Below, piece by piece: positions 1 to 64,000 of a stretch of DNA of 64,000 nucleotides. The notes beneath the pieces are model-generated. The model saw only the letters and a program-made list of their open reading frames with translations. It did no database searches and was not told where the DNA came from. The first letter of the stretch is position 1, and the number at the start of each line of letters is the position of its first letter. This DNA is from an uncultured Ruminobacter sp. (lineage in GTDB: Bacteria; Pseudomonadota; Gammaproteobacteria; Enterobacterales; Succinivibrionaceae). The stretch lies in assembly GCA_902764345.1 (NCBI GenBank), contig CACWVT010000003.1:1-64000 (forward strand). The letters run 5' to 3'. The position numbers were made by a program, and so were the translations under genes.

Positions 1-1331
1 TGTTCCGTCTTCGGAAACATGTCAAAAACACTCCACCGGCTCAGCTTATAGCCCTTGGATAGAGCTTCCCTAATGTCACGAATCATGGTCAGCGGGTTGC
101 ATGAAACATATACTATCGTCTCAGGCTTCTTCTTCATAAGATATCCGATAACCTTTTCCGCTCCTGCCCGTCCAGGATCCAGCATTACCTTATTGAATTT
201 GCTTTTGGCCCAAAGCGTCTTCTCAAAATCATCCGTAAGATCATGAACAAAGAACTCCGCATTGGCAATACCGTTACGCTCAGCATTAACCTGCGCTTCC
301 TTAACCATATTCCAGACGCCTTCAATGCCGTACACGTGTTCGCATCTTGAAGCTATCGGCAAGGTAAAGTTACCTAACCCGCAGAATAAATCAAGAAGTC
401 TGTCATCAGCGGTAAGTTCAAGATAGTTCATAACCCTGCTGACCATGAGTCTGTTAATCTCATCATTGACCTGAATGAAATCCCCGGGAACAAAATATAT
501 TCTCTTGTCGTCAATGGTGTAGTAAAGACCTTTTTCTCCGTTCAAAATGTCTTCGTTCAGAAGGTCAAGTTCTTCCCAGTCTTCAAGATCTTCCTTACCC
601 TTTTCATGACGCGTCTGTACATATACAGCAACTCCGTTCTTATTACCAAAATTAAACAGGGTTTTTAAGTCTGAAGGCTCGAGACTGTTTATGCATCTGA
701 ACATCACAGCCGTAATGTTGTCTGCCCTAACCAGTTCAACATGACCTATCAGCTTGAAATTGGAGATTTCGTTGAGAACCTCTCTGATTACCGGAATTAA
801 ATCTGAAAGATCAGGATGAAGCACACAGCACGAATCTATTTCCACGAGATTCTTGCCCTTTTCCTCACGAAAACCCAAATGAATTTCCCGACGATCCCCG
901 GTTACTGACAGTCTTGCCGTACGCCTGTATCCGAATTCCTCACCGGAAACTATATCATCAGGAGTTCCTGGATCAATGCCCAGATTCTTTTTCATGAGAC
1001 GTACAATACCGTCAGCCTTGAAACGTTTCTCAAGCTCAACGGAAATATGCTGGAGTGAACAGCCACCGCACCCGGTATTTGGACACTTAGGAGAAATTCT
1101 CTGTTCACTGCGTTTCTTGACGCTGATGAGTTCCGCCTCACCGATGTTATTCTTTTTGACGGAAACTGCTCTTACAACAACTTCTTCACCGGGAAGAGCT
1201 CCGGGAACAAACCAGGTAATTCCGTTACCGTCCCTGGCGACGCCGCGCCCGCTTATATCGGCGTCAATGATACTTAAAGCAAAATGCTTGGGTGAAACTT
1301 CTTTTTTCTGCGGCTTAAAAAACTTAACCAT
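1..1331 (-). CDS. rlmD: 23S rRNA (uracil(1939)-C5)-methyltransferase RlmD, 3' end cut by window edge
   Basis: SAM-dependent enzyme that makes m5U1939 in 23S rRNA. The reading frame opens with ATG at 1331 and stays open to base 1, about 443 codons. An N-terminal TRAM-like region is followed by an iron-sulfur cysteine cluster (CPNTGCGGC, near residues 74-82), a SAM-binding motif DLFCGLGNF and the catalytic-cysteine motif YVSCNP. Judged against the E. coli protein as I remember it, only about a dozen C-terminal residues are missing. It is divergent from the kinase gene at 1597. The same rlmD/barA pairing occurs in E. coli, which supports both calls. Confidence 0.93.
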   Translation of the reverse strand, partial: MVKFFKPQKKEVSPKHFALSIIDADISGRGVARDGNGITWFVPGALPGEEVVVRAVSVKKNNIGEAELISVKKRSEQRISPKCPNTGCGGCSLQHISVELEKRFKADGIVRLMKKNLGIDPGTPDDIVSGEEFGYRRTARLSVTGDRREIHLGFREEKGKNLVEIDSCCVLHPDLSDLIPVIREVLNEISNFKLIGHVELVRADNITAVMFRCINSLEPSDLKTLFNFGNKNGVAVYVQTRHEKGKEDLEDWEELDLLNEDILNGEKGLYYTIDDKRIYFVPGDFIQVNDEINRLMVSRVMNYLELTADDRLLDLFCGLGNFTLPIASRCEHVYGIEGVWNMVKEAQVNAERNGIANAEFFVHDLTDDFEKTLWAKSKFNKVMLDPGRAGAEKVIGYLMKKKPETIVYVSCNPLTMIRDIREALSKGYKLSRWSVFDMFPKTE

Positions 1332-1596
1332 ACCTAACTCTATATTTTATTTATCTGCGAACGGTAACCGTAACTGTTATCATATCATCAGCACATACGG
1401 CATAAGACCAGTCATATGCTTTTCACAGCTGCCGGGAATTCATTTTATAAAATCTTAAAATTCTAACATAAGACATATTTGAGTCTAAAAGATCGTCCAT
1501 CTTCTAGTTAAGAATACTTAAAGTTGCTAAAATAGGAAACTGGTAAATATTATATACTTTTTCGATTCTTTTATCATTAACGAGTAAGAGGCTCAA

Positions 1597-4500
1597 ATGA
1601 ATCGGCACGGTCTGCGCACGAGAATACTGATATATTCAATTCTCCCCCTGCTTATTGTGGGATTGGCCACAATGACATACTTTCTGTTCAGTAACTACAC
1701 CAGACTTAATAACAAACTTATTGAGCACGGCAGGGAGATACTGAGCCCGCTGGCAACCAGCCTCAGCTATGCCATGTCACAAAGCGACGAAATACTGGCA
1801 CAGGGACTCATTAACGAATTTCACAGACAGAACTCAAGAGATGTTCTGGCAATTTCCGTATTTGATCACGACAACAACATGCTGGTAACATCGAGTTCGG
1901 CTCCCGAAATCAACCAGTTCCGTCTGGATCCTCTGAAAAATCAGTACATCTACGAATCCGCAAGCGTTGATTATTCGGAAAACGGCGGCATAATCATGCG
2001 CATGCCGATTTACACTTACAATGAAGCAGACATGCTGAAGCTGTACGTTGATAAAACAAAATCCCCATATGAAGGCGAGGAGGAACAGCTCAGCTTCACC
2101 AACAGCAAGATTAATTACCCGCGTCCCGTTGCAGGATATGTATGCATATACCTTATCACTCAACAGACTGTTATTGACATGTACTCAAGCGTAACCATGG
2201 CTCTTGTGGTCCTTGGTTTGGGAATTCTTTTCAGTCTGCTGTTCGGAATCAATCTGAACCGAATTATCGTGGATCCGATAAACCGTCTTACCACCACAAT
2301 TTACGAAATCCGTGAAGGAAATGTAAACACAAAGGTTAATGGTATCATGTACGGTGAGCTCGAACGTCTGCGCAACTATATCAATTCCATGGCTGACAGC
2401 ATGACCGAGTACCACAACCAGATGCAGTACAGCGTGGACGAAGCCACAAACGACCTCAGACAGACCCTTGACCTTCTTGATGATCAGAACAACAAGCTCG
2501 ATTCCGCCCTTAACCAGGCAAACGAAGCATCCAAGATCAAATCAGAATTCCTTGCCAACATGTCACACGAGCTGAGAACCCCTCTTAACGGCATCATAGG
2601 TTTTGCACAGCAGCTCTATAAAACTCCATTACGAAACAATCAGTCAGAATATCTTCAGACAATCGAACGCAGCGCCAAGAATCTGCTGTCCATCGTAAAC
2701 AACATTCTTGACTTCTCAAAACTTGAAGCCGGAAAGCTGAGTTTTGAGGAAATTCCATTCTCACTGAGAAAGGCCTGCTACGAAACCGTCAACCTTCTTA
2801 CTCCAACCGTTTATCAGAAAGGTATCGAATTAACAGTAAACATCGATCCTGACGTACATGATTACGTCATCGGCGACCCTATTCGTGTAGGGCAGATTCT
2901 GACAAACCTTCTCGGCAATGCCATAAAGTTCACAAAGAACGGAAACGTGGCACTTAAAATCTCCAAGATGGAATCCAACGGGATTCCTATCACCAAGATA
3001 AATCTCGCCGTATCAGTAAGGGATACCGGTATCGGTATAGATCCGGAAAAACAGACCACCTTGTTCAAACCTTTTACACAGGCTGATTCATCAATATCCC
3101 GCCGCTACGGTGGTACAGGTCTGGGGCTTATCATTACCAGTCACCTGATTGAACAGATGGGCGGTAAAATATCACTGACATCTGAACCAGGACAGGGAAC
3201 GACATTCAATTTCAACATTATTCTGAATAAGGGAATTTCACCTGTTCTCAACATCAAAACTCCTGAACAGAGAGCTCTTGCCCACAACCGTGTGGTTGTC
3301 ATTGAAAACAACACATGGGTAAGAGATTCCATCAAGAGCATTCTCCAGGAAATCGAGATGGACGTATTTGCCGTTTCAACAACCGGTGCGATTAATGCCC
3401 TGGCGACCGCAGACAGCCCTGATTACATAGTCATCGGACAGCCGAGCAACTTTGAATTCAACCGACTCCTCACGACTTTCAATGCCCTCGATCTGTCAAA
3501 GGTCAAGAAAGTCATTGTTGCCGTCAATACTATGGATGAAAAGGTACACAAAGAGCTTTTGGACTTGTCTGACAAGGTTTCGGTACTGGTCAAGCCGGTA
3601 ACTTCCGAAAAGATTCTGCAGGCCCTGCTGTCACAGGGCGCAGAAAGCCTGCCACACCATGAAAGCAGCGAGACACCTAAGATTCAGAATACGGCTCCTG
3701 ATGCCTCTGAAGAAAAAACAGAAGATACTGCAAGCAGTACTTCTGAAAACAAAACAGAAGAAATCAGCAGCACCAATACAAATCTTATTCCTGCGTCAAT
3801 TCTCGCCGTTGACGACAACCCAATAAATCTGTCGCTGATAAAGGCTCTCCTTAAGGATCTTGTTACCGACGTATATACGGCATCAGACGGACATGATGCT
3901 ATTGAACAGTGTCTCCACACTGAATTTGACCTGATATTCATGGATATCCAGATGCCTATCATGGATGGCGTGACTACCATGAAAAATATCAAGAAAGGAG
4001 TGAACAACAGGGAAACTCCTATAGTTGCGGTTACTGCACTGGTTGTGAAAGAGGAACAGGAACGATTCATCAGGGAAGGCATGGCTGACTACATGTCAAA
4101 ACCTCTGGATGAGGAGCTCCTTAAAAAGATGGTTCTCAAATACTGCAAAGTAGCCCCTGCCGCCATAACCGGTGAGAAAAAGAATGACGAGCAGACAAAA
4201 ACAGCAGAGGAACATTCTCAGCACAAGAGTAAAAAAATCAAGGTAGTTAAAAAAGAGGAAGCAGTCCTTACCGAAGATAAAGCCCACTCTGTTCCTGCTG
4301 TTACTGTTACCGACACCGTATCAGGAACACAGCCGGATACCAAACCTGCTGACAGATCTGCAACGGCAACGGATGCAAAAACACCTGCCGCATCAGCCGT
4401 GAACCTTTCAAGGATACCGCGCGTAGCAGGAAAGAGTGCCCAGAAAACTCCTTCCGTCGGCATAAAGAATCCTAATGCGGCAAAATTACCGATTAGAACG

Positions 4501-5085
4501 TCTGTTACCCAGGCAGATCCTAAACCGCAGGAAAATACAAACAGCAATGTCTCCGGAAAACCGCTGACCACACTTGCGAAAAAGAAATCCCCACAGGAGG
4601 GAATTAAGGAGCAGCAGGCTCAGCCGTCAGCAACCGCTAAGGCTACCGTGACGGCAAATTCCGTTAACAATGTGGCCGGGACCCAACCAAAGGTCCAGAC
4701 GGCTACTGCCGCAGGCAATGCTCTGTGGACGGTTACCGAAGCCCTTACCAGGGCTGCAAACAAGAAAGATCTGGCCGTGGACATGTTACAGGGTTTCCTT
4801 GACAGTATTCCGAAGTTCGAAAATGACTATCAAAAGCTCAAAAAAGGCAACGAAAAGGAACTGGCTCCTGTGATTCATAAATTTGCAGGCGGAGCAGTTT
4901 ACTGCGGCATGCCTAAGGTCAAAGAACTGTGCAATACCATAGAGCTTGCCATCAAGCAGGGCAGCACCGTGGATGACCTGGAGCCGGAGCTTCTTGAGCT
5001 TGAAGACTTCATTGAGAACATCAAAAAGAACGGTCAGGGCTGGCTAAAACAGCTGAAGAGCACCTCCGTTCCTCCGAAAAAGTAA
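1597..5085 (+). CDS. barA: BarA-type hybrid sensor histidine kinase
   Basis: Inner-membrane tripartite sensor kinase, expected to phosphorylate a UvrY/GacA-type regulator that drives Csr small RNAs. Of 1162 residues, two N-terminal membrane segments (about 8-30 and 195-220) flank a periplasmic sensor region, followed by HAMP and coiled coil. The HisKA H-box SHELRTPLNG has H324. The HATPase has N, G1 (DTGIGI) and G2 (GGTGLGL) boxes. A degenerate receiver at about 565-690 lacks the acidic phospho-site. A true receiver at about 735-855 has D739 and phospho-acceptor D783. A C-terminal Hpt domain has H1094. E. coli BarA is 918 residues; the excess is mostly a Lys/Thr/Ala/Pro-rich linker at about 860-1050. 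An AGAGG ribosome site precedes the ATG. The adjacent rlmD matches E. coli synteny. Confidence 0.9.
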   Translation: MNRHGLRTRILIYSILPLLIVGLATMTYFLFSNYTRLNNKLIEHGREILSPLATSLSYAMSQSDEILAQGLINEFHRQNSRDVLAISVFDHDNNMLVTSSSAPEINQFRLDPLKNQYIYESASVDYSENGGIIMRMPIYTYNEADMLKLYVDKTKSPYEGEEEQLSFTNSKINYPRPVAGYVCIYLITQQTVIDMYSSVTMALVVLGLGILFSLLFGINLNRIIVDPINRLTTTIYEIREGNVNTKVNGIMYGELERLRNYINSMADSMTEYHNQMQYSVDEATNDLRQTLDLLDDQNNKLDSALNQANEASKIKSEFLANMSHELRTPLNGIIGFAQQLYKTPLRNNQSEYLQTIERSAKNLLSIVNNILDFSKLEAGKLSFEEIPFSLRKACYETVNLLTPTVYQKGIELTVNIDPDVHDYVIGDPIRVGQILTNLLGNAIKFTKNGNVALKISKMESNGIPITKINLAVSVRDTGIGIDPEKQTTLFKPFTQADSSISRRYGGTGLGLIITSHLIEQMGGKISLTSEPGQGTTFNFNIILNKGISPVLNIKTPEQRALAHNRVVVIENNTWVRDSIKSILQEIEMDVFAVSTTGAINALATADSPDYIVIGQPSNFEFNRLLTTFNALDLSKVKKVIVAVNTMDEKVHKELLDLSDKVSVLVKPVTSEKILQALLSQGAESLPHHESSETPKIQNTAPDASEEKTEDTASSTSENKTEEISSTNTNLIPASILAVDDNPINLSLIKALLKDLVTDVYTASDGHDAIEQCLHTEFDLIFMDIQMPIMDGVTTMKNIKKGVNNRETPIVAVTALVVKEEQERFIREGMADYMSKPLDEELLKKMVLKYCKVAPAAITGEKKNDEQTKTAEEHSQHKSKKIKVVKKEEAVLTEDKAHSVPAVTVTDTVSGTQPDTKPADRSATATDAKTPAASAVNLSRIPRVAGKSAQKTPSVGIKNPNAAKLPIRTSVTQADPKPQENTNSNVSGKPLTTLAKKKSPQEGIKEQQAQPSATAKATVTANSVNNVAGTQPKVQTATAAGNALWTVTEALTRAANKKDLAVDMLQGFLDSIPKFENDYQKLKKGNEKELAPVIHKFAGGAVYCGMPKVKELCNTIELAIKQGSTVDDLEPELLELEDFIENIKKNGQGWLKQLKSTSVPPKK

Positions 5086-5132
5086 CGGGCTGAAGCCTTG
5101 GTTTTCGGATAAATATCGGAATGTTTAACGAT

Positions 5133-5165
5133 AAAAGCCTTTGGATGCAGTCCAAAGGCTTTTTA
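5133..5165. terminator. Bidirectional terminator between barA and recO
   Basis: A 13-bp perfect stem (AAAAGCCTTTGGA and its complement) with a 5-base loop, with A and T runs on either side. It lies between two convergent genes and can serve both. Confidence 0.85.
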
Positions 5166-5214
5166 ATATGTTAACTGCCGTTGAGGAACAGACAGAAAAC
5201 GCAGAATAATACGG

Positions 5215-5988
5215 TTATCTGTTGCGGTTACCCGATTCATCAGACTTTTCAGATGATTCGAGATAATCAATGTAAAGCTTTCTGCTCATTATTTCCCGGC
5301 CGTTAAGCAGATACTGAATATTCTTGCGACATATTCTCTTGGCCGCCCTGAGAGAGGATGGAGTAAAGTGTCTTTCAAGGATTTCCAGCAAATCCCCTCC
5401 CCTGTAGACATCTTCTATACTGATATTGGCACTTATCATTTCCTGATCAACCGGGACAAAGCCATGGTTCATTCGGTAGAAATACCAGGTATGCGGCTTA
5501 ATCAGTTCATCACTGCCGGCTTCATGATAAAAATCCACACCCACACCAAGCTCTTCAAGCAGTGTCAGTTCAAAATTTCTGAGCGACTGCTCAACTCTGC
5601 GCTCATCAAGCATGTTGTCCAGAGCCTCGACATATGCTGAAAAGACTCCGGTACTGTCATCCTCAATGCGATAGAGAAAATAAATCAGTTCATTGACATA
5701 AAGAGCGGAAAAAAGAGTAGGCGGAAGATAGGTAATCTGCTTTCCCGCAGGACTGCATTCAACCAGAGTTTTAAGGCTGTTATTAAGTCCCTTCAGCGTT
5801 ACCTTAAGAGGCGTAAACAGCTGAAGCATGGATTTAAGACTGCTCTTAACGTTTCTTGCCCCCTTGGCCACAAAGGAAATACGTCCCATATCCATGCTTA
5901 AGGCATCGATAATCAGGGAGCTTTCCTTGTAAGGAACGGCTCTTATCACAAAGCATACGGTCTCACGACCACGATTACCTGTATACAA
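5215..5988 (-). CDS. recO: DNA repair protein RecO
   Basis: RecFOR mediator that anneals ssDNA and helps load RecA at gaps. At 257 residues it has the usual length. It has an N-terminal OB-fold region (VAKGARNVKSSL, LQLFTPLKV) and an alpha-helical C-terminal half. It is the last gene of the rpoE-to-recO operon, 60 bases after era. The start appears to be TTG at 5988; I see no ATG that would preserve the conserved N-terminus. In E. coli pdxJ follows recO, but here the convergent barA does. Confidence 0.9.
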   Translation of the reverse strand: MYTGNRGRETVCFVIRAVPYKESSLIIDALSMDMGRISFVAKGARNVKSSLKSMLQLFTPLKVTLKGLNNSLKTLVECSPAGKQITYLPPTLFSALYVNELIYFLYRIEDDSTGVFSAYVEALDNMLDERRVEQSLRNFELTLLEELGVGVDFYHEAGSDELIKPHTWYFYRMNHGFVPVDQEMISANISIEDVYRGGDLLEILERHFTPSSLRAAKRICRKNIQYLLNGREIMSRKLYIDYLESSEKSDESGNRNR

Positions 5989-6048
5989 TTTCTTATCCGT
6001 AATACCATTGCCGGGAACAACAAACAGAATTCAGTCTTTATGTCCGGA

Positions 6049-6984
6049 CTATTCCATAAAATCCATGTAACCTAAGGATCTCAGAGCTCTTTCATCATCA
6101 GCCCATCCGGATTTCACCTTTACCCACATCTGCAGGAACACCTTTGATTCCAGCATGTTTTCAAGGTCTTTTCTGGCTTCGGTACCTATCGTCTTCAGCT
6201 TTTCACCGCCGGCGCCGATAATCATTTTTTTCTGACCTTCTCTCTCAACCAGAATCAGGGCATTAATTTTAACCGTGCCGTTAGGCTGAATCTTATAGTC
6301 TTCAATTTCAACGGTTACGCTGTAAGGAAGCTCGTCCCCGGTATAGCGCATTAACTTTTCACGAATAATCTCTGCAGCCATGAAACGGCTTGATCTGTCC
6401 GTAATATAATCATCAGGGAAGCAGAATTCACAGGCAGGAAGCGATTCCCTGGCAAGTTCTTTAAGGGTCTCAACATTGGTACCCTGCTTGGCAGATACAG
6501 GAATCACATCCTTAAAATTAAGTCTTCCTGAAAGCTTCTCCATAACAGGCAGAAGTTCCTTCTTGTTCTGAACCGAATCAATTTTATTGATAACCAGAAC
6601 AGTCGGAATGTTTACCTGTTTAATCTTTTGCAGAACCATTTCGTCATCCTGATTCCAGCGTGCACAGTCCACCACGAAAAATATCAGTTCCACGTCACCT
6701 ATTGAACTTTCAGCGGCACGGTTCATCAGACGATTGATGGCTCTCTTTTCTTCTTTGTGCAGACCCGGAGTATCAACATAAATGGTCTGATAGAGACCTT
6801 CGGTATCAATACCCACAATACGATGTCTCGTGGTCTGAGGTTTTCTTGAGGTTATACTTACCTTCTGACCTAAAATCTTATTAAGCAAAGTGGACTTACC
6901 CACGTTTGGCCTGCCCACTATGGCCACAAAACCGCAATGAGTGTCTGATGACACAACTTCATCTAAATCAAAGTCAGAATTCAA
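6049..6984 (-). CDS. era: GTPase Era
   Basis: Essential GTPase that binds 16S rRNA through a KH domain and assists 30S maturation. At 311 residues, the G1 motif GRPNVGKST lies near 23-31, the switch DTPG near 71, NKID near 135, and the C-terminal KH region has the GxxG-type IGAGGEKLK near 255. The start is TTG at 6984 after an AGAGG site that lies inside the end of rnc; rnc and era are 4 bases apart. The rnc-era pair is conserved across proteobacteria and links RNase III processing with ribosome assembly. Confidence 0.95.
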
Positions 6985-6988
6985 GGTA

Positions 6989-7705
6989 TTACCTCTTAGT
7001 ATTTTTTAAACAAATTACCTGTAAAGCCTTGGCAGCGGCATTCTGCTCAGCTTTACGGCGACTGGTGCCGTATCCGATGTAAGCTTCATTCGGATTGTTC
7101 TCAAAGGTTAATCTTACCGTGAAACTCTGATCATGATCCTCTCCGGTAATCTCAGTTACGGTGTATATAGGCAGAGGCTGATGTCTCCCCTGCAGAAATT
7201 CCTGAAGCTGAGTTTTGGAATCTTTCTGATCATTCCCCGGATGAATAACCTTCAACCTGCCTTCAAACCATGTAAGGATCAGTTCTCTGATTACCTCTAT
7301 GCTTCGACCGCTGTCCAGATAAATTGAAGCAATTATTGATTCAACGGCATCGGCTAATACCGAGTCACGACGATAACCGCCGCTCTTAAGCTCACCCGGC
7401 CCCATAATTAAATAATCACTGAGCTTAAACTCACGTGCAATTTCCGCAAGCGTGACTTCCTTAACAAGTGTTGAACGCATTCTTGTAAGATCGCCTTCCT
7501 GAACTGCCGGAAACTGTTCAAATAATCTGTCGGCTATTACAAAACCTAAAATTGAGTCGCCGAGAAACTCAACTCTTTCATTATGCACTGTGCTGGCACT
7601 TCTGTGGGTAAGTGCATTTTCCAAAAAACCAAGATCCCTGTATTCATATCCCAAGGATTTTTCCAGTCTAAAATATCTTTCCTTCAGATCCTTTGCATTA
7701 GCCAA
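6989..7705 (-). CDS. rnc: Ribonuclease III
   Basis: Cuts double-stranded RNA in rRNA precursors and mRNAs. At 238 residues, the RNase III signature [13 protein letters not shown] lies near 42-54 and carries the catalytic Glu/Asp. DAVESIIAS provides the second acidic pair near 123-131. A double-stranded RNA binding domain ends the protein ([12 protein letters not shown] to [12 protein letters not shown]). The start is TTG at 7705; its GGGAGG ribosome site lies inside the last codons of lepB, suggesting translational coupling. Confidence 0.95.
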
Positions 7706-7706
7706 T

Positions 7707-8588
7707 TTATTCCAGGCCTCCCAATCTATCGATCCTTATACCGGAATCAAATGTTCCGCTGAACCAGATGCCTACAGCCCTTCCTACCAGATACTTATCC
7801 GGTACAAATCCCCAAAAACGACTGTCACGTGAATGTTCACGGTTGTCACCCATTACAAAATAACTGCCTTCGGGAACTACCCATTCACCGTAATGTCTGT
7901 CTCCCTGAACATAGAACTTTTCCACTATATTTGCGGAACTGTCGTGCATTATTTTATGCTTATAGCCCAGAAGATCCTCTGTTCCCGTCAGCCCGTGTTC
8001 ACTCGTATAACTCAGATTAACGGCCGTCCACATCTGCTGAGAAGCAGGATCCTCAACAGCTGAAATTCTCGTATAGTTCGATTCACCGGCAGGCTTTATG
8101 AACAGCTCGCCCTTGTTAAAAACAACGGTATCACCGGGAAGACCGATTATGCGCTTAATATAATCGATTTTTGTATCTTCAGGATACTTGAATACGACAA
8201 TCTCCCCTCTTTGCGGAGATGATGTTTTAATCCATGTCTCGTTATTCAGAGGGTTACGCAGACCATACCTAAACTTTTCCACAATCACGAAGTCTCCTCT
8301 GAGTAAAGTCGGCATCATGGATGCGGAAGGAATCCTGAACGGTTCATAACAGAATGAACGCACAATCAGAACAACAAAGAGTACGGGAAAACAGCTGGCG
8401 ATGGAACTGATAAAGCCGTTGGAATTCATTATGGCTTCCTTTTCCTTACGCGTCAGCGGTATTCTGTGTGAAATTTCCGCATTCTTTAATGCCTGCTTGC
8501 GGCCTGGTTTGAAATAAAGAAGATCTGCAAACCAGAACAGTGCCGACAAACCTGTCGCCACATATAAGATAAGAGTAATGTTATTCAC
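7707..8588 (-). CDS. lepB: Signal peptidase I
   Basis: Inner-membrane serine protease that removes Sec and Tat signal peptides. At 293 residues it has two N-terminal membrane segments (about 3-22 and 60-80). The catalytic Ser lies in [12 protein letters not shown], the catalytic Lys in [11 protein letters not shown], and box E is [11 protein letters not shown] near the C-terminus. It starts with GTG at 8588 after an AAGAGGT site, 11 bases downstream of lepA. Confidence 0.95.
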
Positions 8589-8599
8589 TACGGTACCTC

Positions 8600-10399
8600 T
8601 TATTCACTTCCCACCTGTAAAACGGCCAGGAAGGCTTCCTGCGGAACCTGAACCTTACCTAAGGCTTTCATGCGCTTCTTACCTTCCTTCTGCTTTTCCA
8701 GAAGTTTACGCTTTCTGGTGATGTCACCGCCGTAACACTTGGCAAGAACGTCCTTACGCAAAGCCTTTACCGTGCTTCTCGCAACAATCTGACTGCCTAT
8801 TGCAGCCTGAATGGCAATATCAAACATCTGTCTAGGAATAAGCTCTTTCATCTTTTCCACTAGAAGTCTGCCTTTACTTACCGCATTATCCTTATGGGTA
8901 ATTATTGCCAGAGCATCAACCCTTTCCTGACTTATCAGGATATCCAGTCTTACCATCTTGGCCGGCTGGAAACGTTTAAAGCTGTAATCAAGTGATGCGT
9001 AACCGCGGGACGTTGACTTCAGTCTGTCAAAGAAGTCCAGCACGACTTCAGCCATAGGAATCTCATAAGTCAGCGCCACCTGATTACCGTGATAAACCAT
9101 GTTTGTCTGAATACCGCGCTTTTCCTGACACAGCTGCATCACATTACCGATGTATTCATTTGGTGTAAGAATATTACACTCTGCTATAGGCTCCCTGATT
9201 TCAGCAATATTGCTTACCGGAGGAAGTGCTGCCGGAGAATCAATCTTTATGACTTCTCCGTTGGTAAGCTCAATTTCATACACCACGGTCGGTGCAGTGG
9301 TTATCAGATCAAGATTGTATTCTCTTTCCAGTCTTTCCTGAATGATTTCCATATGCAGCATGCCGAGGAAGCCGCAACGGAATCCGAAGCCGAGAGCCGT
9401 TGAGTTTTCGGGTTCGAAGAAGAGTGAAGCGTCGTTAAGAGACAGCTTGTCAAGGGCTTCCCTGAACGCATCATAATCATCCGTGGAAATAGGGAACATA
9501 CCAGCATAAACCTGAGGCTTAACCTTCTTGAAGCCCGGAAGCGGTTCAAGTGTTCCGTCCTTCGCATTTGTTAAGGTATCACCTACCGGAGCTCCGTGAA
9601 TGGTCTTAATACCGCAGACAACCCAACCAACCTCGCCGCAGCAAAGTTCGCGACGATCCTCGAGTTTCGGAGTAAACACGCCGAGTCTGTCCACACCCCA
9701 GCAGACGCCGGTACTCATTACCTTAATCTTGTCTCCCTTTCTAAGATGACCGTTCTTAATACGGACGAGAGAAACAACACCAAGATAATCATCAAACCAG
9801 GAATCGATGATCAGAGCCTCCAGTTTTCCTTCCGGATCTCCTTCAGGTGCAGGAATCTTTTCAACAATCTGCTCAAGAATCTCATCTACGCCGACACCGG
9901 TTTTTGCGGAACATCTTACGGCTTCAGATGAATCAATTCCGACAATATCCTCTATTTCAGCCGCCACGCGATCAGGATCGGCAGCCGGCAGGTCAATCTT
10001 GTTCAGTACAGGCAGTACTTCAAGGTTTAAATCAATTGCCTGATAACAGTTGGCCAGGGTCTGAGCTTCCACACCCTGCCCTGCATCAACTACAAGAAGC
10101 GCACCTTCACAGGCAGCCAGCGACCTGGACACCTCATAAGAAAAGTCCACATGTCCCGGAGTATCAATGAAATTAAGCTCATAAACCTCACCATTTCTGG
10201 CCTTATAGTTTAAGGTTACGGAACGGGCCTTGATGGTAATTCCACGTTCACGCTCTATATCCATGGAATCCAGAACCTGTTCCTGCATTTCTCTCTCAGT
10301 CAGACCGCCGCACAACTGAATCAGACGATCGGACAGCGTGGATTTACCATGGTCAATATGGGCAATAATTGAAAAGTTTCTAATATTATTCTTTATCAT
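8600..10399 (-). CDS. lepA: Elongation factor 4 (LepA)
   Basis: Ribosome-associated translational GTPase (EF4). I place the start at ATG 10399, giving 599 residues, because known LepA proteins begin just before the conserved N-terminus [17 protein letters not shown]. An upstream in-frame start at 10468 would add 23 residues unlike the family. The protein has a P-loop [26 protein letters not shown] and the LepA-specific C-terminal domain ending [16 protein letters not shown]. The 198 bases between it and rseC contain no gene; a TATAAT near 10580 may be part of a lepA promoter. Confidence 0.95.
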
Positions 10400-10597
10400 T
10401 CTTCGTAAGGGAGCCTGTAATCTCTTCCAAATTAATCTGTCTCTGTCAGCTCCGGCCGTTAAACACAATCATAATCCGGCATATGATTTCTCCAGGATAA
10501 TAAATCCGACAGGACGACGGAAACGCTTTTATTACGCATAACGGAGCTGAAATTAAAATTTTATAGTTAAATCAAAACAGCATTATACTCTAATTTT

Positions 10598-11089
10598 CTA
10601 CTTTTGTTGTGTATTGCATTTTGGAGTGAAAGGCAGGCCCCCGAGCATTCTGGGATTCCATATGGTGTTCTGCATGATTTTGGCTGTAATTGCGGCCGTA
10701 ACAAATCCGGAAACAAGACCGATGAATGCTCCGACTGACGCATATATGTCGGCATTTTCATGTCCGGACATGAGCCAGAATGCAAGACCGGCACCGGATA
10801 TCATGAAAACAAGGGGAATTACATAGGAAATAAAAGAGCTCAGCAAAAGTGATTTTGCCGGAACACCGACTCTCACCACCTGATTAACCTTGGCATCACA
10901 GGTGTTTTTCAGTGTAAAGGACATTGTTTTAGGCCCGGAAGCAAAGATATCCGGAACACAGTTGTCTGATTTTTCCGTGCACGAGCCGCACAGGCCGTTA
11001 ACGCCATATTCACAGACAGCCGTTCTGCATTCTTCGTTTACACTGACAACAAGAGCAAGACGCTCAAGATATGCATTGTTTGAGTTCAT
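10598..11089 (-). CDS. rseC: Sigma-E operon protein RseC
   Basis: Small inner-membrane protein of the RseC/MucC family. In E. coli it modulates sigma-E weakly and is part of the SoxR-reducing system. At 163 residues it has an N-terminal cysteine-rich region (CEYGVNGLCGSC, about 26-37) and two membrane segments (about 83-105 and 112-140). Its ATG overlaps the rseB stop by one base (TAATG), so the two are translationally coupled. Confidence 0.85.
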   Translation of the reverse strand: MNSNNAYLERLALVVSVNEECRTAVCEYGVNGLCGSCTEKSDNCVPDIFASGPKTMSFTLKNTCDAKVNQVVRVGVPAKSLLLSSFISYVIPLVFMISGAGLAFWLMSGHENADIYASVGAFIGLVSGFVTAAITAKIMQNTIWNPRMLGGLPFTPKCNTQQK

Positions 11090-12162
11090 TAATTATTTCC
11101 GGGTACGCTGTACGATTCGGCAATTTTCTTTTCCGTTTCCACAGGAATATCGCCTACAACAACTATTTCGTATGGATCAGCCCTGTAACGAAAAAGATTG
11201 GTTGTTCCCTGTTTGACCACTGGGAACTCACTTCCTTCGAGAGCCTTTATGCGGTATACGGACAGATCAGAAAGGCCGTCGGTATAAAGCAGATGCTCCG
11301 CCTCGGAATTTTGATCCGGAATTGAATTCTTTTCTATCTTCACAAGCTCGTAACCGCTCGGAACATATGAAAGCCCCCACCCCAGCTTCCTGATATCTTC
11401 AGCACGCTTTTTCTTACTGATGTCAGATGCCGCTGAATCATTATCCGCAGCCTCACCTTCGACTGATTCTGACGCTTCACGATTCTTTGATGTCATTTCG
11501 ACAATCACCGGATCATTTAGATAAGCCTCGTTAATCTTCTGAATTATTTTATTCGGTTCGGATGTATTAACAAAATGCGTGGCCATATAAGATTCCACCA
11601 TCTGACCGTCCGTAGGATTGACCACGTCAACCTGCAGCAGAATCTTTGTTATTTCATCAATGTAGAGAACATATCCGTAACGGTCATTCTTCTTCGGTGA
11701 CAGACGAACCATAAACACGTTTCTGCCTGCGATTCTGTTTCTGCCAATGCTGACCGGAACGTAATTGCTGTACACCTTGTCAAGGGATACCGTGTTAAAA
11801 CGCCCTATAAGAAAAGGAGGTACACCGCGTTCTACCAGTTCCGGCTGACTACCGGCCCTGAAATAAGCAATAATATTCTCTGCGGAGAAATACCCCATCG
11901 GCACCCCGTTAAGATACAGCCAGTGGCTGTACTGACGATTATCCACAACACCGTGGGAAAATGATATCGGTTCTGCCGTTGCCATACTCTGCTTCACGAA
12001 ATACAGCTCAAAATTTGAACTTCTGTAGGCATTCTGCATTTCACTGAAACGATGTTCGGCACCCAGGTTCTGACTGGTTTTGTCTTCCGCCCATAAATTG
12101 GAAAAAGGCAATACTGCGGTAAGCAGTACTGCCATGGACAATTTGAATTTATTCAATTTCAC
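11089..12162 (-). CDS. rseB: Sigma-E regulatory protein RseB
   Basis: Periplasmic protein that binds RseA and shields it from DegS; release in response to lipopolysaccharide intermediates allows sigma-E activation. At 357 residues it has a signal peptide (about 1-25, ending NLWAED), a MucB/RseB N-terminal lipoprotein-carrier-like domain and a C-terminal domain from about 250. An acidic, serine-rich stretch (about 210-245) joins them. It starts with GTG at 12162, four bases after rseA, with an AGGAAAG site. Confidence 0.88.
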   Translation of the reverse strand: MKLNKFKLSMAVLLTAVLPFSNLWAEDKTSQNLGAEHRFSEMQNAYRSSNFELYFVKQSMATAEPISFSHGVVDNRQYSHWLYLNGVPMGYFSAENIIAYFRAGSQPELVERGVPPFLIGRFNTVSLDKVYSNYVPVSIGRNRIAGRNVFMVRLSPKKNDRYGYVLYIDEITKILLQVDVVNPTDGQMVESYMATHFVNTSEPNKIIQKINEAYLNDPVIVEMTSKNREASESVEGEAADNDSAASDISKKKRAEDIRKLGWGLSYVPSGYELVKIEKNSIPDQNSEAEHLLYTDGLSDLSVYRIKALEGSEFPVVKQGTTNLFRYRADPYEIVVVGDIPVETEKKIAESYSVPGNN

Positions 12163-12165
12163 CTG

Positions 12166-12849
12166 TTATCTTTCCTGAACAATATTTCTTCTGGTGAAGT
12201 CATGATCATTGAACAGCGCCTCAATGGTATTCATTTCAGCCAGCTTTCTGCGGTTGTATTCTTCCATCTGAGAACCGTCAACGCCGTCCGCCTTAACCAG
12301 AGCACTGTTCGCTCTCCGGGCATCGGTAACACCATTGGCTCCGCCTATGTCAAGAGACAGATTATTATCCCCTGAAACAACGGTATTGCTTACCGGCTCT
12401 ATCGCCATTCCGCCACTGAACACGGAATCATCATTAAAATCGGATTTTTGAACGAAAGGCATACGCTGCGCACCGAATACGCACACGCAGGCTACTGCGG
12501 CGGCAACGGCTATTCTCCCCAGCGAACCCCAGAAATCATTTCTAGCCGCAGGTTTCACTTCAGGCAATTCATCATTTACGGCCTTTCCTGCCGGAGCCGA
12601 ATCGTTCCCGGTTCCGATGTTTATATAAACGGCTTCCGCATCAAGCTTTGCTGACAAAGACTCGCTGAACGAATCCATGTCAACACCGTCAGGAATTTCA
12701 TTTCTCACGGTGGCACGCTGACGGGTATAAACCTCCCATCTGGACATGCATTCCTCGTCGGACATCAGCTCCAGAAGCTGATCATCCGATAAAGTCTCGC
12801 CATCAAGATATGCGGAAAGTAATTCGAATTTGTTTTCCTTAACGCTCAT
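12166..12849 (-). CDS. rseA: Anti-sigma-E factor RseA
   Basis: Inner-membrane anti-sigma factor that sequesters sigma-E until cleaved by DegS and RseP. At 227 residues, the cytoplasmic domain begins KFELLSAYLDGETLSDDQLL, typical of anti-sigma zinc-less folds. One membrane segment follows (about 110-125, GRIAVAAAVACVCVFG), then a periplasmic tail. Sequence conservation in this family is low, so the call rests partly on position between rpoE and rseB. Confidence 0.86.
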   Translation of the reverse strand: MSVKENKFELLSAYLDGETLSDDQLLELMSDEECMSRWEVYTRQRATVRNEIPDGVDMDSFSESLSAKLDAEAVYINIGTGNDSAPAGKAVNDELPEVKPAARNDFWGSLGRIAVAAAVACVCVFGAQRMPFVQKSDFNDDSVFSGGMAIEPVSNTVVSGDNNLSLDIGGANGVTDARRANSALVKADGVDGSQMEEYNRRKLAEMNTIEALFNDHDFTRRNIVQER

Positions 12850-12858
12850 AAGAATACC

Positions 12859-13443
12859 TCAGCCGTTAACTTCAGCTTTTTCAGAAAGATACTTATCTAT
12901 TATTTCCCTGGCTCTGAATATTCTGGATCTCACAGTACCCACCGGACAATTCATGACAACAGCAATATCCTCATAGGACATTTCCTCAATTTCCCTGAGA
13001 CAGATGGCCTGCCTGAGGTCCTCCGACAGGGAACCGAGAGCCTTTTTAATAAGCTTCCTTGCGTCCTCACCTTCCATGATGTTTTCCGGATTGGCAATGT
13101 CATGAAGTTTTTCAGAACCGTCATACGATTCTATTTCAGGAGTATCAACATCAACTGATTTCATCTTGTTGGCATTGCTCGTCACAAAATTCATGGCAGT
13201 ATTGACCGTAATTCTGTAAAGCCACGTATAGAAAGCACTGTCACCGCGAAAATCAGCCAAAGCCCTGTAGGTCTTTATAAAAGCCTCCTGGGCGATATCC
13301 TGTGCATCATCAGGATTTGATACATATCTCTGGGCTATACCTATGACTTTGTACTGGTATTTTTTCACAAGCATGTCAAATGCCTGCTTCTTTCCCTGCT
13401 GTACCAATCTGACAAGTTGCAGATCGGTTTCCAAATCACTCAT
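12859..13443 (-). CDS. rpoE: RNA polymerase sigma-E factor
   Basis: ECF sigma factor for envelope stress. At 194 residues, region 2 includes QDIAQEAFIKTYRAL and FRGDSAFYTWLYRI, and region 4 ends with a helix-turn-helix (LREIEEMSYEDIAVVMNCP then GTVRSRIFRAREI). It heads the operon rpoE-rseA-rseB-rseC-lepA-lepB-rnc-era-recO and is divergent from nadB, the E. coli arrangement. Confidence 0.96.
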   Translation of the reverse strand: MSDLETDLQLVRLVQQGKKQAFDMLVKKYQYKVIGIAQRYVSNPDDAQDIAQEAFIKTYRALADFRGDSAFYTWLYRITVNTAMNFVTSNANKMKSVDVDTPEIESYDGSEKLHDIANPENIMEGEDARKLIKKALGSLSEDLRQAICLREIEEMSYEDIAVVMNCPVGTVRSRIFRAREIIDKYLSEKAEVNG

Positions 13444-13487
13444 TTAGACAGTTATTCCTGTAACTAATCCCTATCATGCACATAATG

Positions 13488-13515
13488 TAAGACAGAGGTT
13501 TTCCATAAAAGTTCA
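13488..13515 (-). promoter_or_regulatory. Sigma-E-type autoregulatory promoter of rpoE
   Basis: On the minus strand, TGAACTT (13509-13515) is followed after 15 bases by GTCTTA (13488-13493), about 45 bases before the rpoE ATG. The sigma-E consensus is GGAACTT, 15-16 bases, then GTCNNA-like. This fits the known self-activation of rpoE. The match was made by eye only. Confidence 0.65.
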
Positions 13516-13653
13516 GACATGTTCGGATATATGTTTCATCCGATGTCCGTTCCTGCGTTCGACTTCTCATTTTATCATACAAAATCTAATCTTTTACCTC
13601 ATATTCATACTAAATTCCGAATTCAGGCAATCTGCTCAATAAGGAGAGTAATC

Positions 13654-13695
13654 ATGATTTTCATAAACAATATCCTAAACACGGTGGTATTCTGA
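13654..13695 (+). CDS. Possible 13-residue leader peptide upstream of nadB
   Basis: ATG-to-TGA reading frame of 13 codons (MIFINNILNTVVF) preceded by a very good ribosome site, AAGGAG with 8 bases to the ATG. It reads towards nadB, 245 bases upstream. It has no run of a single amino acid that would mark it as an attenuator peptide. It may be a real small membrane-type peptide or chance. Confidence 0.3.
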   Translation: MIFINNILNTVVF

Positions 13696-13939
13696 ATCCA
13701 GACTGCATGTGGACAACCCCTCCACCATCCCTGACTCTTAACGGCAGATACACACCGGCACACGGCGTCAGACAGGATGAAATGCCAAAATCCGCCATAA
13801 CCATCCCTGTCAATGTGTGATAAAATGAGAACCGTCTGTTAACTATACAAAACATACATACTTTGGATTCTTAACTTTTTCACACATTCGTTTTCTGTTG
13901 TAAAAGTCAGGAAAATCCGGGATGAGAGAAGATTCAAAC

Positions 13940-15571
13940 ATGAACAGTAACATAGAACATAATTGTGACGTCCTGGTTATAGGCAGTGGTGCAGCCGGTC
14001 TATCCTTAGCTCTCTGTCTGGCATCAAAGGCAAAGGTAATCGTATTGTCCAAATCCGGTCTGAGTGCCGGGTCTACCAATTATGCCCAGGGTGGTATCGC
14101 CGGCGTATTCAACACGGCTGACGATAACGACTCGGTTGAAGAACACATTGAAGATACCAAAATTGCAGGCGGCGGGCTCTGCGATCCCGATGCGGTTGAA
14201 TTCACCCTTCGCAATGCGCATGACAGCATTGAATGGCTGATACAGCAGGGAGTTCCTTTTGATCAGAAGGAAGAAGCCGTTTCCGAAGACCAGTCTCCTT
14301 ACCACCTTCACCGCGAGGGCGGTCACTCACACAGAAGAATTTTCCATGCAGCGGATCATACCGGGCATACCATCCAGGAAACACTGAACACCAGAGTTCT
14401 GGAGAATCCGAACATCACTCTTCTGGATCACCATAATGCGATTGACCTCATTACGACCAGAAAGCTGGATCTCGCCGGAAACCGTGTTGTCGGAGCTTAC
14501 GTCTTCAACACTGAAACCAACAAGGTTGAAACGGTAAAGGCCAAATTCGTTGCCCTGTGTACCGGCGGTGCCTCAAAGGTATACCAGTATACCTGCAATC
14601 CTGAAGTAAGTTCAGGCGACGGTATTGCCATAGCATGGCGTGCAGGCTGTCGCGTTGCAAACATGGAATTCAATCAGTTCCATCCGACAACCCTTTACAA
14701 TCAGAAGGACAGAAACTTCCTGCTCACCGAAGCATTAAGAGGCGAGGGAGCTCTTCTCAAAAGACCTAACGGCACAAGATTCATGCCGGACTATGATGAG
14801 AGAGGAGAACTGGCTCCGCGCGACATCGTAGCAAGAGCCATCGACCACGAAATGAAGAAACTCGGCGTTGAGTGCATGTATCTCGACATCAGCCACAAAA
14901 CTCCTGATTTCATTCGCAAGCACTTCCCTACAATCTACGAAAGATGTCTGAAATCCGGCATCGACATCATTAAGGAACCTATTCCTATCGTTCCTGCCGC
15001 GCACTTCACCTGCGGAGGTGTAATGGTCGACTGTCGAGGCAGAACGGACATTGAATGTCTTTATGCGGTAGGTGAAGTCTCATACACAGGCCTCCACGGT
15101 GCCAACAGACTCGCATCCAACTCACTTCTGGAATGCGTTGTTTACGGACAGGCCGCCGCGAAGGATATTCTGGGAAGACTGCCGTTAGCCATTGATCCTC
15201 CTGCTATTCCGGCATGGGATGAAAGTCAGGTTACCGATGCCGATGAAGAAGTAATCATTCAGCACAACTGGCATGAACTGCGCCTTACCATGTGGGATTA
15301 CGTCGGTATAGTCAGAACGGACAAGCGTCTTGAAAGAGCAATGCACCGCATTAAGCTGCTCAAGGATGAAGTTAATGAATTCTATTCAAACTTCCGTGTT
15401 TCAAGTAATCTTCTTGAGTTGCGCAATCTGCTTCAGGTTGCTGAACTTATTGTCCGCTGTGCCATGAAGAGAAAGGATTCGGTAGGTCTGCATTACAATG
15501 TGGATCATCCTAACAAACCGGCCGTTTATAAGCCTACAATTCTTTCTCCTTTTGAAAATCCGCAACAGTAA
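13940..15571 (+). CDS. nadB: L-aspartate oxidase
   Basis: FAD enzyme that oxidises aspartate to iminoaspartate, the first step of de novo NAD synthesis; under anaerobic conditions fumarate can be the electron acceptor. From ATG 13940 the protein is 543 residues; an in-frame ATG at 13922 would add six residues absent from E. coli NadB. The FAD dinucleotide fold ([15 protein letters not shown]) is at about 10-24, followed by [19 protein letters not shown], and the active-site RGEGALLKR and [10 protein letters not shown]. nadA and nadC are not nearby. Confidence 0.96.
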
Positions 15572-15600
15572 CGTATTCACTCGGACATAAATGCAGACAA

Positions 15601-15637
15601 GAAGGCTGTGGGGCCCCGCTCCACAGCCTTCTTTTTT
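15601..15637 (+). terminator. nadB terminator
   Basis: An 11-bp stem GAAGGCTGTGG paired with its complement, a 9-base GC-rich loop, then six T residues. It lies 30 bases after the nadB stop and could also act on the convergent ABC operon. Confidence 0.9.
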
Positions 15638-15676
15638 CAGACTGTTATGTCTCAGATTCCACAGCGGCAGTTTCAG

Positions 15677-16450
15677 TTAACAGCAGCAGTCCCGCCTCTG
15701 TCTGTTCACGGCCAGAGCCGTTCCGGCCTCACTTTTTATGAAACTTAGCGGAACACCATACACATAACTGAGAAAAGCCTCAGTCACATCCTTGACGTAT
15801 TTACGTTCAACGGTACCTTCAGGCGTAACGGCCAGTACCACATCATCATCCCTCAGCATAAAAATAAAATCAGGAGAATGCGTAATGACGGCCACACCTT
15901 TTCCCTTTTGGGAAACAGTCTTAAGAATCAGTCCGTAATAATCATCCTTTCTCTTTAAATCGAGTCCGGCATCAACCTCATCCAGCATTATAAAATCCGA
16001 ATCCTGCATCAGAGCCCTGGCAAGACTTACCAGAGCCAGCTCTCCGCCACTCAACTGATTAATCATTCTGTCGGCAAGATGACTGATCCCGCATTCCTCC
16101 AGAATTCTTTTTGTCTTTTCCTCATTATCACGGGTAAAGGAAAACGGATTGACTGAATTAACCTCCCCCATTGAGACCACTTCCGATACGGGCAGAGGCA
16201 GAGATACATTAAAAAACTGAGGAACAAATGCGAAACAGCGGCTTAGCTCTCTTCTTCCAAGCTGACCGAAATCATGTTCATTTATCGTTATTTTTCCCTC
16301 TCTGAGGGGCAACAGGCCGACAACCGACTTCAACAGGGTGGTTTTTCCACTGCCGTTGCTTCCGATAATCACATGTATCTTACCCGACGACAGGGAAAAA
16401 TCAGCTCTGACGTTGTTAAGGGTACAAACCCCGGAAACATTCACAATCAT
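15677..16450 (-). CDS. Iron/cobalamin-type ABC transporter ATP-binding protein
   Basis: ATPase of a FecE/BtuD-like importer. At 257 residues, Walker A is GSNGSGKTT (about 32-40), the signature is LSGGE, Walker B is FIMLDEVDAGLD and the switch is VITHS. It begins six bases after the permease gene and is surely co-transcribed with it. The protein ends with three consecutive cysteines (RRDCCC), unusual for this family and possibly metal-binding. No substrate-binding protein gene is adjacent, so the substrate (ferric siderophore, haem, cobalamin or another metal chelate) is unknown. Confidence 0.85.
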   Translation of the reverse strand: MIVNVSGVCTLNNVRADFSLSSGKIHVIIGSNGSGKTTLLKSVVGLLPLREGKITINEHDFGQLGRRELSRCFAFVPQFFNVSLPLPVSEVVSMGEVNSVNPFSFTRDNEEKTKRILEECGISHLADRMINQLSGGELALVSLARALMQDSDFIMLDEVDAGLDLKRKDDYYGLILKTVSQKGKGVAVITHSPDFIFMLRDDDVVLAVTPEGTVERKYVKDVTEAFLSYVYGVPLSFIKSEAGTALAVNRQRRDCCC

Positions 16451-16456
16451 GACGTA

Positions 16457-17446
16457 CTATGCCTCCCACCTTATGTTTCTGGCCATAATCACCAGAAACA
16501 TCGGAGCCCCTATTATGCCAATCAGAATGCCGATTGGTATTTCCACGTCGGTCACTGTTCTGGAAAGCAGATCGGCAGCCAATACAAAATTACTTCCCAT
16601 AATTGCACTCAGAGGCAGCAGTGTTCGGTGATCTCCGCCCGCCCACATTCTGGCAAAATTCGGGATAATAAGTGAAACCCAACCGATAATTCCGGCGACT
16701 GCCACGGTGCTGCAGGATGCAACCGAAGCAAGAATAAGAATAAAAATAAAAAGAGCTCTGGTATTTATGCCCTGTACTTCAAGGACTTCAGATGGAAGAA
16801 CCAGCAGATTGAGCTTTCTTGCAAAGATATACATCAGCACCAAAGCAGGGCCGCCGAAAACTCCCTGAATCATTAAATCACGATACCCAAGACCGTTAAG
16901 AGTTCCCATCAAAAAACCGGTAGCTCCCAGAAGCGTTCCTTCATCCGGCATGAAATAGTGAAGAATATTTATAAACGAAACGATTAGGGAAGATATCAGA
17001 ATACCGGTGAGAATCAGAATAAGCTGATTAAACCTGCCTCTTCTGTTTATAAGCCAGGCCACGGTGACACAGATTAATGTAACGCATCCGCCCACTGCCA
17101 AAGCTCCGAGAGGAAGCCATAATCCGGAAATACCGCACATCAGAAGCAACAGAGTTCCCAGTGCGGCCCCGCTTGATGCTCCAAGCAGATCCGGTGACAC
17201 CAGCGGATTCTGAAATACAGCCTGAAAGGCCACGCCGGACACGGCAAGAAGGCATCCTACGAGTATGGCATTGAGAACACGCGGAAGTCTGATGTCCCAG
17301 AATACTTCGGCATATTCCTCATTACTGAGAGCTTCAGCAAGGGACAGGTCGCTGCCGCCATAATTGATTGACAGAAAAAACAGCAAAACGAATATGACTG
17401 TCAGAAATACATATTTATACATAGATAAACCAATAATAATAGCCAT
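16457..17446 (-). CDS. FecCD/BtuC-family ABC transporter permease
   Basis: Polytopic inner-membrane permease, 329 residues, with the ten or so hydrophobic segments typical of FecCD proteins. Family motifs include RLPRVLNAILVGCLLAVSG, NPLVSPDLLGASSGAALG and WVSLIIPNFARMWAGGDH. Translation may begin at ATG 17446 or at ATG 17422; neither has a clear Shine-Dalgarno site. The partner ATPase follows directly. A complete importer would need a periplasmic binding protein and probably a TonB receptor from elsewhere in the genome. Confidence 0.87.
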   Translation of the reverse strand: MAIIIGLSMYKYVFLTVIFVLLFFLSINYGGSDLSLAEALSNEEYAEVFWDIRLPRVLNAILVGCLLAVSGVAFQAVFQNPLVSPDLLGASSGAALGTLLLLMCGISGLWLPLGALAVGGCVTLICVTVAWLINRRGRFNQLILILTGILISSLIVSFINILHYFMPDEGTLLGATGFLMGTLNGLGYRDLMIQGVFGGPALVLMYIFARKLNLLVLPSEVLEVQGINTRALFIFILILASVASCSTVAVAGIIGWVSLIIPNFARMWAGGDHRTLLPLSAIMGSNFVLAADLLSRTVTDVEIPIGILIGIIGAPMFLVIMARNIRWEA

Positions 17447-17475
17447 TCAGTACTATAGTATTACATAATTAAATT

Positions 17476-17510
17476 AAAAAAAATGTCGCATACTTCTGTA
17501 TGCGACATTT
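17476..17510 (-). terminator. Ferredoxin gene terminator
   Basis: A perfect 13-bp stem (AAATGTCGCATAC and complement) with a 4-base loop. Eight A residues on the plus strand form the U-run on the minus strand. It separates the ferredoxin from the ABC operon. Confidence 0.9.
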
Positions 17511-17536
17511 AATAAATGAGTCATTAAATCTGTTGA

Positions 17537-17719
17537 TTACTCATCTGTTTCTTCAATGGCCTCAAAAGGACATTCAGCCTGACATGCACCGCATTCAGCG
17601 CAAAGCTCAACGTCAATAACACAGACTTCCGCATTCTCATCTTCATGAATGGCGCCGCATGGACACACTTCGAGGCAACTCTGACAGTCAGTACACTTTT
17701 CAGAATCAATCTTGAACAT
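17537..17719 (-). CDS. 2[4Fe-4S] ferredoxin, clostridial type
   Basis: A 60-residue acidic electron carrier. Two C-x2-C-x2-C-x3-C-P cluster motifs are plain: CTDCQSCLEVCP (about 9-20) and CAECGACQAECP (about 40-51), so both clusters are complete. It has terminators on both sides and seems to be transcribed alone. Such ferredoxins serve low-potential reactions in anaerobes (pyruvate oxidation, hydrogenase, Rnf); the partner is not shown here. Confidence 0.93.
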   Translation of the reverse strand: MFKIDSEKCTDCQSCLEVCPCGAIHEDENAEVCVIDVELCAECGACQAECPFEAIEETDE

Positions 17720-17842
17720 TATTTAACTCCAGTAATTGTTTGTTTTTGTATTTTTCTGCTCCGTAATGAACTTCAATATATTTATTTATGAGCAAAAAAT
17801 CAAGCAAATATGAAACAGGATCGGTAAATACAAGCCCGGGAT

Positions 17843-17886
17843 AAAAAAACAGGGAAGGCATACGTTGCTTTAACACATGCCTTCCC
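17843..17886 (-). terminator. pilT-pilU operon terminator
   Basis: Minus-strand stem of ten pairs (GGGAAGGCAT with ATGCCTTCCC), a 15-base loop, then a T-rich run (seven A on the plus strand at 17843-17849). It lies 37 bases after the pilU stop. Confidence 0.85.
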
Positions 17887-17922
17887 GATGTATAAACGAG
17901 CTCTTTAAAAGGATTTCCTTTA

Positions 17923-19047
17923 TTATTCAAACACAATGTTTGACATTTCGTCTGATCCCTTTACACCTTCCGCAAGCTTAATCATCAGACGTACTTCGTT
18001 TTCAGAATCCGCGAAGTGGAGAGCATTATGGTAACTGATAACACCCTGCTGGTAGAGTTCGAACAGACTCTTATCGAAGGTAGTCATGCCTTCATCCGGA
18101 GACTTAAGCATGATATCCTTGAGTTTGTACAGTTCGTTCTTCTGCAGACAGTCGGAAACTGTAGGAGTATTTACCAGAATATCGAACGCTGCACGCCTGC
18201 CGCCGGTGGTGGTTTCAATCAGCTGCTGAGCGATAATTGCCTTCAGGTTTACGGAAAGGTCGAAGAGCATCTGACGCTGATTGCTTTCCGGAACCAGGTG
18301 AAGAATACGGTCAATCGCCTGGTTAGCGTTGTTAGCATGGAGGGTTGCCAATACAAGGTGACCGGTTTCCGCAAAGCTGAGTGCGAATTCCATGGTTTCC
18401 TTGGAACGAATTTCACCGATCAGTATAACGTCCGGAGCCTGACGGAGGGCTGATTTCAAAGCCGCATCAAAGCTTACGGTATCAGTACCGACTTCACGCT
18501 GGGTAATCAGTGAGCGCTGATGATGATGAACGTATTCGATAGGGTCTTCAATTGTAAGAATATGACCATCGGAATTCATGTTACGGTGACCGATCATTGC
18601 AGCCTGAGTGGTTGACTTACCGGCACCGGTAGCACCTACGAACAGCAGCAAACCACGGTCTTCCATTACCCATTTGGTGAATGAAGGCGGAAGATGAAGT
18701 TCTTCAGTGGTAGGAATTCTTTCAACAATTCGACGGAATACTACACCGGGGTTGTTCAGCTGCCAGAAACAGCTTACACGGTAACGGCCGAGTTCAGGAC
18801 GGTAAATTGCGAAATTTGCTTCCCTTTCATTTACGTACTGTTCCTGAAGATCAGGACGTTCAATAAGAGTTTCCTGAACGAATTCCAAAACCTGATCATA
18901 TGTAAGCTTACCCGGTTCAATTGGAGTCAGGTGACCGTCAAGCTTTACGGCAGGTTCAAGGTCAACCGTTAAGAAAAGGTCGGAAGCCTTGTTTTCGTTC
19001 ATGAACTGTAAATATCTGTCTATTTTTAAAGGTTGATTATGTGACAT
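17923..19047 (-). CDS. pilU: Type IV pilus retraction ATPase PilU
   Basis: Hexameric PilT-like ATPase that assists pilus retraction together with PilT. At 374 residues, Walker A GATGAGKST is near 131-139, the Asp box and Walker B (DVILIGEIRSKET) near 195-210, and the His box GHLVLATLHANNA follows. N-terminal features such as NENKASDLFLTVDLEPAVKL and the longer C-terminus distinguish it from the upstream PilT. It lies 14 bases after pilT. Confidence 0.92.
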   Translation of the reverse strand: MSHNQPLKIDRYLQFMNENKASDLFLTVDLEPAVKLDGHLTPIEPGKLTYDQVLEFVQETLIERPDLQEQYVNEREANFAIYRPELGRYRVSCFWQLNNPGVVFRRIVERIPTTEELHLPPSFTKWVMEDRGLLLFVGATGAGKSTTQAAMIGHRNMNSDGHILTIEDPIEYVHHHQRSLITQREVGTDTVSFDAALKSALRQAPDVILIGEIRSKETMEFALSFAETGHLVLATLHANNANQAIDRILHLVPESNQRQMLFDLSVNLKAIIAQQLIETTTGGRRAAFDILVNTPTVSDCLQKNELYKLKDIMLKSPDEGMTTFDKSLFELYQQGVISYHNALHFADSENEVRLMIKLAEGVKGSDEMSNIVFE

Positions 19048-19061
19048 TGCTATTCCCTCAA

Positions 19062-20135
19062 TTAACCAACGATAGCGTTAGGATCCTTTGCCTTAGATCT
19101 TGCTTCGGCAACACTGATAATGCCTCTTGATACCAATGACTTGAGGTCAGCATCCAATGTCTTCATACCGTGCTGTGCACCGGTCTGAATCATGGAGTAC
19201 ATCTGTGCAATCTTATCTTCACGAATCAGGTTTCTGATTGAAGGGATACCGATCATGATTTCATGAGCTGCTACTCGGCCGCCACCGTTCTTCTTCATCA
19301 GAGTCTGAGAAATAACCGCTCTCAGGGATTCTGAAAGCATTGAACGCACCATGTCTTTTTCCGCACCCGGGAATACGTCAATGATACGGTCGATGGTCTT
19401 TGCGGCAGAGTTGGTATGCAGTGTACCGAACACAAGGTGACCGGTTTCTGCGGCAGTCAGTGCCAGACGGATGGTTTCAAGGTCTCGCAATTCGCCCACC
19501 AGAATGATATCAGGGTCTTCACGGAGTGCAGAACGCAGAGCATTACTGAATGACTGGGTATCACGATGAACTTCACGCTGATTTACCAGACAGTTCTTGT
19601 TCTGATGCACGAATTCGATAGGGTCCTCAATTGTAAGAATATGGCTGTGCTGTGTTTCATTAACATAGTCAACCATTGCTGCCAGAGTAGTGGACTTACC
19701 TGAACCTGTAGGACCTGTTACCAGAACCAGACCTCTCGGATAACTTGCAATCTTTTTGAACACGTCAGGACAATGCAGTTCTTCCAAAGTAAGAACCTTT
19801 GAAGGAATTGTACGGAATACAACCGCCATACCGCGATTCTGATTAAACACGTTCACACGGAAACGGGCCAGTCCCTTTACTTCGAAGGAGAAGTCACATT
19901 CCAGCGTTTCTTCAAATTCCTTACGCTGGAAGTCATTCATGATATCGTATACCAGATTATGAATGGTTGATACGTCCAAAGGAGGCATGTCAGTAACTTC
20001 GAGGGTAGCGCTGTCGGTAACCTTAAGTTTACGCATGTCACCATCGACACGAATCATTGGCGGCACGCCTGCTGAAAGGTGTAAATCTGATGCATTATTC
20101 TTTACACCATAATGCAATAAATCTAAAATATCCAT
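19062..20135 (-). CDS. pilT: Type IV pilus retraction ATPase PilT
   Basis: Motor for pilus disassembly, giving twitching motility and DNA uptake. At 357 residues it begins with the typical PilT sequence KNNASDLHLSAGVPPMIRV, then Walker A GPTGSGKSTT (about 139-148), Walker B DPDIILVGELRDLETI, His box GHLVFGTLHTNSA and the AIRNLIRE-type helix (SIRNLIRED). It is divergent from yggS, the common proteobacterial arrangement. No structural pilin genes are in the window. Confidence 0.94.
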   Translation of the reverse strand: MDILDLLHYGVKNNASDLHLSAGVPPMIRVDGDMRKLKVTDSATLEVTDMPPLDVSTIHNLVYDIMNDFQRKEFEETLECDFSFEVKGLARFRVNVFNQNRGMAVVFRTIPSKVLTLEELHCPDVFKKIASYPRGLVLVTGPTGSGKSTTLAAMVDYVNETQHSHILTIEDPIEFVHQNKNCLVNQREVHRDTQSFSNALRSALREDPDIILVGELRDLETIRLALTAAETGHLVFGTLHTNSAAKTIDRIIDVFPGAEKDMVRSMLSESLRAVISQTLMKKNGGGRVAAHEIMIGIPSIRNLIREDKIAQMYSMIQTGAQHGMKTLDADLKSLVSRGIISVAEARSKAKDPNAIVG

Positions 20136-20232
20136 GTGAAATCTCTCTTATGAAGACTTTGTGCTATGCAAAAATTTATTACTAATAATCAAAACTATTA
20201 ATACAACGTTAATTACTGAGTATAAAACCAAT

Positions 20233-20973
20233 ATGAGTACAATACAAGAAAACCTTCTCAATGTGCAAGACTTAATTCTCAAATTTGCGAATCAGTCTCA
20301 CCGAAAGGTAAAAGATATAAAACTGCTTGCAGTAAGTAAGACAAAACCGGTGGAAAAAATCATTGAGGCATATGCGGCGGGTCAGAGAAGATTCGGGGAA
20401 TCATACGCAAAGGAAGCCGAATTAAAAATCAAAGAAATCCGGTCCATGGGATATAAGGACATAACATGGCACTTCATCGGTCCGATACAGTCAAACAAGA
20501 CAAAAATCATCGCAGAATGTTTTGATATTGTTGAAAGCCTTGACCGAATCAAAATAGCCAAGAGGCTGAACGAACAGCGCCCCGCAAATCTGCCGCCTTT
20601 GGACATTCTCATTCAGGTGAACATAAGTTCAGAACCTCAGAAATCCGGCTGTACCTTCGATGAAATAGATGAAATTGCATCATATGTCCGGTCAGCGGCA
20701 AACCTGCGCCTCATCGGACTTATGGGGGTAGCGGAAAACACCACTGAAAGTTCCGAAATCACCGCTCAGTTCGCACGCCTCCAGCAGAAATTTGAAAGCA
20801 TGAAGTCAAATGACGAGAATATTTCAGAACTCTCACTGGGAATGACCGGTGACATGGCTGAAGCCATTGCCTGCGGCAGTACCGAAATCCGCATAGGAAC
20901 AGCCATATTCGGGGCCAGGGAATATCCGGACAAGACCAAAATTCCGGCAGTGGACACAACCTATGCAGGTTAA
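20233..20973 (+). CDS. yggS: PLP homeostasis protein YggS (PLPBP family)
   Basis: Single-domain PLP-binding protein involved in vitamin B6 and amino-acid homeostasis; no catalytic activity is known. I start it at ATG 20233 (246 residues), since homologues begin MSxIxxNL; the frame is open 24 codons further upstream but without family similarity. The PLP lysine is in LLAVSKTKP, and other motifs are FGESYAKEA, WHFIGPIQSNK, LGMTGDMAEAI and IRIGTAIFGARE. It precedes proC, as in many proteobacteria. Confidence 0.93.
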   Translation: MSTIQENLLNVQDLILKFANQSHRKVKDIKLLAVSKTKPVEKIIEAYAAGQRRFGESYAKEAELKIKEIRSMGYKDITWHFIGPIQSNKTKIIAECFDIVESLDRIKIAKRLNEQRPANLPPLDILIQVNISSEPQKSGCTFDEIDEIASYVRSAANLRLIGLMGVAENTTESSEITAQFARLQQKFESMKSNDENISELSLGMTGDMAEAIACGSTEIRIGTAIFGAREYPDKTKIPAVDTTYAG

Positions 20974-21122
20974 ATTCTGCTCCTGCAAGGGCCGTCAGTA
21001 ACGGCCCGGGAAAACGAATACTTTTGTACGGCTCTGTTGCATGGGATGTATTAACTACGGCAGAGCATCTTTTATGTTTAACTTAATCTTAATGATGGAC
21101 TTGTCCATCTAAGGAATAAATA

Positions 21123-21947
21123 ATGCAGCACCGCAATATTACATTCATTGGTGGCGGAAACATGGGCAAGAGCCTTATTAAAGGCATTCTTAATGCAGGC
21201 TACCCAAAGGAAATGGTAACCGTATCCACACCCTTCGCTGAAGAAATCGAGACTCTAAAGGCCACCTTCGGCATTAATGGTCTTACCGACAATGTTGAAG
21301 CCGTCAGAAATGCGGATATTGTGGTAATGGCAGTTAAGCCTCAGATGATGCGTGACGTATTAAACCAGTTCGCCGCATCAGGCATTGATTTCGGCAAAAA
21401 GCTGTTAATATCCATAATGGCCGGTGTCACCACATCCAGAATTGCGGAGCTTGTTCCGGGACTCAGCCGCATTGTCCGCGTCATGCCAAACACACCTGCC
21501 CTCATCGGCTTGGGAATGGCAGGACTCTATCCTGCGGCAAATGCCACCGACGATGACAGAAAGTTCGCAGAAGATCTTCTCGGCTGCTGCGGTAAAACCG
21601 TATGGGTTGACTCAGAAGAAGGGATCGACAATATTACCTCCCTTTCAGGCAGCGCTCCGGCATACTTCTTCCTTTTCCTTGAATGCATGGCCAATAAGGC
21701 TGCCGAATACGGTTTTTCAGAAAAGGACGCAAGATCCATGCTTGAACAGGTTATTCTGGGATCTGCTCAAATGGTTATCAACAATCAGGACAAATCCATT
21801 GCCCAGTTAAGAGAAGCCGTAACATCCAAGGGTGGTACCACATATGAAGCATTAAAGGTATTCAACGACGGAAATCTGAATGATCTTGTTTCTCGAGCTC
21901 TTGATGCCTGCAAGAAGAGAGCAGAGGAAATGTCCAAGCAGTTCTAA
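21123..21947 (+). CDS. proC: Pyrroline-5-carboxylate reductase
   Basis: Last step of proline synthesis: reduces pyrroline-5-carboxylate with NAD(P)H. At 274 residues, the nucleotide-binding start ITFIGGGNMGKSLIKGI is at about 4-20, then MAVKPQMM, RVMPNTPALIGLGM and the signature SGSAPAYFFLFLECM, with GGTTYEAL near the end. An AAGGA site precedes the ATG. It is separated from yggS by 149 bases containing a short GC hairpin (GGCCGT/ACGGCC, about 20988-21008). Confidence 0.95.
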   Translation: MQHRNITFIGGGNMGKSLIKGILNAGYPKEMVTVSTPFAEEIETLKATFGINGLTDNVEAVRNADIVVMAVKPQMMRDVLNQFAASGIDFGKKLLISIMAGVTTSRIAELVPGLSRIVRVMPNTPALIGLGMAGLYPAANATDDDRKFAEDLLGCCGKTVWVDSEEGIDNITSLSGSAPAYFFLFLECMANKAAEYGFSEKDARSMLEQVILGSAQMVINNQDKSIAQLREAVTSKGGTTYEALKVFNDGNLNDLVSRALDACKKRAEEMSKQF

Positions 21948-21982
21948 GCTCTCCCACTGAATAATCGGACCAAAATTAATTA

Positions 21983-22012
21983 AGGAGAGCGGCAATGCCG
22001 CTCTCCTTTTTT
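21983..22012. terminator. Bidirectional terminator between proC and yggU
   Basis: A 10-bp stem GGAGAGCGGC paired with GCCGCTCTCC around a 3-base loop, followed by six T residues on the plus strand. It lies between convergent genes. Confidence 0.9.
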
Positions 22013-22046
22013 ACTGAAAAGCCGTGATAAAACTGCGGGCCCGACA

Positions 22047-22346
22047 CTATTCGGAATCTGTCACAAACTCTCTCAGTATCGGAGGAATATTTCTGTATTC
22101 CCTGATTTCTATTGTTTTATGCTTGCTGGTTTCCCCTTTTATGATGGAAACATTGCTCTTTGCGGTTTTGAACTCACCGGCCAGGAATTTGCATACATAA
22201 GCATTAGCCTTTCCGTCAACCGGAGGTGCCGTAACGGCAACCTTGACGGAATCCCCCAGAATACCGACTATGGCATCCCTGCTTGACTTTGGAACAACGG
22301 TGACATTAATTACCATTTTCCCATCTTTTACCTGCAGAGGACTCAC
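22047..22346 (-). CDS. yggU: YggU/DUF167 family protein
   Basis: Small cytoplasmic protein of unknown function, 99 residues. Family hallmarks are VVPKSSRDAIVGI, VKVAVTAPPVDGKAN and GETSKHKTI. It starts with GTG at 22346, immediately after the yggT stop codon (no bases between), so it is translationally coupled to yggT. In many relatives yggT-yggU lies downstream of proC; here the pair is on the opposite strand, following plsC. Confidence 0.9.
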   Translation of the reverse strand: MSPLQVKDGKMVINVTVVPKSSRDAIVGILGDSVKVAVTAPPVDGKANAYVCKFLAGEFKTAKSNVSIIKGETSKHKTIEIREYRNIPPILREFVTDSE

Positions 22347-22901
22347 TTACAACCCCTTCTGTATCATCATGAACAAAAGTCTTGGCATTACCGTCCCGTC
22401 AATAAACTGCATTAACAGAAAGACTACCAGAAAAGACAGGGAAATATAACCGATTCTCGGAATAAACCTGTCAAACACTCCTGTCAGCGGTTTAAGCAAC
22501 GTCATAAAGTACACACCTGTTCTGTATGCCGAAGGAATCCAGCTGAGAACCGCAGTTATAAGAAGCAGTATAATGAGGATCTCCATAATCATCCATATCA
22601 CGAAGAACAGATTATCCGCAAACATCACAGCCATAAGCTTCGGGCTGAATCCTTCCATAAAAAACACGCATAACAGCACATAGGAAATCAGGATCATATT
22701 CAGCAGTGCAGCAACATTAATGTTTCCTATGCGCAGGTTGTTGAAAACCTTTAAGAACGGAGCGGTAATCTTAAAAATCAGCTGACTGAACGGATGATAA
22801 AAATCCACTCCCGCATATTCCATCAGAAATCGCAGAAAAAATATCATTCCGGGAATGTAAATCAGAAAGACCACGGGCAGCGAAAACAAAAGTGTAAGCA
22901 T
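22347..22901 (-). CDS. yggT: YggT family integral membrane protein
   Basis: 184-residue polytopic protein with about four membrane segments and the internal duplication typical of YggT: each half has a hydrophobic stretch followed by a P-hinge (FSQLIFKITAPFLKVFNNL near 39-57; MTLLKPLTGVFDRFIPRIG near 132-150). Its role is not settled, although YggT has been linked to osmotic tolerance and division-site proteins in other organisms. Confidence 0.9.
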   Translation of the reverse strand: MLTLLFSLPVVFLIYIPGMIFFLRFLMEYAGVDFYHPFSQLIFKITAPFLKVFNNLRIGNINVAALLNMILISYVLLCVFFMEGFSPKLMAVMFADNLFFVIWMIMEILIILLLITAVLSWIPSAYRTGVYFMTLLKPLTGVFDRFIPRIGYISLSFLVVFLLMQFIDGTVMPRLLFMMIQKGL

Positions 22902-22964
22902 ATTGTTCCTTATAAATAATCGATCCGTACTGCATGAAAATAAAGCAGGGAACGAAAAATAGTT

Positions 22965-23726
22965 TTATTCTACCTTTCCGTCAGACGGAGTACCGTTTAC
23001 GGTCTCTTCCCTTTTAAATCCGGTTTCACGATCCATCTCATCTATACAGGCACTGATTGAGTCATGAAGCTGACGAGTGGTCTCCTTCAGTCCCTTTCTG
23101 TCAAGTCCGGCAACGGATACCGGAGGCAGTGATCTGACAATTACCCTGCCGTTATCCCATCTGTTCAGATCAATTTTGTATGAGGAAATGGCAAACGGCA
23201 GAATCTTAACATCTGCCTGACTTGCAATATTCACGGCACCGTTTTTAAATGACTGCAGCCCCTGTCCCTTTGAACGGTGACCTTCAGGGAAAATCCAAAT
23301 TGATTTCTTTTTCTTTTTAATAACGTCAACAATCTTCAGAATCTCATTTCCGGCTTTTGAAGACTTATCTCTTTCAATAAAGATGTTTCCGGTAAGGAAA
23401 AACAGCAGACCGAAAATTGGCGCAAACATGAGACTTTTTTTACCGATACACGCCGTTCCGGGCTGAGGAACGTCTGCCATGACTATAATGTCCCAGTTAA
23501 ACTGATGGTTGCCGACCATTACTGCAGGCATCTGCTCACGTATGGCCTTAACGTCAATCCTGCTGTCAACCTTAACGCCGATAGCCCATCTTCCGCATCT
23601 TAACATCTGGGTCAGGCAATATATGTTACCTTTATGAAACGGTCTGAAAATACATACGGTCAGGCCGAAAATCAGCCATAAAATTGCCAGTATGATCAAC
23701 AAAACAACACGAAATACTAAAATCAT
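22965..23726 (-). CDS. plsC: 1-acyl-sn-glycerol-3-phosphate acyltransferase
   Basis: Membrane-bound enzyme that makes phosphatidic acid from lysophosphatidic acid. At 253 residues, an N-terminal membrane segment precedes acyltransferase block I NHQFNWD (NHx4D), block II around GNIFIERDKSS and block III FPEGHRSKGQ. It lies 18 bases after parC, the same order as in E. coli. Confidence 0.92.
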   Translation of the reverse strand: MILVFRVVLLIILAILWLIFGLTVCIFRPFHKGNIYCLTQMLRCGRWAIGVKVDSRIDVKAIREQMPAVMVGNHQFNWDIIVMADVPQPGTACIGKKSLMFAPIFGLLFFLTGNIFIERDKSSKAGNEILKIVDVIKKKKKSIWIFPEGHRSKGQGLQSFKNGAVNIASQADVKILPFAISSYKIDLNRWDNGRVIVRSLPPVSVAGLDRKGLKETTRQLHDSISACIDEMDRETGFKREETVNGTPSDGKVE

Positions 23727-23744
23727 CTTATTTTCCTGTAGTTA

Positions 23745-26060
23745 TTAAATATTTGAATCTTTTACGATATCATCAGGAGATTTCTGCGGTTCAGTCTCTG
23801 TCAGATTCTTTGACTGAATTTTCTCAATGAAGCTCACCTTCTGCAGACCTCTCGGAAGAGTAATCCCCCTGCGCCCCCTGGTGTTCTGGTATGTGTCTAT
23901 CTCTGACGGAGTAACGGTCAAGTGACGTTTTCCGGCATGAATCACTGCGGAATCATCAGGAGTAAGAACGGTATATGCCACCACATACTCATCTCTTGAC
24001 TGGGCTCTTTCGGTAGGAATGTTAATCATTCTGTTTCCCTTGCCTTTTGAAAGACGTGGAAGCTCACTAACCTTAAACACCAGCATCTTACCGATATTTG
24101 AAACAATGAGACACAGTGAATTGTCCAGATTATCTATGCGAACAGGTTTCAGAACTTTGGCATTTTCGGTAAGATTTATAAAACTTTTACCGTTCATGGT
24201 GTAACTCAGCATGTCGGCAAATGTGCATACGAAGCCGTATCCCGCATCAGTACCGATAAGATAAAAATCGCTTTCTGATGAGCTTATTACGGTTTCAACG
24301 GTTTCACCGGCCTCAAGTCCAAGCTTGCTGGTAAGCGGCTCACCCTGACCGCGGGCAGACGGCATGGCGCTTACGTCAAGGGTGTAGGCCTTTCCCTTGC
24401 TCGAAAGAAATACGGCCGGCATGTTTGACTTGCAGAAGACGGAATCAAGATACTCATCCCCCTGTTTGTATGACAGAGATTCAGGATTATCCAGATATCC
24501 CTTGGCGGCCCTTACCCACCCCATTTTTGAAAGAACAACGGTGACCGGCTCGGCAGGCGTCAGATCCCTTTCCGAAATAACCTGTGCAACCTCTCTCTGA
24601 ACAATAGGACTTCTGCGCTCATCACCATACTCTGCGGCAGTTGCTTTCAATTCCTTCTTGATAAGATTCTTAAACTTGGTAGGAGATGACAGAAGAGCAC
24701 TGAGCTCGTTCTTCTGCTTTTCCAAATCTTCCTTTTCCGCAGTCAGTGCCATTTCGGAAATTCTGGCCAGCTGACGAAGTTTGGTTTCGAGTATATATTC
24801 CGCCTGCGTATCGGACAGATTAAACCTGTCCATCAGAATCTGTTTCGGCTTGTCCTCTTCCCTGATAATGCGTATAACCTCATCAATGTTCAGGAAGGCA
24901 ATAAGCAGGCCGTCAATAAGATGCAGTCTGGCATTTATCTTATCAAGTCTGGTAGTTATGCGGCGTCTTACGGTGTCACATCTGAATTCAAGCCATTCAC
25001 TCAGAATTTCCGGCAGCGTCTTAACTGCAGGATTGCCGTTCAGGCCAAGAATATTGATGTTTATCGAATAGGTTTTTTCAAGATCCAGTTTAGGCAGGGC
25101 AAACAGATGAGACATCATCTTATCAACGTCAACCCTGTTTGACTTAGGCACCAGAACTATTCTGCACTTGTCTGACGTTTCATCACGGATATTGCTGAGC
25201 ATAGGAAGCTTTTTGGCATTCATAAGCTCTGCAATTTTCTGAACTATATCAGCCCCTCGGGTCTGATACGGGAGTGCAGTTATGATAATCTCCCCTTTTT
25301 CCACCCTGTAAACGGCTCTCATTCTGACCGTGCCGCGACCTGTCTCATAAATCTTTTTAATTTCGGAAGGAGAGGAAATAATTTCAGCTTCAGTCGGATA
25401 ATCCGGGCCTTTAATAAACTGCATGAGAGCATCTACAGTAGCCTTCGGATTCTCCAGCATGTGAATACAGGCGGCAGTGACTTCATTAACGTTATGCGGA
25501 GGAATATTGGTTGCCATACCTACTGCAATACCAGAAGTACCGTTCAGGAGAATATGCGGAAGTCTGGCCGGAAGATACTTCGGTTCCTGCATGGAACCGT
25601 CAAAGTTTGACACGTATTCAGTACACCCCAGACCCAGTTCGGAAAGGAGCACCTCTGAAAATTTTGACAGTCTGGATTCGGTGTAACGCATGGCTGCGAA
25701 AGAATTAGGCTCGTCAGGATGTCCCCAGTTACCCTGACCGTCCACAAGCGGATAGCGGTATGAAAAATCCTGAGCCATGAGAACCATGGCTCCATAACAG
25801 GAGGAATCGCCGTGCGGATGATACTTACCCAAAACATCACCCACGGTTCTTGCGGACTTCATAAACTTGGATGTGGCACTGAGTCCGAGACGATCCATGG
25901 CGTAAATAATACGTCTCTGCACGGGCTTTAGTCCATCACTTATGTGTGGCAGTGCTCGATCCCTGATAACGGCCATGGCATAGTTAAGATATGCGGACTC
26001 CGTAAAATTTTCCAACGGGAGCTGTTCAACTCCCTCATAGCTCATTTTTTTCTCATCCAT
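23745..26060 (-). CDS. parC: DNA topoisomerase IV subunit A
   Basis: Breakage-reunion subunit of the chromosome decatenase. At 771 residues it has winged-helix DNA binding with catalytic Tyr in [11 protein letters not shown] (about 119-129), the conserved [11 protein letters not shown] segment, a coiled-coil gate region and a C-terminal beta-pinwheel. In the quinolone-resistance region the position equal to E. coli Glu84 is Gly ([10 protein letters not shown]), while the Ser80 equivalent is kept. It heads parC-plsC-yggT-yggU; parE is not in the window. Confidence 0.96.
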
Positions 26061-26238
26061 ATCAGAAAAACTCTCCGTAAACTGTAATATTATACTCTAA
26101 GAATAACCATTATTCTCCACAAACTGACGGCAGAGGACATGAAATAGCCGTGCGGAAAGTATTAAAATAACCTAAAAAAAATCCAAAAAAAGAATATAAT
26201 TAAGCACCTCTCCACAGGACTATGTTACTGATACCGCA

Positions 26239-26892
26239 ATGATTACGATGAAATCACTAAAATATACTGCTTTGGCTATTATTTCTTTTATTCTTTTCCT
26301 TGTTACCGGCAACGCTCATGCAGAAAATGCCCAAACTGCCGGAACAAGCCTTCCTTTTGCGATTTTTATCGAAGCACTGCTGGAAACTCCGGAATACGAT
26401 GAACGTGCGGATTACACAAAACTCAACACGACAAAGATACCTTTCTCCCAGTACATTTTTAAAAACGATTCCGTGGATAAGGTAGTGGTTCAGAAATCAA
26501 CATACAGACTTTTTCTGTACCGCAAGGGAAAACTCGTAAAATCATACTACATAGCTCTTGGCGAGAATCCGAAGGGACACAAGCATTTTGAAGGAGACAA
26601 GAAAACTCCTGAAGGGACATATATTCTCGACTACATTAATCCGAATTCAAGATTCCACAAGTCATTCCACATATCATACCCAAATAAGACGGACATAGAA
26701 TATGCAAAATCCATGGGGAAGAAACCTGGTGGAATGATTATGGTTCACGGACAGCCCTATGTTAAAGATAATCCGACTCCGGGTCTGCAGTCTTCAAACT
26801 GGACAAACGGCTGCATAGCACTTCTCAATGATGATATGGACGAATTCATAGAACTGGTATCTCCGGGAACCGTTATTGAAATCAAGCCGTAA
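26239..26892 (+). CDS. L,D-transpeptidase family protein (YafK-like)
   Basis: Periplasmic YkuD-domain enzyme, 217 residues. A signal peptide (about 1-30, ending GNAHA) precedes the YkuD domain with catalytic H170 in MVHGQPY and C192 in NWTNGCIAL. The fold motifs GDKKTPEGTY and the long insertion between them resemble E. coli YafK/DpaA, which releases Braun lipoprotein from peptidoglycan. Whether it cross-links, attaches or removes lipoprotein cannot be told from sequence. The start may be ATG 26239 or 26248. It is divergent from parC. Confidence 0.85.
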   Translation: MITMKSLKYTALAIISFILFLVTGNAHAENAQTAGTSLPFAIFIEALLETPEYDERADYTKLNTTKIPFSQYIFKNDSVDKVVVQKSTYRLFLYRKGKLVKSYYIALGENPKGHKHFEGDKKTPEGTYILDYINPNSRFHKSFHISYPNKTDIEYAKSMGKKPGGMIMVHGQPYVKDNPTPGLQSSNWTNGCIALLNDDMDEFIELVSPGTVIEIKP

Positions 26893-27019
26893 GCGGAGAT
26901 AAGAAGAGCTTAAATCATCAGCATAGAACGGACTACGGAGCTGAATCACGGACATTATCAGGATTCAGCCAGTGTCCTGCACCGGATTCAGCAAAAACGG
27001 CCTGATTCGGAACAAAATC

Positions 27020-27427
27020 TCAGCCAAGCATCTCCGCATAGCCTTCCGGATTCCACTTAAGGCATGCAAATCCCGGTTCATCATCAGGCTGATTCACCTT
27101 GAGAAGTACCACTGCAAATACATGTTCATTGCCATCATCGTCCGGCTTGGCCATGTATATTTCGGCAAAGTTATAAGCCTCAAGTTCATCACTCAGCAGG
27201 TCCTCAAGAGTTTCATCCATTTCTCCCCAGTTGTACATCGGAGGTCTTACCACTCCCTGGTAAAGAGAATCTTCCTCAACGGCTTTATTAAAACAGGCTA
27301 TATCATCTTCCGTTATGTTGCCGTTCTCAAGATCAACACTTATTGACTCCTGAATGACGTTGAACGCATCTGAAACCATTCTGGATACGACAGCGTCATC
27401 CAGTTCATATACTTCATTGTTTTCCAT
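27020..27427 (-). CDS. Acidic hypothetical protein
   Basis: 135 residues, strongly acidic, with no membrane segment or signal peptide. I do not recognise the family. The sequence looks like a compact alpha/beta cytoplasmic protein (ELDDAVVSRMVSDAFNVIQE helix, HVFAVVLLKVN strand). An AAGG site precedes the ATG. It stands alone, convergent with the L,D-transpeptidase gene. Codon use looks like that of its neighbours, which supports a real gene. Confidence 0.7.
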   Translation of the reverse strand: MENNEVYELDDAVVSRMVSDAFNVIQESISVDLENGNITEDDIACFNKAVEEDSLYQGVVRPPMYNWGEMDETLEDLLSDELEAYNFAEIYMAKPDDDGNEHVFAVVLLKVNQPDDEPGFACLKWNPEGYAEMLG

Positions 27428-27780
27428 ACAAAACCTTATTCACGGCTCAAATTTAAACGAAAAACTCAGAGCCTTATCCTTTCACATTCACTTCAACAGA
27501 AAATAACAGTCTGTCGTAATACTTACATCCGAGCCACCTTCCTCAATCACATATTCAGGCAACCAACTGTCGTTCTGAATGATATTTAACGCAAAAGTCG
27601 AAATAATACTCTCATTGTGATAAAATAAAAGGTTATCTACGGCATGGTTATAGATTATTAACCATATGATAAATAAATACAACCATAGATTACGACAAAC
27701 CAGTAAGCGCAAGGACCTGAAAGCCTAATCGGTCCGGATGTATCAATATAACTACCGATGAAGCGACACGGATAAACAAA
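27428..27780. other. Intergenic region upstream of the membrane-protein/ribA operon
   Basis: A 353-base AT-rich region without a convincing gene. It holds an inverted repeat (ATGGTTA ... TTAACCAT, about 27642-27666) that could be an operator, and must include the promoters for both divergent genes. No RFN-type (FMN) riboswitch was recognised upstream of the ribA operon. Confidence 0.5.
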
Positions 27781-29388
27781 ATGCAGAAGACTCTCATTAA
27801 TTTCCTGTTCATTACTCTGATAACGACATTTTTTCTGTTCTTTTCACACATCAGTCTGCTGGATGGTTCAACTTCAGCATTAGGGCTCGGCAGTTCAAAC
27901 AATCTGTTCACCCTTGCAGTTGCTTCATGCATAATTGCTTTAGGATTCTGGAGTGTTGCGGCACGCAAGGAAATAACTCTAAATTCATCTTTCAAAATGC
28001 TGTCCCTGACTGCAGTTTTATTTACAGTGCCGGCAATATATCATTATGCAGTTCACGACAATCCTTCCCTCACACCTGCAATAGGAGCTCTCTTTTTCGG
28101 ATTAACATTTTTTGCCTACTACCAGCTGTACAGAGTCGTTAATCTGAAAAAACTGCTCATTCTGCTAATTCCTGCCGGAGCGGCATTGGAGCTTCTGCTC
28201 ATACATTTAAATTCAGATTTCAGCGAACATCTCTCCATTTCCGCAAATCACGTAACAGGGATCGTGTGGGGACTCACAGCTCTTATCTTTGTGGCCTCGT
28301 CAGATTGTGAATCAGGAAAAATAAGAAAAATCAGCAATGTTGTATCAGCTGCTATAGCTGTAATGCTGGTTTTGGAATTATCAACGTGTTCCTCAGTTCT
28401 GACAATTTCAACAGTATGTCTGACAACCCTCATTTCGGGGATAGCCATCTTAAAACAGGGACAGAAAACTGTTTTCGGGTTCAGCCTTTTAGTAATATCC
28501 ATACTGTCAGTGGTTATAACATGCTCATCATGCATAAGCAGTACCACACATAACTTTACTGAATATTCAATGGATACCTATGCCCAGATAATCAGTCCGC
28601 ATCTGGTTATCGGAACCGGATATGATACCGCAAACAGCACCATACTGCATTATCTGGTCAACAACGATCTTTTCCTCCCTTTCAAAACCGGCATAAGTAC
28701 CGTATCAAAAGTTATTATAGGAGCCGGAGCAGTCGGATTTCTTGCCATATTCACGGCTCTGTTGTGGATCTACAGGAACTATTTTAAATTCTCTCCTAGA
28801 AACACTCACACCGTAAGTTCCTTCTGTGTCATCATGCCGTTACTGATCTTCGCCTTATACACCGATATATTTGAAGAATCCTACCTAATGGTTCTGTTAC
28901 TTGTTTCATACTGCTGGTGTTATGACGTTGACTACGAAGACAGAACAGTCTTCTATCAGACAAAATCAAACTTCCTCGTTGGACAGCTTGCGTGGATTAT
29001 TCCTTTACTGACAATAATTTTCTCTGCTACAGGAATAGCCTCATTACCGCTGATTAAGCAAGAAATCAATGACAAGGAATCTACTACCCCATACAGAACC
29101 CCCGCATACTTTAACCCGCTTGTAGGACAAATTGAATATGACGAGCTTACAACGATTAAAACAACCAAAACAATACATGATTCACACATTCTGGCACTTA
29201 TTCCGGAAAGTATTGACAATCTCAGAGACAAGGAACAGTTCAGTATAAATCCGAAACTTTATGGTATATTGTCAAAGCTGGAAAAACTTTATTCCACAAA
29301 TCCGAATCTGCCGGAAGAGCAGCGTAATGATTTGTCAAATCAGAGTGCCGTTCACGAAAAAATACAGCAATTTCTTGAAGCCAAATAA
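27781..29388 (+). CDS. Polytopic membrane protein, possibly O-antigen ligase/polymerase-like
   Basis: 535 residues with about a dozen hydrophobic segments up to about residue 430, then a soluble C-terminal tail of about 100 residues. A periplasm-like loop ([21 protein letters not shown], split as [10 protein letters not shown] then HYLVNND) resembles the HN-type loop of the Wzy/WaaL superfamily, but the match is weak and from memory. The gene is 11 bases upstream of ribA and probably co-transcribed. Cysteines are more frequent than usual in the segment at about 195-255. Confidence 0.6.
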
Positions 29389-29399
29389 AAGAAGAGACC

Positions 29400-30038
29400 A
29401 TGACTGAAAACAACGAATCAATCAAGGAACAGACCGGATACCACATCACTGATGTTACGGAAAGTGCAAACCTGCCCACCCCATTTGGAGTATTTAATAT
29501 TATCGCCTTTAAGGACGAGCAGAATAAGGAACATGCCGCAGTTTACATGGGTGACATCTCCTCTGATGAACCGGTACTGGCCAGAATTCACTCAGAATGT
29601 CTGACCGGAGATACAATGTTCAGCCTTAAATGCGACTGCGGCTTCCAGCTTGAAGCTGCAATGAAGCAGATTGCAAAGGAAAAAAGAGGAGTTCTCCTGT
29701 ACGTAAGACAGGAAGGCAGAGGCATAGGACTGTTTAATAAGATCAAGGCATATCACCTTCAGGATAAAGGCCTGGATACCGTTGATGCGAATCTGCATCT
29801 GGGTTTTCCGGCTGACGCAAGACACTATGAAATATGTGCTGAGATGTTCAACTATCTGAAAGTTAAATCAATTAAACTCATGACTAACAATCCACTTAAG
29901 GTTGCAGAAATGAAAAAATACAACATCAACGTGGTGGAACGTGTGGCTATTGAAGTTGGACGTAACAAGTATAACGAAAACTATCTGGACACCAAGGAAG
30001 ACAGAATGGGACACCTGCTTACCCACGGTAACCACTGA
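29400..30038 (+). CDS. ribA: GTP cyclohydrolase II
   Basis: First step of riboflavin synthesis, opening GTP to the diaminopyrimidinone. At 212 residues, the zinc ligands are in [18 protein letters not shown], the active-site segment is [10 protein letters not shown], and the C-terminal [11 protein letters not shown] binds substrate. It is the stand-alone RibA form without a RibB domain. It lies downstream of a membrane protein gene with no obvious pathway link. Confidence 0.95.
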
Positions 30039-30147
30039 TAAAGAAAATGGAACTTTATATCAGTCATACCGAATTGTGAATTCATCCGTACGTAAGCGCA
30101 AATGGGCTTCGTCAATGTTTCCGTGAAAATCTCAAGTAACAGCAATG

Positions 30148-30177
30148 AAAAAAGCTCTCCGATTGGAGAGCTTTTAA
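30148..30177. terminator. Bidirectional terminator between ribA and the amylase gene
   Basis: Stem AAAAGCTCTCC with GGAGAGCTTTT around a 4-base loop, A-rich on the left and T-rich on the right, between convergent genes. Confidence 0.85.
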
Positions 30178-30214
30178 TTTATGGCCTATCCACAGGATGG
30201 GCTACGGGATCCAA

Positions 30215-32401
30215 CTAACCTCTTCTGCCCGCAGATACAATAACAACCTTATCTTTACCGTTGTTACGCATGAATGTATACGGAGACATGGAGATGGTGG
30301 TGTGCTTACCGGCAGCTACTGAAGGATGCTTCAGGCGGAAGTTACCAAGAATTGACCAGTGCTCAACAAGATCCTTATACTCAGGCTTACTCAGATCACC
30401 CCAGTTCATGTCTGAACGTACAGACTGGTCGATATAACCGCCATCCTTCATCAGATCACGACCTGACTCATCACCGTAATAAATCTGAACCTGACCAGGA
30501 AGCATCATAAAGCTGTTAGCAGCACGCTTCTGAAGTGCAAAGTCCTTATAATCACCAAAGAAGAGTTTTGTATCGTGAGATGAAATATAAGACAGAGCAT
30601 TAAACCCAGGATCACCGCTAATCATTCTGGCATACTTGGAGTAAGTATCATCAGCAGTCTTCATACACTGAGTGTAAGTCATTGATTCTTTCTGATAATC
30701 GAAATTGATAATACTTGAGAATCCGTTGTCATACCATAAATCTCTGGCCACACCGTGATCCCATACTTCACCAACCATAAAGAATGGTAAGTCATCAAGC
30801 TTCTTGGTAGGATTTTCAGCCTTCCATTCCTTTAATGCCTTAACAGCAGATTCATTCAGCTTCTTCCATGCAATTGGGTCCACATGCTTTACGGTATCAC
30901 CTCTGAAACCGTCAACACCGAATTTTCTGACATAGTAAGTATGCCAGCTCACAAGATAATCCACAATCGTTGCATTAGGTAAATCTACTGCATTGGTATC
31001 CTTCTTGTGCTTTAAGAAATACGGAAGTGATACGGTCTTGGTGCTTTCAGTAAGGAAGTCAGGAAGACCGCCTACAGCCATGTCGGCATCACCGACACCA
31101 GGTTCAGGATATCCAGGTAAACCGGCTCTTACCCAATCAGGTCCCCACCACTTGTTCCAATCCTTAGACTTGGTATTTATGAAGGCGTTTACACTGCTCC
31201 AGGTACCGAACATACCTACAGGCTTAAAGTCTGAGTAATCGTCAGGGAGCTGATCCTTCTTATTAACAAGTTCAGGAAGATTCAAATCCTGAAGGTCCTT
31301 AAGAGTTGGATGGCCGCCATGATTCATTACCACGTCAACAAGTACTCTTATTCCTCTCTTATGAGCTTCATCGATAAATTCCTGGAAATCGGCTTCAGAA
31401 CCAAGGTTCTTGTCAATCTTGGTAAAGTCCATTGCCCAGTAACCGTGATAAGCGTAGAACGGGAATGACTGTTCAACACCACCGCCAATGAAACCGTGAG
31501 ACTGTTCTACAATAGGAGTAACCCAGATGGCATTAATACCAAGCTTCTTAAGATAATCAAGCTTTTGAGTTATACCCTTGAAATCACCGCCATGCCATGT
31601 ACCGATTTCATCCTCACCATCAAATTTTCTACCGTATGAATGGTCATTAGACTTATCTCCGTTATTAAAACGGTCGGTTAACATAAAGTAAACATTGGCA
31701 TTATCCCAGCTGAATTCAGGTACCGGTATATCTTTAGCTTCTTCGAGAAGAAGAATACCTTCACTTGAAGCCGCAGGAGTCATTGTAACCTTTCCGTTCT
31801 TAACAACTGCAGTCTGGCCTGAATATGCATCCCTAACCTTAGTGCCGTTCTTCCATGCCTTAGAAACATTAGCAGTTACAGGGCCACCATCCCACTTATC
31901 ACAATCGACAGCAGGAGGCTGACGCTTAACCTCAACCTTTCTTGTACCTCTTAAGATACTTAATGTAGGTGTGTCCTTGGTATAATTGAGAGTAAAATCG
32001 TAGGTACTTGGAAGCAGAACCTTAAGTTCGAATTCGCCCTTGGCACAGTTTGACATTTGTGTTGCAGTACCAAAGGTAATCTTTGCATCAGCATCTGGGC
32101 CGAAGGTGGTACCACAGGTTAAACCTGCATCACCCAGCTTAATCTTATAGGTACCTTTCTCAAGTGCAACAGATGCCTTGTAAACATTATTCTTCTCATG
32201 AAGTTTAAATTCACTTGAAGAACCAGCATTTACACCGTCAACATAGATATATACGGGCTTATTATCAAGCTTACCGGTTAAAGTCGCCTGCTCCTTTACC
32301 TGTTTTGCAACAGGGCCCTGACCTACAGAATTGTCGCTGTTACAGCCGTAAACTCCGACAGAAACTGCCAGAGCCAGAGTTGATAACAAAAATTTGTTCA
32401 T
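30215..32401 (-). CDS. MalS-like alpha-amylase lipoprotein (GH13)
   Basis: Secreted or periplasmic starch/maltodextrin hydrolase, 728 residues. The N-terminus has a signal peptide with a lipobox-like VYGC, so a lipid anchor is likely. As in E. coli MalS, a beta-domain signature (VRDAYSGQTAVVKNGKV) comes before the catalytic barrel, and the protein ends soon after the barrel. GH13 residues: nucleophile D502 (GFRGDTVKH), acid/base E545 (VGEVWDHG), transition-state D610 (SSHDTKLF). MalS family marks are YGRK, GTWHGGD and YHGYWAMD. A TATAAT lies at 32473-32478 upstream, with a poor -35. No clear MalT box was found. Confidence 0.92.
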   Translation of the reverse strand: MNKFLLSTLALAVSVGVYGCNSDNSVGQGPVAKQVKEQATLTGKLDNKPVYIYVDGVNAGSSSEFKLHEKNNVYKASVALEKGTYKIKLGDAGLTCGTTFGPDADAKITFGTATQMSNCAKGEFELKVLLPSTYDFTLNYTKDTPTLSILRGTRKVEVKRQPPAVDCDKWDGGPVTANVSKAWKNGTKVRDAYSGQTAVVKNGKVTMTPAASSEGILLLEEAKDIPVPEFSWDNANVYFMLTDRFNNGDKSNDHSYGRKFDGEDEIGTWHGGDFKGITQKLDYLKKLGINAIWVTPIVEQSHGFIGGGVEQSFPFYAYHGYWAMDFTKIDKNLGSEADFQEFIDEAHKRGIRVLVDVVMNHGGHPTLKDLQDLNLPELVNKKDQLPDDYSDFKPVGMFGTWSSVNAFINTKSKDWNKWWGPDWVRAGLPGYPEPGVGDADMAVGGLPDFLTESTKTVSLPYFLKHKKDTNAVDLPNATIVDYLVSWHTYYVRKFGVDGFRGDTVKHVDPIAWKKLNESAVKALKEWKAENPTKKLDDLPFFMVGEVWDHGVARDLWYDNGFSSIINFDYQKESMTYTQCMKTADDTYSKYARMISGDPGFNALSYISSHDTKLFFGDYKDFALQKRAANSFMMLPGQVQIYYGDESGRDLMKDGGYIDQSVRSDMNWGDLSKPEYKDLVEHWSILGNFRLKHPSVAAGKHTTISMSPYTFMRNNGKDKVVIVSAGRRG

Positions 32402-32521
32402 AAATAATCCTTAGATACACCAGTCAGTATAGAAAAAGACAGTTAATAATTAGATAGAAAAGATTGTAAATGATTATATAGTATTAGTCTGTTTTATTAA
32501 ATATAAACAGTGATTAATAAC

Positions 32522-32547
32522 AAAAAACCACCCGAAGGTGGTTTTTT
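32522..32547 (-). terminator. Terminator of the second rpoA gene
   Basis: Stem AAAAAACCACC with GGTGGTTTTTT around TTCG (minus strand), an exceptionally stable tetraloop terminator, 17 bases after the rpoA2 stop. It isolates rpoA2 from the amylase gene. Confidence 0.93.
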
Positions 32548-32563
32548 AAAGAAAAAGATTTAA

Positions 32564-33628
32564 TTAGAGTCTGTACTTAACTTCAGGCTCAATTTCAGCC
32601 TCTGGCCAGTTCTCGATGCGCATACCGAGTGAAAGTCCTTCACGTGAAAGAACATCCTTGATTTCAGAAAGAGACTTCTTACCAAGATTTGGAGTTCTCA
32701 ACAATTCAACTTCAGTGCGCTGTACAAGGTCACCGATGAGCTTAATACCTTCAGCCTTGAGACAGTTTGCAGAACGAACGGTAAGTTCAAGCTCTTCAAC
32801 AGGCTTAAGAAGCTGAGGATTAATCTTAGGCTCATTATCTTCTTCAACAACAGGTTCACTGAATGAGCTGATGTTGATGAAAGCATCAAGCTGTTCATGG
32901 AAAATTGTTGCAGCATGCTTAAGAGAATCTTCAGGGGTAATGGTACCGTCGGTTTCAAGGCTTATTACGAGACTTTCAAGCGGTCTGCCTTCATTATTTT
33001 CGTATGGTTCAACCTTATATGCCACATTCTTAACAGGGCTGTATGTAGCATCAACAAGTAATCTTCCTTCACCGTGATCTCTGTGATCCTCGGTGTGATT
33101 AGCTGAACGTAAATCTGCTCTGTCAAAACCTCTGCCTCTGTCTACATAAATTTCCATGATGAATGGTACTGAACGATGTGTAATGTGACAGATCTCAAGT
33201 TCAGGGTTCAAAATTCTGACACCAGTTGGACAATAGATGTCACCGGCAGTGATTGGACCAACATAATCACTCTTAAAAGAATGAGTATCTTCAGAAGAAA
33301 TTTCAGGGTCATTCACATGTAAAGAAAGCACTGCTTCATTCATAGTGGTATTTTCGATCTCTACCGCAATCTTCTTAAGATTGAGAAGTAACACCAGAAT
33401 GTCTTCCTGTAAGCCTTCCTTGGTAGTATATTCATGATCAACACCCTTGATTTTAACGGCATTGATAGCACAACCAGGCATAGATGATAATAATATTCTT
33501 CTTAAGGCGTTACCTAAAGTAAGACCGAAATTTTGTTCAAACGGTTCAAGTCTAATAATTGATTGAGTCTGAGAGATTTTTTCAATATTAGCCTGCTGCG
33601 GTCTAAAAGTATCAGTTGAGAAGTTCAA
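32564..33628 (-). CDS. Second RNA polymerase alpha subunit (rpoA paralogue)
   Basis: Full-length alpha subunit, 354 residues from TTG 33628. That start is preferred because GAGGA lies 7 bases before it and the N-terminus then aligns with E. coli RpoA; an open frame reaches 33658. The N-terminal domain keeps [19 protein letters not shown] and [12 protein letters not shown]. It has about 15 extra residues before VGPITAGDI compared with the neighbouring copy. The C-terminal domain keeps RSANCLKAE (the E. coli R265 region) and NLGKKSL, so DNA and activator contacts look intact. Its own promoter and terminator make it an independent unit directly after rplQ. Confidence 0.92.
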
Positions 33629-33705
33629 GTTTGATTCCTCATTTGACAGAATATACAATCTGTATAAAATTTAACAATTGCCAAAAAGCAAAAAATGATC
33701 GTTTT

Positions 33706-33733
33706 ATTATATACAGTGCATAATAAAAGTCAA
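33706..33733 (-). promoter_or_regulatory. Sigma-70 promoter of the second rpoA gene
   Basis: Minus strand: TTGACT (33728-33733), 16-base spacer, TATAAT (33706-33711). One mismatch in the -35 and a perfect -10. The expected transcript start is near 33699, giving a leader of about 70 bases. It begins just after the rplQ terminator. Confidence 0.8.
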
Positions 33734-33736
33734 GCT

Positions 33737-33772
33737 AAAAAAAGATAAAAAGACCCCGCTTTCACGAGGTCT
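33737..33772 (-). terminator. Alpha-operon terminator after rplQ
   Basis: Minus-strand stem AGACCTCG with GCGGGGTCT (one G-T pair), loop TGAAA, followed by a T-rich run. It ends the rpsM-rpsK-rpsD-rpoA-rplQ transcript before rpoA2. Confidence 0.82.
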
Positions 33773-33794
33773 ATTTTATTACTTAAATAATAAT

Positions 33795-34184
33795 TTAAGC
33801 TTCTGCAGTTTCAGCAACTTCAGCAGGCTTCTGATCAACTAAGCTGATGTAAGCCATCTGAGTCATGTCACCTGGACGTAAACCACACTTTAAAATGCGG
33901 GTGTAACCACCATTACGTTCGAGACAACGCTTACCAATGTCGTTGAAAAGCTTGGTAACGATATCTCTATCGCGGGTACGTGCAAACACTAAACGACGAT
34001 TAGCAACACTGTCTACCTTAGCAATAGTGATAAGACGTTCAGCAACACGACGTAATTCCTTTGCCTTAGGTAAAGTAGTCTTAATAGTTTCTTCTCTGAA
34101 TAAGGCTACAGCTAAAGCACGGAATAATGCAGCACGGCTGCTGCTATTGCGGTTCAACTGACGACCGCTCATACGATGACGCAT
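33795..34184 (-). CDS. rplQ: 50S ribosomal protein L17
   Basis: 129 residues; starts [17 protein letters not shown], the family N-terminus, with [14 protein letters not shown] and NGGYTRILK following. Last gene of the alpha operon, 27 bases after rpoA. Confidence 0.97.
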
Positions 34185-34211
34185 GATATCTTCCTTATAA
34201 AATAAATGTTG

Positions 34212-35213
34212 TTATGACTTAGAACCTTGAGACAACTCAGCAGGAGGCCAGTTATCAAGACGCATACCTAAGGACAAGCCGCGCTGAGCAAGAACATCCT
34301 TAATTTCGGTAAGAGATTTTCTACCGAGGTTCGGAGTCTTTAAGAGCTCAACTTCAGTACGCTGAACCAAGTCACCAATATACTGTATACTTTCAGCCTT
34401 TAAGCAGTTAGCAGAACGAACTGTTAACTCGAGATCATCAACGGACTTAAGAAGTACCGGATCCGGAGCAGGAACATGAGTCTGCTCTACAGGGCTTACT
34501 GTCTTAACAGCATCTAAATCCACAAAAGAATATAGTTGTTCACGAAGGATACTTGCACCTAAATGAATAGCCTGTTCTGGATCTAACACACCGTTAGTTA
34601 CAATATCAAGCACCAATTTATCCAATTCAGTTCTCTGTTCAACACGTGCTGAATCAACTTCATAAGATAAATATTTAACGGGACTGAAACTTGCGTCTAA
34701 CATAATGTTGTTGTCTTCATCAAAGCCTGGCTTTCTGCCCTGCATATTAGCAGGTAAAAAACCTACGTTGCGCACAACCTTCATCTTCATCTGAATGTTA
34801 GATTTAGCATCCTTAAGGTGACAAAGTACGTGATCCTTATTAAAGATGGTTACCTTATCACTGAGGATATCGCCTGCGCAGACGGGACCGGCTCCAGACT
34901 TGGACAATTCTATATCGACTTCATTTTCTGCATCATCTAATATATTTACTGCTATGCCCTTAACGTTCAATAACAGTTCAAGAACATCTTCCTGAATATC
35001 TGACTTTGCACTATATTCATGCGCAACACCATCGATGATTACATCGGTAATTGCACAACCAGGAACAGACATTAATAGACAACGACGCAAAGCCTGACCC
35101 AATGTATTGCCAAAACCACGTTCCAGAGGTTCGAGAACTACGTTCGCATGGTTTGGAGCAATTGGTTCTATTGCAACCTGTCTTGGTTTTAAAAAGTCTT
35201 TTACAGAGCCCAA
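34212..35213 (-). CDS. rpoA: RNA polymerase alpha subunit, canonical-locus copy
   Basis: 333 residues; the copy in the conserved place between rpsD and rplQ. It starts with TTG at 35213 behind GAGGGA. The N-terminal domain has [19 protein letters not shown] and [15 protein letters not shown], keeping the E. coli R45 and L48 equivalents. The segment equal to E. coli GRLLVDACYSPV is altered to [11 protein letters not shown], which changes the Val173 region implicated in beta-prime binding. The C-terminal domain is standard ([16 protein letters not shown]). Expression should follow the S4-controlled alpha leader. A paralogue lies 600 bases downstream. Confidence 0.96.
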
Positions 35214-35239
35214 AATTATTCCCTCGTTTAGAGACTAAA

Positions 35240-35863
35240 TTACTTAGAGTAAAGTTCGATGATAAGCTGTTCCTGAATATCAGCAGGTAAATCTGAACGT
35301 TCTGGAACGCGTACATACTTACCCTTCATGTTATCAGCGTCTACTTCTACCCAGCTGATTGGTTCGCTGGCCTTAGCTAAATCAAGAGCAACCTTGATAC
35401 GTTCCTGATTCTTAGCCTTTTCACGGATAACAATTTCTGAACCTGCAGAAACCTGGAATGAAGGGATGTTTACAACCTTACCGTCAACCATGATAGCCTT
35501 GTGGCTAACAAGCTGTCTTGCTTCAGCTCTGGTAGAACCAAAACCCATTCTGTAAACTACGTTATCAAGACGGGATTCAAGAAGCTTAAGAAGGTTTTCA
35601 CCGGTGTTACCGTTTAAGCGAGAAGCCTTCTTGTAGTAGTTTCTGAACTGACGTTCTAAAACACCGTAAATACGACGAACTTTCTGCTTTTCACGTAACT
35701 GAAGACCGTATTCAGAAGTACGAGGTCTGTTTTCCCAATGCTGACCAGGAAGCTTTCTTGATCTTTCGCCACGAGAAGCAAAAGCCTTAACACCTGACTT
35801 GAGGAAAAGGTCGGTACCTTCTCTACGGCTTAATTTAATAGATGGTCCAATATATCTTGCCAT
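35240..35863 (-). CDS. rpsD: 30S ribosomal protein S4
   Basis: 207 residues; N-terminal [20 protein letters not shown]4 RNA-binding motif [23 protein letters not shown]. Primary 16S binder and the translational repressor of the alpha operon in E. coli; a matching leader is seen upstream of rpsM. Confidence 0.97.
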
Positions 35864-35891
35864 TTTAATACTCCATTATGCAAAGAAGGTA

Positions 35892-36293
35892 CTACACACG
35901 ACGCTTCTTCGGTGGACGACAGCCGTTGTGTGGAATTGGGGTTACGTCAGTGATATTGGTAATCTTATAACCAATAGCATTGAGAGCACGAATTGAAGAT
36001 TCGCGACCAGGACCTGGGCCCTTTACGTTTACTTCAAGATTCTTAACGCCGTATTCCTTGGCTGCTTCACCAGCACGTTCAGCTGCTACCTGAGCAGCAT
36101 ATGGAGTGGACTTACGGGAACCACGGAAACCAGAACCACCAGAAGTAGCCCATGAAAGAGCATTACCCTGACGGTCAGTAATAGTAATAATTGTATTGTT
36201 AAAAGAAGCGTGAATATGAGCTACGCCATCTGCTACCTGCTTCTTTACGCGCTTACGAGCACGAGCATTAGTGCTGTGAGATGCTTTAACCAT
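35892..36293 (-). CDS. rpsK: 30S ribosomal protein S11
   Basis: 133 residues, slightly longer at the N-terminus than the E. coli 129. Motifs [18 protein letters not shown] and [14 protein letters not shown]; ends [11 protein letters not shown]. Platform protein of the 30S subunit. Confidence 0.97.
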
Positions 36294-36307
36294 TATATTA
36301 ACCTCGC

Positions 36308-36664
36308 TTACTTCTTAATTGCCTTGCGCGGACCCTTACGAGTACGAGCATTAGTCTTAGTACGCTGACCATTTACTGGTAAGCCCTTACGATGACGAAG
36401 ACCACGGTAACAACCAAGATCCATAAGACGCTTAATGTTTAAAGTAATTTCACGACGAAGGTCACCTTCAACAGTGTACTTAGCAACCTGTTCACGAACT
36501 TTATCTAATACAGATTCATCTAAATCTTTAATTTTAACGTCTTCTCTGATCTGAGCATCAGCACAAATCTTCTTAGCGGTGGTAGCACCGATACCGTAGA
36601 TGTACTGAAGTGCAATAACAGCATGCTTCTGATCAGGAACGTTAATACCAGCTATACGGGCCAC
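36308..36664 (-). CDS. rpsM: 30S ribosomal protein S13
   Basis: 118 residues; starts with GTG at 36664 behind AGGAG, as in E. coli. Sequence [20 protein letters not shown] and C-terminal [14 protein letters not shown]. First gene of the alpha operon; its start codon lies within the S4-binding leader. Confidence 0.97.
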
Positions 36665-36735
36665 TATAAACTCCTAATATGTAAGTTATAAAAAATAGCC
36701 TCCGCAAAGCCCGTTAGGATACGCGGGGGCCGACT
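36648..36735 (-). ncRNA. Alpha-operon ribosomal protein leader (S4-binding pseudoknot)
   Basis: The minus-strand sequence from 36735 to the rpsM start shares blocks with the E. coli alpha leader as I remember it: GTATCCT, ACGGGCTTT, ACATATTA, AGGAGT and the GTGGCCCGTATAGC start region. An outer stem GCCCCCGC/GCGGAGGC (one mismatch) flanks the first two blocks. S4 is expected to trap the ribosome here and repress the operon, including the canonical rpoA. Confidence 0.82.
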
Positions 36736-36745
36736 AGTGCACAAT

Positions 36746-36787
36746 AAAAAACTGCAGTCACAGATTATACATGACATGCAGTTTTTT
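36746..36787 (-). terminator. spc-operon terminator after rpmJ
   Basis: Minus-strand 11-bp stem AAAAAACTGCA with TGCAGTTTTTT around a 20-base loop, 28 bases after the rpmJ stop. The U-run is part of the stem, and the large loop contains a -10 element, so it may be leaky. Confidence 0.65.
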
Positions 36788-36792
36788 TGCAA
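36764..36792 (-). promoter_or_regulatory. Sigma-70 promoter of the alpha operon
   Basis: Minus strand: TTGCAA (36787-36792), 17-base spacer, perfect TATAAT (36764-36769). The -10 lies in the loop of the hairpin that ends the spc operon. The predicted transcript start near 36757 gives a leader of about 95 bases, the right size for the S4-binding element. Confidence 0.72.
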
Positions 36793-36814
36793 ACAAATAA
36801 TTGAGTAAAAAATA

Positions 36815-36928
36815 TTAACCCTGACGCTGCTTATGCTTAGGATCGGTACAAATTACTCTAACAACACCACCACGCTTGATGATCTTGCAGTGACGGCAAA
36901 TCTTTTTAACTGAAGCACCAACTTTCAT
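36815..36928 (-). CDS. rpmJ: 50S ribosomal protein L36
   Basis: 37 residues: starts [20 protein letters not shown] and ends KHKQRQG. It keeps the zinc ligands (CRHC, then C and H later), so it is the zinc-binding form. ATG at 36928 behind AGGAG, 18 bases after secY. Confidence 0.96.
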
Positions 36929-36946
36929 GACATACTCCTGTTTGGA

Positions 36947-38275
36947 CTAACGTCCATAATTTAACAAATTCGCTTTCTTTAGCACGTCGCCATAAAGAAC
37001 CTTTGCCTTATGACTCTGGTATTGTGCGATTAAATCCATTGTTACCACAACAATGATCAGCAATGAAGTACCACCGAAATAAAACTGAACGTTAAACCAG
37101 CTCATCAACATCTGAGGAACAAGACAAACAAAGCACATATAAAGGGCACCGGCAAGAGTTAATCTTGTCATTACCTTATCAATGTGTTTAGCTGTCTGCT
37201 CACCAGGTCTGATACCGGAAATAAGAGCACCGCCCTTTCTCAGATTATCTGCAATCTCACGAGGATTAAACACCATCGCAGTATAGAAGAAGCAGAAGAA
37301 CATGATCGCAACTGCATAAAGAATTTCATACAGCGGCTGACCAGGAGAAAGAAGCATAGATATTTCCTGGAATGTATTTACCAAGACTCCCTGCTCTGAA
37401 TCACCAGAACCTAACCATGAAGCAATAGTCGCAGGGAACATAATGATGCTTGATGCGAAAATTGCAGGTATAACACCTGACATGTTAAGCTTTAACGGTA
37501 AATGACTTGCAGGCGGTTCATAAATACGGTTACCACTCTGTCTTTTCGCATAGTTAATAGGTATTCTACGCTGACCAAGTTCGACAAACACTACAAAGGT
37601 TGTTACAGCAACTACAACAGCAGCAATGATAATGATGCTGATTAACTGTAAATCACCTTGGCGTTGCTGCTCAAACGTAACACCAACAGCGCGAGGAAGA
37701 CCGGCAACAATACCGGCAAAAATCAGTAATGAAATACCATTACCAATACCACGCTCAGTGATTTGTTCACCTAACCACATAAGGAACAGGGTTCCTGTAG
37801 TCAGGCTCAATGTCGCAACAACATAGAATTGAAAGCTAGGATTATCAACAAGACCAGGCATCATTCTTGGTAAACCGTAAGCGATACCTGATGCTTGAAC
37901 CAATCCCAATAGCAAAGTTCCCCAACGGGTATACTTTGTCAATGTTCGTCTTCCGGATTCACCTTCTTTCTTTAATTCAGCCAATTGAGGTACCATGACC
38001 GACATCAGCTGAATTATGATTGAAGCTGAAATATAAGGCATAATGCCTAAGGCTAAAATGGACGCACGCTCTAATGCACCGCCGGAAAACATGTTAAACA
38101 TTCCCATAACATTACCGCTCTGGGAATTAAACATTTCACGGAGTACATCAGCATTAACACCAGGAACAGGAACGTATGAACCAAAACGGAAAACTAACAA
38201 TCCGATAATAACGAACCAAATTCTCTGCTTAAGTTCACTGGTTTCCTTCTGAACTTGACCTGGTTTTGCTACCAT
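36947..38275 (-). CDS. secY: Protein translocase subunit SecY
   Basis: Central channel of the Sec translocon, 442 residues with ten membrane segments. Signatures include [50 protein letters not shown] and [14 protein letters not shown]. Placed between rplO and rpmJ as in E. coli. Confidence 0.97.
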
Positions 38276-38285
38276 TTTTTAATCC

Positions 38286-38738
38286 TTATTCTTCTACCTT
38301 ACCACCGGCAGCTTCGATAGCAGCCTTAGCGCCCTGAGTTACCTTAAGACCCTTAACTACTACAGCCTTGCTTAACTTAGCTTCCTTAGAAAGAATAATC
38401 TTAACATTTTCGAACTTGTGACCGATAATGTCAGCTTTCTTTAAGGATAAAAGATCAACTACATCACCTTCAACCTTGTTTAATTCGTTGAGAGGAACTT
38501 CAGTAGTAACCTGAGCCAGTCTTGAGAAGAAACCGAACTTAGGTAAACGGATCTTAATTGGCATCTGACCGCCTTCAAATCCTGGTCTAGTACCGCCACT
38601 CTTACGAGCGCCAGCACCCTTAATACCACGACGACAGGTCTTACCAACACCAGAACCCATACCACGGCCAACTCTTACCTTAGGCTTCTTAGAACCTTCA
38701 CCAGGCTTTAAAGAATCTAATGTTAATTTCTTTTCCAT
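38286..38738 (-). CDS. rplO: 50S ribosomal protein L15
   Basis: 150 residues; glycine-rich N-terminus ([31 protein letters not shown]) and C-terminal [19 protein letters not shown]. Upstream of secY, where the order fits translational coupling. Confidence 0.97.
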
Positions 38739-38740
38739 AA

Positions 38741-38923
38741 TTATTCTTCCACCTTCACCATGTAATACACAGTAGCAACCATACCACGAATCTGTGGATT
38801 ATCTGGAAGAGTTACAGTGTGACCAATATGACGAAGCTTAAGAGCACGTAAAGTAGCTACGTGATTAGGCTTACGACCAATAGCACTCTTAGTTTGGGTA
38901 ACTTTAATAGTCTTCTCAGCCAT
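38741..38923 (-). CDS. rpmD: 50S ribosomal protein L30
   Basis: 60 residues: [20 protein letters not shown] then [20 protein letters not shown]. Two bases from rplO and three from rpsE. Confidence 0.97.
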
Positions 38924-38926
38924 TTT

Positions 38927-39433
38927 TTACTCCAAAATATCTTCAAGTGTTAAACCACGCTTAGCACATACAGCAGCTGGTGACTTCATTGAGTTTAAAG
39001 CTGCTACAGTTGCTCTTACAACGTTACCAGGGTTAGTTGAACCGTATGCCTTTGCAAGCACGTTCTTAACACCGGCAACTTCCAGTACAGCACGCATAGC
39101 ACCACCAGCGATAATACCAGTACCTTCTGAAGCAGGCTTCATAAATACGGTAGAACCGGCATGGGTACCCTTAACTTCGTGGAATAAAGTACCGTTGTTG
39201 AGTTCAACCTTGTTTTCAGCGATATTAGCCTTAGCCTGGTCCATAGCCTTAGCAATAGCAGCTGGAACTTCAGATGCCTTGCCGTAACCGTAACCAACAC
39301 GACCATTGCCATCGCCAACAACAGTTAAAGCAGTGAATGAGAAAATTCGACCACCCTTAACAACCTTTGCTACACGATTAACTGCAACTAATTTTTCCTG
39401 CAGTTCGTTAGTCTGAGATTCATTTCTAGCCAT
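38927..39433 (-). CDS. rpsE: 30S ribosomal protein S5
   Basis: 168 residues from ATG 39433, chosen because AAGG is 9 bases upstream and the protein then begins [14 protein letters not shown], close to the family; an ATG two codons earlier (39439) is too near the Shine-Dalgarno site. Motifs [20 protein letters not shown] and [15 protein letters not shown]. Confidence 0.96.
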
Positions 39434-39444
39434 TCTCATTCACC

Positions 39445-39795
39445 TTAGAACTTAAGACCAGCTTCACGAGCGCCGTCAGCAAGAGCTGCTACACGACCAT
39501 GATACTGGAAACCTGAACGATCGAAAGAAACAGTGGTAACATCCTTAGCAACTGCACGTTCACCAACAACTTTGCCGATTAACTTCGCAGCTTCAACATT
39601 ACCAGTGTACTTAACCTGCTTAGCAAGCTCTTTTTCAAGAGTTGAAGCACATACAACTACGTTACCGTTGTTGTCAATTACCTGAGCGTAAATATGACGC
39701 GGAGTACGATAAACAACTAGGCGTGTAGCACCCAATTCATGCATCTTAGCACGAGCTTTCTTAGCTCTGCGAAGACGAGATAAATTCTTATCCAT
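39445..39795 (-). CDS. rplR: 50S ribosomal protein L18
   Basis: 116 residues; binds 5S r[20 protein letters not shown] start, [17 protein letters not shown] and [20 protein letters not shown]. Confidence 0.97.
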
Positions 39796-39804
39796 TGCTT
39801 ATTC

Positions 39805-40338
39805 CTACTTCTTCTTAACTTCTTTAATATGTACAACTTCGTCTGCGTAACGTACGCCCTTACCCTTATAAGGTTCTGGCTTACGATAAGCACGAAGGTT
39901 TGCAGCAACCTGGCCAACAAGAGCCTTGTCAACGCCCTTAACAACAATTTCAGTCTGAGAAGGAGTTTCAATGGTGATTCCTTCTGGTACTTCATAGTTG
40001 ATTGGGTGAGAATAACCTAATTCAAGGTTTAAAACTTTGCCCTTGGCCTGAGCACGATAACCTACACCGATTAAGGTGAGTTTACGTTCAAAGCCCTTCT
40101 CAACACCCTTTACCATGTTTGCAACATTAGCACGAGCGGTACCTGACTGTGCATTTGCTTCGAGAGAATCATCAACAGGAGCAAAAGTGATAGCACCATC
40201 ATTAACTGCTACTTTTACTAAAGAATTAATCTTAGTACTTAATGAAGCAGACTTACCTTTAACGGTGATGTCGTTACCGTTAAGAGATACTTCAATACCT
40301 GCAGGGATAACTACAGGAGATTTAGCAACACGAGACAT
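39805..40338 (-). CDS. rplF: 50S ribosomal protein L6
   Basis: 177 residues with two L6 repeats. [20 protein letters not shown] start; C-terminal signature [16 protein letters not shown]. Confidence 0.97.
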
Positions 40339-40348
40339 TGTTTACTCC

Positions 40349-40741
40349 TTAAGCTACGTAGCAAATAACTTCACCACCGATGCCCAGTTTACGAGCAGCA
40401 CGGTCAGTCATAAGCCCTTTAGAGGTAGAAATTACAGCAATACCTAAACCATTCTGAATCTTTGGAAGATCTGAACAGCTCTTGTAGATACGAAGACCAG
40501 GACGTGAAACACGCTTGATCATTTCAACTACAGGCTTGCCTTGGAAATATTTAAGGCTGATTTCAAGAACTTTCTTTTCATCGCCAGAAACAGAAAAATC
40601 TGCAATATAGCCTTCTTTCTTAAGCAGATCAACAATTGCAACTTTCTGCTTTGAAGAAGGTAAACTAATCGTAACCTTACCGGAAGCCTGGCCGTTACGA
40701 ATACGAGTCAATAAATCCGAAATTGGATCCTGCATACTCAT
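40349..40741 (-). CDS. rpsH: 30S ribosomal protein S8
   Basis: 130 residues; [14 protein letters not shown] start and C-terminal [20 protein letters not shown]. In E. coli S8 represses the spc operon at the rplE start; the matching structure was not resolved here by eye. Confidence 0.97.
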
Positions 40742-40758
40742 AAGTCAATCTCCTAGAA

Positions 40759-41064
40759 TTACCAGCTGGCCTTTTTAAGACCAGGAATTTCACCCTTCAT
40801 CATGTGTTCACGAACCATGATACGGGACATACCAAACTTACGTAAATAGCCATGTGGACGACCAGTGATGCTGCAACGGTTACGCTGACGGATAACACTG
40901 GAATCACGTGGAAGTGACTGAAGCTTTAAAACAGCAGCCCACTTTTCTTCATCGCTTGCGGTAACGCTAGAGATAATAGCCTTAAGTTCCTGACGCTTTT
41001 GAAAATACTTCTTAGCAAGGAGTTCGCGCTTCTTTTCGCGCATTAACATTGATGTTTTAGCCAT
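40759..41064 (-). CDS. rpsN: 30S ribosomal protein S14
   Basis: 101 residues, the long zinc-free form (no CxxC). C-terminal [18 protein letters not shown] and [15 protein letters not shown]. Confidence 0.97.
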
Positions 41065-41076
41065 AACTAATAATCC

Positions 41077-41616
41077 TTACTTACGGAATGGGAAATTAAA
41101 AGCAGTTAAGAGTGCTCTTGCTTCGTCATCAGTCTTAGCAGAAGTAGTGATGGTGATATCCATACCACGAATTGCGTCAACCTTATCGAAATCAATTTCA
41201 GGGAAAATGATCTGTTCACGAACACCCATTGAGTAATTACCACGACCGTCGAAAGACTTGGCATTAACACCACGGAAGTCACGGATACGAGGCATAGCGA
41301 TGGAAATTAATCTTTCAAGGAATTCCCACATACGTTCGCCACGTAAAGTAACCTTACAACCGATCGGATAGCCTTCACGAATCTTAAAGCCCGCTACAGA
41401 TTTGCGAACCTTGGTGATTAAAGGCTTCTGACCAGAAATAGCGGTTAAATCCTTAACAGCATTTTCTAAAACCTTCTTATCGTCCACGGCTTCACCGACA
41501 CCCATGTTGAGGGTTATCTTTTCAATCCTAGGGACTTGCATGACAGTCTTGTAACCAAACTGTTCAGTTAAAGTCTTGATCACTTCTTGTCTATAAATAT
41601 CATGCAGTTTCGCCAT
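41077..41616 (-). CDS. rplE: 50S ribosomal protein L5
   Basis: 179 residues from ATG 41616, the E. coli length. The in-frame TTG at 41628 overlaps the GGAG ribosome site and is rejected. Motifs [26 protein letters not shown] and [16 protein letters not shown]. Binds 5S rRNA. Confidence 0.96.
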
Positions 41617-41628
41617 TGTAAACTCCAA

Positions 41629-41946
41629 TTATTTAACAAGTTCATTATTAGACTTAAAGAATCTAACTTTCTTAGAATCCTCAAATCTGAAACCAACGCG
41701 ATCTGCCTTCTGAGTAGAAGGATTATAAATCGCAACATTAGATACATCGATAGGTGCTTCTTTAGTAACAATACCACCTTCGATACCATAAGCTGGGTTA
41801 GGCTTGATGTGTCTCTTAACGAGGTTAACACCTTCAACAACAACCTTATGTTCAGCAGTTAATACCTTAACTACCTTACCGGTCTTCTTCTTGTCCTTAC
41901 CAGCGATAACAATTACTTCGTCATTCAGACGGATTTTGCTTGCCAT
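41629..41946 (-). CDS. rplX: 50S ribosomal protein L24
   Basis: 105 residues; KOW motif [19 protein letters not shown] and [14 protein letters not shown]. Assembly initiator of the 50S subunit. Confidence 0.97.
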
Positions 41947-41960
41947 ATTTCGACCCTCTA

Positions 41961-42329
41961 TTAAAGAACTTCAGGTGCCAGTGAAACGATCTTCATGAAA
42001 CGTTCAGTACGTAATTCACGAGTTACTGGTCCAAAAATACGAGTTCCAATCGGCTGATACTGACCGTTAAGGAGAACAGCCGCATTGCGGTCAAAACGAA
42101 TGACAGAACCATCCTGACGGCGAACGCCTTTCTTAGTGCGAACAACAACTGCGTTAACTACGTCACCCTTCTTTACCTTTCCGCGAGGAATAGCTTCCTT
42201 AACAGAAACCTTGATAACGTCACCAACACTGGCGTAACGACGATGTGAACCACCAAGAACCTTAATACACATTACACTACGAGCGCCTGAGTTATCAGCG
42301 ACATCTAGCATACTCTGCATCTGGATCAT
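41961..42329 (-). CDS. rplN: 50S ribosomal protein L14
   Basis: 122 residues; [20 protein letters not shown] start and C-terminal [13 protein letters not shown]. First gene of the spc operon. About 200 bases upstream separate it from the S10-operon terminator. Confidence 0.97.
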
Positions 42330-42531
42330 GATTATGCTCCGTTATAATAATAAAAATAAAAACAAAATTACATCTCAATACAATGAAATGGTGCGTTATA
42401 GTAACATAAAAATTAAAAAAGATTAAGGATTTTTTTGATCTAAATTCAATTATTTCTTAAATTGAATTTAATGAAGCAATATTTCGGAGATACAGGCCGA
42501 TCAGTCAGTCCGGAGATATCTGAAGAGGACA
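42330..42531 (-). promoter_or_regulatory. spc operon upstream region
   Basis: AT-rich stretch with no gene. It has a possible -10 (TATAAC, about 42400-42405) without a good -35. A perfect 10-bp inverted repeat (AAATTCAATT/AATTGAATTT with 8-base loop, 42442-42469) lies just upstream, where an UP element or regulator site could be. Confidence 0.45.
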
Positions 42532-42559
42532 TAAAAAAAGGGAAGCAAGCTTCCCTTTT
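42532..42559 (-). terminator. S10-operon terminator after rpsQ
   Basis: Minus-strand stem AAAAGGGAAG with CTTCCCTTTT, 4-base loop, followed by further T residues; 20 bases after the rpsQ stop. Confidence 0.88.
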
Positions 42560-42579
42560 GACATAACTAAAAGTTAATA

Positions 42580-42828
42580 TTAGTTGTTTTCAACAACGCG
42601 AACTAAAGTCCAAGAGATGGTCTTGGAAATAGGACGACATTCCTTGATTTCAACGATATCGCCTTCTTTAGCTACATTGTTTTCATCCTGAACATGAAGC
42701 TTGGTAGTACGCTTAACGATCTTACCATAAATAGGGTGCTTAACTTTACGTTCAATAGCAACTACAATGGCTTTATCCATCTTGTCGCTAACAACACGAC
42801 CCTGCTTTAAACGAGAAATTTCGCTCAT
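42580..42828 (-). CDS. rpsQ: 30S ribosomal protein S17
   Basis: 82 residues; [20 protein letters not shown] and [18 protein letters not shown]. Start ATG overlaps the rpmC stop by one base. Confidence 0.97.
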
Positions 42829-43031
42829 TACTCACCATCCTTCTTTGAAGATAACTGTGCTAACACAAACTTAACACGAGCGATGTCACGACGAGTCTTC
42901 TTTAAAACTGAAACGTCCTTAAGAGAACCGGTCTTTAACATAAGCTTCTGGTTAAACTGCTGACGCAATAAGTTGGCTAACTCAGTATTGAGTTCTTCAA
43001 CACTCTTATTATTAAGTTCACTTACAAACAT
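42828..43031 (-). CDS. rpmC: 50S ribosomal protein L29
   Basis: 67 residues; [20 protein letters not shown] and signature [13 protein letters not shown]. Overlaps rplP and rpsQ by one base each (TAATG), so the three are translationally coupled. Lines the exit tunnel. Confidence 0.96.
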
Positions 43032-43444
43032 TATAATACCGCCTTAGTTACAAAAGTGGTCTGAACAGAGAGCTTAGCAGCAGCAAGTTCGAATGCATGA
43101 CGGGCTAAATCTTCAGGAATTCCACCGAGTTCGAATAAAATCTTACCTGGCTGAATTGGACATACCCAGTATTCTACACTACCCTTACCTTTACCCATAC
43201 GAACACCGAGAGCCTTTTCAGTAATTGGCTTATCAGGGAATACACGGATAAAGATCTGACCCTTACGCTGAATAGCACGAGTGAATGCTCTACGAGCAGC
43301 TTCGATTTCACGTGCAGTAATCTGACCACGGGTTACGGCCTTAAGACCAAAATCGCCGAATGCAACGGTACCACCTGCATAGGCAAGACCGCGGTTACGA
43401 CTCTTCTGAGTCTTACGGTATTTAGTACGCTTTGGTTGTAACAT
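43031..43444 (-). CDS. rplP: 50S ribosomal protein L16
   Basis: 137 residues; [19 protein letters not shown] start, [19 protein letters not shown] and [19 protein letters not shown]. Confidence 0.97.
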
Positions 43445-43455
43445 AATCGATCTCC

Positions 43456-44175
43456 TTACTTAGCAGCCTGATTTCTAGCGTTAGGACGCTTGTTGAAATT
43501 CTTTGAAGGCTTCTTTTCTGGCTGAGCTTCAGCTTCAAGCGGTAAACCGCCTAAAATTTCACCCTTGAAAATCCATACCTTAACACCGATAACACCGTAG
43601 GTGGTATTAGCTTCAGATACAGAATAATCAATATCAGCACGAAGAGTGTGTAATGGTACACGACCTTCACGTAACCATTCAGAACGAGCGATTTCTGCGC
43701 CGCCTAAACGACCGCTGGTTTCAATCTTGATACCCTTGGCACCAGCCTTCATAGCAAGCTGGATAGCCTTCTTCATAGCCTTACGGAACATAACACGATG
43801 TTCGAGCTGTGAAGCGATATTATCAGCAACAAGCTTAGCGTCTAATTCAGGGGTTCTTACTTCCATTACCTTAACAGAAGCGCCAACACCTGCAATCTTG
43901 CTAACCTGAGCGCGGATCTTTTCAAGATTTGCACCCTTTTCACCATATACAGCCTTTGGCTTACTGGTGTAGATGGTTACAGCGATGCTCTTTGCCGGTC
44001 TGTCGATAACGATACGTGATACAGAAGCGTTCTTTAATTCCTTAGAAATGTAATCACGAACCTGATAATCACAGAAGAGATTATCTGCGAAATCAGCAGT
44101 GCTTGCATACCAAGTAGAATTGAACTGCTTAGTAATACCTAAACGAATACCATTTGGATTAACTTTCTGGCCCAT
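43456..44175 (-). CDS. rpsC: 30S ribosomal protein S3
   Basis: 239 residues; KH domain near the N-terminus ([17 protein letters not shown]), signature [19 protein letters not shown], and a basic C-terminal tail ([15 protein letters not shown]). mRNA entry-site protein with helicase role. Confidence 0.97.
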
Positions 44176-44185
44176 TCCTTACTCC

Positions 44186-44521
44186 TTACGCCTTAGCTGC
44201 CACAACAACGGTGATGTGGGAGGTACGCTTGGTGATACGGTCAGCACGACCTTTAGCACGAGCGCGGATACGCTTGAGTGAAGGACCTTCGTCAACCATA
44301 ATCTGTGAAACATACAATGAATCAACATCTAAACCAACGTTGTGTTCAGCGTTAGCAATAGCTGATTTCAAAACCTTTAAAATGATAGCTGCGGACTTTC
44401 TTGGGCTAAACTGTAAAGTATAAACAGCCTGAGCCGCAGGTAAACCGCGTACTTGGTTAGCTACTAAACGTGCTTTCTGAGCTGAAGTACGGGCATTCTT
44501 ATGTATAGCGATAGCTTCCAT
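44186..44521 (-). CDS. rplV: 50S ribosomal protein L22
   Basis: 111 residues; [19 protein letters not shown] and the tunnel-loop region [19 protein letters not shown] known macrolide-resistance locus, with no obvious change here. Confidence 0.97.
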
Positions 44522-44532
44522 TTAATAACTCC

Positions 44533-44805
44533 TTACTTACCTGCTTTATCAGCAGCGTGACCTTTGAAAGTACGAGTTGGGGCAAATTCACCCAACTTGT
44601 GACCAACCATTTCGTCAGAAACATATACAGGTACATGCTGACGACCATTATGGACAGCGATGGTCATCCCAATCATTGAAGGGATAATTATTGAACGACG
44701 AGACCAAGTCTTGATTGGCTTCTTATCATTGCTTTCCACCGCTTTCTCTACCTTCTGCAGCAAGTGTTGGTCAATAAAAGGACCTTTCTTGAGCGAACGT
44801 GGCAT
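44533..44805 (-). CDS. rpsS: 30S ribosomal protein S19
   Basis: 90 residues; [20 protein letters not shown] start and [20 protein letters not shown] signature. Confidence 0.97.
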
Positions 44806-44826
44806 GGTAATACCTCTTATCTAAAA

Positions 44827-45648
44827 TTACTTATCACGACGACGAACGATGTACTTATCAGTACGCTTATTCTTGCGGGTCTTATAGCCCTTACATAAGG
44901 TACCCCAAGGAGATCTTGGCTGAATACCCTTGTTACGGCCTTCACCACCACCATGTGGATGGTCGATTGGGTTCATAGACATACCGCGAACAGTAGGACG
45001 AACGCCTAACCAACGCTTAGCACCGGCCTTACCTAACTGACGAAGCATGTGTTCTGAATTACCTACTTCACCGATGGTAGCACGACCGTCTGCTAATACG
45101 CGACGCATTTCACCAGAACGCATACGTAAGGTTACATAGTCACCTTCACGAGCGAGGATCTGGCAGAAAGCACCGGCTGAACGTGCAAACTGAGCACCCT
45201 TACCAGGATAAAATTCAACTGAGTGAACGTTAGTACCAACTGGAATGTTGCGTAATGGAAGAGTATTACCAACCTTGATAGATGCATGAACACCTGATTC
45301 AACAACATCACCAGCCTTTAAGCCCTTAGGAGCTAAAATGTAGCTGCGAACACCGTCTGCATAGCAGATGAGTGCAATGTGTGAACTGCGGTTTGGATCG
45401 TATTCAATACGTTCAACCTTAGCAGGGATACCATCCTTAACGCGCTTGAAATCGATAATACGATAACGCTGCTTATGACCACCACCGATATGACGGGTAG
45501 TAATACGACCGTAGTTGTTACGACCGCCGGTCTTACGCTTTTCTTCAACTAAACCAGCAAATGGAGCGCCCTTGTAAAGGTCAGGAGTCACAATCTTAAC
45601 AACGTGACGGCGACCTGGAGATGTTGGTTTGCAATTTACAATTGCCAT
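44827..45648 (-). CDS. rplB: 50S ribosomal protein L2
   Basis: 273 residues; [14 protein letters not shown] start, [11 protein letters not shown] and the peptidyl-transferase-proximal [13 protein letters not shown]. Confidence 0.98.
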
Positions 45649-45660
45649 TTTATCTTACTC

Positions 45661-45963
45661 CTATTCAGCCTGACTACCTAAAAAATCGACAGTCTGACCA
45701 GGCATTAAGGTTACATAAGCCTTCTTCCAGTCCTGACGACGACCTAAACGCTGACCAGTGCGCTTTACCTTACCCTGGTAGTTAATAGTGTTAACAGCCT
45801 TAACCTTCACACCCAGAACTTTTTCAAAAGCCTGTTTGATTTCTGGCTTAGTGGCATCACTTACAACAGCAACAGTTACAACATTGTTGTTCTGTGCAAT
45901 AGTATTGGTCTTTTCAGTTACCAATGGGCTCTTAATGATATTATAAAGACGAGAACTAATCAT
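45661..45963 (-). CDS. rplW: 50S ribosomal protein L23
   Basis: 100 residues; IIKSPLVTEKTNTIAQNNN and GRRQDWKKAYVTL. Docking site for trigger factor and SRP. Overlaps the rplD stop by one base. Confidence 0.97.
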   Translation of the reverse strand: MISSRLYNIIKSPLVTEKTNTIAQNNNVVTVAVVSDATKPEIKQAFEKVLGVKVKAVNTINYQGKVKRTGQRLGRRQDWKKAYVTLMPGQTVDFLGSQAE

Positions 45964-46571
45964 TATGCTAATAACTCCTCAATCTTCTTAACTGCAGCAG
46001 AAGTTACTAATACCTTGTCGTGAGAGATAAGGCTTACTGGGTTGAAACCAGCACCCTGTACGCTGCAAACGTCTACCTTGTAGAGGTTACGAGCAGACAG
46101 AGCTAACTTTTCTTCAAAATCTGGAGTTACGATTAATACATCCTTGAGAGATAATTCGTTAAGCTTGCTAACGAGAGCCTTGGTCTTGATTTCTTCAACA
46201 GCGAAATCTTCAACTACAACTAAACGATCCTGACGAACTAATTCACTGAGGATGCTGCGAATAGCAACACGGTACATCTTGCGATTTACCTTCTGTTCCC
46301 AGTTCTGTGGCTGTGCTGCAAAAACCTTAGCACCGCCTCTCCATAATGGAGAACGGATTGAACCAGCACGTGCTCTACCAGTACCCTTCTGACGGAATGG
46401 CTTCTTACCGCCGCCTGATACTTCTGAGCGGGTTAACTGAGCCTTTGAACCCTGACGAGCAAAGTTCATGTAAGCTACTACAACCTGATGAACAAGCGCT
46501 TCGTTGTATTCACGACCGAAGGTTGTTTCAGAAACCTGAAGTGGGCTTGAGCCTACCATCTTTAATTCCAT
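45963..46571 (-). CDS. rplD: 50S ribosomal protein L4
   Basis: 202 residues; [20 protein letters not shown] and [19 protein letters not shown]. In E. coli it also represses the S10 operon through the leader RNA. Confidence 0.97.
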
Positions 46572-46585
46572 GATTATCCCCTCGC

Positions 46586-47224
46586 TTACGCTTTAACACT
46601 TGGCTTAACAACAACAGTACCGTTGATAGCACCTGGAACAGCACCCTTAACTAAAAGAGCATTACGTTCAGCATCAACACGTACAACCTCAAGAGCCTGA
46701 ACGGTAACCTTAACATTACCTAAGTGACCGCACATACGCTTGCCCTTGAATACACGACCAGGAGTCTGATTCTGACCGGTTGAACCAGGAACACGGTGAG
46801 AACGTGAATTACCGTGAGTCATATCCTGAGTACGGAAATTCCAGCGCTTAACTGAACCTGCGAAACCTTTACCCTTAGAGGTACCGGTTACGTCAACCTT
46901 CTTAACTTCGTTGAATAATTCAACCTTAACTTCTGAACCTACAGAATAGTTAGCAATATCAGCGTCGTCGATACGGAATTCCCATAAACCGCGACCGGCT
47001 TCAACACCAGCCTTGGCAAAATGACCGGCTTCAGGCTTAGTCAGACGGCTAGCCTTCTTAGAACCGGTGGTTACCTGAATAGCAGTATAGCCATCGGTAT
47101 CCTTGGTTTTGATCTGAGTTACGCGATTTGCTTCAACTTCAATAACAGTCACAGGAATTGACTTACCATCTTGTTCGAAGATGCGGGTCATACCAACCTT
47201 GCGACCAATTACGCCAATTGACAT
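46586..47224 (-). CDS. rplC: 50S ribosomal protein L3
   Basis: 212 residues; [20 protein letters not shown] and [19 protein letters not shown], which keeps the glutamine methylated by PrmB in E. coli. Confidence 0.97.
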
Positions 47225-47238
47225 TATTTATCCCCTCA

Positions 47239-47736
<498 letters not shown>

Positions 47737-47768
47737 GAAAAATGTGATCTTTTTTGCTTTTCGTAAAA

Positions 47769-47799
47769 TAAACCCCGAATGAAACCATCCGGGGTTTAT
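47769..47799 (-). terminator. argH terminator
   Basis: Minus-strand stem ATAAACCCCG with CGGGGTTTAT around an 11-base loop, then TTTTAC; 31 bases after the argH stop. Confidence 0.82.
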
Positions 47800-47829
47800 G
47801 AATTTATGTAAGAAACTTCCTGTCTGCCT

Positions 47830-49209
47830 TTATCTTCCGGCAAGTTCACCCTTCATGTAATCAACTGCGGATCTAATCTGATCAAGTGAAACACCGCCCT
47901 TTGCACAGCGCTTCTTAAGAATTGATTCAATGGTAAGAATAGGATAAACGTCGTCGGAGATTCTTTCATTAAACTGCTGGAATTCAGCAACTGAAAGATC
48001 TTCCAGAGGCTTTCCCTGCTTGATTGCATAGACAACAGCCTCACCTACGATATGGTGAGCTTCGCGGAACGGAATTCCCTTGGATACAAGATAGTCCGCC
48101 AACTCAGTTGCATTAGAATATCCGCCCTTTGCAGCAGCAAGGGTTCTTTCCTTATTAACCTTAATATCCTCAAATACCAGACATGCCATGTCGAGACAGT
48201 CATGCCATGTGTCGAGAGCATCAAAGAGACCTTCCTTATCTTCCTGCATATCCTTGTTGTATGCCAGTGGAAGTCCTTTAAGGGTTGTCAGCATTCCCAT
48301 CAGTGAACCGATTACGCGACCACTCTTGCCTCTGATAAGTTCGCATGCGTCAGGGTTCTTTTTCTGAGGCATGAGGGATGAACCGCTTGTCACTCTGTCG
48401 GACAGTTCAAGGAAACCAGACTCTCCGCTGTTGTAGAAAATGATATCCTCAGCCATTCTTGCCAGATGAACCATGGAGATGGATGAACAGCTAAGAAGCT
48501 CAAGTACATGGTCTCTGTCTGATACGCTGTCAAGGCTGTTACGGGTGGCTCTGGTAAATCCAAGATCTTTTGCAAGAGCTTCACGATCTATCGGGTAAGC
48601 GGTACCGGCAAGAGCTGCACTCCCAAGTGGGCAGGTATTCAGAAGTTCGAGACAGTTTTTAAGTCTTCTGTAGTCTCTGTCGAACATTTCAACATAAGCC
48701 ATTGCCCAGTGGCCAAATGTTACAGGCTGAGCTCTCTGAAGATGCGTGTACCCCGGAATAACGGTGTCAACATTCTTGTCCGCAAAATCAACAAGTGTTT
48801 TTTCAAGTCCGGTAATAGAGTTCAGAAGTATCGCTACCTGAGCTCTGCACCACAACTTAAGATCGGTAGCCACCTGGTCATTTCTGCTGCGACCGGTATG
48901 CAGTTTCTTACCAAGGTCACCAACCTTTTCAATCAGACGTGCTTCAACATATGAGTGAATGTCTTCATACCCTGCATGGGCAATGGAATGAGGATCCTTT
49001 TCAACATCTGCCAGCAGTTCGTTCAACGCCTTAAGCAGTCTCTCCAGTTCTTCAGATGAAATAATTCCAACTGAAGCAATGGCTTTAGCCCAACCGATAG
49101 AACCTTCAATATCTTCCTTTGCCATACGGTAATCGAAGATTAAAGAATCATTAAAAGATTTAAATCTAGCATCCGCTTCCTGTGTAAAGCGACCACCCCA
49201 AAGAGCCAT
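47830..49209 (-). CDS. argH: Argininosuccinate lyase
   Basis: Last step of arginine synthesis, releasing fumarate. At 459 residues it has the usual length, with [28 protein letters not shown] and the fumarase-superfamily signature [15 protein letters not shown]. It is separated from argG by a hairpin and a predicted promoter of its own, although it lies at the end of the arg cluster. Confidence 0.96.
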
Positions 49210-49238
49210 AATTATCTACCTCACTTAATTTTTCAGCC

Positions 49239-49268
49239 ATTATATATTATTTAAGCGTCATTTCACAA
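49239..49268 (-). promoter_or_regulatory. Probable argH promoter
   Basis: Minus strand: TTGTGA (49263-49268), 18-base spacer, perfect TATAAT (49239-49244), about 30 bases before the argH ATG. Confidence 0.6.
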
Positions 49269-49333
49269 AATAAAACAGCATATTTACACGGTCCTGCGAA
49301 TTATCGTCTTTACCTGAAATCCGTATTAAACGC

Positions 49334-49367
49334 AAAAGAGGTGCATCCGTTAAGGATACACCTCTTT
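49334..49367 (-). terminator. Hairpin terminator after argG
   Basis: Stem AAAGAGGTGTATCC (minus) with GGATGCACCTCTTTT, short loop, ending in a run of four T. The short U-run suggests partial termination. Confidence 0.65.
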
Positions 49368-49415
49368 AATCTATTTGCCGGTAATCAGCTGTTTTTCAAA
49401 CAGATGACAGCTTAA

Positions 49416-50627
49416 TTACTTCTTGTTAGCTGCATTGATTGCACGAATGCGGGCAGGTAATGAATAGAGCTTAATAAAGCCTTCTGCATCAGCCTGGTTA
49501 TACACTTCGTCTTCACCGAAGGTACAGAAATCAACGTTGAAGAGACTGTGATCTGATTTCTTCTGGATTGCAGTTACAGAACCCTTATAAAGCTTAAGAA
49601 CTACTTCACCGCTGCAAACTTCGGCGATGTTGTTAGCTGAAGCAAGAATAGCATCACAGAGCGGAGTAAACCAACGGCCATCGTATACGAGCTGTGCAAA
49701 ATCTTCGCTGAGCTTGTTCTTGAATGATCTTAAGGTCTTGTCGAGAACGAGTTCATCGATAGCACGCAGAGCTGCGAGCATAACTGTTCCGCCTGGGGTT
49801 TCATAGCAACCGCGTGACTTCATGCCAACCAGTCTGTTTTCGGTAATGTCAACACGACCTACACCGTGACGGGCAGCGATATCATTAAGGGTTGCGAGGC
49901 AGTTATATGCTGACATTTCCTTACCGTTAACAGCAACGATTTCGCCCTTTTCAATCTTAACTGATACTTCTTCAGGAGTATTAGGAGCATCTTCAGGCTT
50001 GGTAGTCCAGGTCCATACAGCATCGGTAGCCTTGTTCCAGGTATCTTCCAGTTCACCACCTTCGGTAGAAATGTGCCATGCGTTTGCATCACGGCTGTAA
50101 ATCTTCTTTAAGGTAGCCTTGCAAGGGATGTTGCGAACGCTTAAGTAGTTTAAGAGTTCTTCACGTGAACGCATCTTCCAGATACGCCATGGAGCAATAA
50201 CCTTGAGCTGAGGAGCGAGAGCTGCAACGGCACTTTCAAAGCGAACCTGGTCATTACCCTTACCGGTACAACCGTGAGCAATAGCATCAGCGCCTTCAGC
50301 AAGAGCTACTTCAACAAGAGCCTTTGCAATTACAGGACGAGCCATTGAAGTACCTAAAAGGTAGGTACCTTCATAAACGGCACCGGTCTTTAAGGTTGGA
50401 TATACGTAATCTTTTACGAATTCTTCCTTTAAGTCCTTAACAATGCACTTTGATGCGCCTGAAGCCTTAGCCTTGTCTTCAACACCTTCAAGATCGTCGG
50501 CACCCTGGCCAACGTCGGCAACAAAGCAAATAACTTCACAATTATCGTAGTTTTCCTTTAACCAAGGTACGATAGCAGAGGTGTCAAGACCACCTGAATA
50601 GGCTAAAACTACTTTTTTAACAGCCAT
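49416..50627 (-). CDS. argG: Argininosuccinate synthase
   Basis: Joins citrulline and aspartate using ATP. At 403 residues it is the common short bacterial type rather than the longer E. coli form. PP-loop AYSGGLDTS (about 9-17), [15 protein letters not shown], and GCYETPGG. Seven bases after argF. Confidence 0.96.
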
Positions 50628-50634
50628 TTTATTT

Positions 50635-51546
50635 CTACTCCTGATTTAATAAAGTACTTAAAACTGCCATATGAGCGTGCATACGATTTTCACCCTCATC
50701 ATAAATAAGCGAGCTTGGGCCATCCATAACTTCGGATGTAATTTCATATTCTCTGTGGGCAGGCTGGCAATGTAAAACATGTTTAATACCGGTCTTATCC
50801 AGCAGCTGCTGATTAATCTGGTAAGGCATGAATCTGGCCTTTACCTTATCCAGAGGAGTATCATCTCCCATTGAAACCCAAGTATCGGTATATGCTACAT
50901 CAAAACCGACAATATCTTCAACACTGTCAGTAACCTTCAGCTTTGCACCGGTATGTTTTGCCACCTCACAGGCTGCTTCGTAAACCTGAACGTCAGGCCC
51001 ACTGCCCTTAGGACATACACAGGTAACATCAGTACCAAGCTTGGCACCGGCAATAAGCAGTGAATTGGTAACATTGTTACCGTCGCCGAGGTATGCAAGT
51101 TTAACCTTGGAAAGATCACTGTAATGTTCTCTTATTGTTTGGAAATCCGCAAAAGCCTGACACGGATGGTATAAATCACAGAGAGCGTTGACAACTGGAA
51201 CGCTGCCATACTTCACAAGTTCCTGAAGAGTACTGTGCAGGAAAACACGGGCAACAATACCGTTAACCCAACGGGACATGTTACAGGCGTAATCCTTTAC
51301 AGATTCCCTGTGGCCGAATTCGCCGTTCTTCTGATCAAGATAAATACTGTGACCGCCCAATCTGTACATACCGGCTTCAAAAGTAACCCTGGTACGGAGG
51401 GATGGTTTTTCAAACAGTGTAACCACAGTCTTGCCTGCAAGATTTGATGAATACTTGGCAGGATTTTCCTTCATATCCTTTGCCAATTCAAGAATCTGAA
51501 GGTATTCATCAGAACTGAACTCGAATCCAGTTAATAAATGACGCAT
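50635..51546 (-). CDS. argF: Ornithine carbamoyltransferase
   Basis: Forms citrulline from ornithine and carbamoyl phosphate. At 303 residues, the carbamoyl-phosphate motif is [12 protein letters not shown] (about 50-61), then [12 protein letters not shown]. The ornithine motif reads HCQPAHR in place of the usual HCLPAHR; the catalytic Cys is kept. Part of argCBFG. Confidence 0.93.
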
Positions 51547-51561
51547 AATATCTCCTAAATG

Positions 51562-52344
51562 TTATTCCGGGAGCACTCTGGTACCGATGGCTTCACCGCT
51601 TAACAATGCGTTAATCTTATCAGGATAACGCCAGCTTGCAACGCTTAAAGGCTTGTTTAACGCCTTAGCGGCCTTAAGAGCGGCCTTAACCTTTACTTCC
51701 ATGCCGCCGGTAATCGTACCGTCAGCAATCAGGTCAGCCGCATGCTTTTCAGTCATGGTGGTAATCAGATTACCGTTCTTGTCAAGAATACCGTCCACAT
51801 CGGACAGAAGTGCCAAATCAGCCTTTAATGAGATTGCCAGGGCTACAGCCGCCTGATCAGCGTTGACATTCATAAGCTTACCGTCATCGGTAATGCCTAT
51901 GGAACTGATTGTAGGCATATACCCTGCTTCCAGCAGAACTTCCAGAAGCTTAGGTGAACCTACGGTAGCGCTGCCGACAGCACCTAATTCATCATTAAGC
52001 TGAGTTACCTTGGTGATTGAACCGTCTGTTAAACAAAGACCTACGGCATCAACACCCATAGACTTAGCTTTGGCAAGCATCAGCTTGTTCGCAGTACCTG
52101 CCAAAGCACCTGTAATATATGGAATCTGGTCAAATGGAGTCACGCGAAGACCATTCTTCTTTTCTGACTTCATGCCAAGTCCCTTTAGTAAATCATCAAC
52201 AAGACAGCCACCGCCGTGTACAAGAACGATTGGTCTCCTGTGATCCTTTAAATATGAGGTCAGACCTTCATATAAAGCTGTTAAAGCCTCATCATTCTCA
52301 ATCAACGCACCGCCGAGTTTGATAATTAAAACATTATCCAGCAT
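51562..52344 (-). CDS. argB: Acetylglutamate kinase
   Basis: Phosphorylates N-acetylglutamate. 260 residues from ATG 52344 ([17 protein letters not shown]) behind GGGTG; an upstream in-frame start at 52389 would overlap argC and adds residues unlike the family. [31 protein letters not shown] and [13 protein letters not shown] are conserved. Confidence 0.95.
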
Positions 52345-52357
52345 AGTCACCCCCGAA

Positions 52358-53362
52358 TTATAATAAACCAGCAGTAGGTTCAAAACCAAAACGGATATTT
52401 ATGCACTGCATTGTATGAGCTGCGGCACCTTTCTGTAAGTTGTCAATTGCTGAACATACAACAAGAGTGTTGCCCTCTCTCTGATAGTGGATATCACAGA
52501 ATGGAGTAAATTCCACATCTTTAACGGCAGGCCAGTGGTCAACTATACGTACAATGTTCTGACCGGCATACTTTTCCTTATATGCCTTTTCAATCATTTC
52601 ATCGGTAACGCCGTCTTTAAGCTGAACGTAAATGGTAGCCAGAATACCTCTCTTGAAATTACCGAGATGAGGCTGGAACAAAACTTTCTGGCCAAGATGA
52701 TGACTGATTTCTGGGCGGTGTCTGTGCTTGAATACGCCGTATGCATTTAAACTTACTTCACAGAAGCTGTTTGTTAATGAAGCCTTTCTGCCTGAACCGG
52801 TAACACCTGATACGGCATTGATGATAGGCATGGTACCTTCAGCAATAAGACCATTGGCGGCAAGAGGCTTCAGAGCTGACAGGGAAGCTGTAGGATAGCA
52901 TCCGGCAACTGCAACAAGATTGGTCTTCTTAATTTCTTCTGCATTCCATTCGGCAAGACCATAAACAGCCTGTTCAAGGTACTTAAGGTTCTCATGTTCA
53001 AAACCGTAGTATTCAGGATAGAAAGCAGGATCGTTCACACGATAGGCTCCGGAGAGATCAAAAACCTTACAACCGGCGTCAACAAGCTCAGGAGCAAGTC
53101 TCATACTTACTACGTGGGCTGTAGCCAGACATACTATGTCACACTTCTTTACATCGTTTAAAGCTTCTGCGGTCAAAGGCTGAAGCGGTAAATCAACATA
53201 TGAGTGGAGGCGAGGATACAAACTGCTTAAGAGCTTACCGGCGTCAGCACTGCCTTCAGATACATATAAACCGCCAATCTGAAGATTTGGATGTTTAGCA
53301 ACAATTAAAGATAAGTCAGCACCGGCATAACCGCTGGCACCAATGATAGCTACATTAAGCAT
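52358..53362 (-). CDS. argC: N-acetyl-gamma-glutamyl-phosphate reductase
   Basis: NADPH-dependent reduction of N-acetylglutamyl phosphate. At 334 residues, the nucleotide-binding start is [14 protein letters not shown], the catalytic Cys is in [12 protein letters not shown], and [12 protein letters not shown] follows. First gene of argCBFG, with a double ArgR operator upstream. Confidence 0.96.
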
Positions 53363-53511
53363 TCTGTTATATTCCTTAATTCTGTATAAAAAATTTTTAC
53401 CTTATATGGTAACAAAATAATTTATTGTAAAAGAGAGGCACCATACAAAGACCGCCTGCTCGAATTATGTACTGTCGCAATTTTAAGCAGAAACAATACA
53501 GCTTTCATATT

Positions 53512-53550
53512 ATTACATATTTATGCAGTTTTTGTGCATAAATATTTAAA
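53512..53550. promoter_or_regulatory. Pair of ArgR boxes upstream of argC
   Basis: Two 18-base elements exactly 3 bases apart, the spacing known for ArgR operators. Box 1 (53512-53529) ATTACATATTTATGCAGT; box 2 (53533-53550) TGTGCATAAATATTTAAA. Against the E. coli core TGAAT-N4-ATTCA they match 7 and 8 of 10. They lie 150-190 bases before argC, in an AT-rich intergenic region of 265 bases. Confidence 0.72.
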
Positions 53551-53627
53551 AAATCTTAGAATTTTTACCAAGTCTACACTTTTTAAAATAAACTTTTAAA
53601 AAATAATATAGAAAAATCGAAACTGTT

Positions 53628-54767
53628 TTACATACAGTAACGTTTAACTATGCTGAGAAGTATATCCTGAGCAGGAGCTATCTCATCCATATCGAGATAT
53701 TCGTTCGGCTGATGAGCCATGTCTATACTGCCGGGCCCCAGAACCACTGTTTCGCTGATATTCTGGTAGTAAGTTGCTTCAGTAGCATAATTTACAGCCA
53801 CAGCATTCTTTCCGGTAACCTCTTCCAGATATTTAACCGTCTCATCAGATATTTTTCCTCCAAAAGGTTCAGTAGGTTCATATGGAACAAAAAGTTCAAT
53901 ATTCTGGGGGTATTTGTTCAGGACAGGCTGAAGTACCTCACGGGTAAGTTTCATCATTTCCTCAACTCCATGTCCCGGAATAGGTCTGATGTCAAACAGT
54001 AATTCACAGTTCTCACAAATTCTGTTTGGGGCATCGCCACCTGAAATTTTTCCTATATTACTTGTCGGATAAGGAATCTGAAACAGCTCTTCGTGGTATC
54101 TCTCTTTAAGTTCTTTTTCAAGATTCAGAAGACCGCCAACTACTTCATGCATTATCTTTATAGCATTGGTGCCGGCATCAGGATTTGAACTGTGTCCTCC
54201 TTTTCCCTTTACTCTAACCCCCTGCACCACATGACCTTTATGCATAATAACTGGTACCATGGAAGTAGGTTCACCTATGATCATTAGATCAGGTTTATCA
54301 GAGAACTGTTCCTGAAGAGAAATAGCCCCCCCCATATTTGTTTCCTCATCACCGGTCGCAATAACGTAAAGAGTTTTTTTAAGAGCTGATAATTCAATGT
54401 TTTCTATTACATTGTAAACAAATGCAAAAAAGCCCTTCATATCAATAACTCCCAACCCATAGAGCCTGTTATCTCTCTCTGTCAGCTCAAAAGGATTACT
54501 GAGCCATTTTCCCTCATCACATGGAACAGTGTCTGTATGACCGCACAGAGCAAGTCCACCGGCTCCGCTCCCGATTTTCGCTATCAGGTTATATTTGTTT
54601 CTGGAATTCTTTACAGGAAGCTTTTTGGTCACAAACCCCTTATCAGTAAGATAATCATTCAGAAAATCTATCACCTCTTCATTGGAAATATCCTGCTCCG
54701 GTATCTCGGAGCTGATGGAATTAATGGAAATCAGTTTTCTGTAAAAGTCAATGAAATCAGCAGCCAT
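53628..54767 (-). CDS. argE: Acetylornithine deacetylase
   Basis: M20 metallopeptidase that yields ornithine by removing acetate, so the pathway is linear rather than cyclic. At 379 residues, metal ligands are in LCGHTDTVPCDEGKW and GDEETNMGG, with a dimerisation lid domain in the middle (KGKGGHSSNPDAGTNAI). It lies upstream of argC on the same strand, whereas E. coli argE is divergent from argCBH. Confidence 0.93.
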   Translation of the reverse strand: MAADFIDFYRKLISINSISSEIPEQDISNEEVIDFLNDYLTDKGFVTKKLPVKNSRNKYNLIAKIGSGAGGLALCGHTDTVPCDEGKWLSNPFELTERDNRLYGLGVIDMKGFFAFVYNVIENIELSALKKTLYVIATGDEETNMGGAISLQEQFSDKPDLMIIGEPTSMVPVIMHKGHVVQGVRVKGKGGHSSNPDAGTNAIKIMHEVVGGLLNLEKELKERYHEELFQIPYPTSNIGKISGGDAPNRICENCELLFDIRPIPGHGVEEMMKLTREVLQPVLNKYPQNIELFVPYEPTEPFGGKISDETVKYLEEVTGKNAVAVNYATEATYYQNISETVVLGPGSIDMAHQPNEYLDMDEIAPAQDILLSIVKRYCM

Positions 54768-54873
54768 AATTATTCCCGTACCTGGTTGAGTCTGAATATG
54801 AGAAGGATTTTAAATTATCCGATGTCAGATTATGACACGTTCAAATATATGTTTTTTTTTCAAATAATACAAC

Positions 54874-54903
54874 AAAAAAAGGACCCACTTTCGTGAGTCC
54901 TTT
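54874..54903 (-). terminator. Terminator of the 1960-residue amylase gene
   Basis: Minus-strand 11-bp stem AAAGGACTCAC with GTGGGTCCTTT around a GAAA tetraloop, followed by T residues; 28 bases after the stop codon. Confidence 0.9.
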
Positions 54904-54931
54904 AAAAAGGTATTAGCTAATTATTATTGAA

Positions 54932-57900
54932 TTAGCGCTTAACTTCAAGAAGAATTAAGCTGCCGGTTCCAGAGAGAGATACAGAACCGCCACTGACAGT
55001 ACCTGTAGCTCCACTGTAGCCATCCATAACTTCAGTTCCATCTTCGAAGCAGTCACCCACGTTAACAGATGACGCTGAACCAACATGAATTACAACAGCA
55101 TTGCTGATGTTTTCAGATGAGTTGTCATACTTACGACAGAGTGAACCATCGCCAGTTTCAGTCTGCTTACCGGCACCTACAGCTGGGTTACGGAATCTGA
55201 ACTGACCAACCTTCTGCCAGTGAGCAAGAGTTTCATTTGATGAGAAACTGGTGCTGATTGAATCAACGTTGGCAGCCCATTCAGCCTGGTTACTGATGTC
55301 TGAAGGGAAGTTCATATCAGAACGGGTACCATGTTCTTTATCGTTGCCTGAACCGCCGTTATCATTTGGACGGGCAGTTTCGTCACCGTAGTAAACCTGA
55401 ACACCGCCTGGTAAGAGTACAAGACCTGTACCAAGAGCCTTCATGTCACCCGGACGGCAAAGCTGGGTATCATGTGATGATACGTATGACAGAGCGTTCA
55501 GAGCTGGAGCACTGGTTCCGTTATTAAACTTGCCGGCATATGATGACCAGGTACTTGCATCTGGTGTTGAACATCCTAAGCTGAAGTTAATCATGGAGTT
55601 AAATCCGCCTGTACTGCCATAACCTGAGCCGTCAGAAGGATCAGTACCGAAGTTCCAGTGTTCACCAGTCATCCAGAAATCGTCAGTCCATGATGCGGCT
55701 GGATCATCACCGTTTGCGTGATTTGCTCTCCACTTAGCCAAAGCTTCATTAGAGTACTTCTTGAGTTTACCCCATGTTGCCTTTTCAACGTGCTTTGCAG
55801 TATCACAACGGAAACCGTCAATACCGAATTCTTCAACCCATGATGCTAACCAGTGAGCTTCAAAATCAGCTACAGACATATTGCCTGCACGATAAGCCTT
55901 AGCAGCAGGAATGTCGTGGGCAGCATCTGCAGTTTGCCACTTGTTAACCAGGAAAGTTGGCAGATTTACGGAAGAACCGTTTGGTTCGTTCTTGAAATCT
56001 GGCAGGTATGATGTACAGGTGGTTAAATCGTCTGAACCGCAACCGCCGTATGCACCGAATCTTAACCAGTTTGCACCCCACCAGCTGTCCCACCTGCTGT
56101 CAGCAGCTTCACTGATTGGCTTATTATGGTAAGACTCACCACTACCTGGAGTCCATTCTTCACAGGCGTTCTTGCCATCTGAACGAACACCAAAGCCGAA
56201 GTCACACATATCCTTCAGTGTGGCGTAACCGGAGTGATTCATTACCACGTCCATAACTACACGGATACCACGCTTGTGAGCTTCTGTTACAAATTCTCTG
56301 AATTCATCAACAGTACCCATGTTAGCATCCAAGGAGGTAAAGTCTAAGGCATAGTAACCGTGATATGCATAGTGCTGGAAATTACCATTCTTGCCACCGC
56401 CGGTCCAGCCGTGAGACTGTTCATATGCAGCAGTAAGCCAAATAGCATTCATACCCAGAGACTTGATGTAATCAAGATTTTTAGTCAGCCCCTTGATATC
56501 ACCGCCATGGAATGTTGCTGTAGGATGACCTGAAGCATCTGGATTTTTTCTTCCATATGAGTTATCGTTTGAAGTGTTACCGTTCGCAAAACGGTCAGTA
56601 ACAACGAAGTAAATCAGAGCATTATTCCATGTAAAATCAACACCTGTTACTGGAGATGGGGTTACCCACTTACTCTTTTGAATGGTGTAGGTTGAAGAAG
56701 CATCACCGTAAGTTACAGTCAGAGTAGCCTTCTTTGGATCTTCACCAGCTTCAGTATCAGGAGCAGTTACGTTGGCTCCCACACGGATTATTTCACCATT
56801 GGTAAATTCCTGTTCAGAACCGTCAATAGTGTAAGTACCCTTGGTTTCCTTACCGACTCCCTTACCATAAATCATTAAGGCAACATCTTTGTATGCTGAT
56901 GAAGCTTCACCGTCTTTTTCAACGATCTTAATGATTGAACCGTCTGCCTGTTTCTTATTATCAACAGTTACGTAAGTTTCTGTCTTAACCTCAGCCGGGG
57001 TCATACCGCATTCATCAGCAGTCTTAAACTTCTTGGCTGAGAAATCAAAGCAAGGCTTATCCTGTGTATAGGTTACGCCAGGCTGATTCTGACCAGGATA
57101 CTGGTTAGAACCGTTATTTGAGAAGATGGCAGAAGCTGTTGACACATTTTCTGACGGAGTGTATGAATAGAAGCTTTCAGTACAGCCGTCAATCTTGGTC
57201 ATTGCAGCACCAGGCCACGAACCACCAGAGTAGTTGGTTTCTGAATCCTTGTACAGCCAGACGTAAGGAGATGTAAAGCCGTCATACTTAAGGATGATGG
57301 AATTAGCCGGAGCCTTGCAGTTTGATTCAGTGTATACACTAACATCTGCAAATTCACCTGTTGAAGTACTCCATTCTGACGGATTAGGGCATTCATCCCC
57401 CTGACATGCAGGAATGGTCACAGTATAAGTTTCTGAACCTGTACGATATCCCTTGGCACTGTCCGCAGTAACCTTAAGTGTAAAGGTCTGTTCCTTGGCA
57501 CTCTTGTTTACGGTAAATGACTTGGTAGTATCGTTGTATTCAGAGGTAACCTTTGAACCTACAGATGGTTCCCAGGTATACTTGACACCTTTATAGCCGG
57601 TTGCAACAGTTGCAGTTACGGTTACAGACTTGCCGTTATCCTTGGTTGAACCGTTGAGACTAACTTCAATGGCAGAGGTATCAATCTGACACTGCGGATC
57701 AGGTTCACAAACCTCCTTTTCAACATCAGTACATGTTTCTTGACCGGTACCGGTTGACTGAAGCTTACCTACGGATGCCAGAGGAACGGTTATAATATCC
57801 AGATCTTCCTTTTCATGAGAAGTGGAATCTTCAACAGAATATGGTTCAGATGCTGCATCAACCATTACCGGATCCCAAGGCAGACAATCCATTGGAGACT

Positions 57901-60814
57901 GGCCCATTGTGGTGAACCACATTACCTTGACACCATGGCTGGTCATCCATGCTGAATCAACGCCTATGCTTGCCAGAGGAATCGTAACCTGATACATACG
58001 ACCTGCAGCATTCTCGTTTGAAGTTGGCATCAGGTCAGTATAAAGGGAGGCATCCTTGTACTGGTCAGCGGCACCGCCGTAATTATTGGCAATACCCCAG
58101 TAATTCTTTGATACAGGCTGTTGATAAACAACACGTTCAATACCAGCGGCATCAAAACCGATTAAATAGCCACCTTCTTCGTCATAAGAGAACAGGCCTT
58201 CTGAATTAGTAAGGAAAAGCCCCGGCTTGTTAACGGTAGGAAGACGAGGGTGGAACATAAGTAAAGTGTCCAGACCATCTTTAATATTCCAGAATGTTAA
58301 CTTATTATTCCAAGGATTACCGCCTTCATCCATCAGACCTACACCAGCCTTTCTCTTGCCGGTATTAATTGCAATACCGTTAGGAAGGAACTGGTAAGAA
58401 GAGGCATCGAAATCACTTCCTGTTTCAGCATTCTGAAGATTTGGGAATTCCACCATCAGATAAAGATTTGTGTCATCCCATGCTGCGTGAAGACTGTAAA
58501 CATCAGTTGGATATTCATGGTAGCCACGATAAGCGCGAGGGTCATCGTTTGCGGCACTTACAGCTATTAAAGTGTCATCCCCCCAGTCTGACGCTCCTGA
58601 GATAGTCTTATTGGCACCTACGTTACCGTTAGGATTTGTTGCATGATACGCATCTGAAACAGCTCCTTCAGTAGTACCACCGCCACCGGTACATACTGTT
58701 TCGGTCTTGGTGGTGCACACTTCCTCGCATGAAGTATCTGCATCACCCTTACAGTACGGATCGGAATCCGTACACTGTTCATCGTGGACATCAATTAACA
58801 CCAGTCCTGAAGTTGATGATGGTGAAGAAGCCTTACCGTCAGATACAGTTAAAACAACTGTATATGTTCCGTTGGATGCATAAGTGTGAACAGGATTCTT
58901 TTCTGTTGAAGTGCTACCGTCACCGAAATTCCATGAATATGAAAGAGGATCATTGTCTTCATCAGTTGAACTATTGGCAAATTTAGCCTGATACTTTGAT
59001 ACGCTTACCGCAAACTTTGCAACCGGTTCGTGATTACCCATATCTACCTTCACGGTTGAAGTAAACGGCTGAGAGTCACCGTGACCGTCGTTAACGATGA
59101 GGGTTACATTATAATCACCGTTTGCTTCCGGGTAAGTGTGAACAGGATTTTTTTCAGTTGAGGTTGTGCCGTCACCGAAATTCCACTTGTAGGTCAGAGT
59201 GTCATTATCCGCATCACTTGATTTGTCGGTGAAAGTTACCACATTCTTTTCTGCAGAAGCGTTAAACGATGCTACAGGAAGGGTATTTGGCATTGTAACG
59301 TTAACTGTTATAATTTTTGGTTCGGAATTATCCTTACCGTCATTTGCAATTAAGGTTACGTTATATGAACCTTTTGCGGCATAGGTATGCTTCGGATTAA
59401 CCTCAGTTGAAGGAGCACTGCCGTCGCCGAAATCCCAAACGTAGGTAAGTGAATCACTATCTGCGTCAGTTGATTTATTGGCAAATGATACAACGTTATA
59501 ATTAGCATTTACGTTAAAATCAGCAACCGGCTTATGATTGGTAACAATGGAATGTACATCTAATTCACGGGAATAACTTACGGTATGGTTATGGTCGTCT
59601 GAAACGGTAAGGTTAACAGTGTACTTACCGTCAGCAGCATACTGGTGTGACGGTGAAGTTTCTGTTGAAACAGGGGTATTGTCACCAAAATCCCAGCTGT
59701 AAGTCAGACTGTCTCCGTCGGGATCCTCAGACTTATTGGTAAATATCACGGTTCTGTCACTCTTGATTTCAGAGAGGAACAGTGCAACCGGAGGATCATT
59801 CTTTACAATTGATACCGTAACATTCTGAGTCAGCTGAGTGATGTTGCCGTTGTCGGCGATGTTTACAACTACCTTATACGTACCTGACTTCGTGTAGGTA
59901 TGAACAGGATTAATTTCATCTGATTTTCCACCGTCACCGAAGAGCCACTTTACAATGGCTTCATCGGAAACACCGGTCAGAGAGAATCTAACCGTACCGT
60001 CAGCAGATGAATTTACATTTAATTCAGGATTAAAATCAGGGGCAGGAGGAATCGGTGATTGTTCCAGTGCAGGAAGACCGAGCAGGGAAACCGCCTGAAG
60101 CAGGGCTGTTCTGTCATTACCGTTTTCGGCGAGCTTGTTCTTGATTTTCTGGAGAATGCCGTTCAGCTGATTGGATACTGTTCCATACTGCTGAGAAACA
60201 AGATCTTCCGCAAGCTTACCATAGCCTACGATTAACAGAACGTCTGAAAGGGTCTTTGTATCAGGATCCAGACTGTTAAAGGCTGTATCATAACCATAAT
60301 CTGATGTGACGGCTCCGGTCCCGATAATGGAAGCGAGATCAGATGAACCGGCCACGTAGCCTGAATTTGAGCTCTTTGAATATGCAAGATTGGTTAAAGG
60401 ATTGAGGTTAATTCTGTCTGATGCTGAAGATGCCTGAACGTTACTATCCAAAACATCAGCCGGAATTCTCATCTTTGACAATGAATTAACAGCAACAATG
60501 TTTATGCCGGATAAATTATCAGATTCCTTGTACTTTAACTTGGCAGAACCGCTAACACCTTTTACGCTCACAGGAGATTCTTCCGCATCACATGAATCGT
60601 TTCTGTTCATATCGAAACAAATCTGGGTAATGACATCGGAAGCATCGGCTACTCCGTCAGCGAGTGCTGCTGATGCAGAGGAATAGCTGCTGTAATTCAC
60701 ATACTTATACAGAGTAACATCCCCAGTGTCACCGTTATTGCTACCGCCACCGCCGCCACAGGCAGTAACTGACAATGCAGAAGCAATAGCCAAAGATAAA
60801 CTTGTTAGTTTCAT
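54932..60814 (-). CDS. Giant modular MalS-like amylase lipoprotein with PKD repeats
   Basis: Surface or secreted starch-degrading enzyme of 1960 residues from ATG 60814; an in-frame TTG at 60823 is less likely. The signal peptide has lipobox SVTAC followed by GGGGG. A helical region to about 255 precedes five PKD domains (about 260-680) marked by FGDG and HTY. A Cys-rich linker follows, then a DOMON/CBM9-like domain (about 725-1015), an Ig-like region, and a CBM26-like starch-binding module (SGGSWPGAAM, about 1160-1250). The C-terminal GH13 domain (about 1390-1960) has nucleophile D1671 (GFRCDTAKH), acid/base E1718 (TGEHWNFG) and D1782 (SSHDTQLC), with the MalS marks YGRK and FHGGD. Anchored by lipid, it could bind starch at the cell surface. 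Confidence 0.92.
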   Translation of the reverse strand: MKLTSLSLAIASALSVTACGGGGGSNNGDTGDVTLYKYVNYSSYSSASAALADGVADASDVITQICFDMNRNDSCDAEESPVSVKGVSGSAKLKYKESDNLSGINIVAVNSLSKMRIPADVLDSNVQASSASDRINLNPLTNLAYSKSSNSGYVAGSSDLASIIGTGAVTSDYGYDTAFNSLDPDTKTLSDVLLIVGYGKLAEDLVSQQYGTVSNQLNGILQKIKNKLAENGNDRTALLQAVSLLGLPALEQSPIPPAPDFNPELNVNSSADGTVRFSLTGVSDEAIVKWLFGDGGKSDEINPVHTYTKSGTYKVVVNIADNGNITQLTQNVTVSIVKNDPPVALFLSEIKSDRTVIFTNKSEDPDGDSLTYSWDFGDNTPVSTETSPSHQYAADGKYTVNLTVSDDHNHTVSYSRELDVHSIVTNHKPVADFNVNANYNVVSFANKSTDADSDSLTYVWDFGDGSAPSTEVNPKHTYAAKGSYNVTLIANDGKDNSEPKIITVNVTMPNTLPVASFNASAEKNVVTFTDKSSDADNDTLTYKWNFGDGTTSTEKNPVHTYPEANGDYNVTLIVNDGHGDSQPFTSTVKVDMGNHEPVAKFAVSVSKYQAKFANSSTDEDNDPLSYSWNFGDGSTSTEKNPVHTYASNGTYTVVLTVSDGKASSPSSTSGLVLIDVHDEQCTDSDPYCKGDADTSCEEVCTTKTETVCTGGGGTTEGAVSDAYHATNPNGNVGANKTISGASDWGDDTLIAVSAANDDPRAYRGYHEYPTDVYSLHAAWDDTNLYLMVEFPNLQNAETGSDFDASSYQFLPNGIAINTGKRKAGVGLMDEGGNPWNNKLTFWNIKDGLDTLLMFHPRLPTVNKPGLFLTNSEGLFSYDEEGGYLIGFDAAGIERVVYQQPVSKNYWGIANNYGGAADQYKDASLYTDLMPTSNENAAGRMYQVTIPLASIGVDSAWMTSHGVKVMWFTTMGQSPMDCLPWDPVMVDAASEPYSVEDSTSHEKEDLDIITVPLASVGKLQSTGTGQETCTDVEKEVCEPDPQCQIDTSAIEVSLNGSTKDNGKSVTVTATVATGYKGVKYTWEPSVGSKVTSEYNDTTKSFTVNKSAKEQTFTLKVTADSAKGYRTGSETYTVTIPACQGDECPNPSEWSTSTGEFADVSVYTESNCKAPANSIILKYDGFTSPYVWLYKDSETNYSGGSWPGAAMTKIDGCTESFYSYTPSENVSTASAIFSNNGSNQYPGQNQPGVTYTQDKPCFDFSAKKFKTADECGMTPAEVKTETYVTVDNKKQADGSIIKIVEKDGEASSAYKDVALMIYGKGVGKETKGTYTIDGSEQEFTNGEIIRVGANVTAPDTEAGEDPKKATLTVTYGDASSTYTIQKSKWVTPSPVTGVDFTWNNALIYFVVTDRFANGNTSNDNSYGRKNPDASGHPTATFHGGDIKGLTKNLDYIKSLGMNAIWLTAAYEQSHGWTGGGKNGNFQHYAYHGYYALDFTSLDANMGTVDEFREFVTEAHKRGIRVVMDVVMNHSGYATLKDMCDFGFGVRSDGKNACEEWTPGSGESYHNKPISEAADSRWDSWWGANWLRFGAYGGCGSDDLTTCTSYLPDFKNEPNGSSVNLPTFLVNKWQTADAAHDIPAAKAYRAGNMSVADFEAHWLASWVEEFGIDGFRCDTAKHVEKATWGKLKKYSNEALAKWRANHANGDDPAASWTDDFWMTGEHWNFGTDPSDGSGYGSTGGFNSMINFSLGCSTPDASTWSSYAGKFNNGTSAPALNALSYVSSHDTQLCRPGDMKALGTGLVLLPGGVQVYYGDETARPNDNGGSGNDKEHGTRSDMNFPSDISNQAEWAANVDSISTSFSSNETLAHWQKVGQFRFRNPAVGAGKQTETGDGSLCRKYDNSSENISNAVVIHVGSASSVNVGDCFEDGTEVMDGYSGATGTVSGGSVSLSGTGSLILLEVKR
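58780..60040 (-). repeat. Array of five PKD-domain coding repeats
   Basis: Units of roughly 250 bases encode [WDFGDG...NPxHTY...VTLxxxDG]. The two downstream-most units (about 58790-59030 and 59040-59280) share nearly identical DNA around the GDG-STEKNPVHTY codons, pointing to recent duplication; the others are more diverged. Confidence 0.75.
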
Positions 60815-60823
60815 TGTCTTCAA

Positions 60824-61035
60824 TCCTAATTAATTACTAATTTAGTGTGATAAATATAAATAAATTTAAACTATGTTTAACAAAAGATTAACATTTCAAA
60901 TTTATTGTAATTTCAGATTTTAATACATCATAAAAACGATTTCAAACCAATTATGACGTTATTCAACATTTATATTTTTTTTCAAATACAGATCACAATT
61001 ATTTAATTTTCTCTAAAAAATATTGTTACTTATAA
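60824..61035. other. AT-rich region between the two large amylase genes
   Basis: About 210 very AT-rich bases with no gene. It should hold the promoter of the 1960-residue amylase; I cannot pick one -35/-10 pair with confidence. Confidence 0.4.
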
Positions 61036-61073
61036 ATAAAAAAGGTTCGTACATATGTACGAACCTTTTTTTA
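61036..61073 (-). terminator. Terminator of the C-terminal amylase gene at the window edge
   Basis: A 32-base perfect palindrome (AAAAAGGTTCGTACAT and its complement) with A and T runs on either side, 27 bases after the stop codon. Confidence 0.9.
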
Positions 61074-61099
61074 TTTATAAAACAGTCTCACGTTATTTG

Positions 61100-64000
61100 T
61101 TATTTAAGAAACTGACTGTTCTTAACCACCTTGCCTCCAGTGTATCCCTTAACAAGAACTCTCATAGAAGCTCCCGGTATATTTCCAAGATTTACGGAAC
61201 CCCCGGATACCGTGTAACTAACGCCGGTTACCAGATCCTGATAAACACCGTCCGTTGCACCGCTTACCGTTACATTCGCCCCGCCGGTTCCCGGGATGGC
61301 CACAATCGCAACATCATTTCCGTATATTCTTTCAAACACCAGAGGTTCACCGTTTAGAACCTTAAGCTTACCTCTTCTTAAGGCTATGGATGCCTTTCTC
61401 ATTGCATTGAGATCTGTAATATGCGGAATTATTGCATCACCGTTATCCAGACTGTCACCGAGATAAAGTCGACCGGTATCCTTGACAAGATCGTTAGAAC
61501 TGGTCAGATCAGGTGGCAGACCAACTCGGGCACCTGTTTCATCACCTGCGTACATAACTGGAATACCGCGTACGGTCCACAGCACATTATAGGCGAGCGC
61601 AGAATTACTTCTGTCTGAACAGCAGTGCTGAGCTCCGCTTCCTGACCAGGTATTGTCAGGTGTAAGGTCATGATTCTGGAAGAATGTAACAAGTTTGGTA
61701 GGGTCAGCGTACCAGCTGTCAAATCTGTTAAAGACATCTGCCAGACCACCGACACTACCCTTGGTCACGTTATCTCTGAATGTACTCATCAGCGAGAAGT
61801 CAAGTACTGAAACGCCTGAATCACCGGACTTATCAGATTCATCGGTAGATGTTCTGGTATAGTACCAAGGAAGCAGCTGATAAGGAGTGTTATCACCAAA
61901 TCCCTTAATCAGAGCCTCACCATATACAAACAGTCCCGGCTTATACTTCTGCCACTTTGAAGTCATTGCAACCACGTCTTCTCTAGGCATGTGCTTCAGA
62001 GTATCAATACGTACGGCGTCAATACCCATATCGAGATAGAGTCTCATCATGGCATTCATGTAATTCTTAACATTGTCTGATTCCGTTGTCAGATCCACAC
62101 AGTCACCGGCCATGCTGCGCTGCTGAACCTCTTCAACTGACTCCCAGTTATTGGTATAGGCTTCATGATACCACTTTGAAGGAAGCTCCTGATCCGTTGC
62201 CGGGCTCCAGTAGTATCCGTTCTTTGTACCGTCATTCTGACTGAATGATGTTCCATCGACAGCCATGTCTACTGTTTTACCGTGCTTAGTAAAGTGAACG
62301 GTAAACTTTGTCTGAGCCTCGGCATCTCCGGCACATACCCTGCGATGCCATGCCGGAGCTACAGGGTTGTCATTATCGCAACGGTTATATGACTTATAAT
62401 CGCCGATATTCTTGGTATAGACACCGCCAATATTTACGCCGTCCTTGCCATACTTTGCATCAACAAAATACTTGGTAGGGATCTTGTCGATATAGGTCTG
62501 ACCGCGTATACCGTAGTTACTTGAATGATTCAGTACAACGTCCTGAACAACCTTGATTCCCTTGGCATGAGCCGCCTTTATAAAATCAAAATATGTAGCT
62601 CCCGGACTTTCAAGTCTTAAATCAGGCTGGAACCAGTCATAGGCATGATAACCGTGATAGTCAAGTCCTGAACGGTTTTCCACAGGAGGAGTAATCCAGA
62701 TGGCCGTAAAACCCATGGACTTAATATAATCAAGCTTTTCAATCAGTCCCTTGAAATCACCTCTCCAACACGGATCATCGATATCAAAACGATCGCGGCA
62801 ATAGTAGTTATTGCTTTCGTCACCGTCATAGTAACGTGCTGTCACCACAAAGTATATGGTTTCATCACGGAAATCCGTTGCAGGTGCCGGTGTAGGATCC
62901 TTTGACTTGATAAACCAGAAGAAATGCTGTTCCTGCTTCATACCGTTAGCCCCTACAACAAGAGCACGGAGTCTGTAGGCTGTCCCAAGTTTATCTTCAG
63001 ACGTATCCTTAAGTTCAATTGCACCAGTATACTTGGTTGATGCAGTGGTCGGTTCAGTATTATCAAGAGTATAGTAAATGGTAGCCTCGGTACTGTTTCC
63101 GTCAGCATCTTCAGTGCCAAGTGTTAAAGTCTGATCAGTATGATAGCTTCCAGGGTTAAGACTTGGTACAACATACGGAGCCGCATCAACATTTGAAATG
63201 CCGTCAGCTGATGACCTTAAGGCCGCCCCGCTGGTAACGTTCCAAGGGATATTGTTACTGAGAACGTCAGGATCAGGCTCAACCGGAGGATAAACTTCTC
63301 CGCCTCCGCTGACGACTAATGAAGCTCCGGACAGAACACAGCTGTCAATAACGGTCCATTTACCGTCATAGCATCCTGCAACCGGAGCTCCGTTAAGATC
63401 ACCGGTCAGTTTGTTACCGCCTTTCAGGAAAATAACATTAACTGTTGTGGCATTAATGGCCGATGTATCAAAGAACGACCAGTTAGGATCCTCTGAGGCA
63501 ACGGACATTGAAGACCCCGGCCATTCACCGGCCAGAGGCGTACTGCCGTTCCAAATATAAATCCCGTCAGCATCACCCTTATAGTAAATACCCCTCTTCT
63601 CAGGAGCAACGCTTGTGCCCTGCACCAGTTCAAAGGTATATGACTTCTGAACACTCTTGCCTTCACTTGTCACGGTAAGTGTTACGGTCTTTTCTCCCCC
63701 GGTTTTATAGGTTACTGTCGGATTCTTGCTGGTAGAAGTCATACCATCGCCAAAATCCCATGCATAGGTAGCCTGAACGGAGGTCTTCAGGGTGGAGAAG
63801 GCGCTCAATGAACCGGTTAGCCCGTTGAAGCTGTATGTGAAATCTACTTCAAAATCTCCGCTGTCGCCTACAACTACGGTCTTGGTAGCCGGAATACTCT
63901 GTTCCTTCCCATCTGAAGCAACAAGCTTAACGGTATAACTTCCGTCATTTGAGTAAACATGGGTACCGCCGGCCTTATCAGATGATGTCCCGTCACCGAA
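61100..64000 (-). CDS. Modular alpha-amylase (GH13) with PKD and starch-binding domains, 5' end outside window
   Basis: The frame is open from the window edge, so about 966 codons are seen and the N-terminus is missing. In order: the end of one PKD-like repeat, another PKD domain (TYAWDFGDGMTSTSKNP), a CBM26-like module (GIYIWNGS, GEWPGSSMS), a chitobiase-C/FN3-like domain (ATIYYTLDNTEPTTASTKY), then GH13. Catalytic motifs are DAVRIDTLKH, VYGEALIKG and FFQNHDLTPDN. It differs from the other two amylases in the barrel (WRGDFKGL, YHGYHAYD) and is not MalS-like, so its product profile may differ (endo-amylase, neopullulanase or similar). It is on the same strand as the preceding giant amylase. 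Confidence 0.9.
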   Translation of the reverse strand, partial: FGDGTSSDKAGGTHVYSNDGSYTVKLVASDGKEQSIPATKTVVVGDSGDFEVDFTYSFNGLTGSLSAFSTLKTSVQATYAWDFGDGMTSTSKNPTVTYKTGGEKTVTLTVTSEGKSVQKSYTFELVQGTSVAPEKRGIYYKGDADGIYIWNGSTPLAGEWPGSSMSVASEDPNWSFFDTSAINATTVNVIFLKGGNKLTGDLNGAPVAGCYDGKWTVIDSCVLSGASLVVSGGGEVYPPVEPDPDVLSNNIPWNVTSGAALRSSADGISNVDAAPYVVPSLNPGSYHTDQTLTLGTEDADGNSTEATIYYTLDNTEPTTASTKYTGAIELKDTSEDKLGTAYRLRALVVGANGMKQEQHFFWFIKSKDPTPAPATDFRDETIYFVVTARYYDGDESNNYYCRDRFDIDDPCWRGDFKGLIEKLDYIKSMGFTAIWITPPVENRSGLDYHGYHAYDWFQPDLRLESPGATYFDFIKAAHAKGIKVVQDVVLNHSSNYGIRGQTYIDKIPTKYFVDAKYGKDGVNIGGVYTKNIGDYKSYNRCDNDNPVAPAWHRRVCAGDAEAQTKFTVHFTKHGKTVDMAVDGTSFSQNDGTKNGYYWSPATDQELPSKWYHEAYTNNWESVEEVQQRSMAGDCVDLTTESDNVKNYMNAMMRLYLDMGIDAVRIDTLKHMPREDVVAMTSKWQKYKPGLFVYGEALIKGFGDNTPYQLLPWYYTRTSTDESDKSGDSGVSVLDFSLMSTFRDNVTKGSVGGLADVFNRFDSWYADPTKLVTFFQNHDLTPDNTWSGSGAQHCCSDRSNSALAYNVLWTVRGIPVMYAGDETGARVGLPPDLTSSNDLVKDTGRLYLGDSLDNGDAIIPHITDLNAMRKASIALRRGKLKVLNGEPLVFERIYGNDVAIVAIPGTGGANVTVSGATDGVYQDLVTGVSYTVSGGSVNLGNIPGASMRVLVKGYTGGKVVKNSQFLK

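Follow-up and report, generated by a model that had tools for sequence, protein, structure and literature searches.

The stretch of DNA analysed here, called the window below, covers 64,000 nucleotides (positions 1 to 64,000, forward strand) of contig CACWVT010000003.1 from an uncultured Ruminobacter sp. of the family Succinivibrionaceae (assembly GCA_902764345.1). On its minus strand the genes run in the order rpsM-rpsK-rpsD-rpoA-rplQ-rpoA, with two genes for the alpha subunit of RNA polymerase, termed copies A and B in this order (Table 1). Bacteria normally use alpha as two identical copies, and the alpha dimer, from which assembly of the enzyme starts, is the textbook case of a symmetric homodimer. 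Both genes are intact and full-length as originally predicted: their frames are open, all three Pfam RpoA domains are present in order, and both exceed the NCBIfam rpoA equivalog cut-offs NF003513, NF003519 and TIGR02027. For B, a mechanical ORF call gives 364 residues from 33658, while the 354-residue protein starting at 33628, where the TTG is preceded by GAGGA, is used throughout. The AlphaFold single-chain models (mean pLDDT 83.3 for A and 80.1 for B) show the layout typical of alpha, and their matches in the PDB are alpha chains. B shares 99% of its residues with the copy on a contig named Ruminobacter sp. and 96% with that of Ruminobacter amylophilus DSM 1361, which belongs to the Succinivibrionaceae by taxonomy. 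Directly downstream of B, at 30215-32401 of the minus strand, lies a gene for a 728-residue lipoprotein-like, alpha-amylase-type protein, named from a look at its sequence.

Table 1. Features at the two-rpoA locus, in window coordinates
Feature	Coordinates	Strand	Remarks
rpoA copy A	34212..35213	-	333 aa, TTG start; canonical alpha-operon position; putative beta'-facing alpha
rpoA copy B	32564..33628	-	354 aa, TTG start at 33628; beyond rplQ; putative beta-facing alpha
rplQ (L17)	33795..34184	-	between copies A and B; ATG start
rpsD (S4)	35240..35863	-	upstream of copy A
rpsK (S11)	35892..36293	-	
Alpha_RBS (RF00140), S4 feedback site	36632..36738	-	operon head; 75.5 bits against a gathering score of 38
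Terminator-like hairpin, T-rich tail	33751..33772	-	after rplQ; consensus match
Promoter-like TTGACT-16-TATAAT	33706..33733	-	before copy B; consensus match; putative
Terminator-like hairpin	32521..32548	-	after copy B

The two proteins are identical at 156 of 332 aligned residues. The 49 matches first reported for the initial 91 residues were reproduced exactly on recount; for the C-terminal domain (CTD) the reported 52 matches in 63 became 50, a figure that depends on the block edges. Across the family, R265, N268, N294, G296, K298, S299 and E302, which we take to be the DNA-contact positions of the CTD, are kept in 43/43 A and 44/44 B proteins. The sequence GRLLVDA is indeed absent from A and present in B, and B does carry about 15 extra residues, located between E. 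coli positions 106 and 107.

Both copies were found in 45 of 56 Succinivibrionaceae genomes, so the pair is no artefact of the window's assembly, and in 44 of the 45 the order rpsD-A-rplQ-B is seen on one contig; in G035 B is cut by the contig end with the order intact, and in G046 the pieces lie on separate contigs. The two-copy state extends over 12 of 14 genera. A single rpoA match was found in six genomes, all from the sister genera g12 and g13, which have one copy; one genome (G044) yielded a B-type fragment at a contig edge, and four genomes with completeness of 77-89% gave no match. The second copy is not absent from the relatives: of the 52 genomes that gave a match at all, 45 have it. 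An apparent second rpoA in the single-copy genome G051 was rejected as a 61-position match inside a 1381-residue frame. No second whole rpoB or rpoC was seen in the family, each gene being found in 46 of the 56 genomes, and the ranges of the extra matches show them to be parts of a single gene or, for G002, fragments.

Outside the family, a sample of 295 genomes of the order gave second rpoA matches only in genus g24 and in genome G249, where the extra match is a short C-terminal-like piece. In genus g24, from another family of the order, two to four matches occur in one genome; of the two genomes looked at, G123 carries a pair identical at 314 of 328 residues, and G188 has four copies with equal scores. 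Among 370 genomes of the class, full-length divergent pairs occurred in family f72 (four genomes) and in G515, and nine other genomes outside the Succinivibrionaceae with two or three matches had only fragments or short pieces as extras. The second alpha of G515 (G515:C164:4-855, L110) is clearly different and sits at the end of a contig, the genome having 4% contamination, and might be foreign DNA or part of a real pair. In f72, the second alpha of G371 aligns along its entire length with F. tularensis alpha2 (6wmp_B) at 641.7 bits, which identifies the family as Francisella or something very near. Second matches inspected in 18 genomes outside the Succinivibrionaceae and this Francisella-like group were near-identical, partial or, in G515, suspect. 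A literature search, mostly outside subscription journals, found nothing on rpoA in Succinivibrionaceae, Succinivibrio or Ruminobacter; the papers listed for rpoA duplication were two on Francisella, one on plastids and one on E. coli HolC that mentions an rpoA duplication.

The N-terminal and C-terminal domain phylogenies proposed at the outset separate A from B in each case. In the N-terminal (NTD) tree of 79 rows, which like the CTD tree was built without Francisella, support was 100/98 for A, 100/99 for B and 97/86 for A and B together, with the single-copy genera outside. The CTD tree, built from few columns, also keeps A (97/96) and B (94/85) apart, and concerted evolution of the CTDs, which had been considered, finds no support in it. 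A quick RpoB tree, made without the rpoB of G055, unites the two-alpha genomes at 100 with the single-copy genera as their sister at 99. The two-alpha genomes themselves fall into two groups, the Ruminobacter clade with genera g1, g7, g10 and g14, and a larger clade. Since the NTD and RpoB trees agree on this species split, the best account of the data is a single duplication at the base of the two-alpha clade. In the larger clade the stem of A amounts to 1.05 changes per column against 0.15 for the same branch in RpoB, the two values coming from different models. Pairwise NTD dN/dS over 12 genome pairs lies at 0-0.14 for A and 0-0.16 for B, with one B pair undefined through saturation, and CTD values are below 0.1, similar to the single-copy genera (0.04 and 0.09, with a third pair saturated). 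Both copies are now under purifying selection, and the relaxed selection that would have spoken against a functional pair is not seen in either today.

The study of Mukhamedyarov et al. (2011; PMC3294249) places the beta side of alpha in segments 30-55 and 65-75 and at R45, and the beta' side in 175-185 and 195-210 and at K86 and V173. As the sole test these footprint segments proved too coarse and were given up, separating the copies weakly (p 0.019 in the larger clade, 0.10 in the Ruminobacter clade and 0.037 in Francisella). Single residues were counted over 43 A (8 from the Ruminobacter clade, 35 from the larger) and 44 B proteins (8 and 36), after removal of the G044 fragment, both G035 rows and the duplicates of G123 and G515. 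On the beta side, B keeps R44, R45, S49, P52, H66, E67, Y68 and D77 in 44/44. In A, the larger clade has lost R44, R45 and S49 in 35/35 and most of 66-68 and 77, while R44 and R45 are kept in all eight proteins from the window's own clade, that of Ruminobacter. The presence of R45, L48 and RSANC in both copies, as first described, holds for the window; family-wide, R45 occurs in both copies only in the Ruminobacter clade (8 of the 43 A genes). On the beta' side the picture is reversed. A retains the ARVEQRTDLD stretch (190, 191, 193-196 and 199 in 43/43) and likewise Y185, R195 and D199, whereas the ARVEQRTD loop is lost from B in both clades, in the larger one partly by deletion: residues 190-196 are changed or deleted, with R still aligned at 195 in 4/44 and E at 193 in 6/36 of the larger clade, and N replaces R182 and E replaces D199 in 44/44. 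The beta'-side losses in A are GRLLVDA and, in the Ruminobacter clade, also R182 (Y in 8/8); K86 is kept in both copies. In the larger clade A is without R44 and R45, and B, as in the Ruminobacter clade, is without the beta' loop, so that neither homodimer there would have both faces. In beta and beta' themselves, changes special to the two-alpha clade are few (12 of 773 and 4 of 876 conserved sites, with the rpoB of G055 left out). A co-change of their alpha-binding surfaces was dropped as giving no clear signal, the changes, viewed without a contact map, being tied to no alpha surface.

A similar asymmetry is found where the two alphas meet. Within the dimer, F35, T38 and L39 of one chain contact I46, S50 and Q227 of the other (PMC3294249). 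In the larger clade B alone is changed at 33-36, 38, 39 and 47, and A alone at 44, 45, 49, 50, 223, 227, 228 and 231. Sorted by dimer half, A-only changes number 0 in 33-39 and 8 in 44-50 and 220-231, and B-only changes 6 and 1 (p 0.0014). Because the residues changed in B (33-39) have as their known partners those changed in A (44-50 and 223-231), an A-B dimer is predicted to have one mostly ancestral half and one half changed on both sides, and either homodimer of the larger clade would pair changed with unchanged residues in both halves. The same comparison in the Ruminobacter clade has only four differing sites (p 0.33), and F35, T38, L39, S50 and Q227 are kept there in 8/8 A proteins. With R45 and most dimer residues retained, A homodimers may still work in the Ruminobacter clade.

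The closest parallel is the alpha1/alpha2 heterodimer of the distantly related Francisella (Mukhamedyarov et al., 2011; PDB 6wmp, chains A and B), whose orientation, alpha1 on beta and alpha2 on beta', is itself deduced in that paper. Francisella likewise has two divergent rpoA genes, of which one keeps R45 without the 190-200 loop and the other the reverse. Site by site the pattern of asymmetric losses is largely the same: over the 111 N-terminal sites at which 20 or more of the 21 outgroup alphas agree, losses confined to A coincide with those confined to alpha2, and losses confined to B with those confined to alpha1, with two-by-two counts of [[11,2],[3,11]] in the larger clade and [[7,0],[2,12]] in the Ruminobacter clade. 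For the window's own pair set against one Francisella pair the counts are [[6,0],[2,10]] (p 0.0015), and nine threshold settings in both clades gave p from 2e-7 to 0.031 with the direction never reversed, all these p-values being too small since many concordant sites lie in one loop (190-199) and are non-independent. In PDB searches A scores higher with F. tularensis alpha2 than with alpha1 (213.2 against 195.8 bits) and B higher with alpha1 than with alpha2 (181.8 against 157.6 bits), E. coli-type alphas scoring far higher with both. The two systems differ in gene arrangement: in Francisella alpha1, the copy deduced to face beta, is encoded between rpsD and rplQ and alpha2 elsewhere, whereas in Succinivibrionaceae the operon copy A is alpha2-like and the alpha1-like B lies beyond rplQ. 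They differ also in that the Succinivibrionaceae pair spans 12 genera and has weak starts on both genes, whereas in the Francisella-like set a weak start is seen on alpha1 only (GTG in 3/4), alpha2 having ATG in 4/4. Heterodimerisation was measured in Francisella (PMC3294249), whereas for Succinivibrionaceae it is deduced from sequence.

The start codons, read in context, form a pattern of their own. A starts with TTG in 8/8 loci of the Ruminobacter clade and with GTG in 34/35 of the larger clade (ATG in G037), and B with TTG in 42/44 (GTG in G022; the frame of G045 is cut), whereas rpoA starts with ATG in 6/6 single-copy relatives and in 21/21 outgroup alphas including E. coli, so the weak starts arose after the split from the single-copy genera. 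GTG or TTG on both alphas, with the A gene of G037 as the one exception, next to rpsD and rplQ that are still ATG (49/49 each), is a new observation. The heuristic used left 28 of 49 rpsK starts unresolved. GTG also starts rpsM (36308-36664 in the window) in 48/49 family loci; as these include the six single-alpha ones, the GTG of rpsM predates the split of the alphas. A plausible reason for the weak alpha starts is that each alpha is now needed once rather than twice per enzyme. The GTG of alpha1 in three of the four Francisella-like genomes (L104-L107) could be a parallel.

Because the contact residues are lost reciprocally and the same split is found in Francisella, these data point to one RNA polymerase that contains an oriented A-B heterodimer, A facing beta' and B facing beta, and to a pair that likely goes back to one duplication; we give this reading a probability of about 0.74. 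A single duplication at the base of the two-alpha clade would have produced A and B, followed by reciprocal decay in which B lost the beta' loop and A of the larger clade its beta contacts, whereupon homodimers would be disfavoured and the complex would take a fixed orientation. The GTG and TTG starts would lower the output of each copy, one of each being needed instead of two. In the Ruminobacter clade the process would be less advanced, B having given up its beta' side and A retaining R45 and most dimer residues. The original prediction of a heterodimer with one copy per large subunit is thereby strengthened by the reciprocal losses and the Francisella-like split, but pairing may not be obligate in the Ruminobacter clade, where A keeps R45. 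A fuller version, towards which we lean with less assurance, is that the family independently reinvented the split alpha known from eukaryotes and archaea: an obligate, oriented A-B heterodimer with an ancestral and a rebuilt half, arrived at by changing residues that Francisella changed too, with GTG and TTG starts keeping the two copies in balance. The Ruminobacter clade would represent an intermediate stage of this path.

How B is transcribed bears on a different explanation, in which A and B would form homodimers or mix freely and yield alternative polymerases whose CTDs answer to different promoters or activators. By eye, a T-tailed hairpin follows rplQ in 8/8 loci of the Ruminobacter clade and a TTGAC-TATAAT site precedes B in 5/8, which would suit separate expression. 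In the window a promoter scan found 13 sites against a mean of 7.2 in shuffles, a result not telling by itself, and a terminator scan found 2 against 1.8. Counted from the rplQ stop to the B start codon, B begins 158-180 bases past rplQ in 8/8 Ruminobacter-clade loci, whereas the distance in the larger clade is 56-109 bases for 25/35 loci and 140-520 for the ten from genus g2; the 15 larger-clade spacers that were read mostly hold a hairpin with little T-tail. The hairpin- and promoter-like sites and the distances suggest that B is probably transcribed separately in the window, and probably together with the operon in many relatives. Copy-specific residues in the C-terminal half (274, 276, 309 and 319, for instance) and the almost ancestral dimer interface of A in the Ruminobacter clade would likewise fit alternative polymerases. 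However, in the larger clade each homodimer would miss one face, the CTD DNA-contact residues are the same in A and B, and the short distance from rplQ to B in 25 of its 35 loci suggests joint transcription. Alternative polymerases are therefore not favoured and appear unlikely.

The A-B pair could also share one origin with the Francisella pair through transfer, and in the full-length alpha tree Francisella alpha1 does join B at 86/88. Trees that group A with alpha2 or keep the Succinivibrionaceae rows together are, though, equally allowed (AU p 0.46, 0.52 and 0.53). When the interface segments are removed, alpha1 leaves B and the rows of each family group weakly (Succinivibrionaceae 36/47, Francisella-like 78/61), the grouping of B with alpha1 being still unrejected at p 0.42. 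A separate origin is favoured because of the RpoB tree, which keeps the two lineages apart, the gene order, and the finding of one copy in almost every other lineage sampled, where the second matches inspected are near-identical, partial or suspect; the alpha tree does not contribute to this. A shared origin by transfer is judged improbable.

The GRLLVDA argument of the original prediction suggests the second copy on beta', and the corresponding reversed arrangement, with B on beta' and A on beta, has in its favour that A lacks this sequence around V173, and R182 too in the Ruminobacter clade, while B keeps GRLLVDA. The remaining contacts turn the argument round: B keeps the beta contacts in 44/44 and has lost 190-199, A of the larger clade lacks R44, R45 and most of H66-Y68 and retains the loop, and Francisella alpha2 also lacks V173, having L at 173. 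The reversed orientation is consequently very unlikely. Redundant or decaying duplicates with no division of labour would account for the long stems of both copies, as expected from relaxed selection after duplication, but their retention in 12/14 genera, the purifying selection now acting on them and a reciprocal pattern of losses that recurs in Francisella leave this explanation with next to no weight.

An oriented A-B heterodimer would recall Rpb3/Rpb11 of eukaryotes and Rpo3/Rpo11 of archaea, which are also two dissimilar alpha-type subunits with one per large subunit (PMC3294249). Those pairs differ in their very old split, one much smaller partner and further assembly subunits, whereas A and B are both full alphas with a CTD. 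More than one rpoA is also present in Chloroflexus, Streptomyces avermitilis, Psychromonas ingrahamii and Leptospira borgpetersenii; in the same paper the duplicates are described as identical in Psychromonas and Leptospira, fairly recent in S. avermitilis and, in Chloroflexus, without drastic changes at the interfaces. Succinivibrionaceae would provide a second, widespread case in which two specialised paralogues replace the symmetric alpha homodimer. With living genera standing at earlier and later points of the process, the path from homodimer to obligate heterodimer would be directly testable, the changed residues being few, many of them lying on known interfaces, and two lineages being open to comparison. 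If true, the enzyme of a cultured rumen bacterium would carry two distinguishable CTDs at fixed places.

Some further features were observed in the large subunits. In 26/26 two-alpha genomes aligned (G000:C26:4929-9338, L140, and 25 others, L141-L159 and L165-L170), RpoB contains 133-148 inserted residues following E. coli position 411; the insertion is absent from five single-alpha genomes, 20 outgroups including E. coli and two Francisella-like genomes. The Ruminobacter insert has no Pfam match, and a protein search of short reach, which missed the larger-clade inserts, returned only its own or a near-identical protein and one 70% relative. The insertion arose on the same branch as the alpha duplication; a tie between the two was considered and set aside, as nothing connects them apart from that branch. 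The rpoB frame of G055 (L144) appears broken into two pieces near profile position 1083-1092, through a sequencing error or in reality. Compared with E. coli, RpoC is longer by 26 residues after position 592 in each of the 29 family members aligned. A further 50-60 residues follow position 1072 in 5/5 genomes of the Ruminobacter clade (L140-L144) and in that clade only, and 160 follow position 502 in one genome of the Ruminobacter clade.
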